Positions 1 to 64,000 of a DNA stretch of 64,000 nt are shown here, in pieces; within the stretch, counting starts at the first letter, position 1, and the number at the start of each line of letters is the position of its first letter. The DNA lies in NCBI GenBank assembly GCA_016932735.1, contig JAFGCI010000008.1, positions 1 through 64,000 of the forward strand, in the 5' to 3' direction. The position numbers were made by a program, and so were the translations under genes. The notes below the pieces were generated by a model. That model saw only the letters and a list, made by a program, of their open reading frames with translations. It ran no database searches and was not told the origin of the DNA. Source of the stretch: Candidatus Aenigmatarchaeota archaeon. GTDB taxonomy: Archaea; Aenigmatarchaeota; Aenigmatarchaeia; QMZP01; QMZT01.

Positions 1-2706
1 CAGGTTTGTTGTATTCTTGACCCCGCTGGCGTATTCAAAGTTATCGAGATTGCATGAGACATCTCCGGATTTGACAACAACGGATACATAAGCAACACCG
101 GACGTTCCTATAGCGCTTACTCCGACTCCCGTTCCGTCTGTTGTCACTATGTTGTTTGAGCTGTCAAGGACTGCTGTAATTCCGTCTGATGAAGGCTTGG
201 TTATTGAGATTGCAGTGGTGCCACCCCCCTGTATATCCACAATCCTCTTTGCTGAATCGACAATCATTCTGCTTTCATCAAGTGCAGCGACGCATATTGC
301 CCATTGGCCGGAAGCGCTTGGATGGAAGCCAGTATCGAATTCAAATTCCTTAATAAATCCGAATGTGGTTGTTGCTTGTTCAACTATGTTGCTGCTATAA
401 AGATAAGTGGAAACAGGTACAGAACCGCAGTCCTGGTTCTCGTTCTGTGTTATGTATTTAGAGATGTATTTTACATGGGCGGCTCCTATCATTCTCCCTT
501 CAATGTCATGGGTTCCTTTTCCGCTATACACTATGTTTCCGCCACTAAGTGTTACAACTATTCCGTCAGTCGTTGGGTTTGTGATAAGAAGTGCCTGGCT
601 TCCCGGAATAACTTCACAGTCGGTTCCGTTCCATCTGTGCCCATTCAGGCATTTTATGCATACCTTGTTATCTGCACAAACTCCGGCGCCGTCTTCCATT
701 GTGTCCGTATTCTTGGTATCCACACAGTGCTGGTTCGTCGTGTCGATGCATTGCGGCGGAGCCGCAAGTGTCTGTGTATCGTTCGTTGCGGCCGAGGATT
801 CTCCTTTGTTGTTATAGGCGGTCACCCAGAAATAATAATGATTATTGGCGGGAAGCCCTGTTATTGTCTCTCCCGTGCTGTCTCTTACCTTTGTCACTTT
901 TGTTGCGGTGGTCCTGTTGTTTTCGATGTTGTAATAAACGTAAAATCCCTGTTCGTTGTTTGAATTATCGTTCCATTTGACTCTTATCTGCTCGTGTGTC
1001 ACATCTTCAAATATGACATTTGAGGGGGCATTCGGTTTTGTCTGCACTGGTATCTGTTCACAGTTATTTGAACCGAAACGCCAGCCGCTTTTGCATCCCG
1101 TACAGCATTCCTTGCCTGCGCTACATGTATGGGAAGTCGTTGCGGCGCAGTTGGGGTCTCCCGCACCTATGCATTTGGATGGCGATGCGCATTGCTGTGG
1201 CGCCGGCTCGCTCTGGACTCTGAATGAGAAGCTGTAAGGCGCGGCAAGATAGTTGCCTGCAAGGTCTGTGATATTTGTTATATTTACATATACTATCTTG
1301 TTATACTGAAGCGCTGATGTCGGAGCGAATGTAATCTTTTTATCAGATGCGGTATACTGTGGCTGGCCTACGCTGACAGCCACCCCGTCACTATATGTAA
1401 TGGAATATTCAAAATATGTCAGCAATACTTCTTCCGAGAACTGTACCCAGATGTTAGAGCTCTTATCTACGCTGTTTCCGCTCGGGCTGCTTGCTGTTAT
1501 TGCCGGCGGCGTGGTGTCGCCTACGGTTCCTGTTGTCACTGTTACATTTTCCGTTCTCATGTTATCGTTTTCGTTGGTTTCCTCTACCTGATTGAAGTAA
1601 TCAGCGTTAACCACGATAGTGTTCCCGCCGATGCCCACCGTCTTGCCGTCTCCGGCTTTAGCCTCCGCATTCAGGACGGTCGCTGTGAATGTCTTTGTAT
1701 ATGTGGCTCCTGCCTTCACATCGCCTATCAAATCAACGTGAGGGAATACCGTCTTCTGGTAGAATAGCTGGATGATGAACGGCCCGGAATCCTCAAGGCC
1801 GTTATTGGTTATGTTTACTGATATATTCACTGATGTGTGTGAGGTGTTTACCGGATAAGGTTCCGTGCTTATCGATGAAATCATGAGGTTGGGCCTGAAG
1901 TCGTCACTAAGGTTGGCACAGACACCACCAACACAGCACATTCCCTCAGAGTCGCTGGAACTCACGAAGTTTCCGTTATAGCATATCTGCGTATCCTCGC
2001 ATATTACGCCGCTCATATTGCCGCATGTGAGCGTCTGGTTGTCGCAGCAGCATACCTCAAAAGTGACGCTGCAGTTGGGGCATCCGAAAACGGGCATGTA
2101 GGGGTCGGCGCATTGCGTCAGATTCATCTTGTTCGGGGATACCGCATTAGCATAGCCGTTGTTGCGGCAGCATTCCGTGCAGTTGGAAACTCCCGTATTC
2201 TGCCCTAAATCAACAGTGCAATTGTCTTCAATCCTTAACAAATATGTAACTCCTGCATGCAGTATGTCTTTTTCAGGATATAGTATGTTCCTCCCGTTTT
2301 CATTCTTGAGGGTGAATGCAACCGACTTTCCGCATTGGTCCTCTATGTAGTTCATGCCGGTATCAAGATAAGCATAAATCATGTTCCATCCTTTGGTGAG
2401 GTTTGTCGAATTGGGCTGTATGGATTCCCCTTCAAAATTAAGATTGCAGTTATTGCTGACTTTGATAAGGTAAGATTCTCCTGACTGGAGGGTGTCCGTG
2501 CTTACGTCCAGCCTGGAGCCCTTTATTATGAAGGCCTTCGGATTCTGCGTGGGGCATTGGCTATCGATATCGATGTCCGCAGTGGTATAAACGGAAACGA
2601 GGTTCCAGCCCTTCTGCAGGCTGATGTCAAAAGCACTGACCGAAAAAGAACAAACAAAAAGAGCTATAACTAAAATCACAAAAAAGGATATCTTCCCCCA
2701 TTTCAT
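1..2706 (-). CDS. Large secreted Cys-rich surface protein, C-terminus beyond window
   Basis: The frame is open from an ATG at 2706 to the left edge (902 codons), so the protein is longer than seen. An SD-like GGAGGTT lies just upstream. Residues 4-22 form a signal peptide or anchor. Next come repeated 'QKGWNLVSVY' / 'TKGWNMIYAY' segments, a Cys-rich stretch (about 190-265) with CC and CCC clusters, a CARDB-like domain (about 268-375), a Big_5/Ig-like domain (about 400-490, 'PAITASSPSGNSVDKSSN'), a second Cys-rich patch, and a fibronectin type III-like domain (about 555-650, 'NEQGFYVYY'). I infer a cell-surface or pilus-associated protein, since it ends a pilin operon on the same strand. The function is unknown; an adhesin is one possibility. 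Confidence 0.85.
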   Translation of the reverse strand, partial: MKWGKISFFVILVIALFVCSFSVSAFDISLQKGWNLVSVYTTADIDIDSQCPTQNPKAFIIKGSRLDVSTDTLQSGESYLIKVSNNCNLNFEGESIQPNSTNLTKGWNMIYAYLDTGMNYIEDQCGKSVAFTLKNENGRNILYPEKDILHAGVTYLLRIEDNCTVDLGQNTGVSNCTECCRNNGYANAVSPNKMNLTQCADPYMPVFGCPNCSVTFEVCCCDNQTLTCGNMSGVICEDTQICYNGNFVSSSDSEGMCCVGGVCANLSDDFRPNLMISSISTEPYPVNTSHTSVNISVNITNNGLEDSGPFIIQLFYQKTVFPHVDLIGDVKAGATYTKTFTATVLNAEAKAGDGKTVGIGGNTIVVNADYFNQVEETNENDNMRTENVTVTTGTVGDTTPPAITASSPSGNSVDKSSNIWVQFSEEVLLTYFEYSITYSDGVAVSVGQPQYTASDKKITFAPTSALQYNKIVYVNITNITDLAGNYLAAPYSFSFRVQSEPAPQQCASPSKCIGAGDPNCAATTSHTCSAGKECCTGCKSGWRFGSNNCEQIPVQTKPNAPSNVIFEDVTHEQIRVKWNDNSNNEQGFYVYYNIENNRTTATKVTKVRDSTGETITGLPANNHYYFWVTAYNNKGESSAATNDTQTLAAPPQCIDTTNQHCVDTKNTDTMEDGAGVCADNKVCIKCLNGHRWNGTDCEVIPGSQALLITNPTTDGIVVTLSGGNIVYSGKGTHDIEGRMIGAAHVKYISKYITQNENQDCGSVPVSTYLYSSNIVEQATTTFGFIKEFEFDTGFHPSASGQWAICVAALDESRMIVDSAKRIVDIQGGGTTAISITKPSSDGITAVLDSSNNIVTTDGTGVGVSAIGTSGVAYVSVVVKSGDVSCNLDNFEYASGVKNTTNL

Positions 2707-2824
2707 ATCTGAACCTCCAAAACAACTTTAATTGGATTTCCTATCCAAAATCCTAATAGTTAACTTCACTACTCTGTTCTTTGGCTTTCATTCCAATCTG
2801 AAATTAAAGGCCAATAACCATGAC

Positions 2825-3055
2825 TCAGGACTCGCAGCAGCAAAGCTCGACGCCTTCGCATATCTCGGCTGTTACAGGAATTCCGGGATCGTCGCACTCA
2901 GTGAACTGCACGCAGTCCGGACTGATTGCCGGTCCCTGTCCTTCCTGAGAACAGTAATAGTCACAATCTTTTACTTGTTCTATTGTAGCACAGCCCGATA
3001 TGAACAGTATCGCAATCAGAACAATCCCGATAAACGCTATTTTTTTCTTTATCAT
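2825..3055 (-). CDS. Small predicted lipoprotein, Cys-rich
   Basis: 76 residues from the ATG at 3055. The N-terminus has a basic start, a hydrophobic core (IAFIGIVLIAILF) and a lipobox-like ISGC, so Cys22 is the likely lipidation and anchoring point. The mature part is short and rich in Cys and acidic residues, ending VELCCCES. The longer upstream frame would lie inside the previous gene, and this start leaves a 4-nt gap after it, as expected inside an operon. The Cys-rich style matches the other secreted proteins of this locus. No family is recognised. Confidence 0.7.
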   Translation of the reverse strand: MIKKKIAFIGIVLIAILFISGCATIEQVKDCDYYCSQEGQGPAISPDCVQFTECDDPGIPVTAEICEGVELCCCES

Positions 3056-3059
3056 AGAA

Positions 3060-3986
3060 TCACTCAAATGCACAGCAACAAAATGAACCCTCTGTACAGG
3101 GATTTTGTTTATTGTCGCCGTCATAATATATCACCGCATTTATATATTGATAAGAAGTGTCTAACAGTGGAGCCCACAAACATGATGAATAATCGGGACT
3201 CTGGTCATCGCCGGTCATGCAGTTGCTTCTATAGGCAAGCGTGTATGTTTGGCCTTCGTAAATTAGACCGTTACAGAATGTATCACATACTCCGGAGCCT
3301 CCTGCTGGCGGCGGATTGCTTCCGCCATTGTTTCCCCCTCCGTTATTCGGGGCTTCCCCACCCAATGCTCCTGTTATCGTGATGTTCGTTCCGCACATCG
3401 GACCTATCCAGCCTGCCCAGTTGGAGCCAGCCAAGTCACACTCTCCGAGATCCCATAACTGGTCGACTTTCATTGCGGCCTGTTCTGCAGTCAGGCTATT
3501 CTTCTGATAGTACCTGCAAAGTGTTGCTTCACAGTTGTCCATTGTCAATGACCTTGAGCCATACTTGCACTCGGAGCCTCCTATCATCGGGCAGTATATG
3601 TGCTCTTCGCATACCTCGTCCTGCCCGGGAGGGAGGGCTATCAAAGCAAAACTTCCTTTATCTATGTCTTTAATCACACCGTCACCGCTTACATCGACAG
3701 CGACGGCCTGGATGCAATAGTTTATTGCATCGGAATCATCGCCTGTCATCTTGAAATCGTTGCATAAATCGTTGCACTTTCGCATCGCTTCCCTTCCCTG
3801 ATTGTATTCCTGAATGTCATTAAGCTGTCCGGAAAGGCTTTGCTTTCCGCCACCCATCATCTCGGTGAACATGTTCACCAGAACGACGGTAACGATTATC
3901 ATTATTATAAGAATGAAAATGACCTCAATAACCTGCATACCTTTCATTTTCTTATGACCGACAGAATTCTTCATATTATTAAACAT
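3060..3986 (-). CDS. Pilin-like protein with class III signal peptide
   Basis: 308 residues. The N-terminus carries a prepilin-type leader: a short basic segment (GHKKMKG), a candidate cleavage before MQVIEV, then an unbroken hydrophobic helix of about 20 residues. The ectodomain has many Cys, a Gly/Asn/Pro-rich linker near residue 220 (GGGNNGGSNPPP) and ends FCCCAFE. A second ATG at 3974 would give an ATGA overlap with the gene before; the first ATG is kept because GAGGG-GTGAT precedes it. Likely a structural or minor pilin-type subunit of locus A. Prepilin peptidase is not encoded in the window. Confidence 0.75.
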   Translation of the reverse strand: MFNNMKNSVGHKKMKGMQVIEVIFILIIMIIVTVVLVNMFTEMMGGGKQSLSGQLNDIQEYNQGREAMRKCNDLCNDFKMTGDDSDAINYCIQAVAVDVSGDGVIKDIDKGSFALIALPPGQDEVCEEHIYCPMIGGSECKYGSRSLTMDNCEATLCRYYQKNSLTAEQAAMKVDQLWDLGECDLAGSNWAGWIGPMCGTNITITGALGGEAPNNGGGNNGGSNPPPAGGSGVCDTFCNGLIYEGQTYTLAYRSNCMTGDDQSPDYSSCLWAPLLDTSYQYINAVIYYDGDNKQNPCTEGSFCCCAFE

Positions 3987-4459
3987 ATAATCACATCCCT
4001 CAAACTCTCCCCAAATATAGATATTTTAATATTATCCCCTTTGCGATATAAATATTCCCCGCTTCCCTCCCTGACGATGAAAGACCCCGTTTCGACGCTC
4101 ATCGGGTTGCATCCGTCCTTGTATATTATCTCAGGAGCTTGGTTTTTCGGGAAAATGTCCTCAATCATCTGCCCGAACTTTTCCTTTGTCATTGAAAATC
4201 CCAGCGAGACATCCAGCTCTCTGCAATCTGTTTTCCGGATTACCGCAAGTATTATCCTGAAGTCGGCCTCGCTTATTTCCGTTCCATCGTATTTCTCGCA
4301 TATCTCTGCCTGTTGGGCGAACATATCTCCATACTGGGTCAAATCATCCGTCGGGTCGCTGTTAGAATTGACCCTCTGGCCGAGCCCGAAGATTATGGAG
4401 ACTACAGCAACTATAAGAACTATTGTTATAAGTATCCCTGCTATATAATGGGTCTCCAT
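3971..4459 (-). CDS. Membrane-anchored pilin-like protein
   Basis: 162 residues from the ATG at 4459 (an in-frame ATG at 4483 exists, but GAGGTTT sits just ahead of the later one). There is one N-terminal hydrophobic helix (IAGILITIVLIVAVVSIIFGL) and a mostly hydrophilic ectodomain with few Cys. The basic leader expected of a typical prepilin is weak, so it may be a plain N-terminally anchored protein. It sits among pilin-like genes on the same strand and its stop overlaps the start of the next gene. No family recognised. Confidence 0.65.
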   Translation of the reverse strand: METHYIAGILITIVLIVAVVSIIFGLGQRVNSNSDPTDDLTQYGDMFAQQAEICEKYDGTEISEADFRIILAVIRKTDCRELDVSLGFSMTKEKFGQMIEDIFPKNQAPEIIYKDGCNPMSVETGSFIVREGSGEYLYRKGDNIKISIFGESLRDVIICLII

Positions 4460-4505
4460 TGTAAACCTCGATAACCCCCACATTTCTAAGCGGGGTCATT
4501 GGACT

Positions 4506-4627
4506 TTGTTCAATGTATTGCACGTTAGTGCACATATTACAAGTTACATATGCAAAAACGTTTACCGTGTTTTTGCAATGCATTGCACCCGAAGGTGCAC
4601 ATGTACTCCGTCATTTATGGCGGAGTA
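4506..4627 (-). repeat. Hairpin-rich intergenic element, copy 1
   Basis: The 150-bp gap between two pilin-like genes is almost entirely inverted repeats. Two copies of a core hairpin, ATTGCAC-loop-GTGCACAT, lie at 4517-4535 and 4582-4602. Between and after them are unrelated hairpins: GCAAAAACG/CGTGTTTTTGC (4552-4576) and TACTCCG/CGGAGTA (4604-4627). The same core recurs on the other strand at 55555-55573. Strand is given as that of the surrounding operon; the element itself is nearly symmetric. It could be an RNA processing or stability element, or a small palindromic mobile repeat. Confidence 0.6.
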
Positions 4628-4632
4628 TTTGA

Positions 4633-5031
4633 TCAGCAATCAACCACTATCTGCGAGTTCCGCCAGTCATAGAATACTACTATATTCCTTGTGGTCCAGT
4701 CATCGCAGTCCCATCTCCCGCAGGTTCCTGTCGGGAAGTCCGCAGGACTGAAAGTTCCGCTTATTATGTAGCAGATTGCATTCGTTCCGGGATTGTATTC
4801 CTGAACAACCTTATTGCAGAGCATGCAATATTTCTCGATGTCAGCAGTTCCCTGGACGCCGCTCACATCGACTTTCTGCGCGACTATATTCCCTTCTTTG
4901 TCTTTCTCCGGTATTATGTCGTTTATCAGAGTCCTTCCGGAAAGATAGAAAGTGCTTATCAGAGATACGGCGACAACGACTACGATAATCAATATTATCA
5001 TTTTTACCGGATATTCAAGCGCGAGGCTCAT
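4633..5031 (-). CDS. Small pilin-like membrane-anchored protein
   Basis: 132 residues: an N-terminal hydrophobic helix at about 11-30 (MIILIIVVVVAVSLISTFYL) preceded by a 10-residue leader with a single Lys (EYPVK), then a compact ectodomain with paired Cys (CMLCNK, CGRWDC) and a C-terminal Cys. Its start overlaps the stop of the upstream gene by 4 nt, indicating translational coupling. The leader is not a textbook class III signal. Probably a minor pilin-type component of locus A. Confidence 0.65.
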   Translation of the reverse strand: MSLALEYPVKMIILIIVVVVAVSLISTFYLSGRTLINDIIPEKDKEGNIVAQKVDVSGVQGTADIEKYCMLCNKVVQEYNPGTNAICYIISGTFSPADFPTGTCGRWDCDDWTTRNIVVFYDWRNSQIVVDC

Positions 5032-5525
5032 TCCACTATCACCTTCCCTTCTTCATAATCATAATGGACAGCAAGTATAGACCTGCTCTCTACATCACCC
5101 GCTCTCCAGATAAAGTTGTCCCGATACTCGGCGGGTATTACGTCCATGAAATCCGTCTCGGTAACCTGTCCGCTCACTTCATCAAGATAAATCTCGAAAC
5201 AGACGATGTCCTTATCCTCGGTCCCGTCTCCTGATATCTTCCAGCAGGCAAGGCCATAAGAAGCGACCCTTGTCGAAATGGCCTGTATATTGGTGTCGCG
5301 GATGTTGACCCTTTCGAAGGTTTTCATCTCATCGACCCTGCAGAATGACGGGGGCGTCGGTCTCGAGTCTTCCGAGAAAGGTATTATAGCGACAAAGCCG
5401 TTATACATATAGCAGTAGCCGCCCTGAAGCGCCTGAGGGAACGGCGTGAAAAGATAAAGAAGGACAAGAAGTGAAGCAACGCCGATAATAATTTCGGCCA
5501 GCAATGTAAAAGTCATCCCTCTCAT
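5028..5525 (-). CDS. Pilin-like protein
   Basis: 165 residues. MRG-MTFTLLAE followed by a hydrophobic segment (IIIGVASLLVLLYLF) looks like a short class III signal peptide with cleavage after Arg-Gly. The ectodomain is about 135 residues with few Cys and no recognised domain. The start overlaps the preceding gene by 4 nt and the stop overlaps the following gene by 4 nt, so four pilin-like genes here are translationally coupled. Likely a minor pilin or pseudopilin. Confidence 0.68.
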   Translation of the reverse strand: MRGMTFTLLAEIIIGVASLLVLLYLFTPFPQALQGGYCYMYNGFVAIIPFSEDSRPTPPSFCRVDEMKTFERVNIRDTNIQAISTRVASYGLACWKISGDGTEDKDIVCFEIYLDEVSGQVTETDFMDVIPAEYRDNFIWRAGDVESRSILAVHYDYEEGKVIVE

Positions 5526-5896
5526 TGTATCACACTTATCCTTACTTTCCTTTCCTGCCCAAGATATGTTATCTTTATTTTGCTTTCGCCTGTTATTATA
5601 TCACTCCCCATCTCAAACTCGCATTCCTCGGGGACATACCACGCTATCATATCCTTCGTGACATTGCCTTCAATATCGACGTCCATCAGGTTGCAGTCAT
5701 CATTATAAGTCCTGTAGCTCCCCGCATGCTTCCTGCAGCAGTCAGAAACCAGTTTTCCTATATCCTCTGATGCCTGGAATTTCTCATTGCTTATTCCTGT
5801 TGTCGGAATCTGCGCAGCCGATAAAAAGAATCCCGCCATTGCGACCAGAGCGACAACGCCCATTATCAGTGAAACCAATTCCCTTGTTATGTCCAT
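5522..5896 (-). CDS. Pilin-like membrane-anchored protein, first gene of the pilin run
   Basis: 124 residues: an N-terminal hydrophobic helix (LVSLIMGVVALVAMAGFFLSA) and a small ectodomain with the pair CCRKHAG and one further Cys. A TATATAAA-like box about 20 nt upstream (near 5915-5921) suggests that transcription starts close to the ATG, giving a short leader for the run of pilin-like genes to its left. No family recognised; grouped with the pilins from topology and operon position. Confidence 0.65.
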   Translation of the reverse strand: MDITRELVSLIMGVVALVAMAGFFLSAAQIPTTGISNEKFQASEDIGKLVSDCCRKHAGSYRTYNDDCNLMDVDIEGNVTKDMIAWYVPEECEFEMGSDIITGESKIKITYLGQERKVRISVIQ

Positions 5897-5937
5897 ACTC
5901 TCACTTTTAATATTTTATATAGGGTATTTTTTCAATC

Positions 5938-5963
5938 CCGCTTTGTTATATCGTTTTTAGCGG
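5938..5963 (-). terminator. Hairpin between the pilin run and the GspF-like gene
   Basis: CCCGCT (5938 side) pairs with AGCGGG across a 14-15-nt T-rich loop. On the minus strand it lies just after the stop of the 738-residue membrane protein and before the promoter of the pilin run. Placement fits a 3'-end structure separating two transcripts; archaeal termination does not require a hairpin, so this is tentative. Confidence 0.35.
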
Positions 5964-5990
5964 GCATGTACTTTCCTATGTGATTTTATT

Positions 5991-8207
5991 TTACAATCCT
6001 CCACTTTGTATCATGTCTGTGATTATCCCGCCGAATATGAAGCTTGCGACAAGGAATGTTCCGATGTAAATGATAGCGGCGATTATCATGTTCTTTCCGA
6101 TTGTATAGTCTCTTGCGACCGTATCAAAACCGTTGTCGACTCCGTTTAACAGGAATGATATAAGGATAACGACCTCTATGCAGTAGAGGCCTATGATTCC
6201 CTGAAGGACTGTAAGGGGTATGAGCTTGCTCATGTCGCCGACTATCATATCCATTATTCCGGTGACTCCGCCAGTGCTTCCTCCGGACATAAATCCTGTG
6301 CTGAATATTTCCATGAGCTCGTCGAGCTGTTCGCCCAGCTGCTTAAGCATATTAAGGATGAAGACGCCAAGGGATGCTGTAATAGCGGTTACCATCGGAA
6401 CGATGAACTGCGCAAGCATCTCAAGGGATGAGCGGACCTTTGTCAGAAGCCTCTTTAGCATGTTCTCTACATTCTCCATGTTGTTAAGGTAACTGACTAT
6501 CGATTTTATTGCCTCCGCAGAGGTCTTCGTGCCTCTTTCAGTTGATTCAATAACTATCCTTAAAATCTCGCTTATCATCGGCGACGGGAAGTATTTCAGG
6601 ACGCCGTAATTCGGATCAAGTATCGCCGCCTTGAAAGTCATTCCCATGTTTATTATGTTATCATACATCCTCCTGAAGAACAGGAAAACGAGGGAGCTTT
6701 CCTCCATTCTTTTGGATTCTTCAAGGCTTCTTTCGACTGCGGCTTCAATCGGTATTCCTTCAGTAAGGAAGCTTCCCAGCATGAAAAGACCTACCTGGAA
6801 ACTCTTCTCAATCTCCTTTATCATGTTCCTGAGCTTTATCTTCTGCTTGCTCCTTCCGAAGAAATAAATCACAATCCCTACAGCGAATGCTATGGTTACA
6901 GCTAAAGTGGATGTTATATTGTCAAAGCCATACGCGCAGTTCTTGCAGAAATCGTAGTTTATGTCCATGTCATAGAATTCCTTGTTTACGCACTGGAAAC
7001 AGGCCGGCGCGTAAAGCTCGGATTCCCTGTATACGACTTTCTTGACAAGGTCGGGGTTGACCGCTCCTGCATAATCTCCCGCAAGGTTTATGAAATGGAA
7101 AAGCCCGGGCAGGATTATTACTAACAATACTATTATCGCAACGGGCAAAAGAGGTATAAGGAAATTTTTCGGCGGATTCGATTTCGGGACCGTGAACTTG
7201 TAGTAGCCTTCGGGAGCCATATCCGGATGCTTGCTTATATCCGGAGCCTTGAAAGCTCCCGGACGCTTCGAGAGGATTCTCCGCATGAACCAGAAGAGCA
7301 TCGCAGGGAGGACTATAAGATACCCTATTGCAAGGTCGGTGGATTCGACTCCATTGTGGACGAATATGGAAATGATGGGGAACATGACAAGGCCCATCGC
7401 TGGCATCAGTATTCCCATTGCATAAATGATGCTAATCTTTGGATAGACATTCTCCACATATTCCTCCATCTCCGTCTTGGTCTTTTCGAGGATGTAATTG
7501 ACAGTCTTTGAAATCGTCTCCTCCCTCTCCTGCTGGGTCGGCTGGTAGAGGACCTGATAAAGCATGTCCATTGCCTTGACGAAGTTGGGAGCCCACTTGA
7601 CCCACAAAGCAGTCTTCTCAGAAATGGCGTCCATTATCTTTACCTGCTTTCTCATTTCAAGGTCCCAGAGAATCTTTCTTATGTCGTCTGTTATCGGCCC
7701 TGAAGAGTATCTTGATGCGAACATCAGCGCCTTCTCAAAGTTAGGGGCAATCCTCATGTAGATGGACATGTATAACAGAATCTGTATGGATTCGTCGGCG
7801 GCTTTGACCCGGAGGACATCTGCGTTATACTGCGGCAGCGAGAACAGATACCATGCCGCCAATCCGGGAAGGACCAGAAGAAAGAACAGCTGCATGCTCC
7901 CCTGGGTGAACGGGAATGCAATCAACCCTATCACAAAAAGAATTCCTGCAACCGCTATCACGGAAGAGAAGACGTCGGTCGTGGTTATGTTCATTCTTGA
8001 GAACATTACGCTTTGGGAAAGCATCTTTTCGATGGCTTCGGGAGGCTTTATGCGGAGCTTTGAGCCGAAGAAAGCATAAATCTCTTCCATCCTGTCCTTC
8101 CTGAGGGTTTCTTCATTGACATAGCTCTTATACTCCATTGAATCTGTTGATGTTTTGGAAGGATCGCTGACGTCAAAAAAATCGAACTCATCCACCAAGT
8201 AGGCCAC
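5991..8207 (-). CDS. Type II secretion F-family (FlaJ/TadC-like) membrane protein, tandem fusion
   Basis: 738 residues containing two GspF/T2SSF-type domains (about 150-330 and 490-690), each with cytoplasmic helical bundles and flanking membrane helices (about 85-127, 265-310, 355-375, 440-460, 580-600, 650-730). Between them is a loop with two CxxC pairs (ACFQC near 402 and FCKNC near 418) that may bind metal or form disulfides. This is the membrane platform of an archaellum/pilus-type machine. FlaJ and TadC are usually single-domain, so this looks like two platform proteins fused. No ATPase is encoded next to it. The start is uncertain: GTG at 8207, or a leaderless GTG at 8195 placed about 25 nt from a TTATATAG box. 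Confidence 0.82.
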   Translation of the reverse strand: MAYLVDEFDFFDVSDPSKTSTDSMEYKSYVNEETLRKDRMEEIYAFFGSKLRIKPPEAIEKMLSQSVMFSRMNITTTDVFSSVIAVAGILFVIGLIAFPFTQGSMQLFFLLVLPGLAAWYLFSLPQYNADVLRVKAADESIQILLYMSIYMRIAPNFEKALMFASRYSSGPITDDIRKILWDLEMRKQVKIMDAISEKTALWVKWAPNFVKAMDMLYQVLYQPTQQEREETISKTVNYILEKTKTEMEEYVENVYPKISIIYAMGILMPAMGLVMFPIISIFVHNGVESTDLAIGYLIVLPAMLFWFMRRILSKRPGAFKAPDISKHPDMAPEGYYKFTVPKSNPPKNFLIPLLPVAIIVLLVIILPGLFHFINLAGDYAGAVNPDLVKKVVYRESELYAPACFQCVNKEFYDMDINYDFCKNCAYGFDNITSTLAVTIAFAVGIVIYFFGRSKQKIKLRNMIKEIEKSFQVGLFMLGSFLTEGIPIEAAVERSLEESKRMEESSLVFLFFRRMYDNIINMGMTFKAAILDPNYGVLKYFPSPMISEILRIVIESTERGTKTSAEAIKSIVSYLNNMENVENMLKRLLTKVRSSLEMLAQFIVPMVTAITASLGVFILNMLKQLGEQLDELMEIFSTGFMSGGSTGGVTGIMDMIVGDMSKLIPLTVLQGIIGLYCIEVVILISFLLNGVDNGFDTVARDYTIGKNMIIAAIIYIGTFLVASFIFGGIITDMIQSGGL

Positions 8208-8290
8208 CTATACTATATAATGCATGGAGGCCGGTTAAATAATTCGTTTCATGCAAAGGTTTAAAATATATTATATGTTATTACTCAACT

Positions 8291-9097
8291 ATGGTACATA
8301 TTTTCAATATCAACAATGGCAGAAGAATTAAAGGGGTAGTATCTGACCTTTATCATACGCTGATATATCTCGGCAACGACCCAAAAGCCCCGCCCCATGC
8401 TTATTATTCCCCATATACAGCCCTCCTGCATGATCTGGGATACAACATAAAAGATGCAGGATTCAGGGAGGCCGAGGAAATTATCCTGACGCAGAATTTC
8501 AGCGGCTTTTCAGAACTTGCGACAAAACTTAAACCAGACCATCGGGTTCGTCCGGAAAGGATTAAGGAGCATGAAATGAAGGTACAGAAAGCTTTGAGAG
8601 ACCCTAAATTCTTTCCTGACGAAAGAGTGCCTGCAGCACTGGGTTTTCTGAGAAATAAAAAATACAGACTGGGCATCATTTCTAATGTTTCCAGTCCTTA
8701 CAAATCTGCGTTTTATGACAGCGGTCTCGGCCTCCGGAACTTTATCGACGAATCGAACTGCATCTTTTCATGCGATACAACCGAAGCTTTCGGAAGGCCT
8801 ATGAGAAAACCCGACAGCTATATCTACGAAGAAATGTGCAATAAGCTCGGCCTTGAGCCGGAGGAAATACTTTTTGTTGGCAACAACCTGCAGATGGATT
8901 ACATAGGGCCGAGAATTATGAAAAGCAAGGCAGGCATTTTTGAATGGAAAACGGCTTCTCCTGATGAAAGAAGAGATATGGAAAAAGGAGGAATGCATTC
9001 AGTTCTTGTCGCAAGAGACGGTGCATATAAATCACATACAGATGTTGTTAAGATAGATAATTTCTGTAAAGTTCTCACATGTTTGGATAGAAGATAA
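8291..9097 (+). CDS. HAD-superfamily hydrolase, dehalogenase-like
   Basis: 268 residues. HAD motif I is SDLYHTL (nucleophile Asp19), with the second Asp replaced by Tyr as in L-2-haloacid dehalogenase-type members. Motif II is GIISNVS, motif III Lys is in RKPDSYIYEEM, and motif IV appears as VGNNLQMDYIGP. A helical cap lies between motifs I and II (about 35-115). The substrate cannot be told; the missing second acid argues against an ordinary phosphatase mechanism but is not proof. Divergent from the GspF-like gene, with an AT-rich promoter region (8208-8290) between them. Confidence 0.8.
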   Translation: MVHIFNINNGRRIKGVVSDLYHTLIYLGNDPKAPPHAYYSPYTALLHDLGYNIKDAGFREAEEIILTQNFSGFSELATKLKPDHRVRPERIKEHEMKVQKALRDPKFFPDERVPAALGFLRNKKYRLGIISNVSSPYKSAFYDSGLGLRNFIDESNCIFSCDTTEAFGRPMRKPDSYIYEEMCNKLGLEPEEILFVGNNLQMDYIGPRIMKSKAGIFEWKTASPDERRDMEKGGMHSVLVARDGAYKSHTDVVKIDNFCKVLTCLDRR

Positions 9098-9175
9098 TAT
9101 TTCTTAACATATATTCCGAAAAAGTTACGATTATAACATTATTTGGTATAATATCTTATTTTATTAGGTATCCGG

Positions 9176-9194
9176 AAGGTTATCAGATTACCTT
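9176..9194. promoter_or_regulatory. Palindrome upstream of a TATA box
   Basis: AAGGTTATCAGATTACCTT is an inverted repeat (AAGGTnATCnGATnACCTT) sitting just upstream of GGTATAAATATAAC, the likely TATA box for the 76-residue gene at 9241. A regulator could bind here next to the basal promoter. No regulator is known for it. Confidence 0.35.
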
Positions 9195-9240
9195 ATGGTA
9201 TAAATATAACTATTTAAAAGTTAATAACACAGTTAATTGC

Positions 9241-9471
9241 ATGAGATGCCACATAAGACTTAACAGGAATTACGGTAATTTAGGAATAGAAGCTTTGGAA
9301 CGTTATATACGGAAAGGCCCAACAGATTTGGGCATGATTCCGGGCACTTTAACCGTTAAAGGCAGTGATTTATATTTCGATGTAAATAAGACCCGCTTGA
9401 CGAATTCTGAAATAGTATATCTATCTTCAATGGGTACAGAGATGAACACCAGACCGCGGGATAAAAAATAA
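9241..9471 (+). CDS. Small protein of unknown function
   Basis: 76 residues, basic and soluble, with no recognised motif. A TATA-like GGTATAAATATAAC about 30-35 nt upstream places the transcript start near the ATG, which supports a real, nearly leaderless gene. The frame is the only open one in this gap. The function is unknown. Confidence 0.5.
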   Translation: MRCHIRLNRNYGNLGIEALERYIRKGPTDLGMIPGTLTVKGSDLYFDVNKTRLTNSEIVYLSSMGTEMNTRPRDKK

Positions 9472-9505
9472 ACAGATTATCGGCAGAAAGCTAAATAGTT
9501 ACATT

Positions 9506-9721
9506 CTATCGTCTGTGTGAGGCAACGCAGCTCATGCAAACGCCTTCGCGCCTTGTCGCCATTTTCTTTTCAGTAATTTCTTCGTATTTCTCTAAGCAAT
9601 CTTCAGAACAGAAGCTCTTCTTATGCTTTCCGACAAGCCCGTAGACATCGACTTTCGCCTCAATGGACTTTCCTTTCTCAATCTGCTTCTTGCAGTGGAA
9701 ACAATTCTTTTTGAATAGCAT
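9506..9721 (-). CDS. Small zinc-binding (treble-clef/TRASH-like) protein
   Basis: 71 residues. CFHCKK near the N-terminus and SFCSEDCLEKYEE in the middle form a CxxC...CxxxC zinc-finger pattern of the treble-clef type found in archaeal TRASH and similar small proteins. A further pair CMSC lies at the C-terminus. It is single-domain and without a membrane segment. Possible roles are metal sensing or nucleic-acid binding; there is no direct evidence for either. Confidence 0.65.
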   Translation of the reverse strand: MLFKKNCFHCKKQIEKGKSIEAKVDVYGLVGKHKKSFCSEDCLEKYEEITEKKMATRREGVCMSCVASHRR

Positions 9722-9772
9722 AATCTATAATTCGGGCAACCATTTAAAAATCAGCCGGTAAAGGCGTGAAAA

Positions 9773-10177
9773 CTATCTATTAAGAACATCGCTTTTGGGA
9801 AGCGCGTCAAAAAAGCTTTTCATCTTCACTTTGTTGTTTACAGGATATGTAATGGACCTGTCTCCGTTTCTCATGAACGTTTTCATCAGAAGAGAATAAA
9901 CCCTATGTTCCCTGTCTGCCAATACGAATACAGGAGTTTCGTGGTTCGGATTGTCGGAATGCCTCATTTTCCATACCACATCAAGACCCGATCTGGCTCC
10001 TGTCACAACGCCCGCATAACTGGTGTTCAGCAGAGACCTGTTTCCGTTGTTACTGAGAGCATCTTCCCTGTTGAGGAAATAATCAACCGAGGCGCCTGTC
10101 CTGGATTGTATATATCCTCCGAGAGCCGTGTATACTTCGGATTCCATTCCTCTTTCCGGTATTAATGCAATTCTCAT
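9773..10177 (-). CDS. Hypothetical protein
   Basis: 134 residues, soluble, starting MRIALIPERGMESEVY. The pattern of alternating strands and helices (AGVVTGARSGLDVVWKM, PVFVLADREHRVYSLLMK) suggests a small alpha/beta fold, but no family is recognised. It stands alone on the minus strand between the zinc-binding protein and the aTrm56 gene. Confidence 0.6.
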   Translation of the reverse strand: MRIALIPERGMESEVYTALGGYIQSRTGASVDYFLNREDALSNNGNRSLLNTSYAGVVTGARSGLDVVWKMRHSDNPNHETPVFVLADREHRVYSLLMKTFMRNGDRSITYPVNNKVKMKSFFDALPKSDVLNR

Positions 10178-10310
10178 ATAATCACTTATCAGGAATAATA
10201 TTATTTCAGACTTTTATCTTATTTGGCCTTCTAATGTGATACAAATATAACAGAATTATTGATTTTAATAGTAATTTATGGCTATAAACAGATATGAGAA
10301 AAAAATTGGA

Positions 10311-10835
10311 TCAGTCTTCGATATCCTTTCCTTTCTCGCATGGGTTCACTTTGATTTTTGCCTCTTTGAACTCCACTTCAAGGCTTTTGCTGTTCAGCTT
10401 CTCAAGTGTTATAGCAAGCGCCGCGACTTCAGAATGGGGCTGTCCGGTTACTGCGATATTCCAGTCAGCTAGTTCGTATGCGTCCCATGGAACCTTCTCG
10501 CTTCCGACGATTATTAACAAATCTGATTTGTCGGAATTGATTTCTTTAATCCTGTCCTGTATCCTCATGCCGTACATTGTCAGATGGACGACCTTCCCGC
10601 CATTCTTCTTCCATTCTTTGACAACGGACTTCCAGTTGGGGTTGTAACTGCATTCAAAAGGACCGCCCCACTTGGCAGTAATTTTGTTTATGCTTTCGAG
10701 AAGGGCTTCGTCCTTCTCGCCGGAATATATTATTTCGTTAGCTCCGAGAGCGCGGGCGGCAAGGCCTACGTGCGTGGAAATCCTATGGTCCCGAAAATGG
10801 CGGTGGTTAATCCTGAGGATGGTGATTTTTCGCAT
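10311..10835 (-). CDS. tRNA (cytidine(56)-2'-O)-methyltransferase aTrm56
   Basis: 174 residues, the usual length for archaeal Trm56 of the SPOUT superfamily. Family hallmarks are visible: LRINHRHFRDHRISTHVGLAARALGA at the N-terminus, IIVGSEKVPWDAYELADWNIAVTGQPHSEVAALAI in the C-terminal SAM-binding trefoil knot. It methylates the 2'-OH of C56 in the T loop of tRNAs. Both tRNA genes in this window have introns in the T loop next to that site, so splicing order may matter for this enzyme. It follows the cysteine synthase gene with about 30 nt between them, likely co-transcribed. Confidence 0.9.
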   Translation of the reverse strand: MRKITILRINHRHFRDHRISTHVGLAARALGANEIIYSGEKDEALLESINKITAKWGGPFECSYNPNWKSVVKEWKKNGGKVVHLTMYGMRIQDRIKEINSDKSDLLIIVGSEKVPWDAYELADWNIAVTGQPHSEVAALAITLEKLNSKSLEVEFKEAKIKVNPCEKGKDIED

Positions 10836-10865
10836 AAACTATCAAGGATTAAAGAGAATAAAAGA

Positions 10866-11804
10866 TTATCTCTGAAAGAGCGAACTGGAAAGATATCTCT
10901 CCCCCCTGTCGCAGAGGACTGTCACTATATTATCATATTTGTCTTCTATACGAATCGCTGCTGCAAGATTCGCTCCGGAGCTTATCCCGACCAGCAATCC
11001 TCTTTTCCTTGCAAGGATTTCGCTCATCTCGATTGCCTCTTCGCTCGTGACCTCTATGACTTCATCAATCAGATGACGGTTCTCTTTTACAATCTGGGGG
11101 ATGAATCCTTCTCCAATTCCCTGTATCTTATGGAGTCCCTGTTTTTTTCCGTTGAGGACGGCCGATTCAGCAGGCTCAACCCCGATTATTTTGACGTCGG
11201 GATTGACCTCTTTCAAAGCCTTGGCGACGCCTATAATGGTTCCCCCTGTCCCGATTCCCGCGACAAAAGCATCAATCTTTCCCTTCATCTGGCAGATTAT
11301 CTCCTGCCCTAATCCGACTCTGTGGGCTTCGATGTTGTCCGGATTTTCAAATTGTTTCGGAAGCCACGCATCAGGATTCTCCTTTACCAGCTCTTTATAT
11401 CTTCTCATAGCTCCTTCCATGTCCTCTTCGGCCGGAGTCAGGACTATCTCTCCGCCGAATGCCTCAATCATCTTCCTTCTTTCGGGACTCATGGACTCCG
11501 GCATGACGGCCTTGAACTTATAGCCTCTGATGGATGCGACCATTGCTAACGCAACGCCTGTGTTCCCGCTTGTAAGCTCAATAATAGTCGAGCCGGGCTT
11601 AAGCTCTCCCCTTTCTTCGGCTTTCCTTATTATGTAGGAGACCATCCTGTCCTTTACGCTTCCTGTTATGTTGAAGGCCTCTAATTTAGCATGAATCTTT
11701 CCTATATTCATTATCGGCGTGTTGCCGACTGCATCAAACGGGCAGTTGCACGCTATTCCTGACTTCTTCCACCCGTTCCTGTATTCCAGCTCTCCTGACT
11801 CCAT
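10866..11804 (-). CDS. Cysteine synthase, PLP-dependent (CysK/CysM family)
   Basis: 312 residues. The PLP-binding Lys is in FNITGSVKDRM, the phosphate or substrate loop is ELTSGNTGVALAM, and the glycine-rich PLP-phosphate loop is GIGTGGTIIGVAK. It makes cysteine from O-acetylserine or O-phosphoserine and sulfide; the acceptor cannot be decided by eye. The SD GGAGGATG is strong. About 65 nt upstream, on the same strand, ends a Cys-rich 20-codon frame with its own TATA box, suggesting cysteine-dependent control. Confidence 0.92.
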   Translation of the reverse strand: MESGELEYRNGWKKSGIACNCPFDAVGNTPIMNIGKIHAKLEAFNITGSVKDRMVSYIIRKAEERGELKPGSTIIELTSGNTGVALAMVASIRGYKFKAVMPESMSPERRKMIEAFGGEIVLTPAEEDMEGAMRRYKELVKENPDAWLPKQFENPDNIEAHRVGLGQEIICQMKGKIDAFVAGIGTGGTIIGVAKALKEVNPDVKIIGVEPAESAVLNGKKQGLHKIQGIGEGFIPQIVKENRHLIDEVIEVTSEEAIEMSEILARKRGLLVGISSGANLAAAIRIEDKYDNIVTVLCDRGERYLSSSLFQR

Positions 11805-11829
11805 ATCGCATCCTCCTTAATCTGAATCT

Positions 11830-11849
11830 CTAAAAATTCCTAAAAATTG
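11830..11849 (-). terminator. Two T5 tracts between the poly-Cys frame and cysteine synthase
   Basis: On the coding strand the region reads AATTTTTAGGAATTTTTAG. Runs of five T are sufficient to pause or terminate archaeal RNA polymerase in some contexts. They lie after the stop of the Cys-rich leader and before the SD of the cysteine synthase, the place expected of a leader attenuator. This is inference only. Confidence 0.35.
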
Positions 11850-11871
11850 AGAAGGGCCAATGCTTTTGCGT

Positions 11872-11934
11872 TTAGCAACAGCAGCAACAGCTGCAAGAAC
11901 AAATCTTCATATTCATGCTGATTTGGCACTTCAT
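11872..11934 (-). CDS. Candidate cysteine leader peptide
   Basis: A 20-codon frame (MKCQISMNMKICSCSCCCCC) with 8 Cys codons, five of them consecutive just before the TAA stop, lies upstream of the cysteine synthase on the same strand. A TATA box (TTTATAAG, 11956-11963) is centred 26 nt before the ATG, so the transcript should begin at or next to the ATG (leaderless). GCAGC-TGTT-GCTGC within the Cys codons can form a hairpin. By analogy with amino-acid leader peptides in bacteria, ribosome stalling at Cys codons when Cys-tRNA is scarce would alter expression downstream. That it works this way in an archaeon is inference. Confidence 0.6.
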   Translation of the reverse strand: MKCQISMNMKICSCSCCCCC

Positions 11935-11955
11935 GGTAAAAATATCGCTAAAATC

Positions 11956-11963
11956 CTTATAAA
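11956..11963 (-). promoter_or_regulatory. TATA box for the Cys leader and cysteine synthase
   Basis: TTTATAAG on the minus strand, centred about 26 nt before the ATG of the poly-Cys frame. No comparably placed TATA box is seen between the leader and the cysteine synthase, so one transcript probably carries both. Confidence 0.5.
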
Positions 11964-12118
11964 CAGCTATTGTTCCACGTATTTTAGATAAAATCATATT
12001 ATACATTTATAAATATTACCTGTTACTAATTATAGTAATCTTGTGAGAATATTCACAAAAATAATTTGCGCAGAGGCCAAAAAGCCTGCTGTGTTGGATA
12101 TTCCAGGGTGTTTTATTA

Positions 12119-12679
12119 ATGGGCGGATCAGGTACAGATAAGAAATTGGAAAGAAAGATAAAGAAGACGGAAGAAGGCACAGAGGAAGCGAAAAAGCCCA
12201 AGTACGTCGAAAAGAAAAAACAGTTTAACATTGCTCGTTTGATGGAGACTAATGTTAACGGCGACAAGCCGGTTATTTCTGCAATAAACCATATCAGAGG
12301 AGTTTCACCGATGTTCGGCAATGCTGTAGCTCTGGTTTTCGGGAATCCGGCAAAGAAGGTTGCTGACCTTTCGGATGCGGAGATACAGAAGATAGAGGAT
12401 ATCATAGCTAACCCTCAAAAGTATAAGATTCCTTCATGGTTATTCAACAGAAGAAAAGACCCCGAGACGGGAGACGACAGGCACGCTTCAGTCTCAAGCC
12501 TCGAGTTCACGAAGACAATGGACATAAACCAGATGAAGAAGCTCAGGTCATACAGGGGCATAAGGCACATGTTCGGCCTTCCCGTCAGGGGACAGAGGAC
12601 AAGGTCATCTTTCAGGAAAGGAAAATCTGTCGGTGTCAGGAGAAAGAAAGAGGCTCCGAAGACCTCGTCCAAGAAGTGA
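12119..12679 (+). CDS. rpsM: 30S ribosomal protein S13
   Basis: 186 residues. The archaeal S13 core begins near residue 35 (FNIARLMETNVNGDKPVISAINHIRGVS), followed by the helix-two-turns-helix region and the basic C-terminal tail (GIRHMFGLPVRGQRTRSSFRKGK) that contacts 16S rRNA and the P-site tRNA. A 35-residue Lys/Glu-rich N-terminal extension makes it longer than most archaeal S13. First gene of S13-S4-S11-L3. The upstream gap to 11,935 holds the cysteine leader promoter and AT-rich DNA. Confidence 0.95.
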   Translation: MGGSGTDKKLERKIKKTEEGTEEAKKPKYVEKKKQFNIARLMETNVNGDKPVISAINHIRGVSPMFGNAVALVFGNPAKKVADLSDAEIQKIEDIIANPQKYKIPSWLFNRRKDPETGDDRHASVSSLEFTKTMDINQMKKLRSYRGIRHMFGLPVRGQRTRSSFRKGKSVGVRRKKEAPKTSSKK

Positions 12680-12684
12680 TTATT

Positions 12685-13344
12685 ATGAGGAAAATGAGAC
12701 GAAATTATAAGAGGCCGAAATCCCCGTGGAACAGCTCTGTCATTGACGAAGAGAGAAGGCTTCTGAAGGAATTCGGGCTTAAGAGCAAGAAAGAGCTCTG
12801 GAAGGCCAGGGCAACGCTCAGGGACTACAGGGCACGCGCAAGGGAGATAACGGCAACAAAGAATGAAACAGACCGGAAAATCCTTCTGGACAAGCTCGCA
12901 AATCTCAATATTCTTACAAATAGCCAGGGCATAGACGATGTTCTTGCCCTTTCAGTCGAGGACATCCTTAACAGGAGATTACAGACGATTCTGTTCAGGA
13001 AGAACCTTGCAAATACTATGAAACAGGCCCGGCAATTAATCGTCCATGGCCACGTCTTAATCAATGACAGGAAGATGGTATTCCCGTCATACTTCGTTCC
13101 CGCTTCAGAGGAAGGAATCATATCGGTGTCAGAGGAGATGCAGAAGCTGATGGCTGCAGCCGCCCCGAAACCCGAGATAAAGCATCCGAAGGGAGCGCAC
13201 ACGCACAAAGAGCCAAGGACGGAACAGCCAAAGAAGGCAGAGGCACCAAAAACTGATGATACCAAGCAGGCGAAACCGACTGAAGAACCAAAACCGGAAC
13301 CTGCTCCAGATGAAGCAGAAGCTAAAGGGGAGGGTGGTCAGTAA
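12685..13344 (+). CDS. rpsD: 30S ribosomal protein S4
   Basis: 219 residues starting at [16 protein letters not shown], five nt after the S13 stop; the longer open frame running back into S13 is spurious. The S4 N-terminal domain and the S4 RNA-binding domain ([29 protein letters not shown], about 110-145) are clear. The last 60 residues are a low-complexity Lys/Glu/Pro tail ([24 protein letters not shown]), longer than in most archaeal S4. Its stop overlaps the S11 start by one base. Confidence 0.95.
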
Positions 13345-13739
13345 TGGCAGAAAAAACACCCAAATGGGGCATTGCTTACATTTACTCATCAAACAACAAT
13401 ACGATTATTCATATCACTGATATAACAGGAGCCGAGACCCTTGCAAGGGCATCAGGCGGAATGGCTACCAACAAAGACAAGGATAAAGGAAGCCCGTACC
13501 CCGCGATAAAGATTGCAAGGATGGTCGCAGAGCAGGCCAGAGAAAAAGGCCTGACAGGCATCAATCTTAAGATTCGCGCTCCGGGCGGACACAAGAAAAG
13601 GATTCCCGGACAGGGAGCACAGCCTGCAATCAGGGCTCTTGTCAGGGCAGGATTAAGGATAGGCTCGATCGAAGACGTCACTCCGATACCGCACGACACG
13701 ACAAGGAAAGCGGGCGGAAGAAGGGGACGCAGAGTGTAA
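13344..13739 (+). CDS. rpsK: 30S ribosomal protein S11
   Basis: 131 residues, standard length. S11 signatures: [65 protein letters not shown] and the basic end [11 protein letters not shown]. It contacts the 16S rRNA platform. It is coupled to S4 through TAATG. In most archaea the next gene is the RNA polymerase subunit D gene; here it is L3. Confidence 0.97.
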
Positions 13740-13749
13740 GTGATGATTT

Positions 13750-14742
13750 ATGGCACATGGACACAAGCCAAAAGCCGGTTCAAGGGCTTTCTGGCCAAGG
13801 AAGAGGGCGAAGAGGATATACCCAAGGGTAACCTCAGCTTCGGTTCCGAAACTAAAAGGCGACGTCAAGCCTCTGAACTTCGCCGCGTACAAGGCGGGTA
13901 TGACGACAGTCATCCATGAAGGCAACAGAAAGGACGCGCCGACATTCGGGAAGGATATGGCAAGGCCTGTCACGGTCCTTGACTGTCCGCCTCTTTTCGT
14001 CTGCGGAGCAAAGCTCTACGGAAGGAACGAGAGCGACGCAGTAAGCCTTGGAATGGTCTTCGCCGAAAAGCTCGACAAGAGCCTTTCAAGAAGGATAAGC
14101 CTTCCGAATAAATATGATTTCAAAAAGAAGCTCGCTGATGCCGAGAAGCTTCTTACAGAAGCGGACGATGTTAAGCTTGTCGTCAGCACGCAGCCCGCCA
14201 AGGGCGGAATAGGAAAGAAGACCCCCGAGATATTCGAGCTGACACTTTCCGGCGAAAAGGACGCAAAGTGGGCTTACGCCAAAGAGAACCTCGGAAAAGA
14301 GATAAAGGTCGAATCAGTCTTCGAGGAGGGCGAGTTCATTGACACGACGTCCGTTACAACAGGATACGGAATGGAAGGCCCTGTAAGAAGGTTCGGCGTC
14401 AAGGTCAGGAACAGGAAGGCTCATAACAAGAGGCGTCATGTCGGCAACATCGGCGCTGTGACACCATCGAGAGTCCTTCCGGGAAAGATTGCAATGGCAG
14501 GCCAGCACGGCTTCCAGACAAGGACGGAATACAACAAGAGAATATTCAAGATAGCGTCCGACGGGTTTGAGCCGAGCGGGGGAATCCTCAACTACGGAAG
14601 CGTCCCGGGACAGTATGTTCTTTTGCATGGTTCTGTCGGCGGCCCGAAGAAAAGGCTTATCATGCTTCGAAAAGCAATGAGAAGGACAGGCGAGAAGATC
14701 CCTGTCGAGATAAAGCACGTCTCTAAAGAGAGCCAGCAGTAA
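13750..14742 (+). CDS. rplC: 50S ribosomal protein L3
   Basis: 330 residues, full archaeal length. N-terminus RAFWPRKRAKRIYPRVTSASVPKLKGDVKPLNFAAYKAGMT and the later GPVRRFGVKVRNRKAHNKRRHVGNIGAVTPSRVLPGKIAMAGQHGFQTRTEYNKRI are diagnostic. It binds the 3' domain of 23S rRNA near the peptidyl transferase centre. It starts 10 nt after S11 and is followed by a T-rich end (about 14,750-14,765) and genes of another kind, so it is separated from L4/L23/L2. Confidence 0.96.
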   Translation: MAHGHKPKAGSRAFWPRKRAKRIYPRVTSASVPKLKGDVKPLNFAAYKAGMTTVIHEGNRKDAPTFGKDMARPVTVLDCPPLFVCGAKLYGRNESDAVSLGMVFAEKLDKSLSRRISLPNKYDFKKKLADAEKLLTEADDVKLVVSTQPAKGGIGKKTPEIFELTLSGEKDAKWAYAKENLGKEIKVESVFEEGEFIDTTSVTTGYGMEGPVRRFGVKVRNRKAHNKRRHVGNIGAVTPSRVLPGKIAMAGQHGFQTRTEYNKRIFKIASDGFEPSGGILNYGSVPGQYVLLHGSVGGPKKRLIMLRKAMRRTGEKIPVEIKHVSKESQQ

Positions 14743-14824
14743 AGCTGGATTTTTTCTTTTCTATATCTTTAGCCCTTTACTCATAGAGCTGATGTGGAAG
14801 GGGAGTGAGAATGTCGTTTAAAAA

Positions 14825-15265
14825 TCAAACAAACTGACTCAAATTTTTCTGAGGAATGAGTATGTTAAATAAATTCATTAGAAAATCGTTTAAATTGCAA
14901 TATGATTGAGGAGGTCTGAAATTTCCTCGTTCTCTCAAATCATTTAATCCTATAGATTTTGAGAACTTTTGTATTTTTTTAAATACAATAGCTGTGCCCA
15001 TTTCACATCCACTGAAATATTCTTGGAACTCTTTGTAAGAAATCCCAGCAATGTCTTTAGTCAATTTCCACAATCTCCCTAGAGATGCTCTAATTTTCTC
15101 TTTTACAACGAAATAGCCCGTTATTCTTTTTATGGGTGAGCTTGTATAAATTAAACAAAATTCGTCTCTATTCACATTTACATTCTGTCTTCTAAATTCT
15201 ACTAATTTCTTCTTGGAGTAAATTCTATCGGAGTACTTTTCTTTGATAGAAAATAATTTAGCCAT
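14825..15265 (-). CDS. ASCH/PUA-like domain protein
   Basis: 146 residues. The N-terminal half (KEKYSDRIYSKKKLVEFRR ... FCLIYTSSPIKRITGYFVV) matches the ASCH beta-barrel pattern, a PUA-related RNA-binding fold. The C-terminal half (GCEMGTAIVFKKIQKFSKSIGLNDLRERGNFRPPQSYCNL) is typical of ASCH proteins linked to PIN and GNAT genes. The SD GGAGGTGA favours the second of two adjacent ATGs. It lies directly downstream of the PIN-GNAT gene in a markedly AT-rich island, suggesting transfer as a pair. RNA binding is inferred. Confidence 0.68.
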   Translation of the reverse strand: MAKLFSIKEKYSDRIYSKKKLVEFRRQNVNVNRDEFCLIYTSSPIKRITGYFVVKEKIRASLGRLWKLTKDIAGISYKEFQEYFSGCEMGTAIVFKKIQKFSKSIGLNDLRERGNFRPPQSYCNLNDFLMNLFNILIPQKNLSQFV

Positions 15266-15326
15266 CATCTCACCTCCAAAGAATTCCCCACCATTTTAAT
15301 ATTATTCTGAAGGCATTATATAGTTT

Positions 15327-16835
15327 TTAGTTTACAATTATATTCTCGTCTGTTTTGGTTTCTTTTATTATTTTTTCGAACTCGCTTTTTGATATTCTTT
15401 CAAACCCCCGTGGGGCGTTTTCAACACCCCTAATAACTCCTAATTCAATCAACCTTTTCATGTTTATCCGGTGAGGGAAGGAATATGCGTAAAGGAAATT
15501 CACTATAAAAGGTTTATATTTAGAATGATTCCATTGATCGCTCAATTCTTCATTGCTAAATACACTTCGTTTTCTGCAAAGAGCTAGGAATTCGTTTTCA
15601 TTTTTTATATTCGTAATTACCGATTCAACTATACCTATAGTGGTTATAACTGATTTGTATAATCCCCCGGTCCTATAGAATACAATGATATCACCAGATT
15701 TCAAATTTCGTGTAATCGATCTGGACACGAAAACTTTACTTAAAGCATTTCTAAACGGTTCGTTTTCAATGAAATCATCCGGTGATTCTGTATTTAGTAT
15801 GGAATCTGGAAAAAGATTTGTATGATATAGGGGATATATCGGATTCAAATAAACATCTGATTCTAGAGAAATGTATGGAAATGTAGATTTCGGAGCAGAT
15901 ATATTAAAAGACTTGCTGAAATCTCTTACATAAACTTCTTCTTCTCCTGAGGATGATTTTTTCGTACCCCACAATTTAAATCCCCATTCGAGTAACAAAT
16001 CAATTAGTCTTTTTTCTTCTGGTAGGTTATTGAATATAGTAACATAAATTTCATCAACTCTTTGTTTTAATGCGTTATCAAAAATAATTTTAAGAAATCG
16101 CTCTCCCAATCTAAATCCGTTTAGATTTACTTTAAAAGTTCCGATTTTAAGTCTCTTCTTTTTCGGAAAAACGGGATTTATATCACTATAATCTTCATCT
16201 TCGTTTTCTTTCTTTACATAAAGAAAAGCTAAAGTTTGCTCCCTATCAATGCAAACATAAGCAGGTTCCTCAGATTTTTTATTAAACCACTCATAGAAGC
16301 CCTTGTAATCATGTCGAAATGTATCGAAAAATGTGTCGGCTAATTTTATATTTCCAAAGTATTCCTTTCTTACTGATAATGTTTTATAATCCACTAAACT
16401 TGGATTCTCCGAAGTTACCTTTTCAAGAAAAGAGTTTATCTTAAACACTCGACTATCAATATCTAATAAACGTGCTTTTTCGTGAATCCATTTATCTTCA
16501 CTGATTAGAAAATCTACTCTATTATTCACTAGTTCATTTATCAACCGAGTATCGTTAATATCGTTTTGTGATTTGTCCATCTTCTGGCTTAAAGCAGTTA
16601 CTGCTGGTGTGTATGGTGCTTCCGTTTTCAATAAAACATAGTTATTTAGTTTAATTTTAAATGTTCTAATAACTTTTTGGTCTTTATGTTTCTCGATCTC
16701 TTCCAGAGTTAAAGGATGGATGCATTTTTCATAGTGAAGTTTATCGAACCAAGCAAACAAAGAGCCAATCTCATCATTAACAACTGTAGTGGCTTCTCTA
16801 TGTATTACAATGTTAGTATCTAATAATACTTTCAT
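15327..16835 (-). CDS. PIN-GNAT-PUA-like three-domain protein
   Basis: 502 residues. The first 150 are a PIN nuclease domain: MKVLLDTNIVIHRE, LTLEEIEKH, DINDTRLINELV and DFLISEDKWI supply the conserved acidic residues. Residues about 215-310 resemble a GNAT acetyltransferase (LGERFLKIIFDNALKQRVDEIYVTIFNN ... LIDLLLEWGFKLWG). The C-terminus (about 370-490, LKSGDIIVFYRTGG ... YAYSFPHRINMKRLIELGV) resembles an EVE/ASCH-type PUA-like barrel. PIN domains cut RNA, so this may be a regulated RNase toxin or stress enzyme acting with the ASCH-like neighbour. The start at the typical PIN N-terminus is chosen; an ATG 12 nt earlier is possible. Confidence 0.72.
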   Translation of the reverse strand: MKVLLDTNIVIHREATTVVNDEIGSLFAWFDKLHYEKCIHPLTLEEIEKHKDQKVIRTFKIKLNNYVLLKTEAPYTPAVTALSQKMDKSQNDINDTRLINELVNNRVDFLISEDKWIHEKARLLDIDSRVFKINSFLEKVTSENPSLVDYKTLSVRKEYFGNIKLADTFFDTFRHDYKGFYEWFNKKSEEPAYVCIDREQTLAFLYVKKENEDEDYSDINPVFPKKKRLKIGTFKVNLNGFRLGERFLKIIFDNALKQRVDEIYVTIFNNLPEEKRLIDLLLEWGFKLWGTKKSSSGEEEVYVRDFSKSFNISAPKSTFPYISLESDVYLNPIYPLYHTNLFPDSILNTESPDDFIENEPFRNALSKVFVSRSITRNLKSGDIIVFYRTGGLYKSVITTIGIVESVITNIKNENEFLALCRKRSVFSNEELSDQWNHSKYKPFIVNFLYAYSFPHRINMKRLIELGVIRGVENAPRGFERISKSEFEKIIKETKTDENIIVN

Positions 16836-16942
16836 TTTTATCATCATTTATGTATATCATTCTAAATTCTTATCCATAATTTATAAAATTTCTAAATAAT
16901 GTTTAAACATAATTTAATTAAGTCTTAATCTAAAATTCATTT

Positions 16943-17212
16943 ATGGCTAAAAAGAAAAGACATTATAAAAAACAGAATGAATCCGATATAGGCGATGTCG
17001 CAGAAAAGCTTATGGATGGAATATCTAAAACATATAAAGTCGGTGGTGTCGGACTCGTTTTGATAGCTATCGGTGCTTTCCTGCTATTATGTACAATGAT
17101 TTTTAGTTCAGCTCTCAATCCCATGCATATAATTATTGTTACAGTTGTTTCTCTCTTCCTGATATTTGGAGGAGCCAAATTGCTCGTAAAACGAGAAAGA
17201 AGAAAATATTAG
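16943..17212 (+). CDS. Small two-helix membrane protein
   Basis: 89 residues: a basic, Lys-rich N-terminus (MAKKKRHYKKQNES), two transmembrane helices (about 34-55 and 61-80) joined by a short loop, and a basic tail (KRERRKY). No family recognised. It is transcribed away from the PIN-GNAT gene across an AT-rich intergenic region. The following 110 bases (17,213-17,323) are comparatively GC-rich, with no open frame that I could support. Confidence 0.6.
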   Translation: MAKKKRHYKKQNESDIGDVAEKLMDGISKTYKVGGVGLVLIAIGAFLLLCTMIFSSALNPMHIIIVTVVSLFLIFGGAKLLVKRERRKY

Positions 17213-17323
17213 TCCTCCCCCGATCCTTTAACTCCCATCCCCTATTATCCGCTATGAAGCCTCTTATCGCACTTGCGGGCGGGTTTTGATGGGGACGAGG
17301 TTGTTCTGGGGTAAAATATTCAT

Positions 17324-17704
17324 TCAGAAATACTCTTTTCTTCTCCAGCGCCTTAGTTCTTTTCTGTCGGGAGCAAGCTCGAGATATGTGGCGTCCTTAG
17401 GGTATTTCCCGACAAAAAGGAACGCGTCCTTATCTTTTAGGACTGAAAGATATCCGTAAACCATCCCCTGACCTTCAAGGGTCTCAACGGTCGTCCACGG
17501 GTTGAAGACGGTTCTCAGACTCTTCATGGCCTCTTTTTTTCTTTCCGGGAATTTCGAGAAGAGGAATTCCTTCATAAGATTGTCAATGTAGAGATAGTCC
17601 CGATATGTTTCCGGATTGTCTGAAAGGACCGAATAAAGGTCAACGGTATTATCCGGCGTGATTTTCCCCTTCATATTCTCTGATACCACGACTCCCATTT
17701 TCAT
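17324..17704 (-). CDS. Hypothetical protein
   Basis: 126 residues from the ATG at 17704 (a GTG at 17713 is also possible). Soluble, with helical segments (YLYIDNLMKEFLFSKFPERKKEAMKSLRTVF) and a basic C-terminus (RKELRRWRRKEYF). No recognised motif. Codon use resembles the neighbouring housekeeping genes, which supports it being a real gene. It lies on the same strand as the DEAD-box helicase. Confidence 0.6.
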   Translation of the reverse strand: MKMGVVVSENMKGKITPDNTVDLYSVLSDNPETYRDYLYIDNLMKEFLFSKFPERKKEAMKSLRTVFNPWTTVETLEGQGMVYGYLSVLKDKDAFLFVGKYPKDATYLELAPDRKELRRWRRKEYF

Positions 17705-17806
17705 GATGTCCACTATCTTGTTACCTGTCAGTAAATTATTTAAGCTGATTCAGGCGTGTTTTATAGAACCAGATAATCCGTTCACTTTAGGATTTATAAG
17801 CCGGAT

Positions 17807-19048
17807 TTAGCGCGATCTTCTTTGATCGCTTCTTCCGCCTCTTCTTGGCGGTCCTCTGGAGCCTCCTCTGGGAGGTCCCCTTGAAAATCCGCCTCTCCTG
17901 AAATTGTCTCTTTTTTTCTCGGGAATCTTTATCTTCGGGGCGAAAGGCTTCTCCATCTTCTCGATATTGAAAGTATAATGTTCCCTTAGGATTCTCGAGA
18001 AATTGTCATAGTCCTCATGCGCCAGAAGATTGACGACCTTTCCCTCTTCACCGGCCCTCGCGGTCCTTCCTATCCTGTGTACATAATCCTTAGGCTGCGC
18101 AGGTATCTCGTAATTGTATATGTGTGACACGTTCTCAATGTGAAGGCCTCTTGCAGCGACGTCTGTGCAGACGAGTATCTGCACTTTGGTCTTCTTGAAC
18201 ATGTCCATCGTCTTCAGCCTCTTTTCCTGCGACAATCCGCCATGGATTGGAATCGCATCAAGGCCGTTAGCGCTCAGCGTCTCGACGACAAAGTCTGTCG
18301 TATGCCTCGTATTGCAGAATACCATTATAAGTCCGGATTTTTCTGATTTAAGAAGATGAACCAGAAGCGAGAGCTTCATGTTCCTGTCGACATCATAATA
18401 CATCTGTTTCAGTTTGGAAGGGTCGACGTATTTGACGGCCGAAACTTCCTTCGGATGGTCAAGATACCTGTCTGCAAGCCCCTTTATATCGGATGATATC
18501 GTAGCTGAAAAGAAAAGCGTCTGTCTCTTCTTCGGGCAGAGGCTGATAATCTTTTCGACATCGTCAATGAAACCCATGTCAAGCATCCTGTCAGCTTCAT
18601 CCAAGACAAGGACTTTGATGTGCATAAAGTTGATTGTCCTCCTGCTGACATGGTCGAGTATCCTTCCCGGAGTCCCGACTACGACATCAGCCGTCTTTAA
18701 AGCATCTATCTGGGGGACTATCGATACTCCTCCGTAGATGGCAGCGACCCTTAGCTGCTTCATGCTCGACATTATTATAAGGGAATCTTTTACCTGCTCG
18801 GCCAGCTCTCTGGTAGGCGTCATTACGAGTGCCTGAATACCCTTTCCGGGCTCAGCCTTCTCTACGATGCCGCAGCCGAAAGCAAGGGTCTTCCCCGAGC
18901 CTGTCGCTGATTCTCCTATGACATCCTTTCCCTTCATTATCCAGGGAATGGAATCTTCCTGTATTTTTGTGGGCACAGTGTAGCCCATTCTCTTTGTTAT
19001 CGCGCCGAGAAGCGCGTTGCTTAATCCAAAATCGTTAAATGTTGTCAT
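17807..19048 (-). CDS. DEAD-box RNA helicase
   Basis: 413 residues with all helicase motifs in order: Q motif (FNDFGLSNALL ... GYTVPTKIQ), I (SATGSGKT), Ia (PTRELAEQ), GG, Ib (TPGR), II (DEAD), III (SAT), IV (LIMVFCNTRHT), V (TDVAARGLHI), VI (HRIGRTAR). An Arg/Gly-rich tail (RRGGFSRGPPRGGSRGPPRRG) follows, probably for non-specific RNA binding. It remodels RNA in ribosome assembly or decay; the exact role cannot be told. The tail is rarer in archaeal than in eukaryotic DEAD proteins. Confidence 0.93.
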   Translation of the reverse strand: MTTFNDFGLSNALLGAITKRMGYTVPTKIQEDSIPWIMKGKDVIGESATGSGKTLAFGCGIVEKAEPGKGIQALVMTPTRELAEQVKDSLIIMSSMKQLRVAAIYGGVSIVPQIDALKTADVVVGTPGRILDHVSRRTINFMHIKVLVLDEADRMLDMGFIDDVEKIISLCPKKRQTLFFSATISSDIKGLADRYLDHPKEVSAVKYVDPSKLKQMYYDVDRNMKLSLLVHLLKSEKSGLIMVFCNTRHTTDFVVETLSANGLDAIPIHGGLSQEKRLKTMDMFKKTKVQILVCTDVAARGLHIENVSHIYNYEIPAQPKDYVHRIGRTARAGEEGKVVNLLAHEDYDNFSRILREHYTFNIEKMEKPFAPKIKIPEKKRDNFRRGGFSRGPPRGGSRGPPRRGGRSDQRRSR

Positions 19049-19214
19049 ATTTACCTGCCTTTAGTACATAATGAGAAAAAATCCATGTTCTCTCTCTTAA
19101 TAATGTTTATATTGCTGGTGATATATAACCGCATAGAGTTTTAAGCTTTCATGCAGACTTTGGAGTTTCCGGAATCTTTTTAAGAATCACCAGGAACTAT
19201 CATCGGGTGATATT

Positions 19215-19403
19215 ATGCCTTTTATTAAGATAGAGATGTGGGAAGGCCGGGACGCCGAAACAAAGGGGAAGCTCATTGAAAATGTTTCCAAAGCTGTCTC
19301 TGAGTCTCTGAACATTCCGATGGAATGGATTACGGTCTGCATAGATGAAACACCGAAAGAGAATTGGGGAATCAAGGGCGAGCATGCTTCAAAAAAGTAC
19401 TAA
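19215..19403 (+). CDS. 4-oxalocrotonate tautomerase family protein
   Basis: 62 residues, the usual size of the family. Pro2 (MPFIKIEMWEGR), which becomes the N-terminal catalytic proline after Met removal, is present, followed by the family's helix (TKGKLIENVSKAVSESLNIP) and strand (WITVCIDETPKENWGIKGE). These enzymes tautomerise small keto-acids as hexamers. The substrate is unknown, and no aromatic-degradation genes lie nearby. Confidence 0.85.
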   Translation: MPFIKIEMWEGRDAETKGKLIENVSKAVSESLNIPMEWITVCIDETPKENWGIKGEHASKKY

Positions 19404-19443
19404 AAATATCATGCTTAAAAATCCTTGAATTATTTTTTTATGC

Positions 19444-20736
19444 ATGGAGCCGAAGAACTTTCTTTTCATGAGCCTCGACAACCTCTGCGGGGACCTCGCA
19501 TGGCAGATACAGATGGAAGGCCATAGCGTAAAATATTATGTCGAAAATCCCAAGGAGAGGGATGTCGCAAGCGGTTTTTTTCCTCTTATAACCAGCTGGA
19601 AGGAAGAGCTGGGATGGGCGGACGTGATTGTTTTTGATGATGTCCTCGGTCAGGGAAAGATTGCAGAGAAGCTCAGGAAGAAAGGCCATCTAGTCGTCGG
19701 CGGAACTGCATATACAGACCGCCTCGAGGATGACCGCGCATTCGGCCAGACGGAGCTGAAGAAAGTCGGAGTCTCAATAATCCCGCATATGAATTTCACT
19801 TCATTCGAAGAAGCTATTGATTATGTAAAAGAGCATCCTCACAAATATGTGATAAAGCCGAGCGGGGAAGCCCAGAACCTGAAAGGCCTTCTTTACATCG
19901 GAGAGGAAGATGACGGCAGGGATGTAATACAGGTCCTTAAGGATTATAACAAGGCGTGGGCGAAAAAGATACCATCATTTCAGCTTCAGAAAAGGATTTC
20001 AGGAGTGGAGGTTGCCGTCGGGGCTTTCTTCAACGGGAACGAATTCGTCTATCCGATAAACGTCAACTTCGAGCACAAAAAACTTTTCCCGGGAAACCTC
20101 GGCCCGTCGACAGGAGAGATGGGAACCGCAATGTTCTGGTCAGGCCCTAACAAGATATTCAACCAGACACTGAAGAGAATGGAGCCGAAGCTTGCGGAAG
20201 AGAAATATGTCGGCTATATAGATATTAACTGCATCGTTAATGGCCACGGGATTTATCCGCTCGAATGGACTTCAAGATTCGGCTACCCAACAATACATAT
20301 ACAGCAGGAAGGCATGATAACTCCAATAGGCGAATTCCTCTACGACCTCGCGTCAGGAACTGCAAAAAGATTCAAAGTCAAGCCCGGATTCCAGATCGGC
20401 GTCAGGCTCGTCGTTCCGCCGTTCCCATTCAAGGACAAGGAAACTTTCGAGGTCAAGTCAAAGGATTCCGTCATACATTTCAATAAGCCTCTTTTCGACG
20501 GCATCCACATAGAGGATGTGAAGCTTGTCAACGGGGAGTGGGTGGTCACCGGAAACTCAGGAGTCGTTCTTGTCGTTGTCGGAACCGGCTATACAATGAA
20601 GCAGGCGCAGACTCAGGCCTACAACAGGATAAAGAACATAAGCATACCGCATATGTATTACAGGTATGACATCGGCGACAGGTGGTTTGAGGACAGCGAC
20701 AAGCTCCATAACTGGGGCTACTTAAGAGAATCATGA
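19444..20736 (+). CDS. Phosphoribosylamine-glycine ligase-like ATP-grasp enzyme
   Basis: 430 residues. Layout follows GAR synthetase (PurD): an N-terminal domain (FLFMSLDNLCGDLAWQIQMEGHSVKYYVENP), a middle part with the ATP-grasp entry (DDRAFGQTELKKVGVSIIP, KYVIKPSGEAQNLKGLLYIG), then GVEVAVGAFFNGNEFV ... NLGPSTGEMGT and a C-terminal barrel. Several positions differ from classical PurD and no other pur genes are present, so it may join another amine and carboxylate. It runs convergently into the RimK-like gene, stop to stop with one base between. Confidence 0.8.
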   Translation: MEPKNFLFMSLDNLCGDLAWQIQMEGHSVKYYVENPKERDVASGFFPLITSWKEELGWADVIVFDDVLGQGKIAEKLRKKGHLVVGGTAYTDRLEDDRAFGQTELKKVGVSIIPHMNFTSFEEAIDYVKEHPHKYVIKPSGEAQNLKGLLYIGEEDDGRDVIQVLKDYNKAWAKKIPSFQLQKRISGVEVAVGAFFNGNEFVYPINVNFEHKKLFPGNLGPSTGEMGTAMFWSGPNKIFNQTLKRMEPKLAEEKYVGYIDINCIVNGHGIYPLEWTSRFGYPTIHIQQEGMITPIGEFLYDLASGTAKRFKVKPGFQIGVRLVVPPFPFKDKETFEVKSKDSVIHFNKPLFDGIHIEDVKLVNGEWVVTGNSGVVLVVVGTGYTMKQAQTQAYNRIKNISIPHMYYRYDIGDRWFEDSDKLHNWGYLRES

Positions 20737-20737
20737 T

Positions 20738-21640
20738 TCATTTTATTCTTCCTTTCAGGCGCACCTGAAGAAAATTGAATATCTCCTGAGGGATGTTCAG
20801 GCCTGTCGCCTTTTCGAGTCCCTTGAAGCCGGGGTTCGAATTGACTTCGCATACCTTGTATCCGTTCTTGTCGAAAAGTATGTCAACTCCCGCAAGCTCA
20901 AGACCGACAATCCTTGAGGATTCGACTGCAAGCCACTCCAGCTCAGGATTGAGCGGATAGTTCTCAACCTTCCCTCCGCTCGAGAAGTTAGCTTTGAACT
21001 TGTCTCCACGGGATGTGCGAAGCATTGCCCCTATCGCCCTTCCTCCTAAAACATAAACACGTATGTCCTTCCCGCGGCTTTCCGATATGAACTCCTGTAT
21101 AATGATATTGTTCTCGCCGTTTGCCGTTTTGGATATCAATTTTGTTATGTCCTCAAGGCTGTTCTTAGTCTCGCAGAGGACGACGCCTTTGCCCTGTGAG
21201 CCTGAAATCGTTTTCAGTATAACGGGAAATTTGAATTCCTTCTGGACAAATCGCGTGCTTATGGGGAACTTTGCAAGTATTGTCTTTGGTATCGGTATGT
21301 TCGCTTCGGAAAGTTTCTGTATCGTCTGAAGCTTGTCCTTTGCATTCGATATACCTGTATCGTCGTTGAGGACAAACACACCCTTCCTCTGCAGATACCT
21401 TATAAGCATGAGCGCAAAATATGTGGTCCCGCTTCCCATTCTCGGCAGGAGGCAGTCCGGAAGCTCCACTGGCCTGTGCTTGTAAAGTATTGAATTGGGT
21501 TCCTGCATTGGTTCGACTATCTCAAAATCCTCAGGGACAACTGTTTTCAGTTCTATCCCCATCTTCTCAGCTTCCTCAATGAACCGTCTCTGAGGATAGA
21601 ACCTGCAGTTCTTCTTCTTCGTCAGAATCCATAATTTCAT
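20738..21640 (-). CDS. RimK-type ATP-grasp ligase
   Basis: 300 residues. Similar to RimK/LysX/CofF-type enzymes: ATP-grasp loop SGSQGKGVVLCE, IIIQEFI, an Arg-rich stretch DIRVYVLGGRAIGAMLR, and the metal-binding end VDILFDKNGYKVCEVNSNPGFKGLEKATG. Members add amino acids such as glutamate to proteins (S6) or small carriers, or ligate cofactors. The substrate cannot be assigned. It lies opposite the PurD-like ATP-grasp gene; the pairing may be accidental. Confidence 0.85.
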   Translation of the reverse strand: MKLWILTKKKNCRFYPQRRFIEEAEKMGIELKTVVPEDFEIVEPMQEPNSILYKHRPVELPDCLLPRMGSGTTYFALMLIRYLQRKGVFVLNDDTGISNAKDKLQTIQKLSEANIPIPKTILAKFPISTRFVQKEFKFPVILKTISGSQGKGVVLCETKNSLEDITKLISKTANGENNIIIQEFISESRGKDIRVYVLGGRAIGAMLRTSRGDKFKANFSSGGKVENYPLNPELEWLAVESSRIVGLELAGVDILFDKNGYKVCEVNSNPGFKGLEKATGLNIPQEIFNFLQVRLKGRIK

Positions 21641-21722
21641 AAGCAGTATTATATGTGCGTTTTATTTAAAAAGTGATTATTATCCATGTTCCAATATAAG
21701 GTGTGTGCGATTAATATCTATT

Positions 21723-22121
21723 ATGGCCTACAAGCTCTTCTTCTGGGACTTGGATCCGGAATCAATTTACAGTTATCTTTCTTTAGAATATGTCTATTAT
21801 GGATTGTTTGCCGTCTTTTGCGTGTTTCTGTTTTATTATATAATCAAGCAAAAAGGACTTATCAAAGAAATAAAAGTTTACATGAAAAGCCACTATCCAA
21901 AAAAATTCGAAGATCTGGATTTGCATGTCCCTGTGATGGGAGGACGTATGACCCATAGGAGACATTTCATGATATCCGCCATAGAAAGGGATTCAAAACT
22001 CCTTCCGCATGATATGTTCCTTGATAAGAAATACATGGAATATAAGAGACTTAACATGCGGTTTATAGTGTTAATGATATTCTTTTTCGGATTAGTCATG
22101 TCTAGATGGTTCCTTTTCTGA
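21723..22121 (+). CDS. Two-helix membrane protein
   Basis: 132 residues from the ATG at 21723. One helix lies at about 19-40 (VYYGLFAVFCVFLFYYIIKQ) and another at the C-terminus (MRFIVLMIFFFGLVMSRWFLF), enclosing a basic cytoplasmic or extracellular domain (GGRMTHRRHFMISAIERDSKLL). No family recognised. It is on its own strand between the RimK-like and the methyltransferase genes. Confidence 0.6.
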   Translation: MAYKLFFWDLDPESIYSYLSLEYVYYGLFAVFCVFLFYYIIKQKGLIKEIKVYMKSHYPKKFEDLDLHVPVMGGRMTHRRHFMISAIERDSKLLPHDMFLDKKYMEYKRLNMRFIVLMIFFFGLVMSRWFLF

Positions 22122-22136
22122 TTTCACTTCCCAAAA

Positions 22137-22994
22137 TTATTTTTTCCCTTCAACAAGATAATAATCTCCCATTTCCACTTCCTCTTTTACAGAATCAACA
22201 CGCTCGACTTCTGGCCTGAAACCTGCTACAGTCATGATAGCAGCGACCTCATCCGGATTAAAATATCTTCTGACAAGATCTCCGTATCCAGAATATGTAT
22301 TTTCAAAAACTATGAAATTTCCCCCTTTTGATAGCAATCTCCAGAACTCCTTAAAGACTGGAACCATCTCATCCATATAATTTGTTCCCCAGAAACATCC
22401 AATGGTGTTAAAATGACCATCTTCAAAGAAATCCATTCTCTTCCCCTTTGGTATTTTATTTACATCAAAAAGTATTCTTGTTCTCTCGGGCCTTGGATAT
22501 CTTTCAAGCATCGCTCTTGAATAATCAAAAGCAACAACTTCTTCGATTTCCGGTGAATCGTTGAAATATGTATTGAACCCACACATAGCTTCAAGTACTC
22601 TTCCCCTGGCATGAGATGTTATCAGCTTTGTTTTTTCTCTTTTATTATAGCCTCCGATGTCGGTCGGAAGCTGTTCTGCCGTACTTTTCCATTTCTCCCT
22701 GTCAGTTTTCTCATTATAATTTTTTATCATAAACTGCTGCATTCTTTGATAAATTCTTCTTGAAAGTTTTGCATCGCCATTTTGAATTGCCTGCCCAAGC
22801 TCAAAAAAAAGTCTATAACCTTCTGAACGCATACTCGGAAAAGTAAATTCGCTTTTACCCTTAGTTATTTCTTTCCATAATATCTTTTTTGGGTCGGTAT
22901 CCTCTTCAAGCAGAAAAGGAGAACCTATGGAAATTCCTCCATTGTATACCCTTTTTCTTTCAACAGTTCTTCTTACATAGACAGGTCTGACCAT
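22137..22994 (-). CDS. SAM-dependent methyltransferase-like protein
   Basis: 285 residues. The C-terminal half has the class I Rossmann pattern: motif I region RGRVLEAMCGFNTYFND, an acidic strand end VVAFDYSRAMLERYP, motif IV FNTIGCFWGTNYMDEMVPVFKEFWRLLSKGGNFIVFENTYSG. The glycine-rich loop is degenerate (EAMCGFNT in place of GxGxG), so activity is not certain. The N-terminal 110 residues are helical and unassigned. Base composition is more AT-rich than that of the neighbouring helicase and ATP-grasp genes. Confidence 0.68.
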   Translation of the reverse strand: MVRPVYVRRTVERKRVYNGGISIGSPFLLEEDTDPKKILWKEITKGKSEFTFPSMRSEGYRLFFELGQAIQNGDAKLSRRIYQRMQQFMIKNYNEKTDREKWKSTAEQLPTDIGGYNKREKTKLITSHARGRVLEAMCGFNTYFNDSPEIEEVVAFDYSRAMLERYPRPERTRILFDVNKIPKGKRMDFFEDGHFNTIGCFWGTNYMDEMVPVFKEFWRLLSKGGNFIVFENTYSGYGDLVRRYFNPDEVAAIMTVAGFRPEVERVDSVKEEVEMGDYYLVEGKK

Positions 22995-23120
22995 TATTCA
23001 TAGATATGTTTATCACTTTTAAGTGTTCACTGTTCATCCGCTCTCACAACCCTTTTAATTCCTGAAGGTTTAGATATGATTCCTGGCATAAGAATTAGGG
23101 AATGGCCAGGAAAATATAGT

Positions 23121-23128
23121 GAAAGACG
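23121..23128. repeat. Target-site duplication, left copy
   Basis: GAAAGACG directly precedes the left terminal inverted repeat. An identical copy follows the right repeat at 25041-25048. Eight base pairs is the usual duplication length for IS6-family elements. Confidence 0.85.
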
Positions 23129-23151
23129 TGAGCTGTTAGGTTTTCTGGATA
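23129..23151 (+). repeat. Left terminal inverted repeat
   Basis: Begins TGAGCTGTTAGGTTTTC and is the exact reverse complement of 25018-25040 over 23 bp; beyond that the similarity decays (GATTA against GATTG with one shift). Confidence 0.9.
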
Positions 23152-23194
23152 CGATTAAGTTAGTTTAACGGCTAATTGACTCGGAGGTGGGTTA

Positions 23195-23884
23195 ATGAGA
23201 TATTTAAGCAACATTTACGAAAAATACCATAAGGGGATTATTATAGGGGCGAAAATAGGGTTAATTTTAGGATTTCTGGCTATAATAATATTGGTCATTA
23301 CGAATGTTAATGGGGAAGAAAGGATAATAACATCATTTACTTGTAAATCATTAATATCCAATGGGAATGTCGATTTCTACAACCTTTCGCAATACCCTAA
23401 TTATAAAAATTATGAAGAAGCGGCCTTTGAATGTGATATTATCTTTGTAAAGAAAAATAATGAAACCTACAAGAATTGTTCTTTTCATTTTTCTGGTGGC
23501 GGTTATGATGAAGACGACCCAATCAATGAAACATTAATGGAATTATTTAATAATGGGGAAAATGCTTATGATGATTGGGGATTTGAATATGAATTTATCA
23601 AATATGCAAAAGGCAATTTTAACGGAATTTTCACTTTAATTTGTGATGGAGAGGAAATAGATAAGGTCGATATAAACCTAGAACTCATTGAACGACCAAA
23701 AGAAGATAAATCGGTTTTCTGGACAGCACAAATAGCTCTTATTCTGGCTATATTTGGTATAGCAACATCGGTTTACCAAGGTAAATTAATTGAAAAACTC
23801 GAAGAAAAAAAATTATTTTGGCTACCATTAGTAATTTTTATTATTATATTTCTGGTGTGGCTCTATTTTGTTCTTATTGCATAA
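23195..23884 (+). CDS. Membrane protein carried by the insertion sequence
   Basis: 229 residues behind a strong SD (GGAGGTGGGTTA-ATG). Helix 1 (about 15-38, IIIGAKIGLILGFLAIIILVI), an acidic Cys-containing outer domain of about 125 residues, then two helices (about 172-192 and 207-227). No family recognised. It lies wholly between the inverted repeats, so it is a passenger, or was captured. Its 3' end overlaps the convergent transposase gene by 11 bp. It may help maintain or protect the element, but nothing in the sequence shows how. Confidence 0.7.
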   Translation: MRYLSNIYEKYHKGIIIGAKIGLILGFLAIIILVITNVNGEERIITSFTCKSLISNGNVDFYNLSQYPNYKNYEEAAFECDIIFVKKNNETYKNCSFHFSGGGYDEDDPINETLMELFNNGENAYDDWGFEYEFIKYAKGNFNGIFTLICDGEEIDKVDINLELIERPKEDKSVFWTAQIALILAIFGIATSVYQGKLIEKLEEKKLFWLPLVIFIIIFLVWLYFVLIA

Positions 23885-24737
23885 TAGCTGACAATCTTAT
23901 CAAATCCAGCCATCTATTTTCGCCTAAATTCAGACTCTGACCAGCCAACTCGCAGGGAACCTTCGCAGTAGTGCTATGCTTCTCTATGTAATTGTGCTGT
24001 AAGATAATACCAGCCATTAAGATAGGAGCTGACCAAAGAGCCTTAAAACCTCTGAAATCATTAACCCTGTCTTTGACCTTCATAAAGACTGTTTCAATCC
24101 TTACATTGTGTTTTTTGGTCTTTGAGTAATTGACTACTGAATGAGCCACTTTGTCTTTAAGGAATCGGCTGTAAAAGACCTTCTTAAAAGCCTTCGGATA
24201 AAAGGGCAAAGCGTCAGTCTGAATGTAATAGGGCTTTTTGGTGGCTTTAATCCTTTTCATAAACTCGGTTGCATCGGCTAAATTCTGCGATTTATTCGAG
24301 TACAAGGTCGCATTGATGAACCTTGTATCCCAATCAACACAACACCAGAATATGTCTTTTCTGTTCTCACAATCCACTTCGGTCTCATCAGCATACATCT
24401 TACCGCTTAATTGTGGCTTGATTTTCTGCACGAATTTCTGGACTTTTAAGACGTATTTCCTGACCCAATCCAATATGGTTACATGGCTTACTTTGATGCC
24501 AAAATGCCTTCTTAACTGGTTCCTCATCTTTCGGCTTGAAAGATTGGACAGATACATATCAACGCACATTGTGATAATCTCTTCTTTATTGTGCATATGC
24601 CAGAATCCTAAATCAACTATGAAAGTATGACCGCAATTATTGCACTTCATTCTCTGCTGTTTGCCTCTTTTCTTAGTGTAATTGAACCCTCTTTTGACGG
24701 TTGCGGTTCCCTTACAGCACGGGCATTTTGCGTTCAT
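23874..24737 (-). CDS. DDE transposase, IS6/IS240-like
   Basis: 287 residues. An N-terminal zinc ribbon (CPCC at 5-8, CNNC at 32-35) is followed by a helix-turn-helix-like region (FGIKVSHVTILDWVRKYV) and a DDE catalytic core: Asp117 in MYADETEVD, Asp175 in YIQTDALPFYPKAF and Glu215 in NVRIETVFMKVKDRVNDFRGFK. It cuts and joins the element's ends. The frame is intact. It is divergent from the AbrB-like gene; the shared 103-bp promoter region carries repeated GATACC motifs. Confidence 0.9.
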   Translation of the reverse strand: MNAKCPCCKGTATVKRGFNYTKKRGKQQRMKCNNCGHTFIVDLGFWHMHNKEEIITMCVDMYLSNLSSRKMRNQLRRHFGIKVSHVTILDWVRKYVLKVQKFVQKIKPQLSGKMYADETEVDCENRKDIFWCCVDWDTRFINATLYSNKSQNLADATEFMKRIKATKKPYYIQTDALPFYPKAFKKVFYSRFLKDKVAHSVVNYSKTKKHNVRIETVFMKVKDRVNDFRGFKALWSAPILMAGIILQHNYIEKHSTTAKVPCELAGQSLNLGENRWLDLIRLSAIMQ

Positions 24738-24748
24738 TTAATCACCTA

Positions 24749-24833
24749 TTAGATACCTAATTATAATTAGATACCTAACAATATAAAGGTATCGGTTAGA
24801 TACCGAAAAGTATATAAAGCTTTCGATACCTAA
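24749..24833. promoter_or_regulatory. GATACC iterons between transposase and AbrB-like gene
   Basis: Four direct GATACC motifs start at 24752, 24770, 24799 and 24825. The first two lie in identical TTAGATACCTAA units, and an inverted GGTATC at 24788 makes a palindrome with the third. A TATA box for the AbrB-like gene (TATATAAA, 24811-24818) lies between the last two, about 25 nt before the ATG. Binding by the AbrB-like protein would let the element control its own transposase; this is inferred. Confidence 0.6.
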
Positions 24834-24840
24834 TATACTT

Positions 24841-25002
24841 ATGAAGCTCCAAAGTCACATAAGCAGGGAATACAAGGGAACCAAATACGAGAAATACTGG
24901 ATAGTCATACCCAACAAAATGGTTGAAAAACTGAAGTGGAAAACAGGTGAGGAGCTTGAGGCGGAGGTCAAGAACGGAAAGCTTGTGATTGAGAAAGATT
25001 AA
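24841..25002 (+). CDS. AbrB/MazE-like DNA-binding protein of the insertion sequence
   Basis: 53 residues. The pattern YWIVIPNKMVEKLKWKTGEELEAEVKNGKLVIEK is the swapped-hairpin AbrB/SpoVT fold found in archaeal antitoxins and regulators. It is divergent from the transposase and inside the inverted repeats. TATA-to-ATG spacing indicates a leaderless mRNA. Probably a repressor acting on the GATACC repeats; no toxin partner is recognisable unless the membrane passenger serves as one. Confidence 0.75.
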   Translation: MKLQSHISREYKGTKYEKYWIVIPNKMVEKLKWKTGEELEAEVKNGKLVIEKD

Positions 25003-25017
25003 TTTTTTTTCAATCAA

Positions 25018-25040
25018 TATCCAGAAAACCTAACAGCTCA
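25018..25040 (-). repeat. Right terminal inverted repeat
   Basis: Exact reverse complement of 23129-23151, starting 15 bp after the AbrB-like stop codon and followed at once by the right copy of the GAAAGACG duplication. Confidence 0.9.
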
Positions 25041-25048
25041 GAAAGACG
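25041..25048. repeat. Target-site duplication, right copy
   Basis: GAAAGACG, identical to 23121-23128 at the other end of the insertion sequence. Confidence 0.85.
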
Positions 25049-25084
25049 TAATTCTAATAAGTTATGCCTTCCACTATAAATTGT

Positions 25085-26173
25085 ATGTCGCGGATAGTCA
25101 TGCTTATCGACCTCGACTCGTTCTACGCAGCGGTCGAGGAGAAGAGAAACCCCGAGTTAAAGGGAAAGCCTTTAGCTGTATGCATGTACTCGGGGAGAAC
25201 TGAAGACTCTGGGGCGATTGCGACAGCAAATTATCCGGCAAGAGAACTCGGAATCCATTCCGGAATGTCCATAAAGCAGGCGAAGAAGCTTGACAAGGAA
25301 AACATTGTCAGATTCCTTCCGGCAGACAGGGACTATTACAAACAGGTTTCAGACAGGATAATGGAAATCTACCAAAGGTATGCTGACAGATTCGAGCAGG
25401 TCTCAATCGATGAAGCATATCTTGACGTGACCGAAAAATGCAGGACGTTTGAGAAAGCGATAAAGCTTGCGGAAAAGATAAGGAAGGCGGTCAATGATTC
25501 CGAAGGAATCACCTGCACAGTCGGAATCGGTTACAATAAGATTGTCGCAAAGATGGCTTCCAAATTAAAGAAACCGGACTCATTAAATGTCATTGACCAT
25601 AACGATTTTGAAAAGATAATACAGAAGCTTCCTGTTGGGAAGCTCCATGGTATCGGGGAAAAGACAGAACTTATTCTGAAAGATTTCGGCATCCGGACGA
25701 TAGGCGACCTTGCGAAATTCGACCTCGGGAAACTGAAAATGGCTCTCGGCCCGACGAAGGCGGAACAGTTCTGGAATCATGCCAACGGAATCGATGAGGA
25801 AGAGGTCGAGAACGAAGACAAGAAGCAGATGTCAAAATTAAAGACGCTAAAAGAGAACAGCAGGGACGCCGATTATATTTTCGCGGGTTCTGAAGAGTTC
25901 GCGGAAATACTCCAGAAAAGGCTCGATGAAAGAAACATAGGCTTTAAGACAATTGCAATAATCATCGTTACGACGGGACTCAAGACGAAGACTAAGGGCA
26001 TGACTTTTTCAGGAACTCAGAAGACCGTGAAGGCTGTCCTTCCGGAATACAAAAAATTGCTTGAGGAATACCTTTCCGAGAATCCAGACGATGTCATCAG
26101 AAGGTTTGGAATCCGCATCGGCGGATTCGACGAGTTCAAAGAGCAGAGGACGCTTGCGGATTTTGGGAAGTGA
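25085..26173 (+). CDS. dinB: DNA polymerase IV (Y-family, Dpo4-like)
   Basis: 362 residues from MSRIVMLIDLDSFYAAVEE (an earlier ATG at 25064 adds seven). Catalytic residues are visible: the first Asp in IDLDSFYA, and SIDEAYLDVT with the Asp-Glu pair. HhH motifs are in LHGIGEKTELILKDFGIRTIGDLAKF, and a little-finger domain follows (about 240-350). It copies past DNA lesions. A TATA-like ACTATAAATTG at about 25,072-25,082 implies a start nearby. The insertion sequence ends just upstream and may have altered its control. Confidence 0.93.
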   Translation: MSRIVMLIDLDSFYAAVEEKRNPELKGKPLAVCMYSGRTEDSGAIATANYPARELGIHSGMSIKQAKKLDKENIVRFLPADRDYYKQVSDRIMEIYQRYADRFEQVSIDEAYLDVTEKCRTFEKAIKLAEKIRKAVNDSEGITCTVGIGYNKIVAKMASKLKKPDSLNVIDHNDFEKIIQKLPVGKLHGIGEKTELILKDFGIRTIGDLAKFDLGKLKMALGPTKAEQFWNHANGIDEEEVENEDKKQMSKLKTLKENSRDADYIFAGSEEFAEILQKRLDERNIGFKTIAIIIVTTGLKTKTKGMTFSGTQKTVKAVLPEYKKLLEEYLSENPDDVIRRFGIRIGGFDEFKEQRTLADFGK

Positions 26174-26186
26174 AATATGCAAGGTA

Positions 26187-26585
26187 TCAAATCTTCATGT
26201 TCTTAATAATCTCCCATCTCATTTCATGAATCTTGTTTATTTCACCAATCATATAATCAAGCCATTTATCTTTTTTGTAAGTCTGGACGAAAACGACAGG
26301 TATGCTGTTTGCAAAATAAACTTCTCTGCGAAAATTATAGCTTTCGTCTCTTTCAGCGCCACAAACCTCTATATATATCCCCAATCTCGGTATGTAAAAA
26401 TCCGGTGTCCAAACCCTTGGTCTTTCTTTATCGTCAACGACGAATACTGGCTGCTCATAATTCCACCACAAACCCATTTTCGTTAAGGTTTCCGCAACCA
26501 TTTTTTCGGGATTTGACATATCGTCATATATAGAACGCAACTTCTGAAGATATTCAGGCGGTTCAAAAAGATTTAACATTCCCAT
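26187..26585 (-). CDS. PD-(D/E)XK-like endonuclease (Vsr/DUF559-type)
   Basis: 132 residues from ATG 26585, after a perfect archaeal SD (GAGGTGATTTG). SNPEKMVAETLTKMGLWWNYEQPVF and WTPDFYIPRLGIYIEVCGAE ... NFRREVYFANSIPVVFVQT follow the Vsr/DUF559 fold: Asp in PDF, then Glu-x-Cys in place of the usual Glu-x-Lys. Active-site completeness is therefore uncertain. A single-domain nuclease of this size next to a lesion-bypass polymerase could act in repair, but no methyltransferase or repair partner is adjacent. Confidence 0.65.
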   Translation of the reverse strand: MGMLNLFEPPEYLQKLRSIYDDMSNPEKMVAETLTKMGLWWNYEQPVFVVDDKERPRVWTPDFYIPRLGIYIEVCGAERDESYNFRREVYFANSIPVVFVQTYKKDKWLDYMIGEINKIHEMRWEIIKNMKI

Positions 26586-26736
26586 CAAATCACCTCATAA
26601 ATCAATGAGTTATTATTGATAAAAGAATATGTAAATGTAAAACCGACGTTTAAACATTGTCCAAATCTGGGATTTTAGAAAATGAAACCTCTCATTAATA
26701 TTCCTTCCTCCCATATTTTTAGTATAGGGGGAGTGG

Positions 26737-27474
26737 ATGGGAATCTGGAATGAGCGATTCAGAGCTATCTTAGTTTTTACATTGCTTATCGTCATCGGAA
26801 TAGGTGTTGGAAGGTTTCTCGGACCGGTTCCTTTAACCGGAGCCGCTGTTTCTGACGGGTGCGAGCTTGTTGAAGTCCCCCGCGAAGTCTGCAGGGACGT
26901 GGTCGTTCCTTATGAATACATGGCCAACAAGGAGGAGCAGGTTCCCTACAGTGAAGAAGCATGCGAAGGCAGGGAATATGATTCAGGGGCGTATTATCTT
27001 TTCGGAGATTCGATGGGTGACGAATGGTCCAATGGAGGGACAGGATACCATATGACGGCTCTTTCAAAAGGAAGGATAATCGAATCCAGAATATATAATA
27101 ATGAAGACAAGGAAGGCGTTTTTTCCGTCGAGCTTCGCGTGTGGAGCGATAAAGGCTATAACAAGATTTATGAAACAAGACGGGATTTTGTTGTTGATGC
27201 TGATTCTTTTTTTGATTTCAAAATACGTACAGATGAAATGATTTCTGAAATGGGCGATAAGTTCAGAGAAGGTCTTTCATTCAGCGCCATTCTGATTAAG
27301 CCTGAACTTGAGGAATGCGAAAATGTTGTAAAATATTATTCTGTTAACAAGCCCAAGCCGGAGGTCGGATACCGCATAGAAGAGGTATGCGAAACCGAAT
27401 ATAAAACAGAAAAGGTGTGCGATAATTCTTATGATGTATGGTATGGGGCTGGGAAGACTTTCGACAACAGTTGA
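26737..27474 (+). CDS. Membrane-anchored secreted protein of unknown function
   Basis: 245 residues. One N-terminal helix at about 10-32 (AILVFTLLIVIGIGVGRFL), then an outer domain with Cys-containing motifs (CELVEVPREVCRDVVVPYEYMANKEEQVPYSEEAC) repeated at the C-terminus (EECENVV ... VCETEYKTEKVCD). The middle (about 90-185) resembles a beta-sandwich. No family recognised. Its last ten codons overlap the 3' exon of a tRNA-Pro gene on the other strand, which constrains both sequences. Confidence 0.65.
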   Translation: MGIWNERFRAILVFTLLIVIGIGVGRFLGPVPLTGAAVSDGCELVEVPREVCRDVVVPYEYMANKEEQVPYSEEACEGREYDSGAYYLFGDSMGDEWSNGGTGYHMTALSKGRIIESRIYNNEDKEGVFSVELRVWSDKGYNKIYETRRDFVVDADSFFDFKIRTDEMISEMGDKFREGLSFSAILIKPELEECENVVKYYSVNKPKPEVGYRIEEVCETEYKTEKVCDNSYDVWYGAGKTFDNS

Positions 27475-27558
27475 AAGCGCCTGCCTTCAGCAGTGTGTTT
27501 GAACTCCCGATCACACGCACCCCATGCGCGTATCCTAACCAAACTAGACCACAGCCCC
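27444..27558 (-). tRNA. tRNA-Pro (GGG) with a T-loop intron
   Basis: Reading the minus strand: acceptor GGGGCTG pairs with CAGCCCC (27445-27451); D arm GTCTAGTTTGGTTAGGAT; anticodon stem CGCGC/GCGTG with loop ATGGGGT, anticodon GGG; T stem GGGAG pairs with CTTCC. The T loop is interrupted after TTCAA: an insert of about 40 nt (27459-27498) separates exon 1 (27499-27558) from exon 2 (27444-27458). Intron position is about 58/59, ambiguous by one A. Mature length would be 75 nt with no encoded CCA. Without the intron the gene would look truncated. Confidence 0.85.
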
Positions 27559-27713
27559 AGTTTTAATATAGGGAAAGTCATAATTTCTGGGGTTGGCTTT
27601 CACTATATTTCCCTGATGCATTTCTAATTTCTAAATAGTTAAAACAGGGATTATATATCTAATTCAAGGTATTTTATAAGTTTTTGCCATTAATTAAACA
27701 TATTGGTGGTTGC

Positions 27714-28991
27714 ATGCCCGATCTTTCTATGAGAATAACTGATATGGAATTTTCCCCCACGAGGAAATTGCTTCCTCTTGCGGAGAAGGCCAAGAAGGAA
27801 GGCGTTGAGGTTTTCCATCTAAATATCGGGCAGCCGGATATCCCTTCGCCTGAATCTTTTTTCAGGGCGCTGGAGTCTTACAAAGGAGTTGAAGGAACAG
27901 GCATCAATTCATACGTTGTGAGCCAGGGGCTCGAAAGCCTGAGGAAGGCTTTTGTAGATTATATAAGGCTTACTGTAGAGAATGTTTCAGACCTCTCAGC
28001 CGGCAACTGCATGATAACGATGGGATGTTCGGAAGCCCTTGAAAGGCTTGCTTTCACATTGTTTAACAGGGGCGACAAGGTCATTGTCCCGGAGCCTTAT
28101 TACACAAACTACAACAGTTTCTTCGGCATACATGATGTCGAGATAGTTCCTTATACGACAGGCATTGACGACAATTTCTCCCTCGGAGACATTGCCCCGA
28201 CTATAAAGAGGATGGTCGAGGCCGACGACAGGATTAGGGGAATCCTTATAACCAATCCTAACAACCCGACAGGATGCGTCTATACTGAAAGAGAGCTTAT
28301 CGGCCTTGCAAAGGTTGCTGAAGAGCATGACCTTTGGCTCATATCGGACGAAGTTTACAGGGAATTCGTCTATGATATGGAAAAGCCAAGAAGCGTCCTT
28401 TCGATAGAATCCGCAAGGAATAACACAGTTGTTCTTGAATCTGTGTCGAAAAGATGGAGCTCATGCGGATGCAGGGTCGGAGCCGTCTTCTCGTACAACA
28501 AGGATTTAATGCAGAACTTCCTTAAAGTACTGCAGTCAAGGCTCTCCGGTTCAAGGGTCGATCAGACAGCTGTCTGCGCGATGATAGAATCAGATGTCCG
28601 CATACTTCGCGAGCGCCTTTCAGGAAAAAGGGATGAGCTGACGGAAGTTGAAAAGGCGAGGGATGAGTACGACAGAAAAAGAAGGGCGACTTATGATGTC
28701 CTGAAAGCCCACGGAATAAAATGCGGCTATCCGAAAGGAGCTTTATATGTTGTCGCCGACCTCGGCGAAAAGAACGGAGATCCGATAGATGCAGAGGATT
28801 TCTGCAGGTTCATGCTTGAAGAGTTCCGGGTAAATAAAAAGACAGTCATGGTCACTTTCGCAGGGCCGTTCTACAAGACCTCGGTATTTGGAAAAAGCCA
28901 GATAAGGATTGCTTTTGTCCTCAGTCCCGAGAAGATGAAGGAAGCGGCAGAGATTCTTTGCAGGGGTATTGAAGAGTACAGGAAGAGATGA
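27714..28991 (+). CDS. PLP-dependent aminotransferase, class I/II
   Basis: 425 residues from the ATG at 27714, preceded by GGTGGT; the frame extends 10 codons upstream without a better signal. Fold-type I hallmarks: LNIGQPDIPSP, NPNNPTGCVYTERE, DEVYREFVY and the PLP Lys in SVSKRWSSCGCRVG, plus a C-terminal Arg in KSQIRIAFV. Closest in pattern to archaeal aspartate or branched-chain-type aminotransferases. Substrate unknown. It is followed by a pyrE homologue on the same strand. Confidence 0.9.
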   Translation: MPDLSMRITDMEFSPTRKLLPLAEKAKKEGVEVFHLNIGQPDIPSPESFFRALESYKGVEGTGINSYVVSQGLESLRKAFVDYIRLTVENVSDLSAGNCMITMGCSEALERLAFTLFNRGDKVIVPEPYYTNYNSFFGIHDVEIVPYTTGIDDNFSLGDIAPTIKRMVEADDRIRGILITNPNNPTGCVYTERELIGLAKVAEEHDLWLISDEVYREFVYDMEKPRSVLSIESARNNTVVLESVSKRWSSCGCRVGAVFSYNKDLMQNFLKVLQSRLSGSRVDQTAVCAMIESDVRILRERLSGKRDELTEVEKARDEYDRKRRATYDVLKAHGIKCGYPKGALYVVADLGEKNGDPIDAEDFCRFMLEEFRVNKKTVMVTFAGPFYKTSVFGKSQIRIAFVLSPEKMKEAAEILCRGIEEYRKR

Positions 28992-29061
28992 ACACATCCC
29001 CTGACTGGCACAATCTCCGTTTTAATAATTTTCTGTTAATTTCTTTTCAGGTGGTGATTAT

Positions 29062-29829
29062 ATGGCGCAGCTTTTTAGTCAGGACAGTTTCAATCAATTC
29101 ATAATGGATAATAATGTTGTGGGATTCTTTCCGCAATCTATAAAACTTAAATCGGGAAGGATGTCCAATTGGTATGTCAACTGGAGAAACGTCTCAGGCG
29201 ATGTATATTCCATGGAACAGCTGGCGGATTATGTCATCAAATTCACAAGAGATATGGGATTGAATCCTGATTGTTTTTATGGTGTTCCTGAAGGAGCTAC
29301 CAAGCTTGGAATGGTCACCCAGTATGAATGGGCGAGGCAATCTCCCGGTTATGGTAAGGGAAGCCACCCGTTCCCGATGGGAAGGGCAAAACCGAAGGAA
29401 CACGGCGCACCCAAAGACAGATATTTTGTCGGCGAGCCGAAAGGAGGAACCATCATAACAGAAGATGTCACCACGACCGGAGGCTCCCTTCTAAGCTCGG
29501 TAACGGGCGTCAAGGAAAACGAAGGTTCCAGAATAATTTCCGCATTCGGCCTGACCAACAGGATGGAGCTTACACCGGTTCCCGGAAAAGATGGAATTGA
29601 AGTTGTCGGCAATTTCAGCAAGATATTCAAAAATGCAACAGGCAAAGACTACACACAGGCAATGAGCGTTCAGGAAGCGCTGGCGGCTGCGGGCGTCCCT
29701 TATCACGCTTTGGCAAATGCACGGGATTTGCTTCCGGAAGCTTATGCAAGGCTTAAACCTGGGGAAAATATCAAACAATCGATAGAACACGAATTCAGGG
29801 ATGTCGGAATCGAGGAAATAAAACTCTAA
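29062..29829 (+). CDS. Orotate phosphoribosyltransferase-like protein
   Basis: 255 residues, about 50 longer than typical PyrE. The PRPP-binding motif GGTIITEDVTTTGGSLL (about 133-149) and the N-terminal KLKSGRMSNWYVNWRNVSG are recognisable. The family converts orotate and PRPP to OMP in pyrimidine synthesis. The extra C-terminal region (QEALAAAGVPYHALANARDLLPEAYARLKPG) resembles that of an atypical, long PyrE class. The activity is likely but not certain, since no other pyr genes are in the window. Confidence 0.82.
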   Translation: MAQLFSQDSFNQFIMDNNVVGFFPQSIKLKSGRMSNWYVNWRNVSGDVYSMEQLADYVIKFTRDMGLNPDCFYGVPEGATKLGMVTQYEWARQSPGYGKGSHPFPMGRAKPKEHGAPKDRYFVGEPKGGTIITEDVTTTGGSLLSSVTGVKENEGSRIISAFGLTNRMELTPVPGKDGIEVVGNFSKIFKNATGKDYTQAMSVQEALAAAGVPYHALANARDLLPEAYARLKPGENIKQSIEHEFRDVGIEEIKL

Positions 29830-29875
29830 ACGAAGATAAAAATTCGATTTCACATATTTATTCGGCCCCGTTCAT

Positions 29876-29889
29876 ATCTATTAATAGAT
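29876..29889. promoter_or_regulatory. Perfect palindrome before locus C
   Basis: ATCTATTAATAGAT, a 14-bp perfect inverted repeat ending 4 bp before the first ATG of the locus C operon. Its position could block RNA polymerase or translation initiation, as an operator would. The AT-rich composition makes chance possible. Confidence 0.35.
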
Positions 29890-29893
29890 TAAC

Positions 29894-30427
29894 ATGAAGG
29901 GGATAGCTAACTGGTTCTGGGTCATAGGCGGACTTCTTACAGCCGCCATATTTCTTGTCGCAGCATTCACGTTCCTCGGAACGGTGAGCGACCAGACTGC
30001 AAAGCAGAGGGGCATAACCACATATACGAACATCGGGAACTGGATAAAGACCGCATGCTATAATGAAAGGGGATATACGATGACAAACAAGGTCACTCTA
30101 TCCGACAGCGTCGTTGCGATATATTCCGCTGAAGAAAAAGAGAAGCCTCCGGTCAAGATTACCCAGCTCATACTTGATAAGAGCATGTCCAACGGAACAT
30201 ATTTCTGCATGCAGTTCAGCCCCATAAATGAGGAAGAGCCAAGATGCGTCAAGATAGACTGCAACATAAACATGACTTACTTCGGCTCGCTGCCTGAGAA
30301 TCTAGACGTGTTCTCAATGGTCACAAGGATTTTCGGCGGACGCCCGACATTCACATACTCCCTGAGATTCGTAAAGACCACGCACGATACGGTTACGATA
30401 ATCGCGACGAGAGAGGAGGACATATGA
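29894..30427 (+). CDS. Pilin-like protein, first gene of locus C
   Basis: 177 residues. MKG-IANWFWVIGGLLTAAIFLVAAFTFLG is a short class III-type leader and hydrophobic helix. The ectodomain of about 145 residues contains few Cys (ACYNERG, YFCMQF, CVKIDC) and no recognised domain. The stop overlaps the next start by 4 nt. Likely a pilin or pseudopilin of the locus C assembly. The locus has no ATPase or platform protein of its own, so it probably uses those of locus A or B. Confidence 0.7.
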   Translation: MKGIANWFWVIGGLLTAAIFLVAAFTFLGTVSDQTAKQRGITTYTNIGNWIKTACYNERGYTMTNKVTLSDSVVAIYSAEEKEKPPVKITQLILDKSMSNGTYFCMQFSPINEEEPRCVKIDCNINMTYFGSLPENLDVFSMVTRIFGGRPTFTYSLRFVKTTHDTVTIIATREEDI

Positions 30428-31959
30428 AAGCTCAGGTAAGCGGTGAAGTGATACTGGTCATCGCTGTCCTCCTGTCGGTGTCATTGCTCCTTGTGCAGGT
30501 CCAGCAGCTTGCGAATTTTCAGATTGCATCAACCAAGGAAGCCATGACGAAGAGCATTGCAAAAGACATAGCGGCAATCATAGACGGCATGGGCTCCGTA
30601 ACAGGAAACGCCACATATATTTACGAGCCGCCGAGGATGTGGTACAGCGTAAACATTACCGAAGGTTTCGTCTTTGCCAGAGGAAAGGACGGGCAGACTT
30701 CATCAATTCCTTATACATACGACTGTGTTATCCCGAATTCCATAGAGAATGAAAGGGAGATAATAATACAGAAGACGACAAACTGCATAATGGTCGGAAC
30801 GTTCGAGAAATGCACCGCATCGGCTGACTGCGACAGCGGTTACTGCTGGAGCACCGATCGCGAAAGCTACATATGCCATGACGAATGCGCAGGCCACCTG
30901 CATTATTCTCCAGACAATGAATCATGCTGCCCGGGAAAGGGATGGGATCCTGTGACATCTTTATGTTATGATACATCGGCATGCTCCGGTTCCGGTGATG
31001 AATGCAATTCTACGATGAGCTGCTGCTTCGGGATGGTCTGCATGGATGCGACCGGTCCATCAGATGAGGGCCATTGCTGTATTAATGGGTGGGTATGGAA
31101 TTCAACTTCCGGACATTGCCAGCGGCCTCCGATAACCTTAGGGATACTTGTAATACCAATCAACTGGGACAACAATGTAAATTATAATGCGGTTGCAAAT
31201 TCTATCGGAGGATATTATCTTGAGAGGCTCCCGTTGAAGGATTGTCCTGCACAGTTTGAGATACTGAAAGTGGATTCTGCCACAAATTACGGAAGCCACT
31301 GGACAAACGGCTACTGCGATGTCTCGGACCATGAACAGACCAACAGGCCTTCCTGCTATTCTTCAAGTGTCCTCAGCAGAATACATGCATGCGCAAATGA
31401 GTATTCATTCTCGACGGGAATTGACTACGATTTTGTTGTCGGCGTCGATGACGATAATATAGCTTTGTATAATCCTTCGCAGGACCAGTGTGAATACAAT
31501 AAAGGCGGATGGTCCGACGGGGCGGGTTTCACACTGGCTGTCATTGTTGAAGCAACTGATGTAATCGTCGCCGGCGGCATCACGACACATGAGCTCGGGC
31601 ATGAGTTCGGGTTAATGGAACAGTACTGCGACTGCACCGGAACTTCAGAAGAGAGTAGATGCTCGACAACTGATGCTGTACTAAACCCGCTCAGATATTC
31701 GCTTGGATGCGGGGGAGTTAATGACGGGACATGTTATCACGGATTCTCATATCCGGTGTCTCCCTCTGTTCAATGCCCCTTTGTTGATGGAAACTATGAT
31801 ATGAATTCACTTGATGCCGGCGGCAACCCGCTTCCAAATGGCAACAGGAGCGCGATGTCCAACAAAATATTAGACCCCGACAATCCCCAACAGGGATATT
31901 ATTCAATAGACGAGTTCAATATAATATCGCAGGACCCGAGAATGGGGTGCTTCTCATGA
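30424..31959 (+). CDS. Pilin-type leader fused to Cys-rich region and zinc metalloprotease domain
   Basis: 511 residues. The class III-type leader MKAQVSGEVILVIAVLLSVSLLLVQV anchors or assembles the protein. Residues about 125-235 hold dense Cys motifs (SADCDSGYCW, SCCFGMVC). From about 240 a protease-like domain begins (LGILVIPINWDNN); THELGHEFGLMEQY near 395 is an HExxHxxG zinc site, with the last ligand in the usual metzincin position replaced or displaced. I infer a protease displayed on the cell surface or a pilus tip. Coupled to both neighbours by ATGA overlaps. Confidence 0.8.
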   Translation: MKAQVSGEVILVIAVLLSVSLLLVQVQQLANFQIASTKEAMTKSIAKDIAAIIDGMGSVTGNATYIYEPPRMWYSVNITEGFVFARGKDGQTSSIPYTYDCVIPNSIENEREIIIQKTTNCIMVGTFEKCTASADCDSGYCWSTDRESYICHDECAGHLHYSPDNESCCPGKGWDPVTSLCYDTSACSGSGDECNSTMSCCFGMVCMDATGPSDEGHCCINGWVWNSTSGHCQRPPITLGILVIPINWDNNVNYNAVANSIGGYYLERLPLKDCPAQFEILKVDSATNYGSHWTNGYCDVSDHEQTNRPSCYSSSVLSRIHACANEYSFSTGIDYDFVVGVDDDNIALYNPSQDQCEYNKGGWSDGAGFTLAVIVEATDVIVAGGITTHELGHEFGLMEQYCDCTGTSEESRCSTTDAVLNPLRYSLGCGGVNDGTCYHGFSYPVSPSVQCPFVDGNYDMNSLDAGGNPLPNGNRSAMSNKILDPDNPQQGYYSIDEFNIISQDPRMGCFS

Positions 31960-32780
31960 AAAAAATAATATTTATAATGGTTCTGATTGGACTTCTGATA
32001 ATGCCAGGCGCTCTTGCAGAGCCCATACTTAAGATAGAATTCGATATATCGAATGAAGGAAGCGTTTCGGATTTCTCCGCAGTCGTTATGGAAGGGCGCC
32101 CTCTTCCGAAAAATGAAGGAAACCTAATGGTCATGATACAGGATTCAAAGGACAATGTTTTATGGGATTCCGGCTATGATCTTGATTTCTATATCTACGA
32201 TGCGGCTGTAATGGCAGATGAGATGAGATACACTGACAAAATTCCTTATTCATCGAATATGGATAAAATGACGGTCATTTACAATGGCGTTGTCATATTC
32301 AGCTCAGACCTTGATATATGCGATGATAACGGTGCATGCGAAGGAAATGAAAATAGTCTGTCGTGCCCTTCAGACTGCCTTCCGTATGAAGAAGACAATT
32401 TATGTATAGGCGAGTCCGACGGTGTCTGCGACCCGGACTGTCTGGAAGGGTTTGACCCTGACTGCATCGCTGTTCAGGATTCCTGCGGGGACGGAGAATG
32501 CGATACAAAAAACAATGAAAACTTCGCGAGTTGTCCGAAAGACTGTAGCGGCTCCGCAGATGGAGTCTGCGACAAACAAAAAGATGGAATGTGCGACCCC
32601 GACTGCGAGGAAAGGGACGATAAAGATTGCCAGGTGGAGGAGGAAGCAAATCCTTTCATATTTCCCGTAGTCGTCCTTGTAATCATTGTAATAATTCTTG
32701 TGGCATTCCTTATGTCATACAGGAAGGCGAAAGAAAAACAGCAGCCGGATTTACGGGGGGGTGTCCAGTATGTCCAGTAA
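31956..32780 (+). CDS. Secreted Cys-rich repeat protein with C-terminal membrane anchor
   Basis: 274 residues from the ATG at 31956 in an ATGA overlap. Signal peptide (KKIIFIMVLIGLLIMPGALA), a beta-rich domain (to about 120), then four Asp/Cys repeats of the type CDDNGACEGNEN...CPSDC, DGVCDPDCLEGFDPDC, GDGECDTKNNE...CPKDC and DGMCDPDCEERDDKDC, resembling dockerin-like or calcium-binding Cys repeats. A C-terminal helix (FIFPVVVLVIIVIILVAFLM) with basic tail anchors it. Calcium binding is inferred from the Asp-rich loops. Confidence 0.78.
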   Translation: MKKIIFIMVLIGLLIMPGALAEPILKIEFDISNEGSVSDFSAVVMEGRPLPKNEGNLMVMIQDSKDNVLWDSGYDLDFYIYDAAVMADEMRYTDKIPYSSNMDKMTVIYNGVVIFSSDLDICDDNGACEGNENSLSCPSDCLPYEEDNLCIGESDGVCDPDCLEGFDPDCIAVQDSCGDGECDTKNNENFASCPKDCSGSADGVCDKQKDGMCDPDCEERDDKDCQVEEEANPFIFPVVVLVIIVIILVAFLMSYRKAKEKQQPDLRGGVQYVQ

Positions 32781-34245
32781 AAAGGGCCAGTTTTCCTTCC
32801 TGACAAAAGGATTCCTCATGATATTCATGATAATCGCAATCACGCTGATAATAAACCAGGTCACATTCTACCAGATAAACGCGGAAAAGATATCCAAGGA
32901 ATATGACCTTTCAATTACCGCAATGAATCTTGTTGGCATGCTGTCCAATTCGGAGAGGTGCCTTGCACTCAATGAAGAGGTTGACGTGGGAGGAATAACT
33001 GAAAACAGAACATATTCACGTATCATTGACCTCGATAAGGTCATCGATTTCACGCGGAGATATTCAGAAACAGAACCAGAGTGCGCAAGAAATTATATGG
33101 TAGGTTACAATGTGACTGTCGACCTTGTCCCGATAAACATCTCGTATGATTTCACACCGGAAGAAGAGATAACTGTCCTCCAGCATATGCTTGAGGAACT
33201 TGAGGGGAGGAATGCGGTCTTTGTCATAGACATGTCGAGCAGCATGGAAGAGAATGTGGGACAATTCCGGAAAGTGGCATGCGTCAGGATGTTCCTTGAA
33301 GGGTTTGTCAATAACCTTGAGCCGGACCAGAGGATTGCAATTGTCGGATACGGTTCTAACGGCAACGTAAATAATGAAGGATGCAACGGCGGGAGCCAGG
33401 AGCCCGTAGGATGTGTGATAAACAGCCCGTTCTGCGGGGCGACGACAATATCAAGCCCTACAATCATAGGCGGAAATGAGAATGCCCTCACGCAGCAGAT
33501 AAACTCGGGCGTTGTTGCAAAGGGATGCACACCAATGGCTCACGGCCTCTCAATGGGTTTCAGCATTGCCGAATCGAACGGGTTTAATGATATAGTCTTG
33601 CTCACTGATGGCTGCGAGAACTGCGCGGGAGACTCTGTCTGCCTTGTGCAGAAACATCTTTCTTCCGGAATCCGTGTACACAGCATTGCTTTTGGGCAGA
33701 CAATCTGCCCGACGGGAGGCAAGAAACAAAACTGCGTTTGCGCCGAGCCTCTTCAACAAATATCTTCGATGACGGGCGGAAGGGATTTCATTGCAAAGGA
33801 CTGCAGGGAACTGATACGCCCGCCGAACAGTGCGAATGCAACTGTCGAGAAGGCTGAATGGAGCTTCGGGACGACGGGACATTCCGAAGGGAAGGCTCTG
33901 GACGGCTCGATAATGATATCACTGCCGGTTATGGTAAAAAGAGGAAATGAATTTCTTGCGGGCTTCATCAGGCTGAGCGTATATGACGGAGACCTTGAAT
34001 CGGTCTCCGGCCTGATAGAATATGTATGCAGGAAAGGAACGGAGTCAAACCTTGACACGTTCATCGACCTTCCGATGAGCTATGACGACGGGAATAAAAT
34101 GCTCTGCATGACAAATCCTGATGGAACAGAGTCGTGCAGGAAAATAAACTGCGATTCGGAAGTCGTTATGAACGATGTGAAAAATCCGGGACGATACAAG
34201 CTTATCGGTTACTGGAAGGACGGCAAGGTAAATATAGTAGCGTAG
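32770..34245 (+). CDS. VWA-domain protein with pilin-type leader
   Basis: 491 residues from MSSKKGQFSFLTKGFLM, overlapping the previous gene by 11 nt. KKG-QFSFLTKG plus a hydrophobic helix fits a class III signal. A von Willebrand A domain (about 165-340) has the metal-binding DMSSSME and LLTDGCENC segments, with several Cys pairs added to the fold (CNGGSQEPVGC, CPTGGKKQNCVC). VWA domains on pili commonly mediate adhesion. A C-terminal domain of about 130 residues follows without assignment. Confidence 0.83.
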   Translation: MSSKKGQFSFLTKGFLMIFMIIAITLIINQVTFYQINAEKISKEYDLSITAMNLVGMLSNSERCLALNEEVDVGGITENRTYSRIIDLDKVIDFTRRYSETEPECARNYMVGYNVTVDLVPINISYDFTPEEEITVLQHMLEELEGRNAVFVIDMSSSMEENVGQFRKVACVRMFLEGFVNNLEPDQRIAIVGYGSNGNVNNEGCNGGSQEPVGCVINSPFCGATTISSPTIIGGNENALTQQINSGVVAKGCTPMAHGLSMGFSIAESNGFNDIVLLTDGCENCAGDSVCLVQKHLSSGIRVHSIAFGQTICPTGGKKQNCVCAEPLQQISSMTGGRDFIAKDCRELIRPPNSANATVEKAEWSFGTTGHSEGKALDGSIMISLPVMVKRGNEFLAGFIRLSVYDGDLESVSGLIEYVCRKGTESNLDTFIDLPMSYDDGNKMLCMTNPDGTESCRKINCDSEVVMNDVKNPGRYKLIGYWKDGKVNIVA

Positions 34246-34253
34246 GGTTGAAG

Positions 34254-34718
34254 ATGAAGGGACAATCAGAGATGATAGAACTGGTTATAATAGTAGTCGT
34301 TGTAGTCATGCTGATAATGCTGCTATATGCGTACTTCGCATCGACCCTCGAAAACTCGAGCAACCTGCTTATTGAAAAACACAAGAATGACAGGCTTATG
34401 TTCGTATGCACGTTCCTTCCGAGAATATATATCGACGGCATCGACAGGACTGTCGGAGAATCGCTGAGCCAGGCAATGTCCTCCGGCGAATATATGATAT
34501 ATTACGGAAGGAGAGAAGTTCCTGTGAACATAACTATAGTTGTTGAACAGATACTTGATGAATACCTTGACGAAGGTTACTGGAAGCTGAAGCTCGATGA
34601 CAATATGACCATGGGAAGCAATGTCCCTCCGGGAGCCAATGTCCAGTCATGCAAGATAACACTCCCGCTGATAACATATAAGGGCACAATGACAAATATT
34701 TATTTATACAGGTGGTAA
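34254..34718 (+). CDS. Pilin-like protein
   Basis: 154 residues from MKGQSEMIELV; the earlier part of the open frame lies inside the VWA gene and is rejected. KG-QSEMIELVIIVVVVVMLIMLLYAYF is a near-ideal archaeal prepilin signal, including the Glu at about +5. The ectodomain is short (about 120 residues) with single Cys residues. A candidate major or minor pilin of locus C. Confidence 0.75.
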   Translation: MKGQSEMIELVIIVVVVVMLIMLLYAYFASTLENSSNLLIEKHKNDRLMFVCTFLPRIYIDGIDRTVGESLSQAMSSGEYMIYYGRREVPVNITIVVEQILDEYLDEGYWKLKLDDNMTMGSNVPPGANVQSCKITLPLITYKGTMTNIYLYRW

Positions 34719-34769
34719 ACACCATGTAAGCCAATACCGGTTTGCGGATTATGATTGTGGGGTGAATTT

Positions 34770-36221
34770 ATGAAGAAGATGCAGGCATCGCTGATTGTTC
34801 TGATAATGGTCGTCTCTGTCGCCGTCGTCGGATGGGCGTATACAATGACAACGGGAACTCCGGGCGGGATAAAGACAATGGATGCACAGATGCAGATAGC
34901 AAGGGCAACCTATCTTATGGACAGCACAAAGGCTTCATCAGTCGTTGCCGGACAGGCGGCAATGTATATGACCCTCCATGAGAATGCGCAGGCAGGAGGC
35001 ATAAACGATTATGAAGGAGCCCAGATGGAAGACAAACGCTACTGGTTCTGCAACGGGAACACGATTCCTGATGCGGCATATATCAATTATTTCCTCAGCA
35101 TGAGGACGAAGCAGCTTGTCAATGTGTATCTTGGAAACCTTAACGATGAAGTTACAACGGTCACCCCGGTGACATGTGTGGATTACGGTCTAACGCAGCA
35201 GGATATCGCTTCGGAAACAACAACTTTTACAGCGGATTTTCTCGGAAGCACAATCAGCATTTCGGAGCCGACGCCCATGACATCTGACAATGATTTCACT
35301 TCAACTATAACCGGAATGCCGTACTGGATAATGTATAACAACATCAGCAAGTGGCTAAATGACAACACGCCTGAGACAGAGTTCAACATAATGCTTTGCG
35401 AATGCATAATAGAGGCATGCGAATGCAACCCGCAGCCAGGTGAATGCACACCATCGAACTGCCCGAAATTCTTCGAGTGCATAACTGAAAAGCTGGACGA
35501 ATCCATTGAAGTTCTTGAGGATGGATTCGGAAGGGATGATGTGGAATGCAATTATGTCATAGATGAATGCTATATGGAAAAAGGACAGGCAGAGCCAGGA
35601 GGCGCATGCGATGAGACGTGTCATTCATGGGACAACCCTCCTCTTTCATACATAAACTGCTACACTCCGGATGCAGAGGCAATCGACTGCTCCCAGACAA
35701 ACCCGATACAGGCAGCGGGGGAGATAAACCTTGCAACCGATGTCTACAGCTTCGCCGCCGGCGACCAGTGCACTGGAAACTGTTACGACCCGAGGGAAGA
35801 GAGGATATCAACAATAGTAACGGTTACATGCACTGACAGCGGGTACAACATCCCGACGTCTGATGTCCCGATACCATTCACATACTCATTCAAGATGTGG
35901 AACGCACAGAGAGTCGGAGGCGCATGCGGGGGCGGACAGATACCGTGCACCTTTGACACGGCAGGAGACTGCACATGCTCATCCGGCGGAAAGACATGTG
36001 AAGACTGCAGGATACTCGGTGGCGGAGGCGGCGGAGTCCTGATTGCATGCGAGAATGTGGATTGCACGCAATATGACGATACATGCAACAAGGGAAAATG
36101 CAACGTAGACACAAACGGCGACCCGTACTGCTATGCAGACCCAATAACGAACAAGTGCCACTGTGTCAACGGAGTCTGGGACGAGAATAATTTCAGCAAT
36201 CCCGCATGCACACAAGTATAG
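34770..36221 (+). CDS. Pilin-like Cys-rich secreted protein
   Basis: 483 residues from the ATG at 34770, preceded by GGGGTGA. MKKM-QASLIVLIMVVSVAVVGWAY is a class III-like leader and helix. The ectodomain is very Cys-rich: CECIIEACECNPQPGECTPSNC, CSCSSGGKTCEDC and a final CTQYDDTCNKGKCNVDTNGDPYCYADPITNKCHC. The Cys pattern hints at a disulfide-stabilised tip or stalk protein. It is the last gene of locus C, meeting the convergent scpA gene. Confidence 0.75.
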   Translation: MKKMQASLIVLIMVVSVAVVGWAYTMTTGTPGGIKTMDAQMQIARATYLMDSTKASSVVAGQAAMYMTLHENAQAGGINDYEGAQMEDKRYWFCNGNTIPDAAYINYFLSMRTKQLVNVYLGNLNDEVTTVTPVTCVDYGLTQQDIASETTTFTADFLGSTISISEPTPMTSDNDFTSTITGMPYWIMYNNISKWLNDNTPETEFNIMLCECIIEACECNPQPGECTPSNCPKFFECITEKLDESIEVLEDGFGRDDVECNYVIDECYMEKGQAEPGGACDETCHSWDNPPLSYINCYTPDAEAIDCSQTNPIQAAGEINLATDVYSFAAGDQCTGNCYDPREERISTIVTVTCTDSGYNIPTSDVPIPFTYSFKMWNAQRVGGACGGGQIPCTFDTAGDCTCSSGGKTCEDCRILGGGGGGVLIACENVDCTQYDDTCNKGKCNVDTNGDPYCYADPITNKCHCVNGVWDENNFSNPACTQV

Positions 36222-36230
36222 GGGGAGTTT

Positions 36231-36977
36231 TTAAGAAGCAGCTTTCTTTCCCTTCTTCTTCACTTTCTCTTCAGTTCTCTTCTTTATCAGAATATCCCTG
36301 AACATCTCTTCCTGTGTCGCTTCAATCTTTTTCTGGTTGTCAAGATAGACCACAGGAAGGAATGTATTGACTACACTATCTTTGTCCCATTTCGTGACAA
36401 GGTCGGAAAAATGCATCTCGCCTTTCTCCATATTTCCGAGAAGCTGGGTTATCTTTTCGTAAAGGCTTGCAATCCTCTGGGCTATGTCGTCGCTCTTCAT
36501 GTTTATCTTTTTCCGGAGCGAGCTCCTTCTTCCCTCTTTCCTTTCCTGCGCGGAAAGGGCTTTCTTGAGGGAATTGACAAGGTCTGTGAGAACTATCATT
36601 CTCGTAGGAAGCCTCTTCGGAGGGACCTCGATTGATGCAATCTGCAGTATTTCGCCGCGGCTGTCCTCAAGGGCGTGCTGTATCTCCTCGTCTATCATCT
36701 CAGCCTCCCTGTTCTGGGCTCTCCCGACTTCGTCCGTCACGTACTTGATGTACGACGATTTCATGCGGAGAAGCATTGCGGCGACTATGACATATTTTGA
36801 GGGGACATGGAAATCAAATTCAGAAAGGGAGTTCATGTATTTCATGAAAGATTCGGAAAGGACTGATATGTCGATATTCCACGGGTCCATGCCTTCCCAT
36901 GCCACGATGTCATACATTATCTGCTCCCATGTGTAATCGGATGTTATGCACTCCAGAATGCGGTTCTCATGCTCCAT
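36231..36977 (-). CDS. scpA: Segregation and condensation protein A
   Basis: 248 residues. The kleisin N-terminal pattern is clear: WEQIMYDIVAWEGMDPWNIDISVLSESFMKYMNSLSEFDFHVPSKYVIVAAMLLRMKSSYI. The C-terminal part has the winged-helix kleisin end (MHFSDLVTKWDKDSVVNTFLPVVYLDNQKKIEATQEEMFRDILI). It bridges SMC heads in chromosome compaction and segregation. In many archaea scpA follows smc; here a tRNA gene and a membrane-protein gene lie beyond it instead. Confidence 0.9.
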   Translation of the reverse strand: MEHENRILECITSDYTWEQIMYDIVAWEGMDPWNIDISVLSESFMKYMNSLSEFDFHVPSKYVIVAAMLLRMKSSYIKYVTDEVGRAQNREAEMIDEEIQHALEDSRGEILQIASIEVPPKRLPTRMIVLTDLVNSLKKALSAQERKEGRRSSLRKKINMKSDDIAQRIASLYEKITQLLGNMEKGEMHFSDLVTKWDKDSVVNTFLPVVYLDNQKKIEATQEEMFRDILIKKRTEEKVKKKGKKAAS

Positions 36978-37067
36978 TCCAATCTTTTATATAATATGGA
37001 CAGGCACGCTTAAATGCGCTCATGGGAGGCAATTTTAAATACTTTTATTAGCATTATGTATAGATAT

Positions 37068-37267
37068 GCCCCGGTAGTCTAGCCCGGTCAAGGATCCCGG
37101 ACTTTCGAGTACACTTGAAAGTACTGAATTCGCATTTTTGCGAGTGATGATATTTCCTTGTACGAAGCCATCCGGAGACACGGGTTCGAATGGAGTTTCA
37201 CAGGATTAATGTGAAAATGGGTTTTGCCGCGAAAGCGGCCATCTCCAAGGAAATCCCGTCCGGGGCA
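37068..37267 (+). tRNA. tRNA-Glu (TTC) with two introns
   Basis: Acceptor GCCCCGG pairs with CCGGGGC (37260-37266). Anticodon stem CCGGA/TCCGG with loop CTTTCG-A gives anticodon TTC. Intron 1 (about 37108-37169, 62 nt) follows position 37, the canonical site. The T stem CGGG/CCCG is split by intron 2 (about 37191-37253, 63 nt) within the T loop after TTCGAA; GGAG/CTCC can pair just inside it, as in a bulge-helix-bulge motif. Exons: 37068-37107, 37170-37190, 37254-37267. Junctions may shift by a base. No CCA is encoded. Confidence 0.87.
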
Positions 37268-37329
37268 TATTTTCTTTTTGTCCATGCTAGGAGAATTGAT
37301 AAATAATAACGACTTATTCAAGGAATGGT

Positions 37330-37638
37330 CTACTTTTCTTCGGCCATTGAGTATGCATCATATGCAAAAGCAAGGGACAGCAAAAGAAAGTAGGGTGTAA
37401 CAAACGTATTATAAAGATTATCTGCTACAGCTGAACAGGGATGAGCGATATATGAGGCAACGTCGCAATAGAAAGGCATTGAACCTAAAGAAACCATATA
37501 CATCAGAAACAGGAACTCTGTTATGACCAGAATTATGGCAAAATTTGTTCTTTTTCCTATATAGAAATATCCAATGCCGGCGAAGATGAAGTTGAGTATT
37601 CCGGCAACCCATTTATTCTTTACATTCTTTTTAGACAT
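37330..37638 (-). CDS. TM2-like small membrane protein
   Basis: 102 residues from MSKKNVKNKWVAGILNFIFAGIGYFYIGKR; the open frame extends upstream, but this start fits the family. Three hydrophobic segments: about 10-25, 31-50 and 77-95. The G-x-G-x-F-Y-x-G-K turn between the first two resembles TM2-domain proteins. The function is unknown. It is transcribed towards the tRNA-Glu gene. Confidence 0.65.
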   Translation of the reverse strand: MSKKNVKNKWVAGILNFIFAGIGYFYIGKRTNFAIILVITEFLFLMYMVSLGSMPFYCDVASYIAHPCSAVADNLYNTFVTPYFLLLSLAFAYDAYSMAEEK

Positions 37639-37799
37639 CAGATACGCCCGTATAATATAATAATTGTACTGTTTTGTTTTTATAATTTTTAGTGAAAAAC
37701 TCCATGATTTTGATGACCCACTCCCCCCACCGGCCACATTCTCTTTATTTTTAAATTACCATTTTAACATTTAATCATAAATTCCGGAGGGTTGGTATT

Positions 37800-38489
37800 A
37801 TGTGTGATGAAGAGAAGCCGTCGATGCCTTTAATCGGGGACGATGCTCCCGCTTTCAAGGCCAAGACGACGATGGGGGAAATTGATTTCCCCAAGGATTA
37901 CAAGGGCAAGTGGGTGATACTGTTCAGCCATCCGGCGGACTTTACGCCCGTCTGCACGACAGAGTTCATGACATTCGCATCGATGCAGGGCGAGTTCAGG
38001 AAGATGAACTGCGAACTAATCGGCCTTTCAATCGACAGCATCTATGCTCACATAGCATGGCTCAGGACGATAAAAGAGAAAATAGTTTACAGGAACATGA
38101 GCGATGTCGAGGTGAAGTTTCCGGTGATTGAAGACCTTCGGATGGACGTCGCCAAGAAATACGGTATGGTCCAGCCTAACGCTTCTAACACGCAGGCTGT
38201 CCGCGCAGTCTTCATAATAGACCCGAAGGCCAAAGTAAGGGCAGTCCTCTACTATCCGCTTTCAAACGGAAGGAATATGGACGAAATAAAAAGGCTCTTA
38301 ACGGCGATGCAGAAGTCCGACCTCGAAGGAATAGCGACCCCTGCCAACTGGCAGCCGGGAGACGATGTCATATTGCCGCCGCCAGGCTCATGCGGAACAG
38401 CGAAGGACAGGGTCGAGAAGAAAGAGCCCGGCAAGTACTGTCTGGACTGGTTCATGTGCTTTCGGAAAGAGAAGAGGAAGAGGAAGTAA
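37800..38489 (+). CDS. Peroxiredoxin, archaeal Prx6/AhpC type
   Basis: 229 residues. Peroxidatic Cys52 in SHPADFTPVCTTEF, with the conserved Thr and a later Arg (RAVFIIDP). The C-terminal arm has GSCGTAKD and KYCLDWFMCFRK, the paired-Cys arrangement of archaeal decameric peroxiredoxins that resolve the sulfenate with a C-terminal Cys. It reduces hydrogen peroxide. The SD GGAGGGTTGG is strong. It is followed by two small ferritin-like proteins, a sensible partnership for peroxide and iron control. Confidence 0.92.
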   Translation: MCDEEKPSMPLIGDDAPAFKAKTTMGEIDFPKDYKGKWVILFSHPADFTPVCTTEFMTFASMQGEFRKMNCELIGLSIDSIYAHIAWLRTIKEKIVYRNMSDVEVKFPVIEDLRMDVAKKYGMVQPNASNTQAVRAVFIIDPKAKVRAVLYYPLSNGRNMDEIKRLLTAMQKSDLEGIATPANWQPGDDVILPPPGSCGTAKDRVEKKEPGKYCLDWFMCFRKEKRKRK

Positions 38490-38525
38490 ATCTTCTTCCA
38501 TTTTCTTATTTTTTTGAGGTTTCAG

Positions 38526-38762
38526 ATGCACCGAACAGAACTAATCAGGAAAGTAAATGACATGATAACATTCGAGGACGAGTTCGTCGAAAGGATTGCG
38601 CAGATGGACTTATCCACCATAAACTACCAGAAGTTCCGCGTGACGGAATTCCTGAGGCTGAAAAGCGGACTATCGAAGCTTCTCGACGACTCAAGGCGCC
38701 ACAGAGAGATTCTTACGAGCCTCGTCAATATATTATCGGGGGATGAGCGGGATGAATATTAA
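38526..38762 (+). CDS. Small helical protein, ferritin-like half (first of a pair)
   Basis: 78 residues from the ATG at 38526 after GAGGTTTCAG. Two long amphipathic helices: ELIRKVNDMITFEDEFVERIAQM and RVTEFLRLKSGLSKLLDDSRRHREILTSLVNIL. The Glu residues in the first and the DSRRHRE in the second resemble half of a four-helix ferritin bundle, but metal ligation is unproven. It overlaps the next gene, which has a similar two-helix layout, so the two may assemble together. Confidence 0.6.
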   Translation: MHRTELIRKVNDMITFEDEFVERIAQMDLSTINYQKFRVTEFLRLKSGLSKLLDDSRRHREILTSLVNILSGDERDEY

Positions 38763-38949
38763 GGAAGAGCTCATCAGCCGGCTCAAAGAGCTTCTCGCCA
38801 TGGAAGGAAAGGCATCGGCTATGTATTCAGAGATGATGTCAAGCCTATCCAGCGATGCCCTTAAGGACTTCTTCCAATCCCTTCAGGAAGAGGAAAAGGA
38901 CCATGCAAAAATAGTAAGCGATATGATTAAGATTCTGGAAGAGTCCTAG
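38752..38949 (+). CDS. Small helical protein, ferritin-like half (second of a pair)
   Basis: 65 residues from MNIKEELISRLKELLAMEGKASAMYSEMMSSL (an ATG nine nt earlier is possible). The second helix has QEEEKDHAKIVSDMI, and the Glu-(x)n-Glu-x-x-His pattern matches rubrerythrin/ferritin-like helices (E-x-x-H). It is too short for a full four-helix bundle, so it would act as a dimer or with the preceding gene, which it overlaps by 11 nt. Confidence 0.62.
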   Translation: MNIKEELISRLKELLAMEGKASAMYSEMMSSLSSDALKDFFQSLQEEEKDHAKIVSDMIKILEES

Positions 38950-39203
38950 AGTTCGTACTGTTTCTTTTTCTGTTTGAACTCAACCCTTGGTTTCGGCTTT
39001 TCCGGTTCCGGGAGAGGCTTGTAGTCGTATTCGACTTTCTCGTCCTCGATATAAGGGGTTTCCAGCTCGACGTCCCACTCCCCCGGCTCTTTCTCGTCGT
39101 CTTCTTTATCAAAATCCGGATACTCGTCATAAAAATCGTCAGAAAGCTTCTCCCCCTCAGGAGACGCAGCTTTGACGATGGGCTTCTTTTTCTCGTCCGC
39201 CAT
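38946..39203 (-). CDS. Acidic hypothetical protein
   Basis: 85 residues from MADEKKKPIVKAASPEG. Highly charged, with an acidic middle (DDFYDEYPDFDKEDDEKEPGEWDVELE) and a Pro/Lys-rich end; probably disordered. No family recognised. The leader and first codons (39196-39237) have a degenerate copy at 44588-44628, at the far side of the small-membrane-protein module. The 3' end overlaps the convergent ferritin-like gene by 4 nt. Confidence 0.6.
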   Translation of the reverse strand: MADEKKKPIVKAASPEGEKLSDDFYDEYPDFDKEDDEKEPGEWDVELETPYIEDEKVEYDYKPLPEPEKPKPRVEFKQKKKQYEL

Positions 39204-39237
39204 AATCATAGAATTTGAGGGAAGGTTAATGAATGTT
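39196..39237. repeat. Imperfect direct repeat, left copy
   Basis: TCCGCCATAATCATAGAAT followed by TTGAGGGAAGGTTAATGAAT matches 44588-44628 (TCCGCCATAAAAATAGAAT, GAGGGGAAGGTTGATAAGT) at roughly four of five positions. It spans the start codon and leader of the acidic-protein gene. The second copy would start MADKPDTQGLA then stop, like a broken duplicate. Confidence 0.45.
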
Positions 39238-39280
39238 GCTATGACGCTTTTATTTTATAACAGAAACAGATTTTCATATG

Positions 39281-39400
39281 TTATCCCTGAACTTTCTTGC
39301 AATAAGGGCAAGCAATTGACAGCCCTACAAGTATAAAGTCGCCGTCAAATTTCCTGCCGCAGTATTTGCATATCTTGATACGGTTTTCGTCGTGTTTCAT
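39281..39400 (-). CDS. 39-residue zinc-ribbon protein
   Basis: ATG at 39400: MKHDENRIKICKYCGRKFDG then LSIACPYCKKVQG. Two CxxC knuckles (CKYCG, CPYCKK) separated by 18 residues form a classic zinc ribbon. It is the first gene after the promoter at 39,401-39,450, which has a TATA box (TTTTATATG) preceded by the GTTCTAAATTAGAAC operator. The position suggests co-regulation with the PRC-barrel gene at 43.8 kb. Role unknown; possibly a small nucleic-acid-binding protein. Confidence 0.65.
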   Translation of the reverse strand: MKHDENRIKICKYCGRKFDGDFILVGLSIACPYCKKVQG

Positions 39401-39434
39401 TATTAGAAACGGAATGCCGCCATATAAAATCATT

Positions 39435-39449
39435 GTTCTAAATTAGAAC
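39435..39449. promoter_or_regulatory. Operator palindrome GTTCTAAATTAGAAC, copy 1
   Basis: A 15-bp inverted repeat directly upstream (on the minus strand) of GATTTTATATGG, the TATA region of the zinc-ribbon gene. An almost identical site (43875-43889) has the same relation to the promoter of the PRC-barrel gene. The flanking CCGGTTGTGGGTG is also partly shared. Confidence 0.6.
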
Positions 39450-39521
39450 ATTATTTCAAAATCCGGTTGTGGGTGCTTTCTTAATCAGAAGAAAATAATG
39501 GGGGGGGGTTATGCCAACTTA

Positions 39522-39677
39522 TCACCTGACTTTTATTATCCCCATCAGGACCAGGACTACAATGGCTATTATCACAGCGCCAAGAAGACCAAACAAAAGC
39601 CAGCCTCCCAGGAACGCTAACACTGAAACCACTGTGATTCTGGACCAGTCCATTGATACTGTATTTTGCATTGCCAT
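39522..39677 (-). CDS. 51-residue membrane protein
   Basis: ATG at 39677 after TTGAGGTGTGATTGAA, a good SD. MAMQNTVSMDWSRITVVSVLAFLGGWLLF then GLLGAVIIAIVVLVLMGIIKVR: two hydrophobic segments or one long hairpin. No family. It is the last gene of the module before the operator, on the same strand as the other small membrane proteins. Confidence 0.55.
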   Translation of the reverse strand: MAMQNTVSMDWSRITVVSVLAFLGGWLLFGLLGAVIIAIVVLVLMGIIKVR

Positions 39678-39724
39678 TTTCAATCACACCTCAATTTTTT
39701 AATCATCTATGCCAGACGAGTCCA

Positions 39725-39826
39725 TCACGCCCAATGAAGGGTCACAATGCCGTAGTAGATGAGAACTATCAGAGCTGCTACGATAATTATTGCAAGGCCT
39801 CCGAAGAATCCTTTCAGGCATTTCAT
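39725..39826 (-). CDS. 33-residue single-helix membrane protein
   Basis: MKCLKGFFGGLAIIIVAALIV followed by LIYYGIVTLHWA. One transmembrane helix with a basic start. The ATG overlaps the stop of the preceding 57-residue gene (CCATGA), which supports real, coupled translation despite the small size. Function unknown. Confidence 0.5.
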   Translation of the reverse strand: MKCLKGFFGGLAIIIVAALIVLIYYGIVTLHWA

Positions 39827-39996
39827 GGTGCCACCACGAAAACATATGTGAAGGCAAAGACAACCAGCACTGTAACAATTCCTGTAACAATGTTACGGTT
39901 CTTCATCCTGCCTCTTTCAGCCCGCTCCTCAGTGGCAGCTTCTTCTGCGATCCTGAGGATTGCTTTTCTTCTTTCGCCTATATCCATAAATCCCAT
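39823..39996 (-). CDS. 57-residue membrane protein with charged N-terminus
   Basis: MGFMDIGERRKAILRIAEEA, TEERAERGRMKNRN, then one helix (IVTGIVTVLVVFAFTYVFVV). The charged N-terminal half is clearly paralogous to the start of the gene at 40539-41120 (MNIDEMRKADREISKEAVANERSERSREKNHN followed by a similar helix). The SD AGGTGTTGGA precedes the ATG. It may be a short form of the larger protein, acting through the shared cytoplasmic helix. Confidence 0.6.
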   Translation of the reverse strand: MGFMDIGERRKAILRIAEEAATEERAERGRMKNRNIVTGIVTVLVVFAFTYVFVVAP

Positions 39997-40044
39997 TCCA
40001 ACACCTTCATTCTTTCTCTAATTATATTTTGCTGTTTTGTCCGG

Positions 40045-40118
40045 GCTAGCTAACGCTAGCATTATTCGTTTAATCATTCGCTCTCCGGTTTTGCTTTACC
40101 GGCCTGACTCAATCTTTC
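40045..40118 (-). terminator. Hairpins downstream of the four-helix membrane protein gene
   Basis: GCTAGC-TAAC-GCTAGC (40045-40060) and CCGG-TTTTGCTTTA-CCGG (about 40085-40103) lie in the 130-bp gap after the stop at 40129, reading along the minus strand. They may end or process the transcript between the two halves of the module. Confidence 0.35.
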
Positions 40119-40128
40119 TCTTTGAATC

Positions 40129-40455
40129 CTAGAGCGGTCCTATGACCGTCGGAAGGAAACTTAATATGCTTACAGCTATCCACACAATGACTGCTATCAG
40201 CAGTGCCTTGAGCCAACCTATCTTATAGATGCTTCCCAGCGCGATGAGCCATACAATGCCGCCTATAAAGGCTGCAAGTAGTCCTGTGCCAAGGAAGAAA
40301 TACGCCCCCGTGTAAACTATGGCGCCGACAAAGGCTGCCATGACAGCTGATCCTAATCCTTCCTCCTGACCAAGGAGCTTCGTTACGATGTATATTATTA
40401 TAGCCGAAACAACCATGCTGATTACGAAACTTAAGATAACTATTGGTATTTCCAT
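40129..40455 (-). CDS. Four-helix small membrane protein
   Basis: 108 residues, almost entirely hydrophobic: helices at about 5-25, 38-56, 58-76 and 84-102, with a short polar loop KLLGQEEGLGS. The size and topology resemble small holin-like or transporter-like proteins, but no specific family is recognised. The SD GAGGTGATTTA is ideal. The upstream gap contains a TTAGCT/AGCTAA hairpin at about 40,472-40,490. Confidence 0.62.
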   Translation of the reverse strand: MEIPIVILSFVISMVVSAIIIYIVTKLLGQEEGLGSAVMAAFVGAIVYTGAYFFLGTGLLAAFIGGIVWLIALGSIYKIGWLKALLIAVIVWIAVSILSFLPTVIGPL

Positions 40456-40538
40456 TAAATCACCTCTTCATTAGCTATCACAAGCTAACTATCACGATAT
40501 TTATCTTCACTATTCCTTTCATAATTTCTCTTCATACT

Positions 40539-41120
40539 CTAACCTGGCAGGGAATCGTAGATTGCCTTGTACCCTTTCAATGCCATGGTAAACTCATCCT
40601 TTAGTATCTCTATTTCTATCAGGCCGGATTTTCTCATTTCCTGTGCCTTTGCCAGAATGTCAGGTGCTGCGTACAGCGTCATGAAATTCGTGCTGTTCAT
40701 CGAAAAGCGTATATCAGGGTCACTTGAAGCGCCTTCTACGGTTGTCGGATAATTATCTCTTACTGTCGTGGTGAATCTCCTGTTCTGGTCAGTTATCACA
40801 GACTCGATCACTGGAAACCCGCCGAACATCATGTAAGAATGCAATTTGTAAGAGCCCACTTCATTTAGCATCCAGTTCACATTATCGCTCCCTATATCCG
40901 AGGGCGATGTGAGGGCCGGTTTTGTTAAGATGGGTTTCATAACGAACGTGGATGTTATCACGAAAAAATACAGGAAAGCGAGGACTATCACCAAAGCTAC
41001 AATTCCTATCGCAGCATTGTGATTCTTTTCCCTGCTTCTTTCAGATCGTTCATTAGCGACGGCTTCTTTTGAAATCTCGCGATCGGCTTTTCTCATTTCA
41101 TCAATGTTCATTAATATCAT
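40539..41120 (-). CDS. Single-helix membrane protein, paralogous N-terminus
   Basis: 193 residues from the ATG at 41120, placed just after GGGGTGGTTAGA; the frame extends 16 codons upstream. MNIDEMRKADREISKEAV, ANERSERSREKNHN and the helix IGIVALVIVLAFLYFFVI match the 57-residue protein at 39823-39996. The outer domain of about 125 residues (PSDIGSDNVNWMLNEVGSYKLHSYMMFGG) is unassigned. The repeated ER-rich inner segment also resembles the N-terminus of the protein at 42378-43283. Function unknown. Confidence 0.65.
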   Translation of the reverse strand: MILMNIDEMRKADREISKEAVANERSERSREKNHNAAIGIVALVIVLAFLYFFVITSTFVMKPILTKPALTSPSDIGSDNVNWMLNEVGSYKLHSYMMFGGFPVIESVITDQNRRFTTTVRDNYPTTVEGASSDPDIRFSMNSTNFMTLYAAPDILAKAQEMRKSGLIEIEILKDEFTMALKGYKAIYDSLPG

Positions 41121-41182
41121 TTCTAACCACCCCTGCTTTTCTTCCGTTTTATTCTGCTTTTTGTCCATGTTAACATAATTAT

Positions 41183-41749
41183 TTAACCTTCTGGCTTGTC
41201 TGACCCCCTTGGTCCTCCTTGCCTCTTGGCATCATATCTGGATTCCTTTTCTCCAGGTGATGCCGAATGAGTGTCTCTCTTATTTTCTTCAGTGCCCTCG
41301 GAAAACCTATAATGCCTTGTTATCGTAATCCTGGCCATATCTTCAATTACGTCCCCTTTTTTATTGGGCAATAATCTCATCTTATGAATATCCAGGCCCT
41401 GAATCTCTATCTCGACTTTCCTGATACACGAATGGTTTGGCGCGAGGACAATTGTCTTATGGCCGGGTCCCCATTTTTTCTCGAATGTCCCTGATGTAAA
41501 ATTAAATTTGGATAAAGGGATACCCGGCATAAAGGAACAATCCGTCTTCAGGTATATTATCTCATCGCCGTATGTCATTATGGGGATTGTGCTTTTCCCT
41601 TCGTTCCTGCTGTTTTTCTCAAAATCTGTTGCTTCGTTGCCTGGTATGAAGTATAAACCATCCTCTTCACTACTTATGCAACTCTTTATTTCCCTGATTT
41701 TGTCTTCCTTTGTATCTTCCCTTAATATACTACCTTTACTGCTTTCCAT
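41183..41749 (-). CDS. Hypothetical protein of the accessory module
   Basis: 188 residues, soluble, no signal peptide. The middle (ATDFEKNSRNEGKSTIPIMTYGDEIIYLKTDCSF ... KKWGPGHKTIVLAPNHSCIRKVEIEIQGLDIHKMRLLP) looks like a beta-rich domain; the C-terminus is charged and probably disordered (KRQGGPRGSDKPEG). It starts 3 nt after the stop of the preceding secreted-protein gene, with SD GGGGTGTT, so the two are co-translated. No family recognised. Confidence 0.6.
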   Translation of the reverse strand: MESSKGSILREDTKEDKIREIKSCISSEEDGLYFIPGNEATDFEKNSRNEGKSTIPIMTYGDEIIYLKTDCSFMPGIPLSKFNFTSGTFEKKWGPGHKTIVLAPNHSCIRKVEIEIQGLDIHKMRLLPNKKGDVIEDMARITITRHYRFSEGTEENKRDTHSASPGEKESRYDAKRQGGPRGSDKPEG

Positions 41750-41752
41750 CTT

Positions 41753-42097
41753 TTAACACCCCGTAAATTTACCAAGCCAGTAATGCTTATCGTTGATAAC
41801 TATCTCGGTCAATACCCGACAAGGTATATATGCATCCAGATTGTAAGAGTCTATGACGCTGCTGGTTATGGCGCATGTCTTCACATCTCCCGCACGCAAG
41901 TATATGCTTCCGTATATGTCTCTAGCAATAATTGAAGTGATTTCAGTTGCTGTGAATATTCCGGATTTCGCTGTTACAACAAGATTGCCGGCTGTTCCGG
42001 TATTTACGGCTGGCTGCGCAGCATTGACACTGCATGCCATAAAAACAAAAAACATAAAACATACAAATATGCTTAATGATATTTTTTTTCGTTTCAT
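41753..42097 (-). CDS. Small secreted protein
   Basis: 114 residues with a clear signal peptide (MKRKKISLSIFVCFMFFVFMACSVNAA, cleavage near AxA) and a beta-rich mature domain with four Cys, including the last residue (GKFTGC). SD GGAGGAGATTAG is strong. It is the only member of the module predicted to be released or surface-exposed without an anchor. No family recognised. Confidence 0.62.
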   Translation of the reverse strand: MKRKKISLSIFVCFMFFVFMACSVNAAQPAVNTGTAGNLVVTAKSGIFTATEITSIIARDIYGSIYLRAGDVKTCAITSSVIDSYNLDAYIPCRVLTEIVINDKHYWLGKFTGC

Positions 42098-42204
42098 TTC
42101 TAATCTCCTCCTTTCTTTACCATAAACGTCTTTTCACTTTTCACTTTCATAATGAAAAAATAAGCTCAACAAGGAAGATTTATTTCCTCCCTGCTGAGTC
42201 ACAT

Positions 42205-42324
42205 TTAAGTTTTCATTATCTTTTTTCCGGCAGGCCTGTTTTTAACCATTCCTTTGCCGCCCGGAACTTTTGCAGCTCTTATCTTTGCCGCGTTCATTCT
42301 TCCGCCTCTGCTTTTCTTTGCCAT
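42205..42324 (-). CDS. 39-residue very basic protein
   Basis: MAKKSRGGRMNAAKIRAAKV then PGGKGMVKNRPAGKKIMKT, behind a strong SD (GGAGGAAAGAAT). Fourteen Lys/Arg and no acidic residue suggest nucleic-acid binding. It is too short for any domain call. The gap on its downstream side (42,098-42,204) is AT-rich with no further frame. Confidence 0.55.
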   Translation of the reverse strand: MAKKSRGGRMNAAKIRAAKVPGGKGMVKNRPAGKKIMKT

Positions 42325-42377
42325 ATTCTTTCCTCCGTTTTCATTGCCTGTCCATTAATTGCCGGTTTATCCTGCAT

Positions 42378-43283
42378 TTAATCAAAACATGCAATCATTT
42401 CTTTTTCGGCTACAGTGAACGCATTAGCCTTTGCTGTTGCGTCATTCAGAGCGTTTCTCAGGTCAGTTGTCCATTGATCTGCATTGTGGCCTTCCCAAAC
42501 CTTGCCGCACAGGTTCAGCTCGCTGCACATATTCAGATTCTGGATGTAGTATCTTTGGTCTGCTGCCTTGCTGCCTGACAGGGCATCATCCATCCTGTCT
42601 ATCTTGGCTACGCATTGCGGTTTGTTCGCCATGACTGCAATCTGCCTGTAAGTACTGATCTCTTCCTCGGCAAATCTGGTTATGGCAAGATTGACTTTAT
42701 TTGACCTTTCCACAGAATCGATGCATAACTGGTTCATGTCCGTGTAATAGCTGTCTGTTTTGTAAGCGCTATCGAATTGTATATAATCCTTCGCGTCATT
42801 TTTGATGTCAGCTGTCAGCCCTATGTAATTGTTATAGGTTTGAATCTGCACATCCGCATTACTCAATTGCGTATTGCCGGAATTTGCTTGCCAGTTAAGA
42901 TAATCCATCTCGCTATTAAGAGAATTTATCTCATTAGACTGTTCCTGCATGGCGTAAGCACTCCAGCTCATACCCAAAATCAGAATGGATATTACAGCCA
43001 AACCGCCAACTATTCCTATGCTATCTATAGCATTCCTTTTCGTGTTTTCTCTGCCCGCTCTTGACGCGCTTCTTCGTTTTTCGGAATCCAGAATTTCGTC
43101 ATCCATTCTGCCCCTTCTTGCAACACGCTCGTCTGCTTTCAGGCCTTCTGTTCTGCCTTTTTCGGCGACTCTTGCGTCAGCCTTCTTATCGGCGGCCTCT
43201 GTTCTTTCAGCCACTCTCTCTCTTTCGGCTACCCTCTCACCAGGATAGTCGTTCTGTTTATGGAATTCATAATCTTTTTCCAT
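42378..43283 (-). CDS. Membrane protein with charged repeat N-terminus and coiled-coil outer domain
   Basis: 301 residues from the ATG at 43283 after GAGGTGGTTAAT. Residues about 15-65 are imperfect repeats (ERVAERERVAERTEAADKKADARVAEKGRTEGLKADERVARRGR), then a basic patch (ASRAGRENTKRNA), a helix (about 90-110, IGIVGGLAVISILILGMSW) and a Cys-containing, mainly helical outer domain (QEQSNEINSLNSEMDYLNWQ onwards). The charged-then-helix layout resembles the paralogous pair at 39.9 and 41.1 kb. Possibly a scaffold. Confidence 0.65.
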   Translation of the reverse strand: MEKDYEFHKQNDYPGERVAERERVAERTEAADKKADARVAEKGRTEGLKADERVARRGRMDDEILDSEKRRSASRAGRENTKRNAIDSIGIVGGLAVISILILGMSWSAYAMQEQSNEINSLNSEMDYLNWQANSGNTQLSNADVQIQTYNNYIGLTADIKNDAKDYIQFDSAYKTDSYYTDMNQLCIDSVERSNKVNLAITRFAEEEISTYRQIAVMANKPQCVAKIDRMDDALSGSKAADQRYYIQNLNMCSELNLCGKVWEGHNADQWTTDLRNALNDATAKANAFTVAEKEMIACFD

Positions 43284-43333
43284 ATTAACCACCTCTTTCT
43301 TTTCATCTATAATTTTCGCTTCAAGTTTACCGT

Positions 43334-43786
43334 TTAGGATGGGAACGGCTCTTTTAGCACTATGTTGTTCCCGGTTACCGCAATGTAGTCTGACCTTATC
43401 AGCACATCTTCTTCTCCCTTATGATCCACTAATATGGACAATAGCGTGTTAGTTTGCCTGGAACGGTTAACTTCTTTGACTTTTCCGATTTCCTTTCCGG
43501 TGTAGTCGAATACTTTCATCCCGACATATTCCGTGACCGGATGTATGTTCAGCACGACGCCTTCATCGGTTACCGAGCCTATATATCCCGCGCCCATGTA
43601 CTGGTATGCTTCGAAAATACCAGGATCGATTACAATCCCTTCGATTGTCAGATCTTTGGGATGCATATGTATTGACTTTACCTTTCCGATTTTCTTTCCA
43701 TCACTCGTCAGCACCTTTCTGCCCACTACAGAACTGAGTTCAATAGTGTCTCTAAAGGCCAGAGTGTTATGTTTTGTAGTTTCCAT
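43334..43786 (-). CDS. PRC-barrel domain protein
   Basis: 150 residues with two PRC-barrel units: ELSSVVGRKVLTSDGKKIGKVKSIHM (about 16-85) and EYVGMKVFDYTGKEIGKVKEVNRSRQTNTLLSILVDHKG (about 87-148). PRC barrels are small adaptor folds found in archaeal RNA-processing, cell-division (CdvA/CdpB) and membrane-associated proteins. SD GGGAGGTAGATT. First gene of the large part of the module, driven by a TATA box (GTATATATG) beside the operator at 43875-43889. Confidence 0.82.
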   Translation of the reverse strand: METTKHNTLAFRDTIELSSVVGRKVLTSDGKKIGKVKSIHMHPKDLTIEGIVIDPGIFEAYQYMGAGYIGSVTDEGVVLNIHPVTEYVGMKVFDYTGKEIGKVKEVNRSRQTNTLLSILVDHKGEEDVLIRSDYIAVTGNNIVLKEPFPS

Positions 43787-43874
43787 ATAATCTACCTCCC
43801 CCTAGGACGAATTATTTTCTTAATCGGATTATTCTGTCCAGCCAATGGCTAAATTGCCGGCATATATACTATCT

Positions 43875-43889
43875 GTTCTAAATCAGAAC
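43875..43889. promoter_or_regulatory. Operator palindrome GTTCTAAATCAGAAC, copy 2
   Basis: Differs from 39435-39449 at one base. On the minus strand it lies just upstream of GTATATATG, the TATA box of the PRC-barrel gene, and just downstream of the stop of the Lrp-type regulator. The neighbouring AATCAGGTTGTGAATG also resembles the corresponding flank of copy 1. Confidence 0.6.
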
Positions 43890-43921
43890 GGTTTCTCAGA
43901 ATCAGGTTGTGAATGTATATC

Positions 43922-44470
43922 TTATTGGAACAATGACCCGATATTGAATGATTTTTCATCCATCAGCTGATGGAACAGGTTCATCGGGTTCTGCATGATT
44001 ATCCTGTTTACTGTGAACGGATACACGTTTTTTACCTCAATCTCATCGGAGCATTCTTTCTGCAGCGTCATCATGAATATGTCCTTCTGGCTGCTGTCGC
44101 GAAAGCCCATGAGAAGAAAATGGCTGACGTCCGATTCGGGAATCCTGTATGCTGAAATCACAAAAGGTATTTTTTTCAGCCTTTCGTTCACTTCATATTC
44201 GTCGAACCTGCCCCATACCGAAGAGCTTATCTTGACAGACATGAGAACCATAAGGCTTATCCCGATTTTCCTGTAGTTTATTACAGGAATGTAGCCTTCT
44301 ATAATTCCCGCATCCTCAAGCTTCTTTCTTATCTTAAAGATTGCCTGCTGGCTAAGGCCCATCGTTCTTGCAATCTCGGAATCAGAAATCCTCGCTATGT
44401 CTATGATGTTCTTTAGAACCTTCTGCTCATTTCTTGTCAGGCTGAAATCATTTGGGTCTTTCTTGCGCAT
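43922..44470 (-). CDS. Lrp/AsnC-type transcriptional regulator
   Basis: 182 residues. Winged HTH: LTRNEQKVLKNIIDIARISDSEIARTMGLSQQAIFKIRKKLEDAGIIEGYIPVINYRKIG, a standard Lrp DNA-binding domain. The C-terminal part (about 75-180) is diverged from the RAM ligand domain (LMVLMSVKISSSVWGRF ... VISAYRIPESDVSHFLLMGF). TTTATAAAA centred 26 nt upstream of the ATG at 44470 indicates a leaderless mRNA. It lies immediately upstream of the GTTCTAAAT operator and is the obvious candidate to bind it. Confidence 0.82.
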   Translation of the reverse strand: MRKKDPNDFSLTRNEQKVLKNIIDIARISDSEIARTMGLSQQAIFKIRKKLEDAGIIEGYIPVINYRKIGISLMVLMSVKISSSVWGRFDEYEVNERLKKIPFVISAYRIPESDVSHFLLMGFRDSSQKDIFMMTLQKECSDEIEVKNVYPFTVNRIIMQNPMNLFHQLMDEKSFNIGSLFQ

Positions 44471-44587
44471 AATCAAAAATTAATTTACGGTTTTATAAAT
44501 ATTAATATATAAATACACCAAACGGGGGATTGCCCGGCTCTTACCTGTTTTAATCTCTCTTACGCCAGCCCCTGCGTATCTGGCTTA

Positions 44588-44628
44588 TCCGCCATAAAAA
44601 TAGAATGAGGGGAAGGTTGATAAGTGTT
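44588..44628. repeat. Imperfect direct repeat, right copy
   Basis: Matches 39196-39237 (see there). On the minus strand it contains ATGGCGGATAAGCC..., a broken copy of the start of the acidic-protein gene that stops after 11 codons. With the left copy it brackets the 39.2-44.6 kb module. Confidence 0.45.
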
Positions 44629-44631
44629 TGA

Positions 44632-45261
44632 TTATCTCTTAAACCATGACTTAATGCGGTTTTTTATTCCTATTTTATTATTTTTTGATTCTTTATCCTC
44701 ATAAAAAATAGAATCCTTAGAACGTGGTATTTCAGAATTCGAATCGTTCTTAACATTAAAAATGGAGTTATCAGAAAGAGGTATTTTTGCTTTCTTGACG
44801 GGCTTCTTTCTCTTCTTCTTTCTTTTAAAAGGTTTTTTCTCTATTTTTTTACTTATAATTTTAAATCCCATTTCCTCAATAAGATATTTTTTCATTCCCC
44901 GCTTCAATTCTATTGCCTTATCAAACAAATCATTTAATTTACTTTCATCCCACAAAATGATTTTATATCTTTTTGCGAGTTCATATGCTTCTTGAGTAAT
45001 ATCTATACCGGTAATCACGATAATAACTCTGGATGCTCTTATTTCTTTGTTTTTGCTGTTCCATTGATGGATGAGGTTTCTTACATTTATACCTCCACTA
45101 TCACGTTGTTTGCATTCGACTATTATATCTTTGTCTTCGTATTTAACATAAACGTCAATCTCATAGTCACTAAGTTTGATATTTGTCTCCGTTTCAAACC
45201 CTGCCAATTTAAAAAGTCTTTCTACATTACTCTCCAGAAACGAGCCGCCTCTTCGCGCCAT
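44632..45261 (-). CDS. Mrr-like PD-(D/E)XK nuclease with basic tail
   Basis: 209 residues. FLESNVERLFKLAGFETETNIKLSDYEIDVYVKYEDKDIIVECKQRDSGGI is the Mrr_cat pattern: Glu in the first helix, Asp in EIDV and the ECK triad. RVIIVITGIDITQEAYELAKRYKIILWDESKLNDLF completes the fold. A Lys-rich tail (KRKKKRKKPVKKAKIP, about 150-170) follows. It may cut modified or foreign DNA, or act in repair. AT-rich like its neighbour at 45,320. Confidence 0.78.
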   Translation of the reverse strand: MARRGGSFLESNVERLFKLAGFETETNIKLSDYEIDVYVKYEDKDIIVECKQRDSGGINVRNLIHQWNSKNKEIRASRVIIVITGIDITQEAYELAKRYKIILWDESKLNDLFDKAIELKRGMKKYLIEEMGFKIISKKIEKKPFKRKKKRKKPVKKAKIPLSDNSIFNVKNDSNSEIPRSKDSIFYEDKESKNNKIGIKNRIKSWFKR

Positions 45262-45319
45262 AATATCATTATTTCATATCAGATATTAAAATTATTGAGC
45301 AAATTTCTTTTTCAAGAAA

Positions 45320-45829
45320 TTATATTTTACAGAGTTTTTCGATAATTTCAAAACCTTTATTTAATGCTTCATTAGTATATTTTGCATCTTTTTTAGAGTC
45401 CATAAAATTTAGAATCTTAAATTTTTTCTTTAAAACATTATTCCTTAATTCATTGAAATCTTTAATATCCCTCCACAAATCAATATCTATCGATTTCACA
45501 TAGAAAAAACAATCATCATTTAAAACCAATAATAGTTTATTGTTTATGAATTTTTGTGTATCTTTTACAATTTTTTTTGTATACTGTTCTGGATTCAATT
45601 GATATTCTTTGATAACCTGGTCTATCTTTACTTGAGGATTATTTGAAATATGCAATTGAATCATGCTTCTCAATAAAGACTCAATAATGCCTTGGAGAAA
45701 TGAAATATAACCCATTTTATTAAATGGATTATCTAACGCCTTAGTGGACTTCTCCATTATAGGTAGTTTTTCTAATATATGTTTTTTAAACAAATGCAAA
45801 CTGTCTTCGGGATTTTTTTCTCCAGACAT
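45320..45829 (-). CDS. Helical hypothetical protein
   Basis: 169 residues, mostly helical (GYISFLQGIIESLLRSMIQLHI, FNELRNNVLKKKF). It resembles generic Swt1/HEPN-like helical bundles in composition, but no RX4-6H motif is present, so HEPN is not claimed. It shares strand and high AT content with the Mrr-like gene 58 bp downstream, suggesting a transferred pair. Confidence 0.6.
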   Translation of the reverse strand: MSGEKNPEDSLHLFKKHILEKLPIMEKSTKALDNPFNKMGYISFLQGIIESLLRSMIQLHISNNPQVKIDQVIKEYQLNPEQYTKKIVKDTQKFINNKLLLVLNDDCFFYVKSIDIDLWRDIKDFNELRNNVLKKKFKILNFMDSKKDAKYTNEALNKGFEIIEKLCKI

Positions 45830-45971
45830 ATTTATCAGAAAATAATTATCATATTATTTTAAAAATAATGATATTTTCTTATTTTACTCTCTGTTTTCCG
45901 TTTCCATCCCTAAACCTTCTTCTTTTTATAACAGTTCATATAAACAAACAATAACCGCATGGAGGATTTCT

Positions 45972-46004
45972 ATGGATAAGAAGAAGGGCTTCTTCTGTCA
46001 CTAA
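45972..46004 (+). CDS. Ten-codon micro-ORF with strong SD
   Basis: MDKKKGFFCH then TAA, behind GGAGGA with 5-nt spacing, 29 nt before the next gene's start. It may be a leader peptide or chance. It is listed because the SD is as good as those of the real genes here. The rest of the 45,830-46,033 gap is AT-rich and empty. Confidence 0.25.
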   Translation: MDKKKGFFCH

Positions 46005-46033
46005 TTTATACCTTTTTGTTATACTTACTAGTG

Positions 46034-46678
46034 ATGAAAAGAGACTTAACGGCTTATTCGGGGGAGAAGTTCGCGCTGAGGTATCTGGATTTCCTGAACA
46101 GGAGATATGGGCATCAGGACATCATCAGCCCTGAGTCTGTTGTTCGTCCTTTCTATGTCGCGGGCTTTCGCGAATACAGGAACCCCGGCGGAAGAACAGG
46201 TGTCAGCTCTTTTGATTACAGGGGGAAGGATATTGTCTGGTCGAAAAGAGGCGACAAGATTCATCAGGGACATGAACTTCTCGTCGTCTCTCCGGAAAAA
46301 AGGGAGGATGCGGATAACATGATGGTCCTTTACAGGGAGGCTCAGAAGAGAGGAGTTTATGATCCGCTTTCATTCTTAAGGCTCGGAAGAAACGAACAGG
46401 AGCGGTTCTTTATGTTCGGGCTGACGCCGCACCTTTGGATTCCCGACAGATCGGTCAGGGAAAAGAAGAAGTTTCGTAAAGGCATGGAAAGAATCCATGA
46501 CGCGCTTCTTGAGATAGTTCCTGAAAGGCGTTTTCTGTGCTGGTCTGACCTTGGAGCAAGCGTCAACTTCGGCTACCGGGACAGGAAGCTTTATTATCAT
46601 GATATCGAGCTAATCCATCCCGAGAATCGGAAAGAGTTTTTCGACTACTGGTCGAAGAGGGTTCATAAGTTCAGATGA
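46034..46678 (+). CDS. Hypothetical soluble protein
   Basis: 214 residues from the ATG at 46034 (six codons earlier is possible). Basic and aromatic-rich: ALRYLDFLNRRYGHQDIISPESVVRPFYVAGFREYRNPGG ... RFFMFGLTPHLWIPDRSV ... SDLGASVNFGYRDRKLYYHDIELIHPENRKEFFDYW. The final segment (SDLGASVNFGY...YYHDIELI) recalls the end of protein-kinase-like folds (HxD-like, D near the end), but the kinase motifs are not complete. The function is unknown. It overlaps the convergent HAM1 gene by 16 nt. Confidence 0.6.
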   Translation: MKRDLTAYSGEKFALRYLDFLNRRYGHQDIISPESVVRPFYVAGFREYRNPGGRTGVSSFDYRGKDIVWSKRGDKIHQGHELLVVSPEKREDADNMMVLYREAQKRGVYDPLSFLRLGRNEQERFFMFGLTPHLWIPDRSVREKKKFRKGMERIHDALLEIVPERRFLCWSDLGASVNFGYRDRKLYYHDIELIHPENRKEFFDYWSKRVHKFR

Positions 46679-47199
46679 GCCTTCATCTTCTCCAGTGCAA
46701 GCCTTCTGTGGGAAATCCCGTTCTTCTCTTCGGGTTTCATCTCCGCGTAGGTTTTCTTATGACCTTCCGGAACAAATATCGGGTCGAAGCCGAAGCTTTT
46801 GCCCCTCGGAGAGACTATTTTTCCTTTGACGGCTCCCTCGAAAAAAACCGTCTTGCCGTCATGAAGAAAACCGATGTTTGCAACCGCTGTTGCATTGAAA
46901 TTGTTATATTTCTTGCATAGTTCGTAGATGCCTTCAATTCCGATTGCATCCTTGAACCATTTAATGAACGGGCCCGGAAATCCGTTCAGGCATTCCAGAT
47001 GGAAAGATACGTCCTCGACGAAAAGGTTTTCCTTTCCGGTCTTTGCCGCTTCGCGAAGCTTTTCCTCTATTATCTTTTTCGGGTCGAGGTTCTGTATTTC
47101 GGGAAGGTCCAGTTTTATGTTTTCAACTTCTTCCCCGAGAATCTGCCTTGCCTCCCGAAGCTTGTTCTCATTTCCGGTAACGAAAAATAACTTGGTCAT
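46663..47199 (-). CDS. XTP/dITP pyrophosphatase (HAM1/RdgB)
   Basis: 178 residues, standard archaeal length. Signatures: FFVTGNENKLREARQIL, FVEDVSFHLECLNGFPGPFIKWF, GKSFGFDPIFVPEGHKKTYAEM and ISHRRLALEKM. It removes non-canonical purine triphosphates (XTP, dITP) from the nucleotide pool. It is divergent from the thymidylate kinase gene across 47 bp. Confidence 0.94.
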   Translation of the reverse strand: MTKLFFVTGNENKLREARQILGEEVENIKLDLPEIQNLDPKKIIEEKLREAAKTGKENLFVEDVSFHLECLNGFPGPFIKWFKDAIGIEGIYELCKKYNNFNATAVANIGFLHDGKTVFFEGAVKGKIVSPRGKSFGFDPIFVPEGHKKTYAEMKPEEKNGISHRRLALEKMKAHLNL

Positions 47200-47246
47200 A
47201 AGATATTTTGGGAAAGAGATTTATTATATGGATTCATTGATTGTTT

Positions 47247-47837
47247 ATGCAGGGAAAGCTTATTGTTGTTGAAGGAATTGACAAGTCCGGAAAATCGACC
47301 CAGGGAAAGATGCTCGTCGATTTTCTTAATTCGAAAGGCCATGAAACTGTGTTTTGTTCAGAGCCGACGTATGAGAATCCGGTCGGTTTGCTGATTAGGG
47401 ATTGGCTAAACGGGAAGGTCGAGATAGAATCCGGAGAGACAATCGCGATGCTTTACACAGCCGACCGCTATGAGGACCTTAAGACCAGGGCGCTTCCCGC
47501 CCTTGAATCGGGAAAGAACGTCGTCATGGACAGGTATGTTCTTTCCACCATAGTTTATCAGAGCGTCCTTTACGGAGTTCCCGTGGAATGGATAAAGGAG
47601 CTGAATAAGTTTGCAAGGAAGCCCGACCTGACAATCTTTATCGACATTCCCGCGGAAGAATCCATCAGAAGGGCGGGAAAGAGTGCGGATCGCCACGAGA
47701 AGCTCGAGAAGATGGAAAAGGTCAGGGAAGGCTATCTCAGATTCGAAAAGGATAAGAATTTCTTCGTCGTCGACGGGAACCGTTCGGTTGATGCTGTTTT
47801 TGAGGACGTCAAGGAAGCAGTTAAGAATCTCCGGTAG
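47247..47837 (+). CDS. tmk: Thymidylate kinase
   Basis: 196 residues from MQGKLIVVEGIDKSGKSTQGKML; two codons upstream are possible. Walker A GIDKSGKST, DR motif MDRYVLSTIVYQ, and the lid region RAGKSADRHEKLEKMEKVREGY. It phosphorylates dTMP to dTDP. The DRY segment and lid residues are intact, so activity is expected. It sits with other nucleotide-pool genes (HAM1). Confidence 0.93.
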   Translation: MQGKLIVVEGIDKSGKSTQGKMLVDFLNSKGHETVFCSEPTYENPVGLLIRDWLNGKVEIESGETIAMLYTADRYEDLKTRALPALESGKNVVMDRYVLSTIVYQSVLYGVPVEWIKELNKFARKPDLTIFIDIPAEESIRRAGKSADRHEKLEKMEKVREGYLRFEKDKNFFVVDGNRSVDAVFEDVKEAVKNLR

Positions 47838-47868
47838 ATTTTTATTTTAATCAATTATTTCTTATGAT

Positions 47869-48861
47869 ATGGCAAAGCTCGCAGTCAGTGAAAAGGACAA
47901 AAAGGATCTAATCAAGAAGCATTACAGAATTCTTGGAAATCATGGAGCAGTCGAGATATGCACATGGACGAAGAGAGCGTTAAGAGGGCAGGGAGTCTGC
48001 TACAAGGAGAAGTTCTATGGAGTTGACTGCCATCGGTGCGCGCAGATTACGCCTTTGGCTTTATGGTGCGACCAGAACTGCGTCTTCTGCTGGCGGCCGA
48101 TGGAGAATATGAATGTTCTTGATGTATCAGAGGACGATGTGGACGACCCACAGAAGATTCTTGATGATGTGATTCCCAAAAGATGGAATCTTTTAAACGG
48201 TATGAAAGGAAACGATAAGGTCGATGAGAAGTTTGCAAAAGACCTCAAAGTTCCTAACCACTACGCGATTTCATTATCAGGCGAGCCGACTCTTTACCCA
48301 AAGCTTGGCGAGATGGTCAAGTTGTTGAGGGCGAAGCCCGAAGTGAGGACAATCTTTATTGTGACAAACGGCCAGAATCCGGAAGTGTTAGAAAGGCTTG
48401 CAAATGACAATGCGCTTCCCACACAGCTTTATGTCTCGCTGGCCGCGCCAAATGAAAAGCTCTTTCAGGAGATAAACAGGTCTGTTCGCCCCGACGGCTG
48501 GGAGAGGCTCAACAGGAGCCTTGATCTTCTCGGTAAGCTTCCCACAAGGACTGTCGTAAGGCTTACAGTCATTAAGGGAATCAATGACGCTGATGAATAC
48601 CTGAAGGATTATGCGGAAATAATCGGAAAATCCCAGGCAGACTTTGTCGAAATCAAATCATACATGCATATAGGCTATTCGCAGCACAGGCTCGAGAAGA
48701 AGAACATGCCGACGCATGAAGAGCTCAGGGAATTCGCGCTCAGGCTTGAGAAGATTCTTCCTGATTACGGATATTCAGATGAGGCCAGGCTTTCAAGGAT
48801 AGTCCTTCTGAAAAATAAGAAAAGCAAATATGAGAATATGATAAAGCCTGAAGAGAAATGA
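47869..48861 (+). CDS. tRNA 4-demethylwyosine synthase Taw1/TYW1
   Basis: 330 residues. Radical-SAM cluster motif CDQNCVFCWRP (CxxxCxxC), preceded by the family's extra Cys residues (YGVDCHRCAQITPLALW, EICTWTKRALRGQGVCYKEKF). ISLSGEPTLYPKLGEMVKLL and VEIKSYMHIGYSQHRLEKKNMP are typical. It builds the tricyclic base at position 37 of tRNA-Phe from m1G and pyruvate using two Fe-S clusters. Confidence 0.95.
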   Translation: MAKLAVSEKDKKDLIKKHYRILGNHGAVEICTWTKRALRGQGVCYKEKFYGVDCHRCAQITPLALWCDQNCVFCWRPMENMNVLDVSEDDVDDPQKILDDVIPKRWNLLNGMKGNDKVDEKFAKDLKVPNHYAISLSGEPTLYPKLGEMVKLLRAKPEVRTIFIVTNGQNPEVLERLANDNALPTQLYVSLAAPNEKLFQEINRSVRPDGWERLNRSLDLLGKLPTRTVVRLTVIKGINDADEYLKDYAEIIGKSQADFVEIKSYMHIGYSQHRLEKKNMPTHEELREFALRLEKILPDYGYSDEARLSRIVLLKNKKSKYENMIKPEEK

Positions 48862-48864
48862 ATC

Positions 48865-49434
48865 TTAAAGTATCTTTCTCAGAGAATCTGTCATCGACTC
48901 GAAGACGCTTTCCCATTCATGGTTCTTGTCATCGACTTTCTCAAGGACTATGTTTACATGGAATTTCATCCCGTCGCAGAGCCCGACAAGGAAGTCCTCA
49001 AGCTCTCTTCCCATAGCATGCTCCTTTTCTCCCATCATTCTTATGTCCATGGAGCCGGCAGGGCTGTGAAGATTCGTGCTAAGGGCAAACATCGAGCTGC
49101 ATTTTCCGTCGCTGTATATGCTTTTTCCCCGAAGGAATGTTCCGGTTCCGTGCCTTGTTTCTATTATCTTTCCGAGCGCCGTTCCGAAAAGGTGCCCTGT
49201 TCCCTGGAAATCGGGATTTTCTTTCTCCTGCTGGAGATTCAGCAGGAAGCCGACTCTTCTTGCAAGTTTCGTCAGATGCTTGTCAAGCACATCGGATTTC
49301 GTATCGACCAGAGTCCCGAAATAATCCTTATCGAAATCAAGGAGAATCCTCATTCTGGATTCGTCGCTTGAGCTTTCGGCTTCAGCCATTCTTTCGCTCA
49401 TTTTCCTGACTTTAGAAACAACAGACCTTACCAT
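48865..49434 (-). CDS. HisB-fold protein with degenerate metal sites
   Basis: 189 residues from MVRSVVSKVRKMSERMAEAESSS; an ATG at 49476 is also open. The layout follows imidazoleglycerol-phosphate dehydratase: SDESRMRILLDFD (usual TxETxIxVxLDLD), GHLFGTALGKIIETRHGTGTFLRGKS (usual HHxxEDxGIALGxAL...GIxRFG), and FHVNIVLEKVDDKNHEWESVFESMTDSLRK (usual LHI..GxNxHHxxEaxFKAxAxAL). The paired His ligands are mostly lost. No histidine pathway is present. A repurposed paralogue is likely; the assignment is by eye. Confidence 0.5.
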   Translation of the reverse strand: MVRSVVSKVRKMSERMAEAESSSDESRMRILLDFDKDYFGTLVDTKSDVLDKHLTKLARRVGFLLNLQQEKENPDFQGTGHLFGTALGKIIETRHGTGTFLRGKSIYSDGKCSSMFALSTNLHSPAGSMDIRMMGEKEHAMGRELEDFLVGLCDGMKFHVNIVLEKVDDKNHEWESVFESMTDSLRKIL

Positions 49435-49466
49435 GTTTTTATTGTTTATGTCGCAGAAATAAATAG

Positions 49467-50468
49467 GTGAGCCCATTGAAGCTGAATTCTACGAAAGATT
49501 TCTATATCGGGAAAAAGACGCCAAAGGAGCATATGCTCGATGAGGCGACCCTTTCGCACCTTCTTAGGGAATGCAACAGCTTTATCCCTGAAAGGAAATC
49601 TTATGCAGGTGCTCTATGCAGCTTTCTTGAAAAGAGCGGAGCGCTTCCTGACGGCGCATCCGTGCTCGAGATAGGCCCGGGCCTTGGCAACATCGCTCTC
49701 GGACTAAAGGACTTCATGGGAATAAAGGCAAGAAAATACAGTTACAAGGCGCTTGACATATCTGAAAGGATTCTTGAGAATATGGAAAGCATGGGCTTTG
49801 ATACCATGCTTTCGGACTGTCTCGACGTCCGGACTGATGAAAAGTTCGACCTCATAATAATAAATGAGGTAGCATCCGACCTTCCTACACTCGTCGATTA
49901 TAATGTTATCTCGGAAGAGGAACACGCTGCCGATGCCAAGAGGATGATAGAGCAGTACGGCCTCGACGTTCCGGAATATGATTTCAATTTCAATTATGGA
50001 GCAGTAAGGCTCATTGAGATACTTGGAAGCATAGTCAGTCCCGGAGGATTCGTTTTCTTATCGGAGCAGGGTTCAGGTGACGGCAGGCCCCAGAAGGTTC
50101 CTGTCATCGGCCACGATGAGTACACGATAGATTTCAGCCATCTGGAAAAGGCTGCCAGGCAAAATGGCTTTCTTGTCATGAGAGGAGAGATAAACCATGT
50201 TCTGGGTATAGACGAAGAGAAGCCTTTCATAGCAGGGCTTCTAAGGCCTGATATTAAGGAGCTCTATAACCTTGACAGGAATGACAGAAATATCAGGGAC
50301 ATAATGTCCGGGATATTCACACCAGACGAGTTCACATCACGGCTTGTCGATGTGGGAGCCCTTAACATATACAATATAGAAAAATACGGCCGTTTCATCA
50401 GGAAAGAGGCAAAGCCCATCCATGAGCTGTTAAAGCAATTCGAATTTCTTTTGTTAAGAAAAAAGTAG
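49467..50468 (+). CDS. SAM-dependent methyltransferase (SAM-MT superfamily)
   Basis: 333 residues with a GTG start at 49467 (GGTGAGCCC). SAM-binding motif I VLEIGPGLGNIALGL (about 70-84), motif II SYKALDISERILENM, DLIIINEVASDLP as the motif IV region, and SPGGFVFLSEQGSGDGRP after it. This resembles the MidA/NDUFAF7-like SAM methyltransferase family in the E-x-G-x-G and GGFVFLSEQG segments, but that is tentative. Substrate unknown. Its start faces the HisB-fold gene. Confidence 0.8.
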   Translation: MSPLKLNSTKDFYIGKKTPKEHMLDEATLSHLLRECNSFIPERKSYAGALCSFLEKSGALPDGASVLEIGPGLGNIALGLKDFMGIKARKYSYKALDISERILENMESMGFDTMLSDCLDVRTDEKFDLIIINEVASDLPTLVDYNVISEEEHAADAKRMIEQYGLDVPEYDFNFNYGAVRLIEILGSIVSPGGFVFLSEQGSGDGRPQKVPVIGHDEYTIDFSHLEKAARQNGFLVMRGEINHVLGIDEEKPFIAGLLRPDIKELYNLDRNDRNIRDIMSGIFTPDEFTSRLVDVGALNIYNIEKYGRFIRKEAKPIHELLKQFEFLLLRKK

Positions 50469-50474
50469 GGTTGG

Positions 50475-50720
50475 TTAGAAGCCACAGCATTTTCCGCATG
50501 AAGCACAGTCATGATGTTCCATCGCCTCAAGCTCTTCAAGATTTATGTGTCCTGTCTTTTTTATTGTCGAACAGTCGATGCAATCCTTCTTCTTCTCGAA
50601 TGACAGGACATCTCCGGCCTCAAAATCCTTCCTGAGCTCTATCTCGTAATCATTCTCGTCTTCGGCAGCAATTATTGCCACATTTTTCTCTTTATCAATC
50701 TCTTTTATAATACCTTCCAT
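50475..50720 (-). CDS. Small protein with Cys-rich C-terminus
   Basis: 81 residues from MEGIIKEIDKEK, 10 nt after GGAGG; the frame extends back into the upstream gene. An OB-like N-terminus (NVAIIAAEDENDYEIELRKDFEAGDVLSFEKKKDCIDCSTIKK) is followed by HHDCASCGKCCGF, a Cys cluster able to bind zinc or an Fe-S cluster. It follows the EF-Tu-domain-like gene and is probably co-transcribed with it. No family recognised. Confidence 0.62.
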   Translation of the reverse strand: MEGIIKEIDKEKNVAIIAAEDENDYEIELRKDFEAGDVLSFEKKKDCIDCSTIKKTGHINLEELEAMEHHDCASCGKCCGF

Positions 50721-50751
50721 AACTTCCAAACCTCCAAAAAGAGAGGAGACA

Positions 50752-51009
50752 TTATTCTGATAATCTGAAGACATGGTCTCCTGGACGCACTTTCTCGAGC
50801 ATTTTCATTCCGACAGACTGGCCTTTCTTTGCTTCATCAATCCTCTCGTGTTCAACCTGCATGGAATCAACCGTCTGTGTGAAATTCGTGGTCGTGCCCT
50901 CAACTGAAATCATGTCGCCCTGTTTAAGGTTAGCCGAAAGCTCCACTACCCCGACATCTATCTTGTCAAAGAAATGCGTTATTTTTCCAACAAGCTTTTT
51001 TTCAGCCAT
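50752..51009 (-). CDS. EF-Tu domain 2-like small protein
   Basis: 85 residues. KLVGKITHFFDKIDVGVVELSANLKQGDMISVEGTTTNFTQTVDSMQVEHERIDEAKKGQSVGMKMLEKVRPGDHVFRL is the beta-barrel of translation factor domain 2 (the barrel that packs against the GTPase in EF-Tu/aIF2). It lacks any GTPase domain. Such stand-alone barrels occur in archaea as 'translation elongation factor-like' proteins. The role is unknown; RNA or ribosome contact is plausible. Confidence 0.82.
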   Translation of the reverse strand: MAEKKLVGKITHFFDKIDVGVVELSANLKQGDMISVEGTTTNFTQTVDSMQVEHERIDEAKKGQSVGMKMLEKVRPGDHVFRLSE

Positions 51010-51079
51010 AATTAAGATTTATTGCTATATTTAAAAAGTTCATTAACCCATAACCCATCCGAAAACTTTATATAACATT

Positions 51080-51095
51080 ATGAATATTTATTCAT
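51080..51095. promoter_or_regulatory. Palindrome ATGAATATTTATTCAT upstream of the DUF5320 gene
   Basis: Near-perfect inverted repeat between the TATA box (CTTTATATAAC, about 51,066-51,076) and the ATG at 51109. Its half-sites, ATG.AT/AT.CAT, match the palindrome at 51388-51403 before the DUF134 gene. Likely one operator type, possibly bound by the DUF134 protein. Confidence 0.5.
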
Positions 51096-51108
51096 ATAGT
51101 GATACATT

Positions 51109-51303
51109 ATGCCAAGAGGAGACGGAACAGGACCGAGAGGCGAAGGTACTATGACAGGAAGGGGAGCAGGATATTGTGCAGGTACCGAACAGCCGGGTTA
51201 CATAAACCCACCGTTTAACGGTCCTTATGGACAAGGCCGTGGTGCTGGCGGTCCTCCTTTAAGAGGACGCGGCAGAGGATTCGGCTGGGGCTTTGAAAGA
51301 TAA
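51109..51303 (+). CDS. DUF5320-type Gly/Arg-rich protein
   Basis: 64 residues: MPRGDGTGPRGEGTMTGRGAGYCAGTEQPGY is the signature of DUF5320 proteins, which accompany NifX-like and MinD-type Fe-S genes in anaerobic bacteria and archaea. The rest is Gly/Pro/Arg-rich and likely disordered (GRGAGGPPLRGRGRGFGWGFER). First gene of the cluster running to 54.6 kb. Function unknown. Confidence 0.85.
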   Translation: MPRGDGTGPRGEGTMTGRGAGYCAGTEQPGYINPPFNGPYGQGRGAGGPPLRGRGRGFGWGFER

Positions 51304-51387
51304 ATCGCGGTTATCCGCATACCATATTATTAGTTTTTTCTATACAATTTTTCTGGGTTTCCTTTTTCAAAACATTTATAAAGTATT

Positions 51388-51403
51388 ATGCATTATAATG
51401 CAT
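51388..51403. promoter_or_regulatory. Perfect palindrome ATGCATTATAATGCAT before the DUF134 gene
   Basis: A 16-bp perfect inverted repeat ending 1 bp before the ATG at 51405, just downstream of the TTTATAAAG TATA region. Protein bound here would block the start of transcription, consistent with auto-repression by the DUF134 protein. Confidence 0.55.
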
Positions 51404-51404
51404 T

Positions 51405-51875
51405 ATGGCAAGACCGAAGAAAATCAGATATGTAAATTTCGAACCGAATGTCAGATATTTTAAACCGAGAGCATTCCCTCTTATCAGACTTGAGGAAGTG
51501 GAGCTTACAATAGACGAGCTGGAAACTATCAGGCTTTCAGAAATAATGAAACTAAGCCAGCTTGATGCGGCGGCAGAAATGAATGTTCATCAGTCAACTT
51601 TCCAGAGGACGCTTGCAAGGGCAAGAGAAAAGATTGCGGATGCTCTGGTCAACGGGAAAGCTATAAAGATTAAGGGAGGCGATTACAAAATGCCAGGAGG
51701 AGACGGAACAGGACCTTTCGGAGGCGGAAGGGGCAGAATGGGCGGAGCCTTTGCAGCAGGCCCGCAGGGCAAATGCGTTTGCCCGAAATGCGGTTTTGAG
51801 ACGGCCCATTCAAGAGGGCAGCCATGCAACCAGATGAAATGCCCCAAATGCGGAAGCGTAATGACAAGAGGTTAG
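51405..51875 (+). CDS. DUF134 DNA-binding protein fused to a zinc-ribbon tail
   Basis: 156 residues. N-terminal DUF134/COG1342: RPKKIRYVNFEPNVRYFKPRAFPLIRLEEVELTIDELETIRLSEIMKLSQLDAAAEMNVHQSTFQRTLARAREKIADALVNGKAI, with a sigma-70 region 4-like HTH. Residues about 93-120 repeat the DUF5320-like pattern (MPGGDGTGPFGGGRGRMGG), followed by a zinc ribbon (CVCPKCGF ... CNQMKCPKCGS). A regulator of the Fe-S cluster genes that follow is the likely role. The palindrome at its start suggests self-control. Confidence 0.88.
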   Translation: MARPKKIRYVNFEPNVRYFKPRAFPLIRLEEVELTIDELETIRLSEIMKLSQLDAAAEMNVHQSTFQRTLARAREKIADALVNGKAIKIKGGDYKMPGGDGTGPFGGGRGRMGGAFAAGPQGKCVCPKCGFETAHSRGQPCNQMKCPKCGSVMTRG

Positions 51876-51890
51876 AAGGAGGTAATTAGA

Positions 51891-52175
51891 ATGATGTCAG
51901 AAATACCGATAAATCTGGATAAAATCAGCAAAGATAAAATAGACAAAGAAATACTGAGAGCGGGGATTATTGCAGAACTGGATGCAATAAACATGTATGA
52001 GCAGATGGCTGCATACGCAAATGATGACAACATAAAAAAGATTTTATTGGATATTGCCAAGGAAGAAAAGACTCATGTCGGTGAGTTCCAGAGGCTTCTT
52101 CTTAACAGGGATAAAGAACAAGCAGAGGAGCTTGAGAAAGGAAAGAAAGAAGTCGAAGAGGAAGTGGGTGAATAG
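51891..52175 (+). CDS. Ferritin-like protein (encapsulated-ferritin-like)
   Basis: 94 residues. GIIAELDAINMYEQMAAYANDDNIKKILLDIAKEEKTHVGEFQRLL is the Glu...Glu-x-x-His pattern of EncFtn-type two-helix ferritins, which assemble as decamers and oxidise iron, often inside encapsulin shells. The C-terminus is Glu/Lys-rich (EELEKGKKEVEEEVGE). No encapsulin shell gene or targeting peptide is seen nearby. It abuts the NifX-like gene directly (SD GGAGGTAATTAG). Confidence 0.78.
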   Translation: MMSEIPINLDKISKDKIDKEILRAGIIAELDAINMYEQMAAYANDDNIKKILLDIAKEEKTHVGEFQRLLLNRDKEQAEELEKGKKEVEEEVGE

Positions 52176-52925
52176 ATGAAAATAGCAATCAGTTCCGACG
52201 GAGACAGTCTTGAAAGCATGGTAGATCAGAGGTTCGGAAGATGCAGGTATTTCCTTATAGCCGAACTGGAGAACAAGAAAATAGTAAATTCCAGAGCGGT
52301 TGAGAATCAGGGTGCTGAACAGGGCCACGGCGCCGGAATAAGGGCAGCCCAGCAGTTAGGAGAGCTTAAAGTTGATGCTGTATTGACAGGCGACCTCGGC
52401 CCGAACGCCACCGGCGTCTTAAGACAGTTAGGGCTCAAGTCATACCACGCATCAGGCATTGTAAAGGACGCCGTCATGAAATTCAGCGACGGGAAACTGG
52501 AAGAAATTGATAAAATATCCGCACCGCATCCGGAAATGCAACAAAAAGATACAGAAATAAAGACAGAAAGAATATTTTTCCCATTACTTGAGAATAATGG
52601 CAAGGATTCAAAAATCAGCGCTCACTTTGGACACGCGCCTTTCTTTGGAATATACGACGTCAAAAAGGGCGAGCTTAAAATAATCAGAAACGATCTTGAC
52701 CACACCGATCCCACAAAAAGTCCGATAGACCAGATACAGGAATCGGTCAGCCCCACGACAATATTCGCAAAGGATATAGGCGGCAGGGCGATAGGCATAA
52801 TAAAGCAGAAAGGGCTCGGGCTTAAGACAGGACCCTACGAAACTGTCGGGGAAGCAATAAAAAATATTGACAGCCTGAAAGACCAGACAAAGAGTTGCGG
52901 CAATGAGGAAAGCATGGAAAGATGA
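52176..52925 (+). CDS. NifX/NifB-type cofactor-binding protein, tandem domains
   Basis: 249 residues with two dinitrogenase iron-molybdenum cofactor-binding folds: MKIAISSDGDSLESMVDQRFGRCRYFLIAEL ... AEQGHGAGIRAAQQLGELKVDAVLTGDLGPNATGVLRQLGLKSY (about 1-110) and ISAHFGHAPFFGIYDVKKGELKIIRNDLDH ... IGIIKQKGLGLKTGPYETVGEAIK (about 135-235). These bind metal clusters in nitrogenase and related systems. No nif genes are present, so a general Fe-S or metal-cluster carrier role is likely with the MinD genes downstream. Confidence 0.88.
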   Translation: MKIAISSDGDSLESMVDQRFGRCRYFLIAELENKKIVNSRAVENQGAEQGHGAGIRAAQQLGELKVDAVLTGDLGPNATGVLRQLGLKSYHASGIVKDAVMKFSDGKLEEIDKISAPHPEMQQKDTEIKTERIFFPLLENNGKDSKISAHFGHAPFFGIYDVKKGELKIIRNDLDHTDPTKSPIDQIQESVSPTTIFAKDIGGRAIGIIKQKGLGLKTGPYETVGEAIKNIDSLKDQTKSCGNEESMER

Positions 52926-53770
52926 GTGTAAAAATGAAGATAATAGGAATTACGGGAGGAAAGGGCGGAACAGGAAAATCCACCGTAGCGACCGCTCTGG
53001 CATACGAACTGGCAAAGGACAATAAAGTCCTTTTAGCGGACGCAGACGTGGATTGCCCCAATGACCATCTGCTTCTCGGAATTGAAAGAGAGCACGTCAG
53101 GAAAGTGTGGCAGAGGATACCTAAATGGGATTTTGGCAAATGCTCTAAATGCGGAAGATGCGGCAAGGTCTGCAAGACAAACGCAATCATATCAATAGAA
53201 GGCAGGAATCCAATATTCATGAAATCCCAATGCAACGGATGCGGAGCATGTGTTTTTGAATGCCCTGAAAATGCGATTTCATGGGACAAAAAAGACATTG
53301 GCGACGTGTATAAAGGCTCGAAATACAACATTGATTTTCTTTCAGGCGAACTGAAATCAGGCGAGCCCGTTTCAGAATTCGTTGTGAATTCACTCAATGA
53401 AATAATCCATGAAAGGGCTCCTGATTACGATTATGTTATCATAGACACGGCGGCAGGCACGCACTGTCCCGTCATAGCCGCCCTGGAAATGTGCGATATC
53501 GTCTTTGCGGTCACTGAGCCGACTCCTCTGGGCAGGCATGACCTTGAAGTCATACTTTTGCTGACCGGAAAAATGGGCAAGAAGACAGGCATTGTACTGA
53601 ACAGGTCTGATATAGGAAATAGTGAGATTATTGTAAAATTAGCTGAGGAATTTGCTCTGCCAATAGTATGTGAAATTCCTTATTCTAAAGAGATTGTGGA
53701 TAGTTACGTAAAGGGAAAACCAATAACAACTGAGCATATTATTGAGATTAAAGAGGTCGTTCTGGAATGA
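52922..53770 (+). CDS. MinD-type P-loop ATPase with two [4Fe-4S] ferredoxin motifs
   Basis: 282 residues. Deviant Walker A GGKGGTGKST, then CSKCGRCGKVCKTNAI and CNGCGACVFECPENAI, two classical [4Fe-4S] motifs inserted after residue 60, and the switch region TAAGTHCPVIAAL. This is COG1149, which accompanies the DUF134/DUF5320/NifX genes. It probably moves or assembles Fe-S clusters at the expense of ATP. ATGA overlap with the preceding and following genes. Confidence 0.92.
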   Translation: MSVKMKIIGITGGKGGTGKSTVATALAYELAKDNKVLLADADVDCPNDHLLLGIEREHVRKVWQRIPKWDFGKCSKCGRCGKVCKTNAIISIEGRNPIFMKSQCNGCGACVFECPENAISWDKKDIGDVYKGSKYNIDFLSGELKSGEPVSEFVVNSLNEIIHERAPDYDYVIIDTAAGTHCPVIAALEMCDIVFAVTEPTPLGRHDLEVILLLTGKMGKKTGIVLNRSDIGNSEIIVKLAEEFALPIVCEIPYSKEIVDSYVKGKPITTEHIIEIKEVVLE

Positions 53771-54639
53771 AGACAATAACAGTTCTTTCGGGAAAGGGTG
53801 GAGTCGGCAAGAGCAGCATAGCCGCTTCGCTTGCCGTAACCCTTGCAAAAGAAAGGAAGATAATATGCGCTGACTGTGATGTTGATGCTTCAAACCTGTC
53901 TCTGGTTTTGGGAGCCAATAAATATGAAGAATGGACAGACTTATCCACAAATGAGAAAGCTGTTTTTGATCTGGATAAATGCATTTCCTGCAAAAAATGC
54001 ATGAAAGAATGCTATTTTGATGCAATAGAATGGATAGACAATAAGCCAAAATTAAAGCCGTTTAGCTGCGAAGGCTGCGGACTCTGCGAACTCGTCTGCC
54101 CTCAAAAAGCGATAACTCTGAAAAAAATAAACAACGCGAAGATTGGGTATGCCAATACAAAATACGGGTTTTCGGTCTTTTCAGCACAGCTAAACATGGG
54201 CGAGTCCGGCTCTGGAAAGGTCGTCTTTGAAGTGAGAAGAAAGGCAAAAGAATCCAGGAAGGATGCGGAAATCATGATTATAGATTCCGCTGCCGGAATC
54301 GGATGCCCCGTTATAGCATCTGTGACAGGCTCGGATTATGCAATCATCGTCACCGAGCCGACTCCCTCAGGAATTTCTGACATGAGAAAAGCGTTCGAAA
54401 TAGTCAGCCACTTCAAAATCCCGTGCAGCATAATAATAAACAAGTACGACCTGAACGAAGAGCAGACAGGACTTGTTGAAGAATTTGCAAAAAGGAATGA
54501 TCTTAAGATTCTTGCAAAGATTCCTTTTGATAAAAAATTTGCGAAAGCCCTGACAGAAATGGTTCCGATAATAGAATATGAGAAAGGTTATGAAAAAGTT
54601 TTCAATGAGATTAAAAATGCCTTACACGAAATCTTTTAA
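53767..54639 (+). CDS. Second MinD-type ATPase with ferredoxin motifs
   Basis: 290 residues. Walker A GKGGVGKSS, CDVDASN, CISCKKCMKECYFDAIEW and CEGCGLCELVCPQKAITL, then SAAGIGCPVIASVTG. Paralogue of the gene just upstream, and coupled to it by a 4-nt overlap. The pair probably forms a heterodimer. The divergence is typical of such tandem pairs. Confidence 0.92.
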   Translation: MKTITVLSGKGGVGKSSIAASLAVTLAKERKIICADCDVDASNLSLVLGANKYEEWTDLSTNEKAVFDLDKCISCKKCMKECYFDAIEWIDNKPKLKPFSCEGCGLCELVCPQKAITLKKINNAKIGYANTKYGFSVFSAQLNMGESGSGKVVFEVRRKAKESRKDAEIMIIDSAAGIGCPVIASVTGSDYAIIVTEPTPSGISDMRKAFEIVSHFKIPCSIIINKYDLNEEQTGLVEEFAKRNDLKILAKIPFDKKFAKALTEMVPIIEYEKGYEKVFNEIKNALHEIF

Positions 54640-54661
54640 TGCATAAACATAATTAATTCAC

Positions 54662-55483
54662 ATGCTTTACACGAAAAGGACATTCGATTATGAATATCCG
54701 TTAAAGGAGGCAGATGTCTGCCTTGTTGGGATTCCGTTCTCTTCAACCGAGATAGGCCAGCCCGTAAAATACGGCCCGCTTTTCATAAGGGAGGCAATCC
54801 GCAATCTCATGGGTCATAACCCGAAGACAGGAAAGAATATTTTCAAGAAGTACAAATTCTGCGATATTGGTGATGTTGAAGTCGTTCCGGGAAGCTGGGA
54901 GAAGACGGATAATGTAATAACAGATACAATAAAAGAGATTTTCTCGGAGAACAAAAAGGTTTTTCCAGTATTTCTGGGAGGGGAGCATCTCATATCGTTG
55001 TCAATAATAAGGAACCTGCAGAAGATGAAAAAGAGCCTTACTGTAGTTGATTTCGATGCGCATAGAGACCTTCTTTCTGACTGGCTGGGGGAAGAGCATT
55101 CGCATATAACGTGGGCTTATCATGCATTGAAATCAAAAGTTGATATGGTCCAGATCGGATGCAGGATTTACGAAGAGGAAGAGCAGAAGAATTTTGTTAA
55201 GTTCAAGGTCTCCGATAAGATAGGGAAGATAAAAAATCCGGTATACCTGACAATTGATCTCGACGTTCTCGATCCTTCGGTCTGTCCGGAAGTCGGTACA
55301 CAACAGGCAGCCGGGATGTCTTTTGAAGAACTCAAGAGAGAGCTGATGAAGCTGAAAGGCTCAGAAATAATCGGAATGGACATCGTCGAATGCGCGTCAA
55401 GAGAAGCCGAGACGAGGACAGCGCATATTGCAGCTGAATTAATAAGGACAGTTCTTGAGATAAGAAAGAATTATGCTCACTGA
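54662..55483 (+). CDS. Agmatinase/arginase-family ureohydrolase
   Basis: 273 residues. The binuclear manganese ligands are all visible: LGGEHLIS (His), VDFDAHRDLL (Asp, His, Asp), SHITWAYHAL and LTIDLDVLDPS (Asp, Asp). Also GMSFEELKRELM and GMDIVECASR. It hydrolyses agmatine or a related guanidino compound, giving urea and an amine used for polyamines. Substrate specificity is not certain. It ends in a convergent gap with hairpins. Confidence 0.9.
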   Translation: MLYTKRTFDYEYPLKEADVCLVGIPFSSTEIGQPVKYGPLFIREAIRNLMGHNPKTGKNIFKKYKFCDIGDVEVVPGSWEKTDNVITDTIKEIFSENKKVFPVFLGGEHLISLSIIRNLQKMKKSLTVVDFDAHRDLLSDWLGEEHSHITWAYHALKSKVDMVQIGCRIYEEEEQKNFVKFKVSDKIGKIKNPVYLTIDLDVLDPSVCPEVGTQQAAGMSFEELKRELMKLKGSEIIGMDIVECASREAETRTAHIAAELIRTVLEIRKNYAH

Positions 55484-55503
55484 CATATATACACTTCATG
55501 TGA

Positions 55504-55594
55504 TACATTGAATCATATGATCCAATGTAACAATCTAGAAGGTGTCGTTGAGATATGTGCACTAAAGTGCAATACCTTGGAATAATTTCCAAGG
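55504..55594 (+). repeat. Hairpin-rich intergenic element, copy 2
   Basis: Between the convergent agmatinase and FAD-synthase genes: a 26-bp near-perfect palindrome (55504-55529, TACATTG...CAATGTA), the core ATGTGCACTAAAGTGCAAT (55555-55573, the reverse complement of the 4517-4535 core with one loop change), and CCTTGGAATAATTTCCAAGG (55575-55594). The alternation of a conserved core hairpin with unrelated hairpins is the same as at 4.5 kb. Confidence 0.6.
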
Positions 55595-55626
55595 TCTATT
55601 GAATGACAAGTTTCTATTTTATTCTG

Positions 55627-56040
55627 TCATCCACTATAGATTTTTCCTTTTTTAGGTCGGGCTATCTCCGATGTCGAGTAATCCTTGAATTTCTCACCGA
55701 CCTTCCTGATTTCTATGCCCGCATCGGTTATCTTCTTTCTAAGGTCGTTGTCGATTGTCTGGTCGTATCCGAGAACTATCACATCCGGCTTTTCCTGGGC
55801 GACGACTTTGAAGAAGTTCTCGTTATCGCCTATGATCACTCTGGATGCTATGTCAAGGCGCTCCATAGCCTCCTTTCTCTCTTCCTGCTTCTTCAGAAGA
55901 TATCCCTTCTTTTTCATGACTGTCCGGTCTGTTGCAATAACAACGATAAGGAAATCTCCGTGTTCCAGAGCCTTATTGAGGAAGAACTCGTGCCCGGGAT
56001 GTACCGCATTAAAGACTCCGCCGACCATCACCTTTTTCAT
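55627..56040 (-). CDS. ribL: Archaeal FAD synthase, cytidylyltransferase family (RibL)
   Basis: 137 residues. Nucleotidyltransferase motif GGVFNAVHPGHEFFL (HxGH), ATDRTVMKKK, GYDQTIDNDLRKK and the final YSTSEIARPKKGK. Length and sequence fit RibL, the archaeal enzyme that joins FMN and an NTP to make FAD. A glycerol-phosphate cytidylyltransferase is the alternative. Confidence 0.88.
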   Translation of the reverse strand: MKKVMVGGVFNAVHPGHEFFLNKALEHGDFLIVVIATDRTVMKKKGYLLKKQEERKEAMERLDIASRVIIGDNENFFKVVAQEKPDVIVLGYDQTIDNDLRKKITDAGIEIRKVGEKFKDYSTSEIARPKKGKIYSG

Positions 56041-56074
56041 GAATAGATATTGTCTTTGAAATTTAATAATGGAT

Positions 56075-56941
56075 TCAGATTGCGGTCGTCATCGAGACGC
56101 TGAACATATCCCTTGTCCCCGTTGCAAAGCCGAGTATTATTATCAATATCTTTACGAATCCGGCAAAGTTCTTGGTCACTCCCTTAGTTGCGAGCATGTA
56201 GTCTATGAAATAAAGGACAACGATTGCGACCATCACCTTTACCAGCAGGAATGCGAACGGGCCAAACGTCTGAATAATCGCACTGCTTAGAAAGTGCTGC
56301 TCGAAATAGACGGGATAGAACTGAAGTATTATTGCAGTCGCAGACCCGTCAAGCGCCTGGCCGATAAGAGTCAACCTGTTCAGCTTGTCATTAAAGAGCT
56401 TGTTTTTTGCTTTTCTGTATACCAGGAAAACAACTCCCGAAACCGCGGCCGTCGTCATCAATATTCCAAGGAACGCCTCGATATGGGTGAAATGGAACAT
56501 GTGATAGCTGACAACCGGCGCTGACAGGATTATTCCGACGTTCCTGAAAACGTTCAGCGGATTGCATTTTTTCTTCCTGCCAATCTTCAATGATATAACA
56601 AGCGAGAATATTGTGAGAAGACCTATCATGACATAGATTCCCGGGGAGATGAAGTAATATCCGAACTCGAGCGGACTTGCCGACCGCGATATCAGGAAAA
56701 CGCTCGAATATGACTCCTCGAATATCCTTACTGTGGAGCCAAGGATGACGTATGGAAGGACCGCCAGCGCGAAGTTTATGTCGAATTTTATCTTCCTCTT
56801 ATTGAGGAATGGGTATATAACAAAGAAGCACAGGACTATTGCTATCAGGGCGTATGCGAACGTATTTATGGGATTGTAGCCGCTGTGGCTTGTTATAGGC
56901 GAGATGAAGTATTCCTGAAAAAAACCTGCAACCCCATTCAT
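56075..56941 (-). CDS. DUF63 family membrane protein
   Basis: 288 residues from MNGVAGFFQEYFISPITSHSGYNPINTFAYALIAIVLCFFVIYPFLNKRKI. Seven or eight membrane helices. ALAVLPYVILGSTVRIFEE, GYYFISPGIYVMIG and LNRLTLIGQALDGSATAIILQFYPVYFEQHFLSSAIIQTFGPFAFLLVKV match this archaea-wide family. The function is unknown; membrane lipid or transport roles have been suggested. GTGATTGCT precedes the ATG. Confidence 0.88.
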   Translation of the reverse strand: MNGVAGFFQEYFISPITSHSGYNPINTFAYALIAIVLCFFVIYPFLNKRKIKFDINFALAVLPYVILGSTVRIFEESYSSVFLISRSASPLEFGYYFISPGIYVMIGLLTIFSLVISLKIGRKKKCNPLNVFRNVGIILSAPVVSYHMFHFTHIEAFLGILMTTAAVSGVVFLVYRKAKNKLFNDKLNRLTLIGQALDGSATAIILQFYPVYFEQHFLSSAIIQTFGPFAFLLVKVMVAIVVLYFIDYMLATKGVTKNFAGFVKILIIILGFATGTRDMFSVSMTTAI

Positions 56942-57000
56942 AGCAATCACTTATACCTCTAATTTAACCAATCATATATTTGAAAGCAGACCTCTCGTTT

Positions 57001-57939
57001 CTATACGGGAAGTATGCCCGTCCGCGCGAAGAAAAGGAATAACAGGAAAACTGCAGCAAGCATCATCATGACGTGCTTGCTTCCCGCTATCACGGAATTG
57101 TCTCCCAATTGGCCGGCGATGAGCCCCGTTGTAATTGACAGTATAATCATCATCGTGAAGAATATCGCCGTATAATAACAGCTTATGCTTCCGCTTTCTA
57201 TTGCCAGCGATGAGCATATGAGACCGAAGAACTCGCATGGGAAGAACATCGGTGTCCTCTGGCACGGATTGCCGAAATCGAATGCTATAAGCCCTCCCCC
57301 CTGACCGGCCGTGTTGCTCGTCATTATTGGAACCATTATGTAGATTATTGCAAGTGATATGGCAAGGAACATGAAGAATATGCCGTACATTATCATGACG
57401 TGCTGCTTGACCATGCCCTTCCTTTCTTCTTCTGCTTCCCGAAGGATGAGCATGTCCCTTGCTGTCGAGTTGAGGATGGCGGCAACGTCGCCTCCGGATT
57501 TGTAAGACTCATCAATTATGCTGACTACCTGAGCTATCAGGGAAGATTTATGGAATCTCTTCCCGAAAAGCTCCAGGCATCTCAGGAAAGGGACGCCCCA
57601 TGTAAGCCTGTTTCTGAAGCTCATTATATCTGAATTCATTTTGCCGTAGTTCGTCTTTGTTGCCATTTCTATTGCATCTTCAATTGTCATTCCGGATGCT
57701 TTGGAATTTGCTATATCCCTGATGAAGTTGGGGAATTCCCTCTCGATTGCGCGGAGCCACATGAATTCTGCATAGCTGTAAAGGAAGAACGGCCCGACAA
57801 CGATGAATATGCAGAGGACGCCTACATTGATTATCGTCCCGACGTCCTGAGTGATGAATGTTATAAGGACTATTAGTATCGTACTTATGATTATCGATAT
57901 CGCCAGTATCCTTCTCCTCTTATTGTTTTCTTCCGTCAT
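57001..57939 (-). CDS. GspF/TadC-type pilus platform protein, second of locus B
   Basis: 312 residues from the ATG at 57939 (SD TGAGGTTGAAT). Membrane helices at about 14-60 and 180-300. The cytoplasmic bundle EFPNFIRDIANSKASGMTIEDAIEMATKTNYGKM ... GVPFLRCLELFGKRFH ... ESYKSGGDVAAILNSTARDMLILREAEEERKGMVKQHVMIMY is the T2SSF domain. It pairs with the adjacent F-family protein to make a heteromeric platform turned by the ATPase upstream. Confidence 0.87.
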   Translation of the reverse strand: MTEENNKRRRILAISIIISTILIVLITFITQDVGTIINVGVLCIFIVVGPFFLYSYAEFMWLRAIEREFPNFIRDIANSKASGMTIEDAIEMATKTNYGKMNSDIMSFRNRLTWGVPFLRCLELFGKRFHKSSLIAQVVSIIDESYKSGGDVAAILNSTARDMLILREAEEERKGMVKQHVMIMYGIFFMFLAISLAIIYIMVPIMTSNTAGQGGGLIAFDFGNPCQRTPMFFPCEFFGLICSSLAIESGSISCYYTAIFFTMMIILSITTGLIAGQLGDNSVIAGSKHVMMMLAAVFLLFLFFARTGILPV

Positions 57940-57947
57940 ATTCAACC

Positions 57948-58799
57948 TCAGGCCTCAACAGGTGATAAGTTCTTTAACAGCACAAGGAATCCGACTGATA
58001 CCATTGGCGTGAAAAAGAATATAAGGAATGTCTGGATGAGCAGTATGCTTCCTCCTCCCATCGGCGACATTATTGATGTAAGTATTATGAAAAACAAAGT
58101 GCCGACTATTATCAGTGTAATGTATATCTCGGTATAGAACGTGACCTGATTGGAATAATCTTCCAGGATACGCCTGTACATCCCCATGAATTCCTTCGCC
58201 TTGCTGTTAAGATATTCCTCCATGTCCCCGCCGCGCGTGATTATTGAGAGCATTCCCCAGAGAAGCTCCGCGAACCTTGCTGATGCAGAGGCATTGGCCG
58301 CTTTTGCTATGCTTGAAGGGAGGTCCATGCCCAGCATTCTTACGTTCCTGTATATCCTTTCGCATTCCTTTCCGATCTCCCCCTTTTTCAGCGAGATTAT
58401 CTTGAATACTTCCACCGGTGGAATTCCTGATGAGGCTGTTGTCGCCATATGTATCGTCGTGAACGGAAGCTCCCTTTCAATCTTCTTTCTGATTCCGGCG
58501 CCTTTCATGTTCGGGTAATAATATCCGGCGAAAAATGTCCCGACCGCTGCCAGGATTGCTATTATTATGGAGAACGTATATGCGTAAAGGCCGTATTGTG
58601 TGATTATCGTCAGAAAAAATGACGCTACTATCATGACAATTGAGAATGATATGAATGAAAAGAATATCAGCAGGGAGAGGAAATCCTTTATCTTATAATC
58701 CATCCTGGCTCTTTTCATCTGTATTTTAAGGTTCTCAAAATAATCGAGGTATGGCTCTATGACTTTTCCGAAGAGCTTTGTATAAAATTTATCAGCCAT
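57948..58799 (-). CDS. GspF/TadB-type pilus platform protein, first of locus B
   Basis: 283 residues from MADKFYTKLFGKVIEPYLDYFENLKIQMKRARM (SD GAGGTCCGCTTT). T2SSF pattern: ERELPFTTIHMATTASSGIPPVEVFKIISLKKGEIGKECERIYRNVRMLGMDLPSSIAKAANASASARFAELLWGMLSIITRGGDMEEYLNSKAKEFM. Four membrane helices. It is the partner of the following F-family protein. Confidence 0.87.
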   Translation of the reverse strand: MADKFYTKLFGKVIEPYLDYFENLKIQMKRARMDYKIKDFLSLLIFFSFISFSIVMIVASFFLTIITQYGLYAYTFSIIIAILAAVGTFFAGYYYPNMKGAGIRKKIERELPFTTIHMATTASSGIPPVEVFKIISLKKGEIGKECERIYRNVRMLGMDLPSSIAKAANASASARFAELLWGMLSIITRGGDMEEYLNSKAKEFMGMYRRILEDYSNQVTFYTEIYITLIIVGTLFFIILTSIMSPMGGGSILLIQTFLIFFFTPMVSVGFLVLLKNLSPVEA

Positions 58800-58809
58800 A
58801 AAGCGGACC

Positions 58810-60654
58810 TCATGCACCTTCATCTACTCTGGCCAATAACTTCTCGGGGTTTGAGTAGTACTGGTTAATCAGGTCTGTAAATTCCTTGTAATCATAAATC
58901 TTCCTGTCATGCATCCACTCCAGGACAGCCTTCCTTCTTCCTATCTCATTAATTATTTCCGTTTCCTTCATCGCAGTCATTTCAGCTATGTCATGCATGA
59001 CTTTGGATTCGTTGACGCTTTCGAATTTGTCGCCTATGGATTTCCACTTGAAGACTGTGTTGGCGACAGGCCTTTCTTTCTCGACTCCGGTTATCTCGAG
59101 AATTTCGTTTACTTTTCTCATATAATTCTTTTCGATTTTCACCTGTGTAAGGAAGATAATTATGTCTATGTTCTCAATCAGCGTCGCAGGCAGGGATATC
59201 GGCGGAGTGACCAGCCTGTCTATCAGCTGCGGAAGAGATGCTGCATGGATGGTCGCCAGGCCGGAATGTCCCGTTGCAATCTGCTGGAAGAGTACGTATG
59301 CTTCTTTTCCCCTCACCTCGCCGACTATTATGTAGTCGGGCCTCTGCCTCAGGGATTCTTTCAGAAGGTCGAAAAGGCTGACCTCTCCTATCTTGGAGCC
59401 TTCGCCTGAGAGCGGAGTCCTTGCAACCTCGGGAACCCAGTGCGGATGCGACAGCCTGAGTTCCGGCGTGTCCTCGATTGACACGACCTTGAGTGATGGC
59501 TTGAGAAATAAGGATAAAGCATTAAGGAATGATGTTTTTCCCGTTGCCGTTCCGCCTGAAATGAGTATTGACTTCCTGTTCTCAATGGCCAGCCAGAGGT
59601 ATGCAAGCATTGTGGAGTCGGCTGTTCCCTTATCAACCAGATGTATTGGTGTCAGGGGCATCGCAGTGAATTTTCTTATTGTGAAATTGGAACCCTTCAT
59701 GGCTATGTCAGTTCCAAGGGTTGCCTGAACCCTTGATCCGTCCGGCAGTCCGCCGTTAACAAGCGGCTCGGAGACAGAGACAGAACGTCCGCACTTCTGC
59801 GAAAGCTTCATCACGAACATGTCGAGGTCTTCCTTGTCATCAAAAGATACATTGGTTTTGAGCGAGTTTAGTTTAGGGTCTCTGTGATATACATAAATCG
59901 GGACATTGGTTCCATCGCAAGAGATGTCTTCTATGTCAGCATCCTGCATCAACGACTCAATCTTTCCGAGCCCTATAACATCCCTCTCAATGTAATATTC
60001 CAGAATGTCTATTTTTCCGGGCGGAAGATTCTGCTGTTCAGAGAGTATGTTCCTTATCTCGGATTTCAGAAGGTTCTTAGCCTTGACCTCTCCGATTTTA
60101 ACAAAATTGACATCCAGCCTTTCCTCTAATTCCTTTTTAGTGTCCTCTATGACCTTCCTGTCCATAGCAGAAATGGGCGGCTCTATGATGTTATAGACCA
60201 GGGATTTCAGTTTTGGGTCCCATTCAATCCTGGCGAATGCATAAACTCTTTCATCTGCCTTCGGAACCAGTGGTATAAGCGGATAAGAAAGCTTGAAATT
60301 TTCGAGTTCATGCGGATTATCTTCGTCCGGCATGAATGAAAAAGAACCTCCCTGACCAACCTTGGCCATGTCTATCCCCTTGCTGACCGGAGCCCTTTTG
60401 ACTATATCTGTATCTTCTTCCCCTTCTGTTCCTCTGAATCCTTTCCCTCTTATCAGGAGATCGTTTCCCCTGATGGTTGCATTGTTAAGAATGATGTTGG
60501 TCGTGGCTCCACCACTGACTTCTGTTTTTTCTTTTTTCCTGTTTTCCATGGCCCGGACAAGGCTCTGAACAATGGGTCTTGCCCCCCTTATCTGCTTTAT
60601 TCTCGAATTAGAAATCCCTGTCTGCTTTTTCTTTACCTTGCGAAGCCGTATCAT
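58810..60654 (-). CDS. Type II/IV secretion (archaellum/pilus) ATPase
   Basis: 614 residues. The N-terminal 130 contain disordered charged sequence. Then the GspE/TadA fold: LSEQQNLPPGKIDILEYYIERDVIGLGKIESLMQDADIEDISCDGTNVPIYVYHRDPKL, Walker A LISGGTATGKTSFLNAL, Asp box IEDTPELRL, DYIIVGEVRGKEAYVLFQQIATGHSGLATIHAAS (Walker B and His box). It hydrolyses ATP to polymerise or retract pilins. It may serve the pilin genes of loci A and C, which lack an ATPase. Confidence 0.94.
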   Translation of the reverse strand: MIRLRKVKKKQTGISNSRIKQIRGARPIVQSLVRAMENRKKEKTEVSGGATTNIILNNATIRGNDLLIRGKGFRGTEGEEDTDIVKRAPVSKGIDMAKVGQGGSFSFMPDEDNPHELENFKLSYPLIPLVPKADERVYAFARIEWDPKLKSLVYNIIEPPISAMDRKVIEDTKKELEERLDVNFVKIGEVKAKNLLKSEIRNILSEQQNLPPGKIDILEYYIERDVIGLGKIESLMQDADIEDISCDGTNVPIYVYHRDPKLNSLKTNVSFDDKEDLDMFVMKLSQKCGRSVSVSEPLVNGGLPDGSRVQATLGTDIAMKGSNFTIRKFTAMPLTPIHLVDKGTADSTMLAYLWLAIENRKSILISGGTATGKTSFLNALSLFLKPSLKVVSIEDTPELRLSHPHWVPEVARTPLSGEGSKIGEVSLFDLLKESLRQRPDYIIVGEVRGKEAYVLFQQIATGHSGLATIHAASLPQLIDRLVTPPISLPATLIENIDIIIFLTQVKIEKNYMRKVNEILEITGVEKERPVANTVFKWKSIGDKFESVNESKVMHDIAEMTAMKETEIINEIGRRKAVLEWMHDRKIYDYKEFTDLINQYYSNPEKLLARVDEGA

Positions 60655-60692
60655 GAAATCCCCAACCTGACCTATATAATTATTTTCCCGCT

Positions 60693-61145
60693 CTATATAT
60701 TAATTGTATTGATTCCTATTTCATTTCCGCGCTTGTATATCATCAGCTTTCTCGAGACGCTTGCAATAGAGTTTTCTCTTATTGTAAGACCATGGCCAGT
60801 CATTATGCCGTAGAGGTTTGATGACACCTTTATCCCCTCGGGAATCGTCTCGAGTTCAATGCCGTTGTCACCAAGACTTATGGTATAATAGTACTTTTCG
60901 TTTATTTTCTCAGGTATGTTGATATTCACGCTGACATTCCCTTCTATCTTCGATATGTCCATTATGGTGGAAGCTATGTAATCAAGGGTCTCTGCCATAT
61001 GGTCCCTGCTTGTTATATCCAATGCAACGTTCTGATAGTAATTAAATATGAAAAAGGAGGAGATGAATATTGCAATGCCTATCCCGAAAAGCATGACCTC
61101 CTCAAAAACAGCTGTCTGGCCTTTCATTGAACGGCGCTTCATCAT
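60693..61145 (-). CDS. Pilin-like protein of locus B
   Basis: 150 residues. KRRSMKG-QTAVFEEVMLFGIGIAIFISSFFIFNYY is a good class III signal peptide with a basic segment, Gly at -1 and hydrophobic helix. The ectodomain has no Cys and no recognised domain. ATGA overlap with the PQQ-type gene. Likely the pilin polymerised by the ATPase encoded next. Confidence 0.77.
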   Translation of the reverse strand: MMKRRSMKGQTAVFEEVMLFGIGIAIFISSFFIFNYYQNVALDITSRDHMAETLDYIASTIMDISKIEGNVSVNINIPEKINEKYYYTISLGDNGIELETIPEGIKVSSNLYGIMTGHGLTIRENSIASVSRKLMIYKRGNEIGINTINI

Positions 61146-62491
61146 ATATTATAATAGGAAAGGCGGGTATTTAATTGAAAGATCGGAGACCCGAAATTCA
61201 TAGCTTCATCAAATAAAACCAGATCCGTCGTATACTCTGACTTGTGGGCATATTCCGATTTAGTCACATACTCAGACTTTTCCCCGTAATCCGACAGGTT
61301 TATAGTCTGCGTCCTTCCTGAGTATTTGTCTTCGGACACTGCGCTCTCAATCGACTCTGCCGATTTCTTGACGACTGCCTCGTATTCCTTGTCGACGGGA
61401 ATTATGGGTGACATGGACTCAGTGCTCGTCGTGAACCTCCACAGCTCATTTCCTTCAACATCGAGACAGTATAAATGACAGTCCATAGAACCGAAATAAA
61501 TTTTTCCTTTGATGATTTCGGGCTCGTCATATGTTCCGCCGCTTATCTTGAATCTCCAGATCTCGTTTCCGGAAAAATCGAAATGGTAAAGGTTGCCGTC
61601 CTCCGAACCAAAGTACAGGCCGGATTCGTAAACCATTATTTTTGTCACGAAGCCTCCGACCTTCTTCTTCCAGAGCTCTCTGCCCTTCATCGTCAATGCG
61701 ATTATGTATCCTTCCCTGTCAGACCAGTACATGACATCATTCCAAATCCTCGGAATTGAATGCGATGCATATTTTCCGGACTTGTATCTCCAGACTTCTT
61801 TTCCGTCGTCGAACCTGACAGCGTAAAGATAATTGTCATGCGACGGGAAGTAGATTACATCATCATGGACGAGCGGGGGCCTTCCTGTATGGATTTCGGC
61901 TCCCGTTTTGAATCTCCATGTTTCCTGACCGGTCTTTGCATTGAGCCTGTACATGTTTCCGTCATATGATGAGACCAGCACGCTATCTTTATGTGTTGTA
62001 GGCATCGCTCCTATATGGTCGCCCGTCTTGAATCTCCAGACTTCATTTCCTGTTTCCGAGTCCAGACAATAAAAGTAGCTGTCCCTTGAACCAACATAAA
62101 CATAATCCTTCCAGAAGCATGCAGAACAGAAAATCTTGTCTCCGGTCTCGAAAGACCATATCAATGAACCCGTAACCTCATCGATACAATAGAACCTGTT
62201 ATCAAACGAGCCTGCATAAACCTTTCCGTCTCTCACTTCCGGCTTTGCAAAACACTGTGCATTCGTCCGGAATTTCCATAATGTTTCACCTGAAATCATG
62301 TCGACACAGTATATGTATCCGTCTCCTGCGCCGAAAAAGATCTTCCCGTTCTTCTTCTCAGTGAAGAGTATGCTTCCCCCTTCTCCTATCTTCCAGACCC
62401 TTTCCATCTTTCCCGTCTTCTTTAATTCAATGTTTTCGGCTTCCACTGAGAAGCTTCCGAATCCGGAATCAAGGTCAAAATTGAAATCCAT
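61142..62491 (-). CDS. PQQ/WD-like beta-propeller repeat protein
   Basis: 449 residues. Eight or more repeats of the type 'GNEVWRFKTGDHIGAMPTTHKDSVLVSSYDGNMYRLNAKTGQ' spanning about 20-370: the PQQ-enzyme repeat of a beta-propeller. There is no signal peptide, so it is cytoplasmic or exported in some other way. A low-complexity end follows (TKSEYAHKSEYTTDLV). As first gene of the pilus operon it may sense a ligand or act as a scaffold on the ATPase. No enzymatic residues can be assigned. Confidence 0.85.
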   Translation of the reverse strand: MDFNFDLDSGFGSFSVEAENIELKKTGKMERVWKIGEGGSILFTEKKNGKIFFGAGDGYIYCVDMISGETLWKFRTNAQCFAKPEVRDGKVYAGSFDNRFYCIDEVTGSLIWSFETGDKIFCSACFWKDYVYVGSRDSYFYCLDSETGNEVWRFKTGDHIGAMPTTHKDSVLVSSYDGNMYRLNAKTGQETWRFKTGAEIHTGRPPLVHDDVIYFPSHDNYLYAVRFDDGKEVWRYKSGKYASHSIPRIWNDVMYWSDREGYIIALTMKGRELWKKKVGGFVTKIMVYESGLYFGSEDGNLYHFDFSGNEIWRFKISGGTYDEPEIIKGKIYFGSMDCHLYCLDVEGNELWRFTTSTESMSPIIPVDKEYEAVVKKSAESIESAVSEDKYSGRTQTINLSDYGEKSEYVTKSEYAHKSEYTTDLVLFDEAMNFGSPIFQLNTRLSYYNI

Positions 62492-62602
62492 TTTGAGAAA
62501 TTGGGAAAAGGTTTTAAATGGTTACTTTTCACTTTTCATGAGGTTTCCTCACCAATAAAAACCACGGCATCAATTCTATGATAGAAAATTAATGGTAGTT
62601 AT

Positions 62603-63766
62603 ATGATTGAGATAATCCTTTTGCTTGTAGGTCTGATTGTTGGCTTTCTGGCCGGAATCTTTTATGGAAAATCGAGAGCATACAAGTCGGCAGACCTCTC
62701 GACGCAGGTATCCTCCATAACCGGCCTGACCACACAGATTGCTGAAATGAAGGTAAAATTTGAGGAAGTTGAGAATAACAGGCAACTTCTGGAAGCTGAA
62801 AGGGAGAAGACTGCAGAGGAGAAAGAGAAAAGGATCAAAGAGTTCATGGATAATGTCCATAAGTTATTCAATGAACAGTCTGAAAAAAACAAACTGACGG
62901 ATGAGGAGAAAGAAAAGAGGATTATAGATCTGATGGAACAGACAAAAAAGTTCTTTGAGGAACAAAAGGATAACACGCAGAAATTCCTTCTTGAACAGGG
63001 GAAGACGCGTGAGGAAGCGGAGAAGAAAAGAGATGCACAAATCGAGGATATGAAAAAGATAATAACAACTTTTACCAAGGCTGTGTCGGGGACAAAAACA
63101 AGAGGACTCATGGGTGAAGAGCTTTTGAAAGATGTCCTGAGCAATTCGATAAAGGCGGAAGTTGTAAAGTATAATCTTAAGACAGAAAATGGTGAAGTCG
63201 AGTTCGCATGGAACCTTGAGGACGGAAAATATATACCAATAGACTCAAAGCTTCCTGATGTATTCGAGACAATCGGGAAGTACAACTCAGCAGAAGACCA
63301 GGAGGAAAGGAAAGGTTATAAAAAAGAGATAATCGAGAAGACCAAAAAGGAGATAAGAAGGATCCAGAAATACCAGAATCTCTCAAACACTATAGGGAAC
63401 TGTTTGTTGGTAGTCCCGGAAGGCGTTCTTGAAATAGCTCCGGAACTTGTCGGACTCGGGAAGGAAGATAATGTTTTCGTCTGCAGCTACAAAGATGTGT
63501 TCCCGATAGCGCATGTTCTTCATGACCAGTACATAAGGCTCAAGGAAGAAGGGGACATAGGAAAATACAAGCAGATAGTAGAATCGCTCTTCCAGATACT
63601 GGATAAAATCAGCAAGAAGACAAAGACTATAGAAACAGCGCTGACGCAGATCAAGAATGCTAATGAAGACATAAAAGATGAGATAATAAAGGGACAGAGA
63701 CAAGAAGCGGAAGGCAAGAGGAGGCAGAGCAGCCTCGTGGGTGTATTCTCCCCAAAATCAGAATAG
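62603..63766 (+). CDS. rmuC: RmuC-family DNA recombination protein
   Basis: 387 residues. N-terminal membrane helix (IEIILLLVGLIVGFLAGIFYG), a long coiled coil (about 45-165, AEREKTAEEKEKRIKEFMDNVHKLF), then the RmuC core: KTRGLMGEELLKDVLSNSI, GEVEFAWNLEDGKYIPIDSKLPDVFETIGKYNSAEDQEERKGYKKEIIEKTKKEI and VVPEGVLEIAPELVGLGKEDNVFVCSYKDVFPIAHVL. The fold is a PD-(D/E)XK nuclease; RmuC limits inversions at short repeats. It is longer in coiled coil than is minimal for the family. Confidence 0.9.
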   Translation: MIEIILLLVGLIVGFLAGIFYGKSRAYKSADLSTQVSSITGLTTQIAEMKVKFEEVENNRQLLEAEREKTAEEKEKRIKEFMDNVHKLFNEQSEKNKLTDEEKEKRIIDLMEQTKKFFEEQKDNTQKFLLEQGKTREEAEKKRDAQIEDMKKIITTFTKAVSGTKTRGLMGEELLKDVLSNSIKAEVVKYNLKTENGEVEFAWNLEDGKYIPIDSKLPDVFETIGKYNSAEDQEERKGYKKEIIEKTKKEIRRIQKYQNLSNTIGNCLLVVPEGVLEIAPELVGLGKEDNVFVCSYKDVFPIAHVLHDQYIRLKEEGDIGKYKQIVESLFQILDKISKKTKTIETALTQIKNANEDIKDEIIKGQRQEAEGKRRQSSLVGVFSPKSE

Positions 63767-64000
63767 CGGCTTCTTTATGAACCTGTCAAAAAGTAATGCG
63801 TAGACAGCCGCTCCGATTACCCCTGTCACCAATGACAGCGTTATTCCTGCAAACAAGAGATCTGCGCTCGCAACAAATATAGAAGGCAATACTCCTGTCA
63901 CGATTAATATTATGATGGAGAGTATGAAAGACTTAAGGAAAGGGGTTCTTCCGGGGAGCTTGTCCCATAGGAATGCAAGTATGAATCCGATGATTGCTCC
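63758..64000 (-). CDS. C-terminal part of a membrane protein, N-terminus beyond window
   Basis: Open frame from the right edge to a TGA at 63758, 80 residues: GAIIGFILAFLWDKLPGRTPFLKSFILSIIILIVTGVLPSIFVASADLLFAGITLSLVTGVIGAAVYALLFDRFIKKPLF. Three hydrophobic helices. It overlaps the end of rmuC by 9 bp. No family recognised from this fragment. Confidence 0.65.
   Translation of the reverse strand, partial: GAIIGFILAFLWDKLPGRTPFLKSFILSIIILIVTGVLPSIFVASADLLFAGITLSLVTGVIGAAVYALLFDRFIKKPLF

Follow-up and report, generated by a model that had tools for sequence, protein, structure and literature searches.

A poly-cysteine leader frame upstream of an archaeal cysK gene and its probable role as a cysteine-responsive leader peptide

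The window, that is, the whole 64,000-nucleotide stretch of archaeal DNA analysed here, carries on its minus strand the gene cysK (10866–11804), which encodes a cysteine synthase A of 312 amino acids (Pfam PALP, 250 bits; TIGR01139, 361 bits against a cut-off of 351) and is preceded by the Shine-Dalgarno (SD) sequence GGAGG at 11812–11816. Upstream of cysK, the putative regulated gene, and on the same strand lies the short poly-Cys leader ORF MKCQISMNMKICSCSCCCCC (11872–11934), which runs from ATG 11934–11932 to TAA 11874–11872. As described in the initial annotation, eight of its 20 codons are Cys codons, and five of these (TGT TGC TGC TGT TGC, 11875–11889, minus strand) are consecutive and abut the stop, which is separated from the cysK ATG by 67 nt. 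On the other side of cysK, the gene for the tRNA 2'-O-methyltransferase Trm56 (10311–10835, minus strand; Pfam PF01994) follows on the same strand after 30 nt and is possibly co-transcribed with cysK. The archaeal nature of the host, which had been proposed from the letters of the window, is borne out by a uS13 of the archaeal family, by Trm56 and by aCPSF1, and the termination factor aCPSF1/FttA is encoded in the window's genome (TIGR03675, 817 bits). Elsewhere in this genome (G000), the tRNA-Cys gene (C1:102909–103019) contains an intron and has no Cys leader upstream.

The leader ATG is preceded by a TATA box, TTTATAAG (11956–11963, minus strand), whose centre lies 25.5 nt before the ATG, in agreement with the distance of about 26 nt first assigned to it, and no SD was found ahead of that ATG. 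This spacing, together with the missing leader SD, would point to a leaderless mRNA; judged from the TATA spacing, the leader would be an ORF at the very 5' end of its transcript. Between the Cys run and the cysK SD, at the place given for them in the initial annotation, are two T5 tracts on the minus strand: one at 11842–11846, a candidate archaeal U-tract terminator that begins 26 nt past the leader stop, and another at 11832–11836. Of the non-ORF windows in the genome, 1.8% contain two runs of T5 or longer inside 60 nt, and paired T tracts also follow the leaders of the genomes G007 and G184. The pairing of GCAGC with GCTGC that had been pointed out within the Cys run does exist, but the leader RNA folds no better than its shuffles (z = −0.71), and no terminator-like hairpin site was found in the window. 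The leader RNA of G007 likewise folds no better than shuffles. Classical hairpin attenuation was dropped because the leader folds of G000 and G007 stay at the level of shuffles, with neither a terminator nor an antiterminator hairpin. Positions 10500–13000 of the window were compared with the Rfam covariance models, including those of riboswitches and T-boxes, and gave no hit at E values of up to 1.

The Cys run is exceptional within its own genome. In a count of Cys codons over the last 12 codons ahead of each stop, made for both strands of the whole 1.18-Mb genome, the leader, with seven, was the top-ranked Cys-dense ORF end and the sole stop-ended frame with more than five. The runners-up, four cases with five Cys codons, were rejected as further Cys leaders; none is upstream of Cys genes, and they mostly lie within or antisense to longer ORFs. 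In 12 Mb of order-3 Markov simulation, six Cys codons were reached once and seven never. Furthermore, the pattern (TGY)5 has a single occurrence in the genome, which is the Cys run of the leader itself.

Similar leaders recur upstream of cysK in other archaea. CysK was searched in 392 genomes, many of them incomplete assemblies, of which approximately 236 lie outside the window's phylum and 79 gave a match; the window's phylum is represented by a single class of 156 species with genomes of 0.3–1.9 Mb. Upstream DNA was taken for nearly all CysK matches, and 84 regions were scored with a fixed rule, namely at least four Cys codons in the last six before a stop, located at most 400 nt ahead of the CysK match. 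Seven of the 84 regions conform to this rule (G000, G007, G267, G317, G266, G162, and G335), where dinucleotide shuffles predict 0.01 and the antisense strand yields none, and the seven leaders are spread over four families (f1, f39, f68, and f90). Weaker versions of the leader are present in G126, G337, G184, G264, and G254, and the majority of the archaeal cysK genes sampled have no such leader. The peptides include MNTMDLCCCC in G162, MKLNLCCCC in G266, MAIIMLMQGLACCCCC in G317, MRKMACCCCC in G335, MLKMNGFHPRSGDCRCCCCRG in G267, and MDWQTSQKTESSNECRCLTCQCCL in G337, each ending at a stop codon; no residue is constant except Cys, and the other codons differ. In G317 and G335, a second conserved stretch, ACCMNP, lies between the poly-Cys leader and cysK and ends at the cysK start, its frame being +1 in one of the two genomes and +2 in the other owing to an indel. 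A phylum-wide search with the pattern TGYTGYTGYNNNTGYTRR returned matches mostly inside or antisense to genes and was set aside, as was a CysK scan of genome contigs, which yielded one bacterial contig only and was uninformative. The closest CysK relatives of the window's enzyme are in G264 (63%) and G184 (61%), both from other phyla, suggesting horizontal transfer.

Within the window's family, nine genomes were compared, and a cysK match is present in three of them (G000, G004, and G007). Across all nine, the pattern TGYTGYTGYNNNTGYTRA has exactly two sites, one in G000 and one in G007, each directly upstream of cysK; the family members that lack cysK have none. In G004, cysK sits straight behind another gene and the leader is absent. 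The G007 leader, with the C-terminal part MTTVNGITEKRTLARNFSSCCCRC (ending RNFSSCCCRC before the stop), ends 62 nt ahead of the following ATG; a TTTTAAA box is located approximately 24 nt before the leader's own ATG, and a T5 and a T6 tract come after the leader. On alignment, nothing obvious is shared apart from the Cys codons close to the stop. The check on relatives suggested in the initial annotation accordingly came out in its favour, the Cys run being kept while other codons vary in G007 within the family and in five further archaea. Some 290–340 nt upstream of the CysK match, G007 also contains MVKKKSAKKKESGCSCC, a basic mini-ORF ending in Cys before its stop, whose Gly-Cys codons sit in an inverted repeat, CCGGTTGC..GCAACCGG; this repeat competes with AACCGG-GCCA-CCGGTT ahead of a T7 tract. 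Across the poly-Cys leaders, 10 of 11 have no SD, and in eight of 11 the best TATA match is centred 22–31 nt before the ATG, consistent with leaderless starts.

Two explanations without regulation have to be weighed against these data. A TGY trinucleotide repeat could have fallen in the Cys frame by accident, and the run, TGYTGYTGYTGYTGY, does look repeat-like; however, it is unique in 1.18 Mb, mixes TGC with TGT, has more Cys codons ahead of it, and reads CCCRC in G007, which is no pure repeat. Together with the seven conforming cysK upstream regions, where 0.01 would be expected, this leaves the accident a vanishingly small probability, and the statistics already refute a chance origin of the Cys run. 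The 20-residue product could instead be a functional Cys-rich mini-protein that binds metal or serves in redox binding, with no regulatory leader involved. Cys-dense mini-ORFs do exist elsewhere in the window's order, such as MPEKKKELCCCCCSC in G010, which ends at a stop, has its own strong SD, is flanked by a peroxiredoxin-like and a ferritin-like ORF, and may possibly encode a real Cys-rich mini-protein. The leader frames, however, share neither a residue nor a spacing besides the Cys at the stop (MNTMDLCCCC, MKLNLCCCC, and MAIIMLMQGLACCCCC), lie in every sampled case a short distance upstream of cysK, with none in antisense, and have no counterpart in the cysK-less family genomes, which makes a mini-protein very unlikely. 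With the recurrence in seven of 84 regions and with Cys as the only constant residue, a Cys-sensing leader in archaea is well supported, and the reading of the locus as an amino-acid-sensing leader, put forward at the outset, gains from it. Very probably, then, the leader peptide in the window makes an archaeal cysK responsive to cysteine and senses charged tRNA-Cys. Since similar frames stand before cysK in distant archaea, the ribosome probably serves archaea as a sensor of cysteine shortage.

In addition, the reading frame shifted by +1 from the Cys run (11817–11888, minus strand) is open over both T5 tracts as far as TAA 11819–11817, which abuts the cysK SD and lies 12 nt before the cysK ATG. 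Taken alone, this openness is weak, being expected by chance at 33%. In nine of 11 leaders, the +1 frame either ends no more than 16 nt short of the next cistron start or runs beyond it, against 3.3 expected on shuffling (p = 4e-4, a value that is approximate because the genomes are partly related, and for which the next-cistron start was picked by eye at some loci), whereas the +2 frame does so in two of 11, at chance level (p = 0.9). In G007 and G184, a single nucleotide separates the end of the +1 frame from the next ATG. The stop of this frame overlaps the cysK start or falls just inside it in G337, G317, and G162; the frame continues into cysK in G267 and G126 and stops 3 nt before tRNA-Cys in G266. 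With the later-found leader of G335 counted, the +1 path is open in nine of 12 poly-Cys leaders; the exceptions are G254, G264, and G335, in the last of which the open path is shifted to the +2 frame by an indel that sets it apart from G317. In the window's Cys run itself, neither a slippery P-site codon nor an internal SD is apparent, and an RF2-type cassette, ATG-x-GGNGARNNN[CGT]TYTGY, is absent from the window's genome and present in related loci.

These related loci contain a second leader type, M-(x)-G-E-x-[L/V/F]-C, coded ATG(NNN)GGKGAANNNYTTTGY, a short frame that came up repeatedly in upstream regions and pattern searches in the window's phylum and in other phyla. This M-x-G-E-x-L-C frame lies where cysK, or a neighbouring small winged-helix (HTH) gene, begins, and also upstream of tRNA-Cys, where ARAGORN assigns a GCA anticodon in G106, G107, and G109 and where the other loci were identified by reading the anticodon loop. 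In G107, it also precedes a ParB-like gene with a weak Pfam ParB_N match, which may encode SerK; in G057, a ThiI-like gene stands behind the tRNA-Cys; and in G104 and G173, the frame is upstream of PALP enzymes. The loci also include G063, G126, G053, and the family member G007. In both G057 and G105, the +1 frame runs stop-free from the mini-ORF through the tRNA-Cys gene into the ThiI-like protein. In G264 and G184, the cassette takes a variant form, G-D-Y-R-C, behind which cysK lies in +1. A single locus of G266 combines the two leader types: there, MKLNLCCCC and its stop are followed by tRNA-Cys and then by a frame ending in RDRLC and a stop, with cysK in +1.

Among the M-x-G-E-x-L-C matches, 35 loci were selected as a curated set; many other pattern matches were excluded as chance, having a long frame 0 and no +1 gene. 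From the Cys codon, the +1 frame is open for at least 40 codons in 35 of 35 curated loci, the +2 frame in one and frame 0 in one, the protein-gene loci having been partly chosen by the +1 property and the ten tRNA loci not. At those ten tRNA loci, the +1 frame is open for 51–254 codons and the +2 frame for 1–31. A direct GTG start (GTG AAN NNN TTT GCN) accounts for many individual +1 genes just as well. It fails, however, at loci with GGG or GCG in place of GTG or with TAG after it (G112, G108, G121, and G053), and likewise at the tRNA loci of G106, G107, and G109. Eight loci contain no GTG start in the +1 frame within the motif, and in four GTG-less loci (G107, G108, G109, and G112) TAG stands directly before TTT. 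Moreover, the SD is spaced 3–8 nt from the frame-0 ATG in most loci, a spacing that fits this ATG and runs counter to GTG as the +1 initiator. The M-x-G-E-x-L-C mini-ORF is probably a larger finding than the window's own leader.

Proceeding from the observed leader ORF, its position, its uniqueness, its recurrence before cysK, and its open +1 path, we infer the following course of events. Transcription would begin at or beside the leader ATG, and a ribosome on the leaderless mRNA would soon reach the eight Cys codons. With ample Cys-tRNA, the peptide would be completed and the ribosome would come off at the TAA 67 nt before cysK; the U-tracts would stay untranslated, and either the transcription of cysK, by intrinsic U-tract or aCPSF1/FttA termination, or its translation would be held low. 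With scarce Cys-tRNA, the ribosome would pause at the Cys codons, slip to +1, cross both U-tracts, stop at TAA 11819–11817 in contact with the cysK SD, and re-initiate on cysK. The termination step in this course draws on aCPSF1/FttA acting together with U-tracts (PMC8116511, PMC8716108) and on its proposed role in policing transcription–translation coupling (PMC11616081). The +1 slip, the translation through the U-tracts, and the re-initiation at cysK make up the sub-mechanism that we favour, tentatively and with a likelihood somewhat below one half.

The main rival to the frameshift needs stalling alone: a ribosome held at the Cys codons, close in the wake of RNA polymerase, could shield the U-tract RNA from FttA/aCPSF1, or its stalling could alter access to the cysK SD in the way suggested for the poly-Cys ORFs of mycobacteria, and this, too, is a substantial possibility that comes close to an even chance without reaching it. 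It stays alive because the window's Cys run is without a good +1 slip codon, the canonical slip site being missing from the leader. In its favour, too, the first T5 tract begins 26 nt past the leader stop; steric exclusion between FttA and the ribosome has been proposed (PMC11616081), and for the Cys leaders of Mycobacterium a Rho/tna-like mode has been put forward (PMC1262725). Mycobacteria, moreover, use leaderless poly-Cys ORFs as attenuators that depend on Cys, as reviewed in PMC9031893. Stalling, however, leaves unexplained why the +1 and not the +2 frame is open to the next start in nine of 11 leaders and why cysK is placed in +1 at the M-x-G-E-x-L-C loci, and an alternative RNA structure finds no support in the folds of G000 and G007.

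If the +1 shift is extended to all these loci, short frame-0 leaders, either poly-Cys or M-x-G-E-x-L-C with an internal SD, would end immediately when Cys-tRNA is plentiful, and under Cys-tRNA scarcity a +1 shift would lead directly to the protein or carry translation on to the next start or tRNA. That starvation-induced +1 frameshifting at Cys codons controls archaeal cysK, tRNA-Cys, SerK-like, PALP, and small HTH genes is conceivable from the arrangement of their frames, but we hold it at rather less than an even probability.

Amino-acid-sensing leader peptides belong to textbook bacterial regulation. An archaeal leader of this kind would imply that transcription–translation coupling is put to regulatory use in archaea. 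Because the leader recurs in several archaeal families, the question can be put to a direct test at the concrete loci named above. A limited search of the open literature brought up nothing pertinent to attenuation by amino-acid leaders in archaea or to frameshifting at Cys codons, which is weak evidence, as subscription literature lies mostly outside such a search. According to a 2016 review of recoding, no starvation-specific trans-frame product of hungry-codon frameshifting was known (PMC5009743). If the +1 evidence holds, it would answer the open recoding question of whether cells exploit frameshifting at starved codons, and the loci, if the reading is true, would form a natural 'hungry codon' frameshift regulon.

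Like the trp- and his-type leader attenuators, the window's leader ORF contains tandem codons for the amino acid that its pathway produces; unlike them, it shows no terminator or antiterminator hairpins. Its downstream logic also seems to depart from that of a bacterial hairpin attenuator, the +1 frame being open between the Cys run and the cysK SD. In the E. coli tna operon, Rho is kept off by a stalled ribosome, and the tnaC arrest works through the nascent peptide and tryptophan. The proposed archaeal arrangement resembles this occlusion in that a leader peptide is followed by a factor-dependent termination region without a hairpin, but its signal would be the lack of charged tRNA and its termination factor would be aCPSF1/FttA.

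In bacterial RF2 (prfB), a +1 frameshift serves autoregulation (PMC5009743). The M-x-G-E-x-L-C loci share with it an SD-like GGKGA, a short spacer, CUU or NUU, a slow UGN codon, and a main gene in +1; the slow codon, however, is Cys (UGC/UGU) and not the stop UGA, and the SD is one nucleotide farther away. Unlike both RF2 and the M-x-G-E-x-L-C loci, the window's own leader is without a frameshift cassette.

Poly-Cys leaders before cys operons, without terminators, have been predicted in Mycobacterium and others (Seliverstov 2005, PMC1262725), and the leaderless poly-Cys ORFs of mycobacteria are described as Cys-dependent attenuators (Canestrari 2020, as reviewed in PMC9031893). The archaeal leaders resemble these actinobacterial ones in the short ORF, the Cys run near the stop, the position upstream of cysteine genes, and the lack of a hairpin terminator. 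Leaderless transcripts, a feature of the mycobacterial leaders, are suggested for the archaeal leader by its TATA spacing. Unlike the actinobacterial leaders, however, the archaeal leader has an archaeal TATA promoter, a putative termination setting of U-tracts and aCPSF1/FttA, cysK directly downstream, and a +1 frame open to the next start. Judged by their descriptions, the two groups would share no sequence homology beyond the Cys codons, and the archaeal poly-Cys leaders are probably either of independent origin or very old.

Follow-up and report, generated by a model that had tools for sequence, protein, structure and literature searches.

The element described here resembles the archaeal branch of IS6 (clades a-d in PMC6807381, Harmer and Hall 2019; Ai-Aiv in PMC7986276, Varani 2021) in its DDE domain with the E--F---K-R signature, in the CTGT at positions 5-8 of its ends and in its 8-bp target-site duplication. 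The signature is that of the archaeal IS6-like transposases, which have been proposed for separation from IS6/IS26, and GG tips are also absent from many archaeal members (PMC6807381). Little is known about transposase control in the family (Varani et al. 2021, PMC7986276), and that review names a passenger in just one IS6 member, ISDsp3. This member exemplifies the transporter ISs (tIS), single ISs that likewise hold an extra gene beyond the transposase inside their repeats. The clostridial long IS6 elements (clades h/i; VII/VIII) resemble the present element in that their IS6-type transposase is extended at the N terminus by a zinc-binding segment; they are bacterial, 1.2-1.8 kb in length, and have no regulator reported in the cited IS6 papers. 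Two more remote systems resemble it in their control genes: in Tn3-family transposons with integral toxin-antitoxin modules a small DNA-binding protein is retained by the transposition module as the remaining cargo is exchanged (PMC7157771), and CRISPR-associated transposons controlled by CvkR encode their own transcriptional repressor, which is MerR-type and cyanobacterial (PMC9938897).

We analysed a 64,000-nucleotide stretch of contig JAFGCI010000008.1 (the window) and conclude, with a probability of about 0.8, that the 1912-bp element at 23129-25040 is a complete nanoarchaeal IS6-like cargo transposon with a built-in AbrB autorepressor. Unlike the archaeal IS6 branch, the nanoarchaeal elements have an N-terminal zinc ribbon, an encoded regulator and cargo, and they measure 1.9-8.3 kb as against under about 1 kb. 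Compared with the tIS, passengers are present in every mapped element, often as several genes, beside a conserved regulator. The window element differs from the Tn3 modules in that it has no paired toxin and has operators at the transposase promoter itself, and from CvkR in that its regulator is an AbrB-fold protein on archaeal TATA promoters. No description of such elements or of an AbrB switch was found in the open-access literature searched.

An intact element with three genes

The first-pass annotation of the window had described an intact IS6-type DDE element with perfect 23-bp ends and an 8-bp duplication that holds, within 1,912 bp, a transposase, an AbrB-like gene and a gene for a three-helix membrane protein of no recognised family. 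Closer analysis upheld this description. The two arms are complementary at 23/23 nt (100%), and the window has no other perfect 23-bp inverted pair with a span of 0.8-9 kb; the duplication is identical (8/8) at both flanks (Table 1). Three ORFs inside the ends are intact; the gene for the 229-aa protein and the transposase gene are convergent with an 11-bp overlap, and abrB is divergent from the transposase gene. The same annotation had proposed a search for the 23-bp end elsewhere, and no further end was detected in the genome of 1,176,130 bases with up to 3 mismatches allowed; the element has a copy number of 1 in the 1.18-Mb genome. Because it is a single copy, the argument for its activity rests on the perfect duplication, which is compatible with recent movement.

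Table 1. Features of the window element and dimensions of its complete relatives (window positions; lengths for relatives)
Feature	Position or length	Strand	Remarks
Target-site duplication, left copy	23121-23128		GAAAGACG
Terminal inverted repeat, 23 bp	23129-23151	+	TGAGCTGTTAGGTTTTCTGGATA; CTGT at positions 5-8, as in relatives
P0001, orphan membrane protein, 229 aa	23195-23884	+	passenger; 3 hydrophobic helices
Transposase, 287 aa	23874-24737	-	N-terminal four-Cys zinc ribbon; DDE domain D117-D175-E215, K222 at E+7; E--F---K-R signature
Likely ribosome-binding site of transposase	24740-24747	-	AGGTGATT; read from sequence
Operator 1	24749-24760		TTAGATACCTAA; genome-wide pattern count
Operator 2	24767-24778		TTAGATACCTAA; directly downstream of transposase TATA box
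TATA-like box of transposase promoter	24780-24787	-	TTTATATT
Operator 3	24796-24807		TTAGATACCGAA; upstream of both TATA boxes
TATA box of abrB promoter	24811-24818	+	TATATAAA; ~30 bp before ATG; leaderless transcript predicted
Operator 4	24822-24833		TTCGATACCTAA; between abrB TATA box and ATG
AbrB/MazE-fold DNA-binding protein, 53 aa	24841-25002	+	PF04014; proposed autorepressor and transposase repressor
T-run 3' of abrB	25003-25010	+	terminator-like; read from sequence
Terminal inverted repeat, 23 bp	25018-25040	-	
Target-site duplication, right copy	25041-25048		GAAAGACG
L036 element	3899 bp		duplication CAAAAAGA
L035 element	4255 bp		duplication GGAATTAG
L037 element	3027 bp		duplication GCTTTTAT
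L039 element	3526 bp		duplication TAATATTT
L040 element	3294 bp		duplication AAAAAACC
L041 element	3849 bp		duplication GGTGTGAA
L042 element	8295 bp		repeat ATCAAACCG reads 9 bp

The transposase matched the DDE_Tnp_IS240-type domain (PF13610) with 55.6 bits against a cut-off of 27, and all three catalytic residues are present, with K222 at the K/R position. We call it IS6-like, of the archaeal branch, because its signature, ETVFMKVKDR, matches the archaeal one of PMC6807381; the catalytic domain, the 8-bp duplication and the CTGT of the terminal repeats also agree with that branch. The signature is kept in 5/5 transposases of group 1, which comprises the window element and its nearer relatives, and the group-2 transposases differ from it. 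The score with the NCBIfam IS6 family transposase (equivalog) model was 104.9 bits, below the curated cut-off of 125, and the element tips in group 1, the window included, read TGAG and not the GG of IS6/IS26 sensu stricto, with which the group-2 ends begin. An IS1-type model gave 44.4 bits, below its curated cut-off of 100, and the likeness to the IS1/IS1595 domain is restricted to the zinc-binding N-terminus. No near relatives of the transposase were found in the viral contigs searched, and the plasmid matches listed for it were IS6 transposases of <30% identity.

The hydropathy profile of P0001 supports three hydrophobic helices, one near the N terminus and two near the C terminus, and between them lies an acidic domain of ~130 aa with 4 Cys. 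No relatives were detected in 145 genomes, viral contigs, phages, plasmids, PDB sequences or PHROGs, no P0001-like sequence was present in any relative locus examined, and all Pfam matches were below cut-off. A structure predicted without an alignment had a pLDDT of 59, and this poor model gave no Foldseek match with E<0.1. The GC content of the gene is 30%, compared with 40% for the transposase and 44% for the remaining window. As in transporter ISs, the gene lies within the terminal repeats and the cargo varies among relatives, and P0001 is best explained as cargo of the element, of putative dispensability. A CorA-like identity suggested by PADLOC (16.8 bits) was rejected, as the match covers only the C-terminal part with its hydrophobic helices.

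Operators between the transposase and abrB genes

The AbrB-like protein matched PF04014 (33.1 bits, cut-off 24.7) and scored 22.5 bits with TIGR01439, under the cut-off of 28.3. The 12-mer TTMGATACCKAA occurs at 4 sites in the whole 1.18-Mb genome, all of them within the 85 bp (24749-24833) that lie between the transposase and abrB, and its reversed control gave 0 sites genome-wide. The regulatory module is unexpectedly clear.

Related elements and their cargo

Relatives of the transposase were drawn from Woesearchaeota records and from genomes of the same class; the class-level and phylum-level searches covered 156 genomes each, apparently the identical set. Ends were located by a scan that accepted spans from 800 bp and required terminal repeats plus a duplication. 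Seven complete relatives with both ends and a duplication, 3.0-8.3 kb in length, were obtained across Nanoarchaeia (Table 1), and the scan found no ends at several more distant transposase loci. The transposases fall into group 1 (L035, L036, L037 and L038, with 57-63% identity to that of the window) and group 2 (L039, L040, L041 and L042, with roughly 31-35%). Group-1 ends read TGAGCTGTWARGT..., and group-2 ends begin GGTTCTGT and mostly resemble GGTTCTGTAACGTCTTCGGTTGG; CTGT is found at positions 5-8 in both groups, with TTGT at one L040 end. The 8-bp duplication is exact in the window element and six relatives, L042 being the one with a 9-bp repeat.

Cargo is present in 8/8 elements with both ends mapped (the window element and the seven relatives). 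The statement in the first-pass annotation that IS6-type elements rarely carry passengers thus applies to IS6 generally, with its single named case, but not to the nanoarchaeal group, where every mapped element carries cargo. An element free of cargo would have been expected to show up in the scan, whose lower limit for a span was 800 bp. DNA methyltransferase genes are carried by L035, L039, L040, L041 and L042, the last with a BglII-type endonuclease in addition, and an HNH protein is carried by L040, a Fic-domain gene by L036, ArsR, DUF302 and DsrE by L037, and a membrane-anchored trypsin-like protease by L039. Several relatives carry small membrane proteins. In the window, L036 (84 aa), L038 (106 aa), L039 (the protease) and L040 (44 aa), a membrane-protein gene is convergent with the transposase gene and the 3' ends overlap; no sequence likeness was detected among these proteins of L036, L038, L039 and L040 and P0001, and a common role is possible.

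Regulators and promoter layout in other loci

An abrB gene stands beside the transposase in 4/4 group-1 elements with mapped ends. In the window, L035 and L036 the two genes diverge. L037 has abrB relocated to a co-directional position upstream of the transposase gene, and both separate promoters retain the operator layout there. The operators themselves vary, TTAGATACCTAA in the window and L036, TTGGGTACCCGA in L035, TTAGATGCCTAA in L038 and TCGGGYRCCGAA in L037, while the layout is constant, and in genomes G138 and G120, as in the window genome, the element-specific variants are confined to the promoter region. With a looser pattern in the L036 genome, 4/5 matches were in the promoter region and the reversed control gave 4 matches. 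In three of the four group-2 elements (L039, L040 and L041) the divergent slot holds a ribbon-helix-helix gene of 44-51 aa, as judged from weak profile matches and sequence inspection; no recognised regulator was found in the divergent slot of L042.

A search of 145 genomes with AbrB only gave six loci outside the window (L093, L094, L095, L096, L097 and L098), and the operator layout was present in five of them, L097 being the one without it. Since these loci were chosen by protein similarity and not by operator, the agreement of their operators is not circular. At L093 (777-1710) the AbrB relative is 58% identical, has an operator identical to that of the window and neighbours an NYN-domain gene; the neighbour at L094 has no family. 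At L095 (725-1677) and L098 (393-1556) a LAGLIDADG endonuclease gene diverges from that of the AbrB relative, and the promoters have the operator-TATA-operator order. The L095 locus may adjoin ribosomal RNA. At L096 (469-1668) the AbrB relative is divergent from a transposase of a different family, DDE_Tnp_1, and the layout is kept; the ends of an element were not found at L096.

An operator pair spaced 24-28 bp apart was present in 15/17 promoters examined, mostly flanking a recognisable TATA-like box. In the canonical order, operator-TATA-operator-ATG, the operator centres lie near -39 and -13 and the TATA box near -30 relative to the ATG, positions that imply leaderless transcripts. The two exceptions were L094, with one operator within the stretch measured and three, 26 bp apart, upstream of the gene, and the window transposase promoter, in which the TATA box is ~50 bp before the ATG and which has a longer leader, a ribosome-binding site and extra operators. 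A G[AG]TA[CT]C pair at 24-29 bp spacing occurred once in 144,740 control bases. We judge it somewhat more probable than the contrary that selfish DNA in DPANN archaea is generally regulated by a portable autorepressor module of the AbrB type, made up of a protein of ~53-65 aa and operator-TATA-operator promoters (centres ~25-28 bp apart), which would serve LAGLIDADG endonucleases and a DDE_Tnp_1 transposase as well as IS6-like cargo transposons, and that, with operators diverging, each element controls itself.

Proposed mechanism and alternatives

We propose that these elements have a conserved core, made up of a zinc-ribbon DDE transposase and a small regulator that binds DNA and is usually encoded divergently, that the promoter region holds the operators, and that other genes would be carried between the core and the ends. 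Judging from the sequence, AbrB most likely binds the near-palindromic TTAGATACCTAA operators bracketing the TATA boxes, and bound AbrB would block the access of TBP/TFB or RNA polymerase (the archaeal pre-initiation complex) at both promoters. Transposase would thereby be kept low and the AbrB level held steady through autoregulation, whereas a copy newly arrived in a cell that lacks the repressor would be expected to give a burst of transposase until the repressor accumulates. The transposase would work on the CTGT-containing ends and insert the element with an 8-bp duplication.

The first-pass annotation had listed abrB as a passenger, and AbrB/MazE folds are common antitoxins; one Tn3 transposon has an AbrB antitoxin (PMC7157771), and L036 carries a Fic-domain gene. 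That abrB was captured, or is an antitoxin to the membrane protein as toxin, and is kept for addiction instead of transposition control is nevertheless very improbable. The transposase gene separates the 229-aa gene from abrB in the window, which leaves no shared operon, and abrB remains constant among relatives whose cargo changes completely; the operators are found at both promoters, that of the transposase and that of abrB, and the module also stands beside homing endonucleases and another transposase. The toxin-antitoxin reading was rejected, as abrB stands by itself in the element, without a co-directional partner. Because it is kept across differing cargo, has its own element-specific operators and has its divergent slot taken by a ribbon-helix-helix gene in group 2, abrB belongs to the transposition core. 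AbrB could instead activate transposase transcription or be a structural partner at the promoter, and operators do lie upstream of TATA boxes too, where activators can sit. We consider this unlikely, given that an operator lies between the TATA box and the start codon at nearly every promoter, that of abrB included. This position is usually repressive in archaea.

The recurrence of membrane proteins tail-to-tail with the transposase in five elements could mean that the 229-aa protein is part of the element's machinery or fitness strategy (membrane-level exclusion, or contact with the episymbiont's partner cell) and not random cargo. This we regard as doubtful: the arrangement is missing from L035, L037, L041 and L042, P0001-like sequences are absent from the relative loci and the 145 relatives, and its GC content is unlike that of the transposase. 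It is also unlikely that the element is an old, inactive insertion that has kept its ends by chance; its single copy and the lack of an empty site among the genomes compared would fit such a history, but identical ends, an exact duplication, three intact reading frames and the presence of the catalytic residues argue against it. In the nanoarchaeal group, the putative repressor and clear operators come with the element, which opens its control to direct in vitro testing. Should unrelated selfish genes use this switch too, the small genomes of DPANN archaea would share a modular restraint on mobile DNA, and the elements could plausibly carry restriction-modification and stress genes from one such genome to another.

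Neighbouring and accessory genes

A dinB-like polymerase gene (25085-26173 of the window) starts 37 bp past the duplication, and the insertion may have displaced the original dinB promoter. In the one congener compared, the upstream neighbour of dinB is, by inspection, a ribosomal-protein L3-like gene and not the methyltransferase of the window. An empty site, which the first-pass annotation had proposed to look for, was not found in the genomes compared.

In L036, a fifth operator-like site, TTAGATACCCAA, was noted at about 6773-6784, inside the element and upstream of a cargo gene. It hints that AbrB may control cargo as well, but may be due to chance, since the reversed control gave as many as 4 matches in that genome. 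The element of L042 (2171-10465), by far the largest of its group at 8.3 kb, carries an exonuclease-like gene and others besides its BglII-type restriction enzyme and methyltransferase. Proteins of 174-192 aa that are convergent with a DNA methyltransferase (L035 2266-2808, L039 4488-5063 and L041 316-837) are ~28% identical and have no Pfam match; possibly they are new restriction enzymes common to both transposon groups. Besides AbrB, L035 encodes a further small protein at 4892-5059, which belongs to DUF2080, 'putative transposon-encoded protein' (PF09853).

Follow-up and report, generated by a model that had tools for sequence, protein, structure and literature searches.

A tRNA-Pro(GGG) gene and its overlapping reading frame

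The window analyzed here is a stretch of 64,000 nucleotides (positions 1 to 64,000 of contig JAFGCI010000008.1) from a Candidatus Aenigmatarchaeota archaeon. Its minus strand carries a tRNA-Pro(GGG) gene whose T loop is interrupted by 40 nt, read below as an intron, and an open reading frame (ORF) runs into the 3' end of this gene from the opposite side. The features discussed are:

27444-27558, minus strand: tRNA-Pro(GGG) gene (G1 = 27558, anticodon 27523-27521, discriminator A73 = 27444)
27498-27558, minus strand: its 5' exon, positions 1-59, with the anticodon GGG at 27521-27523 (from the sequence and from ARAGORN on the spliced form)
27458-27497, minus strand: its predicted T-loop intron, 40 nt, at 59/60, with a relaxed bulge-helix-bulge (BHB) motif (from the fold and the register of sister introns)
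27444-27457, minus strand: its 3' exon, comprising T60, the T-stem strand CTTCC, the acceptor strand CAGCCCC and the discriminator A73 (from the sequence)
26737-27474, plus strand: ORF of 245 amino acids with an N-terminal hydrophobic segment, convergent to tRNA-Pro (from the sequence)
37068-37267, plus strand: tRNA-Glu(TTC) with a 37/38 intron and a T-loop intron, found by scanning and missed by both ARAGORN and Rfam

Read on the minus strand, the first half of the tRNA-Pro gene is GGGGCTG TG GTCT AGTTTGGTTA GGAT A CGCGC ATGGGGT GCGTG and the second half is TGATC GGGAG TTCAAA (40 nt) T CTTCC CAGCCCC A. The acceptor stem (7 pairs) and the T stem (5 pairs) are formed only when the 40 nt from 27497 to 27458 are left out, in agreement with the first-pass annotation, which had proposed a tRNA-Pro with a T-loop intron at 27444-27558 and the removal of about 40 nt for pairing of these two stems. 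What remains is an intact tRNA with all stems and the conserved T8, A14, G18G19, A21, T33, T54T55C56 and A58, and the insertion can be drawn as a BHB-type fold.

ARAGORN and Rfam cmscan called zero tRNAs in the unspliced window; on the computationally spliced 75-nt sequence, ARAGORN called tRNA-Pro(GGG). When the window was scanned for tRNAs with T-loop introns, two loci were detected, namely tRNA-Pro(GGG) and the tRNA-Glu(TTC) on the plus strand. The same scan of 30 Markov-resampled copies of the window gave a mean of 0.7 loose T-loop-intron tRNA hits and zero hits with an unsplit 5' half. A chance match as the source of the Pro-GGG call was rejected, since no comparable match occurred in the 30 resampled windows.

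The convergent ORF overlaps the tRNA gene by 31 nt, which take in all of the 3' exon and 17 nt of the intron; the stop codon of the ORF is found opposite the intron, on the antisense strand. If the same frame is followed across an intronless form of the gene, TGA is met four codons earlier (ATT TGA, by inspection), and the intron thus adds four residues to the ORF. No Pfam match was obtained for this ORF, 40 related genomes yielded one weak match, and no counterpart is present beside the Pro-GGG gene of G001, a genome of the same genus. Because of these three observations, the overlap is, on the sequences compared, a property of this genome. The 3' exon had been placed within the final codons of an opposite-strand membrane protein gene; the overlap itself stands, and the protein gene proves to be nearly an orphan.

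Between the DinB gene and tRNA-Pro, this genome has two ORFs, at 26187-26588 (minus strand) and 26737-27474 (plus strand), which are both absent at the syntenic place in G001. A transposase gene (Pfam DDE_Tnp_IS240; window 23874-24737, minus strand) is located a few kb from tRNA-Pro. A neighboring aminotransferase gene, scanned against named genomes, matched only distantly related bacterial sequences. A tmRNA call overlapping the tRNA-Pro of G001 was taken as a false positive.

Splice position and fold of the intron

By the archaeal criterion, a BHB has a central helix of 4 bp with a 3-nt bulge on either side, placed where exons and intron meet. A search for such a motif, as the first-pass annotation had suggested, pointed to a relaxed form of it. 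In the register of the sister introns, T54 T55 C56 (A57) lies opposite the intron sequence (C)GAA, directly before the 3' bulge, and the two 3-nt bulges are A58 A59^C and AG^T60. We consider this BHB relaxed because its central helix comprises three pairs (TTC/GAA) and an A57.C mismatch; most sister introns have a four-pair TTCR/YGAA helix.

In this register, A59 (27498) ends the 5' exon and T60 (27457) opens the 3' exon. The intron had originally been assigned to 58/59, and the run of A at 57-59 does leave the register partly ambiguous when the single gene is considered. Such a site is nevertheless very unlikely, as the register of the other T-loop introns puts the 3' cut before position 60, and splicing at 59/60 restores a 7-nt T loop (TTCAAAT) which ends in T60.

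Folding of the isolated T arm recovered the TTC/GAA helix and the 3' bulge, with a stability no better than that of shuffled sequences (z -0.45). Plain folds of the full precursor were uninformative: the free fold (-45.6 kcal/mol, compared with -40.1 kcal/mol when constrained to the cloverleaf) is not a cloverleaf.

Distribution and possible spread of T-loop introns

The first-pass annotation regarded non-anticodon tRNA introns as notable for a genome of this kind; the T-loop intron of Pro is not exceptional here. By pattern and structure searches, T-loop introns were identified in 24 or more of the genome's tRNA genes (the inventory was built from searches and is a lower bound, and tRNAs carrying additional introns were assigned an identity by eye), and about 50 more were collected from related genomes. 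The genes include Thr-CGT, Arg-GCG, Arg-TCT, Gly-GCC, Gly-CCC, Gly-TCC, Glu-CTC, Glu-TTC, His-GTG, Phe-GAA, Ala-TGC, Gln-TTG, Gln-CTG, Trp-CCA, Met-CAT, Val-TAC and several Leu genes; about ten tRNA genes without a T-loop intron were observed. In this genome, the introns have a common splice-site architecture of the TTCR/YGAA type.

The intron sets were partly chosen with a pattern that demands YGAA, and thus the invariance of GAA is not evidence for the helix. The pairing of exon base 57 with its intron partner is evidence, because the search pattern allowed all four combinations: among 74 introns, A-T was found in 48, G-C in 15, G-T in 8 and others in 2, and the sole A-C is that of Pro, which also has an imperfect inner helix. 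In 29 aligned introns of similar size, 94.2% of cells pair in the proposed structure, both sides change in 13 of 18 pairs, and covariation is 0.401, compared with 0.188 for shuffled and at most 0.137 for slid alignments. The fold of the T-loop intron family is supported by this covariation.

Several variants were also observed. L083 (minus strand, G000 contig C8) is a tRNA-Trp(CCA) that has a long intron at 37/38 and, in its T loop, another of just 20 nt, and in L062 (G034) the T-loop intron measures 16 nt. L091 (G000 C11:74638-74718), a tRNA whose anticodon is probably GTA, has a second TTCA...TGAA unit inside its T-loop intron, which is possibly a nested or tandem intron. In other genera, at least two further intron families occupy the same site, with cores like CCACCAGCGGG and GACGGCTTGG (loci L151, L154, L155 and L159 in G005 and G013; L116, L117 and L156-L158 in G019 and G034).

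Taken together, the locus very probably represents a functional single-copy tRNA-Pro(GGG) gene with a non-canonical archaeal BHB intron at 59/60. Pro-TGG and Pro-CGG have separate genes elsewhere in the genome, and the codons CCC and CCT account for 223 of 13,470 codons in the 40 long ORFs of the window. It had been pointed out that another intact Pro-GGG, with this copy diverged, would speak for a pseudogene, here a decaying tRNA-Pro with an unspliced 40-nt T-loop insertion. The splice-site helix of Pro is indeed weaker than that of the sister introns (A57.C), and another Pro-GGG could be outside the assembly, which is estimated to be 90.6% complete. Against this, searches of the assembled genome found no second Pro-GGG, every stem is intact, the insertion is related in sequence to introns that other tRNA genes carry at this position, and the same kind of decay would have to be assumed for some two dozen of the genome's tRNA genes. 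Decay of the gene is therefore highly improbable.

T-loop introns seem to spread from gene to gene, since some introns of different tRNAs have nearly the same sequence. Over 77 aligned positions, the His-GTG and Gly-CCC introns are identical at 71, in tRNA bodies that differ, and a Leu gene of the same genome contains a third related copy. The Pro intron is closest to the Gln-TTG intron of its own genome (31/40; 88% over 33 nt, E 1.8e-5). Transposed introns of the Thermoproteales type are recognized by a close likeness between the introns of different tRNA genes, which is represented here by His-GTG/Gly-CCC and by Pro/Gln-TTG. Part of this likeness could come from a common structural constraint and not from copying.

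In G001, an intronless Pro-GGG adjoins the same DinB-type polymerase gene as here. Because this syntenic gene of a same-genus genome is intronless, the Pro intron was probably acquired recently, in the line leading to the present genome, which is also the simplest reading. It is a member of a sequence family common to different tRNA genes and genomes of the lineage, and its gain probably came about when an intron was copied from one tRNA gene to another, as the sequence similarity suggests. As for the A57.C mismatch, G001 Pro has G57; the mismatch may have arisen when the exon base was substituted afterwards, or it may go back to a donor that had G57, as Gln-TTG does. The opposite course, an ancestral Pro intron lost in the intronless relatives, would fit the wide occurrence of T-loop introns across the class, which indicates that the trait is old in the lineage. 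We consider it unlikely, given that all three family members with an identified Pro-GGG (G001, G002 and G007) are intronless, that the closest relative of the intron is in Gln-TTG of the same genome, and that no T-loop intron is present in the Gln-TTG genes of G006, G007 and G008 either.

Splicing endonuclease and relation to known systems

The splicing endonuclease (EndA) of this genome is a single 394-amino-acid protein encoded on contig C8. It matches the epsilon2 EndA of ARMAN-2 (4fz2) over its full length (residues 10-387, E 5.7e-106), and equivalents of the catalytic residues Y236, H251 and K282 and of the ASL lysine K161 are kept in the alignment (residue list and numbering from PMC6379350). 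An epsilon2-type EndA is a three-unit protomer of about 390 amino acids that resembles the ARMAN-2 enzyme over the whole length; judged by homology, the protein is of this type, which has a broad specificity. On the basis of this enzyme, the organism would probably be an archaeon of Micrarchaeota type. Epsilon2 and (alpha beta)2 enzymes are able to remove introns with relaxed BHB motifs (reviewed in PMC6379350). Among 40 further genomes of its order, most gave long epsilon2-type matches; in 20 genomes from other orders of the class, EndA matches were short or missing. T-loop introns also occur in some genomes of this second group and hence do not strictly depend on the epsilon2 enzyme.

In the proposed mechanism, TTC(A) of the T loop would pair with (C)GAA of the intron beside the T stem of pre-tRNA-Pro, leaving the 3-nt bulges AA^C and AG^T. 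The epsilon2-type EndA would cut both bulges, and the exons would then be joined to form the mature loop TTCAAAT. Joining of tRNA exons in archaea is carried out by an RtcB-type ligase.

The same recognition of a BHB by EndA applies to the canonical archaeal intron at 37/38, which differs in lying at the anticodon stem and not in the T loop beside the T stem. Non-canonical BHB introns in tRNAs are known from Thermoproteales (Sugahara 2008; Fujishima 2010; as reviewed in PMC4090602 and PMC4033280). As those reviews present them, introns outside 37/38, several introns per gene and position 59/60 (PMC4090602) are all found there, and similar introns in different tRNAs are read as transposition (PMC4033280, PMC4090602). 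The present case differs in belonging to another archaeal lineage, in having an epsilon2 instead of an (alpha beta)2 endonuclease, and in placing many introns with a common TTCR/YGAA helix at the one site 59/60. Closer in enzyme type, by the full-length match, is ARMAN-2; for ARMAN-1 and ARMAN-2 (Micrarchaeum), multiple and non-canonical tRNA introns and the epsilon2 EndA have been reported (Fujishima 2011 and Hirata 2012, as cited in PMC4033280, PMC6379350 and PMC12397907; multiple introns and epsilon2 EndA in PMC4033280). Apart from those on ARMAN, we found no openly licensed paper that describes T-loop introns for this lineage.

Each of these elements, from non-canonical introns in archaea and the 59/60 position to the epsilon2 enzyme and transposition, is thus already known. 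What is worth following is that so many tRNA genes have their introns at a single T-loop site, together with the probable gain within a genus. ARAGORN and the Rfam tRNA model overlook many of this lineage's tRNA genes, and tRNA counts used for completeness may be too low, because Rfam reports 9 tRNAs above its cut-off in a genome with at least 24 T-loop-intron genes. More tentatively, and with slightly less than even confidence, we suggest that, in an order of small archaea that possess the epsilon2 enzyme, a lineage of introns marked by the TTCR/YGAA helix is still active and copies itself from one tRNA gene to the next, always into a single site, and that its gains can be seen within one genus. 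A presence/absence pair at a conserved neighbor within the genus, together with a likely source intron in the same genome, makes the intron gain testable.
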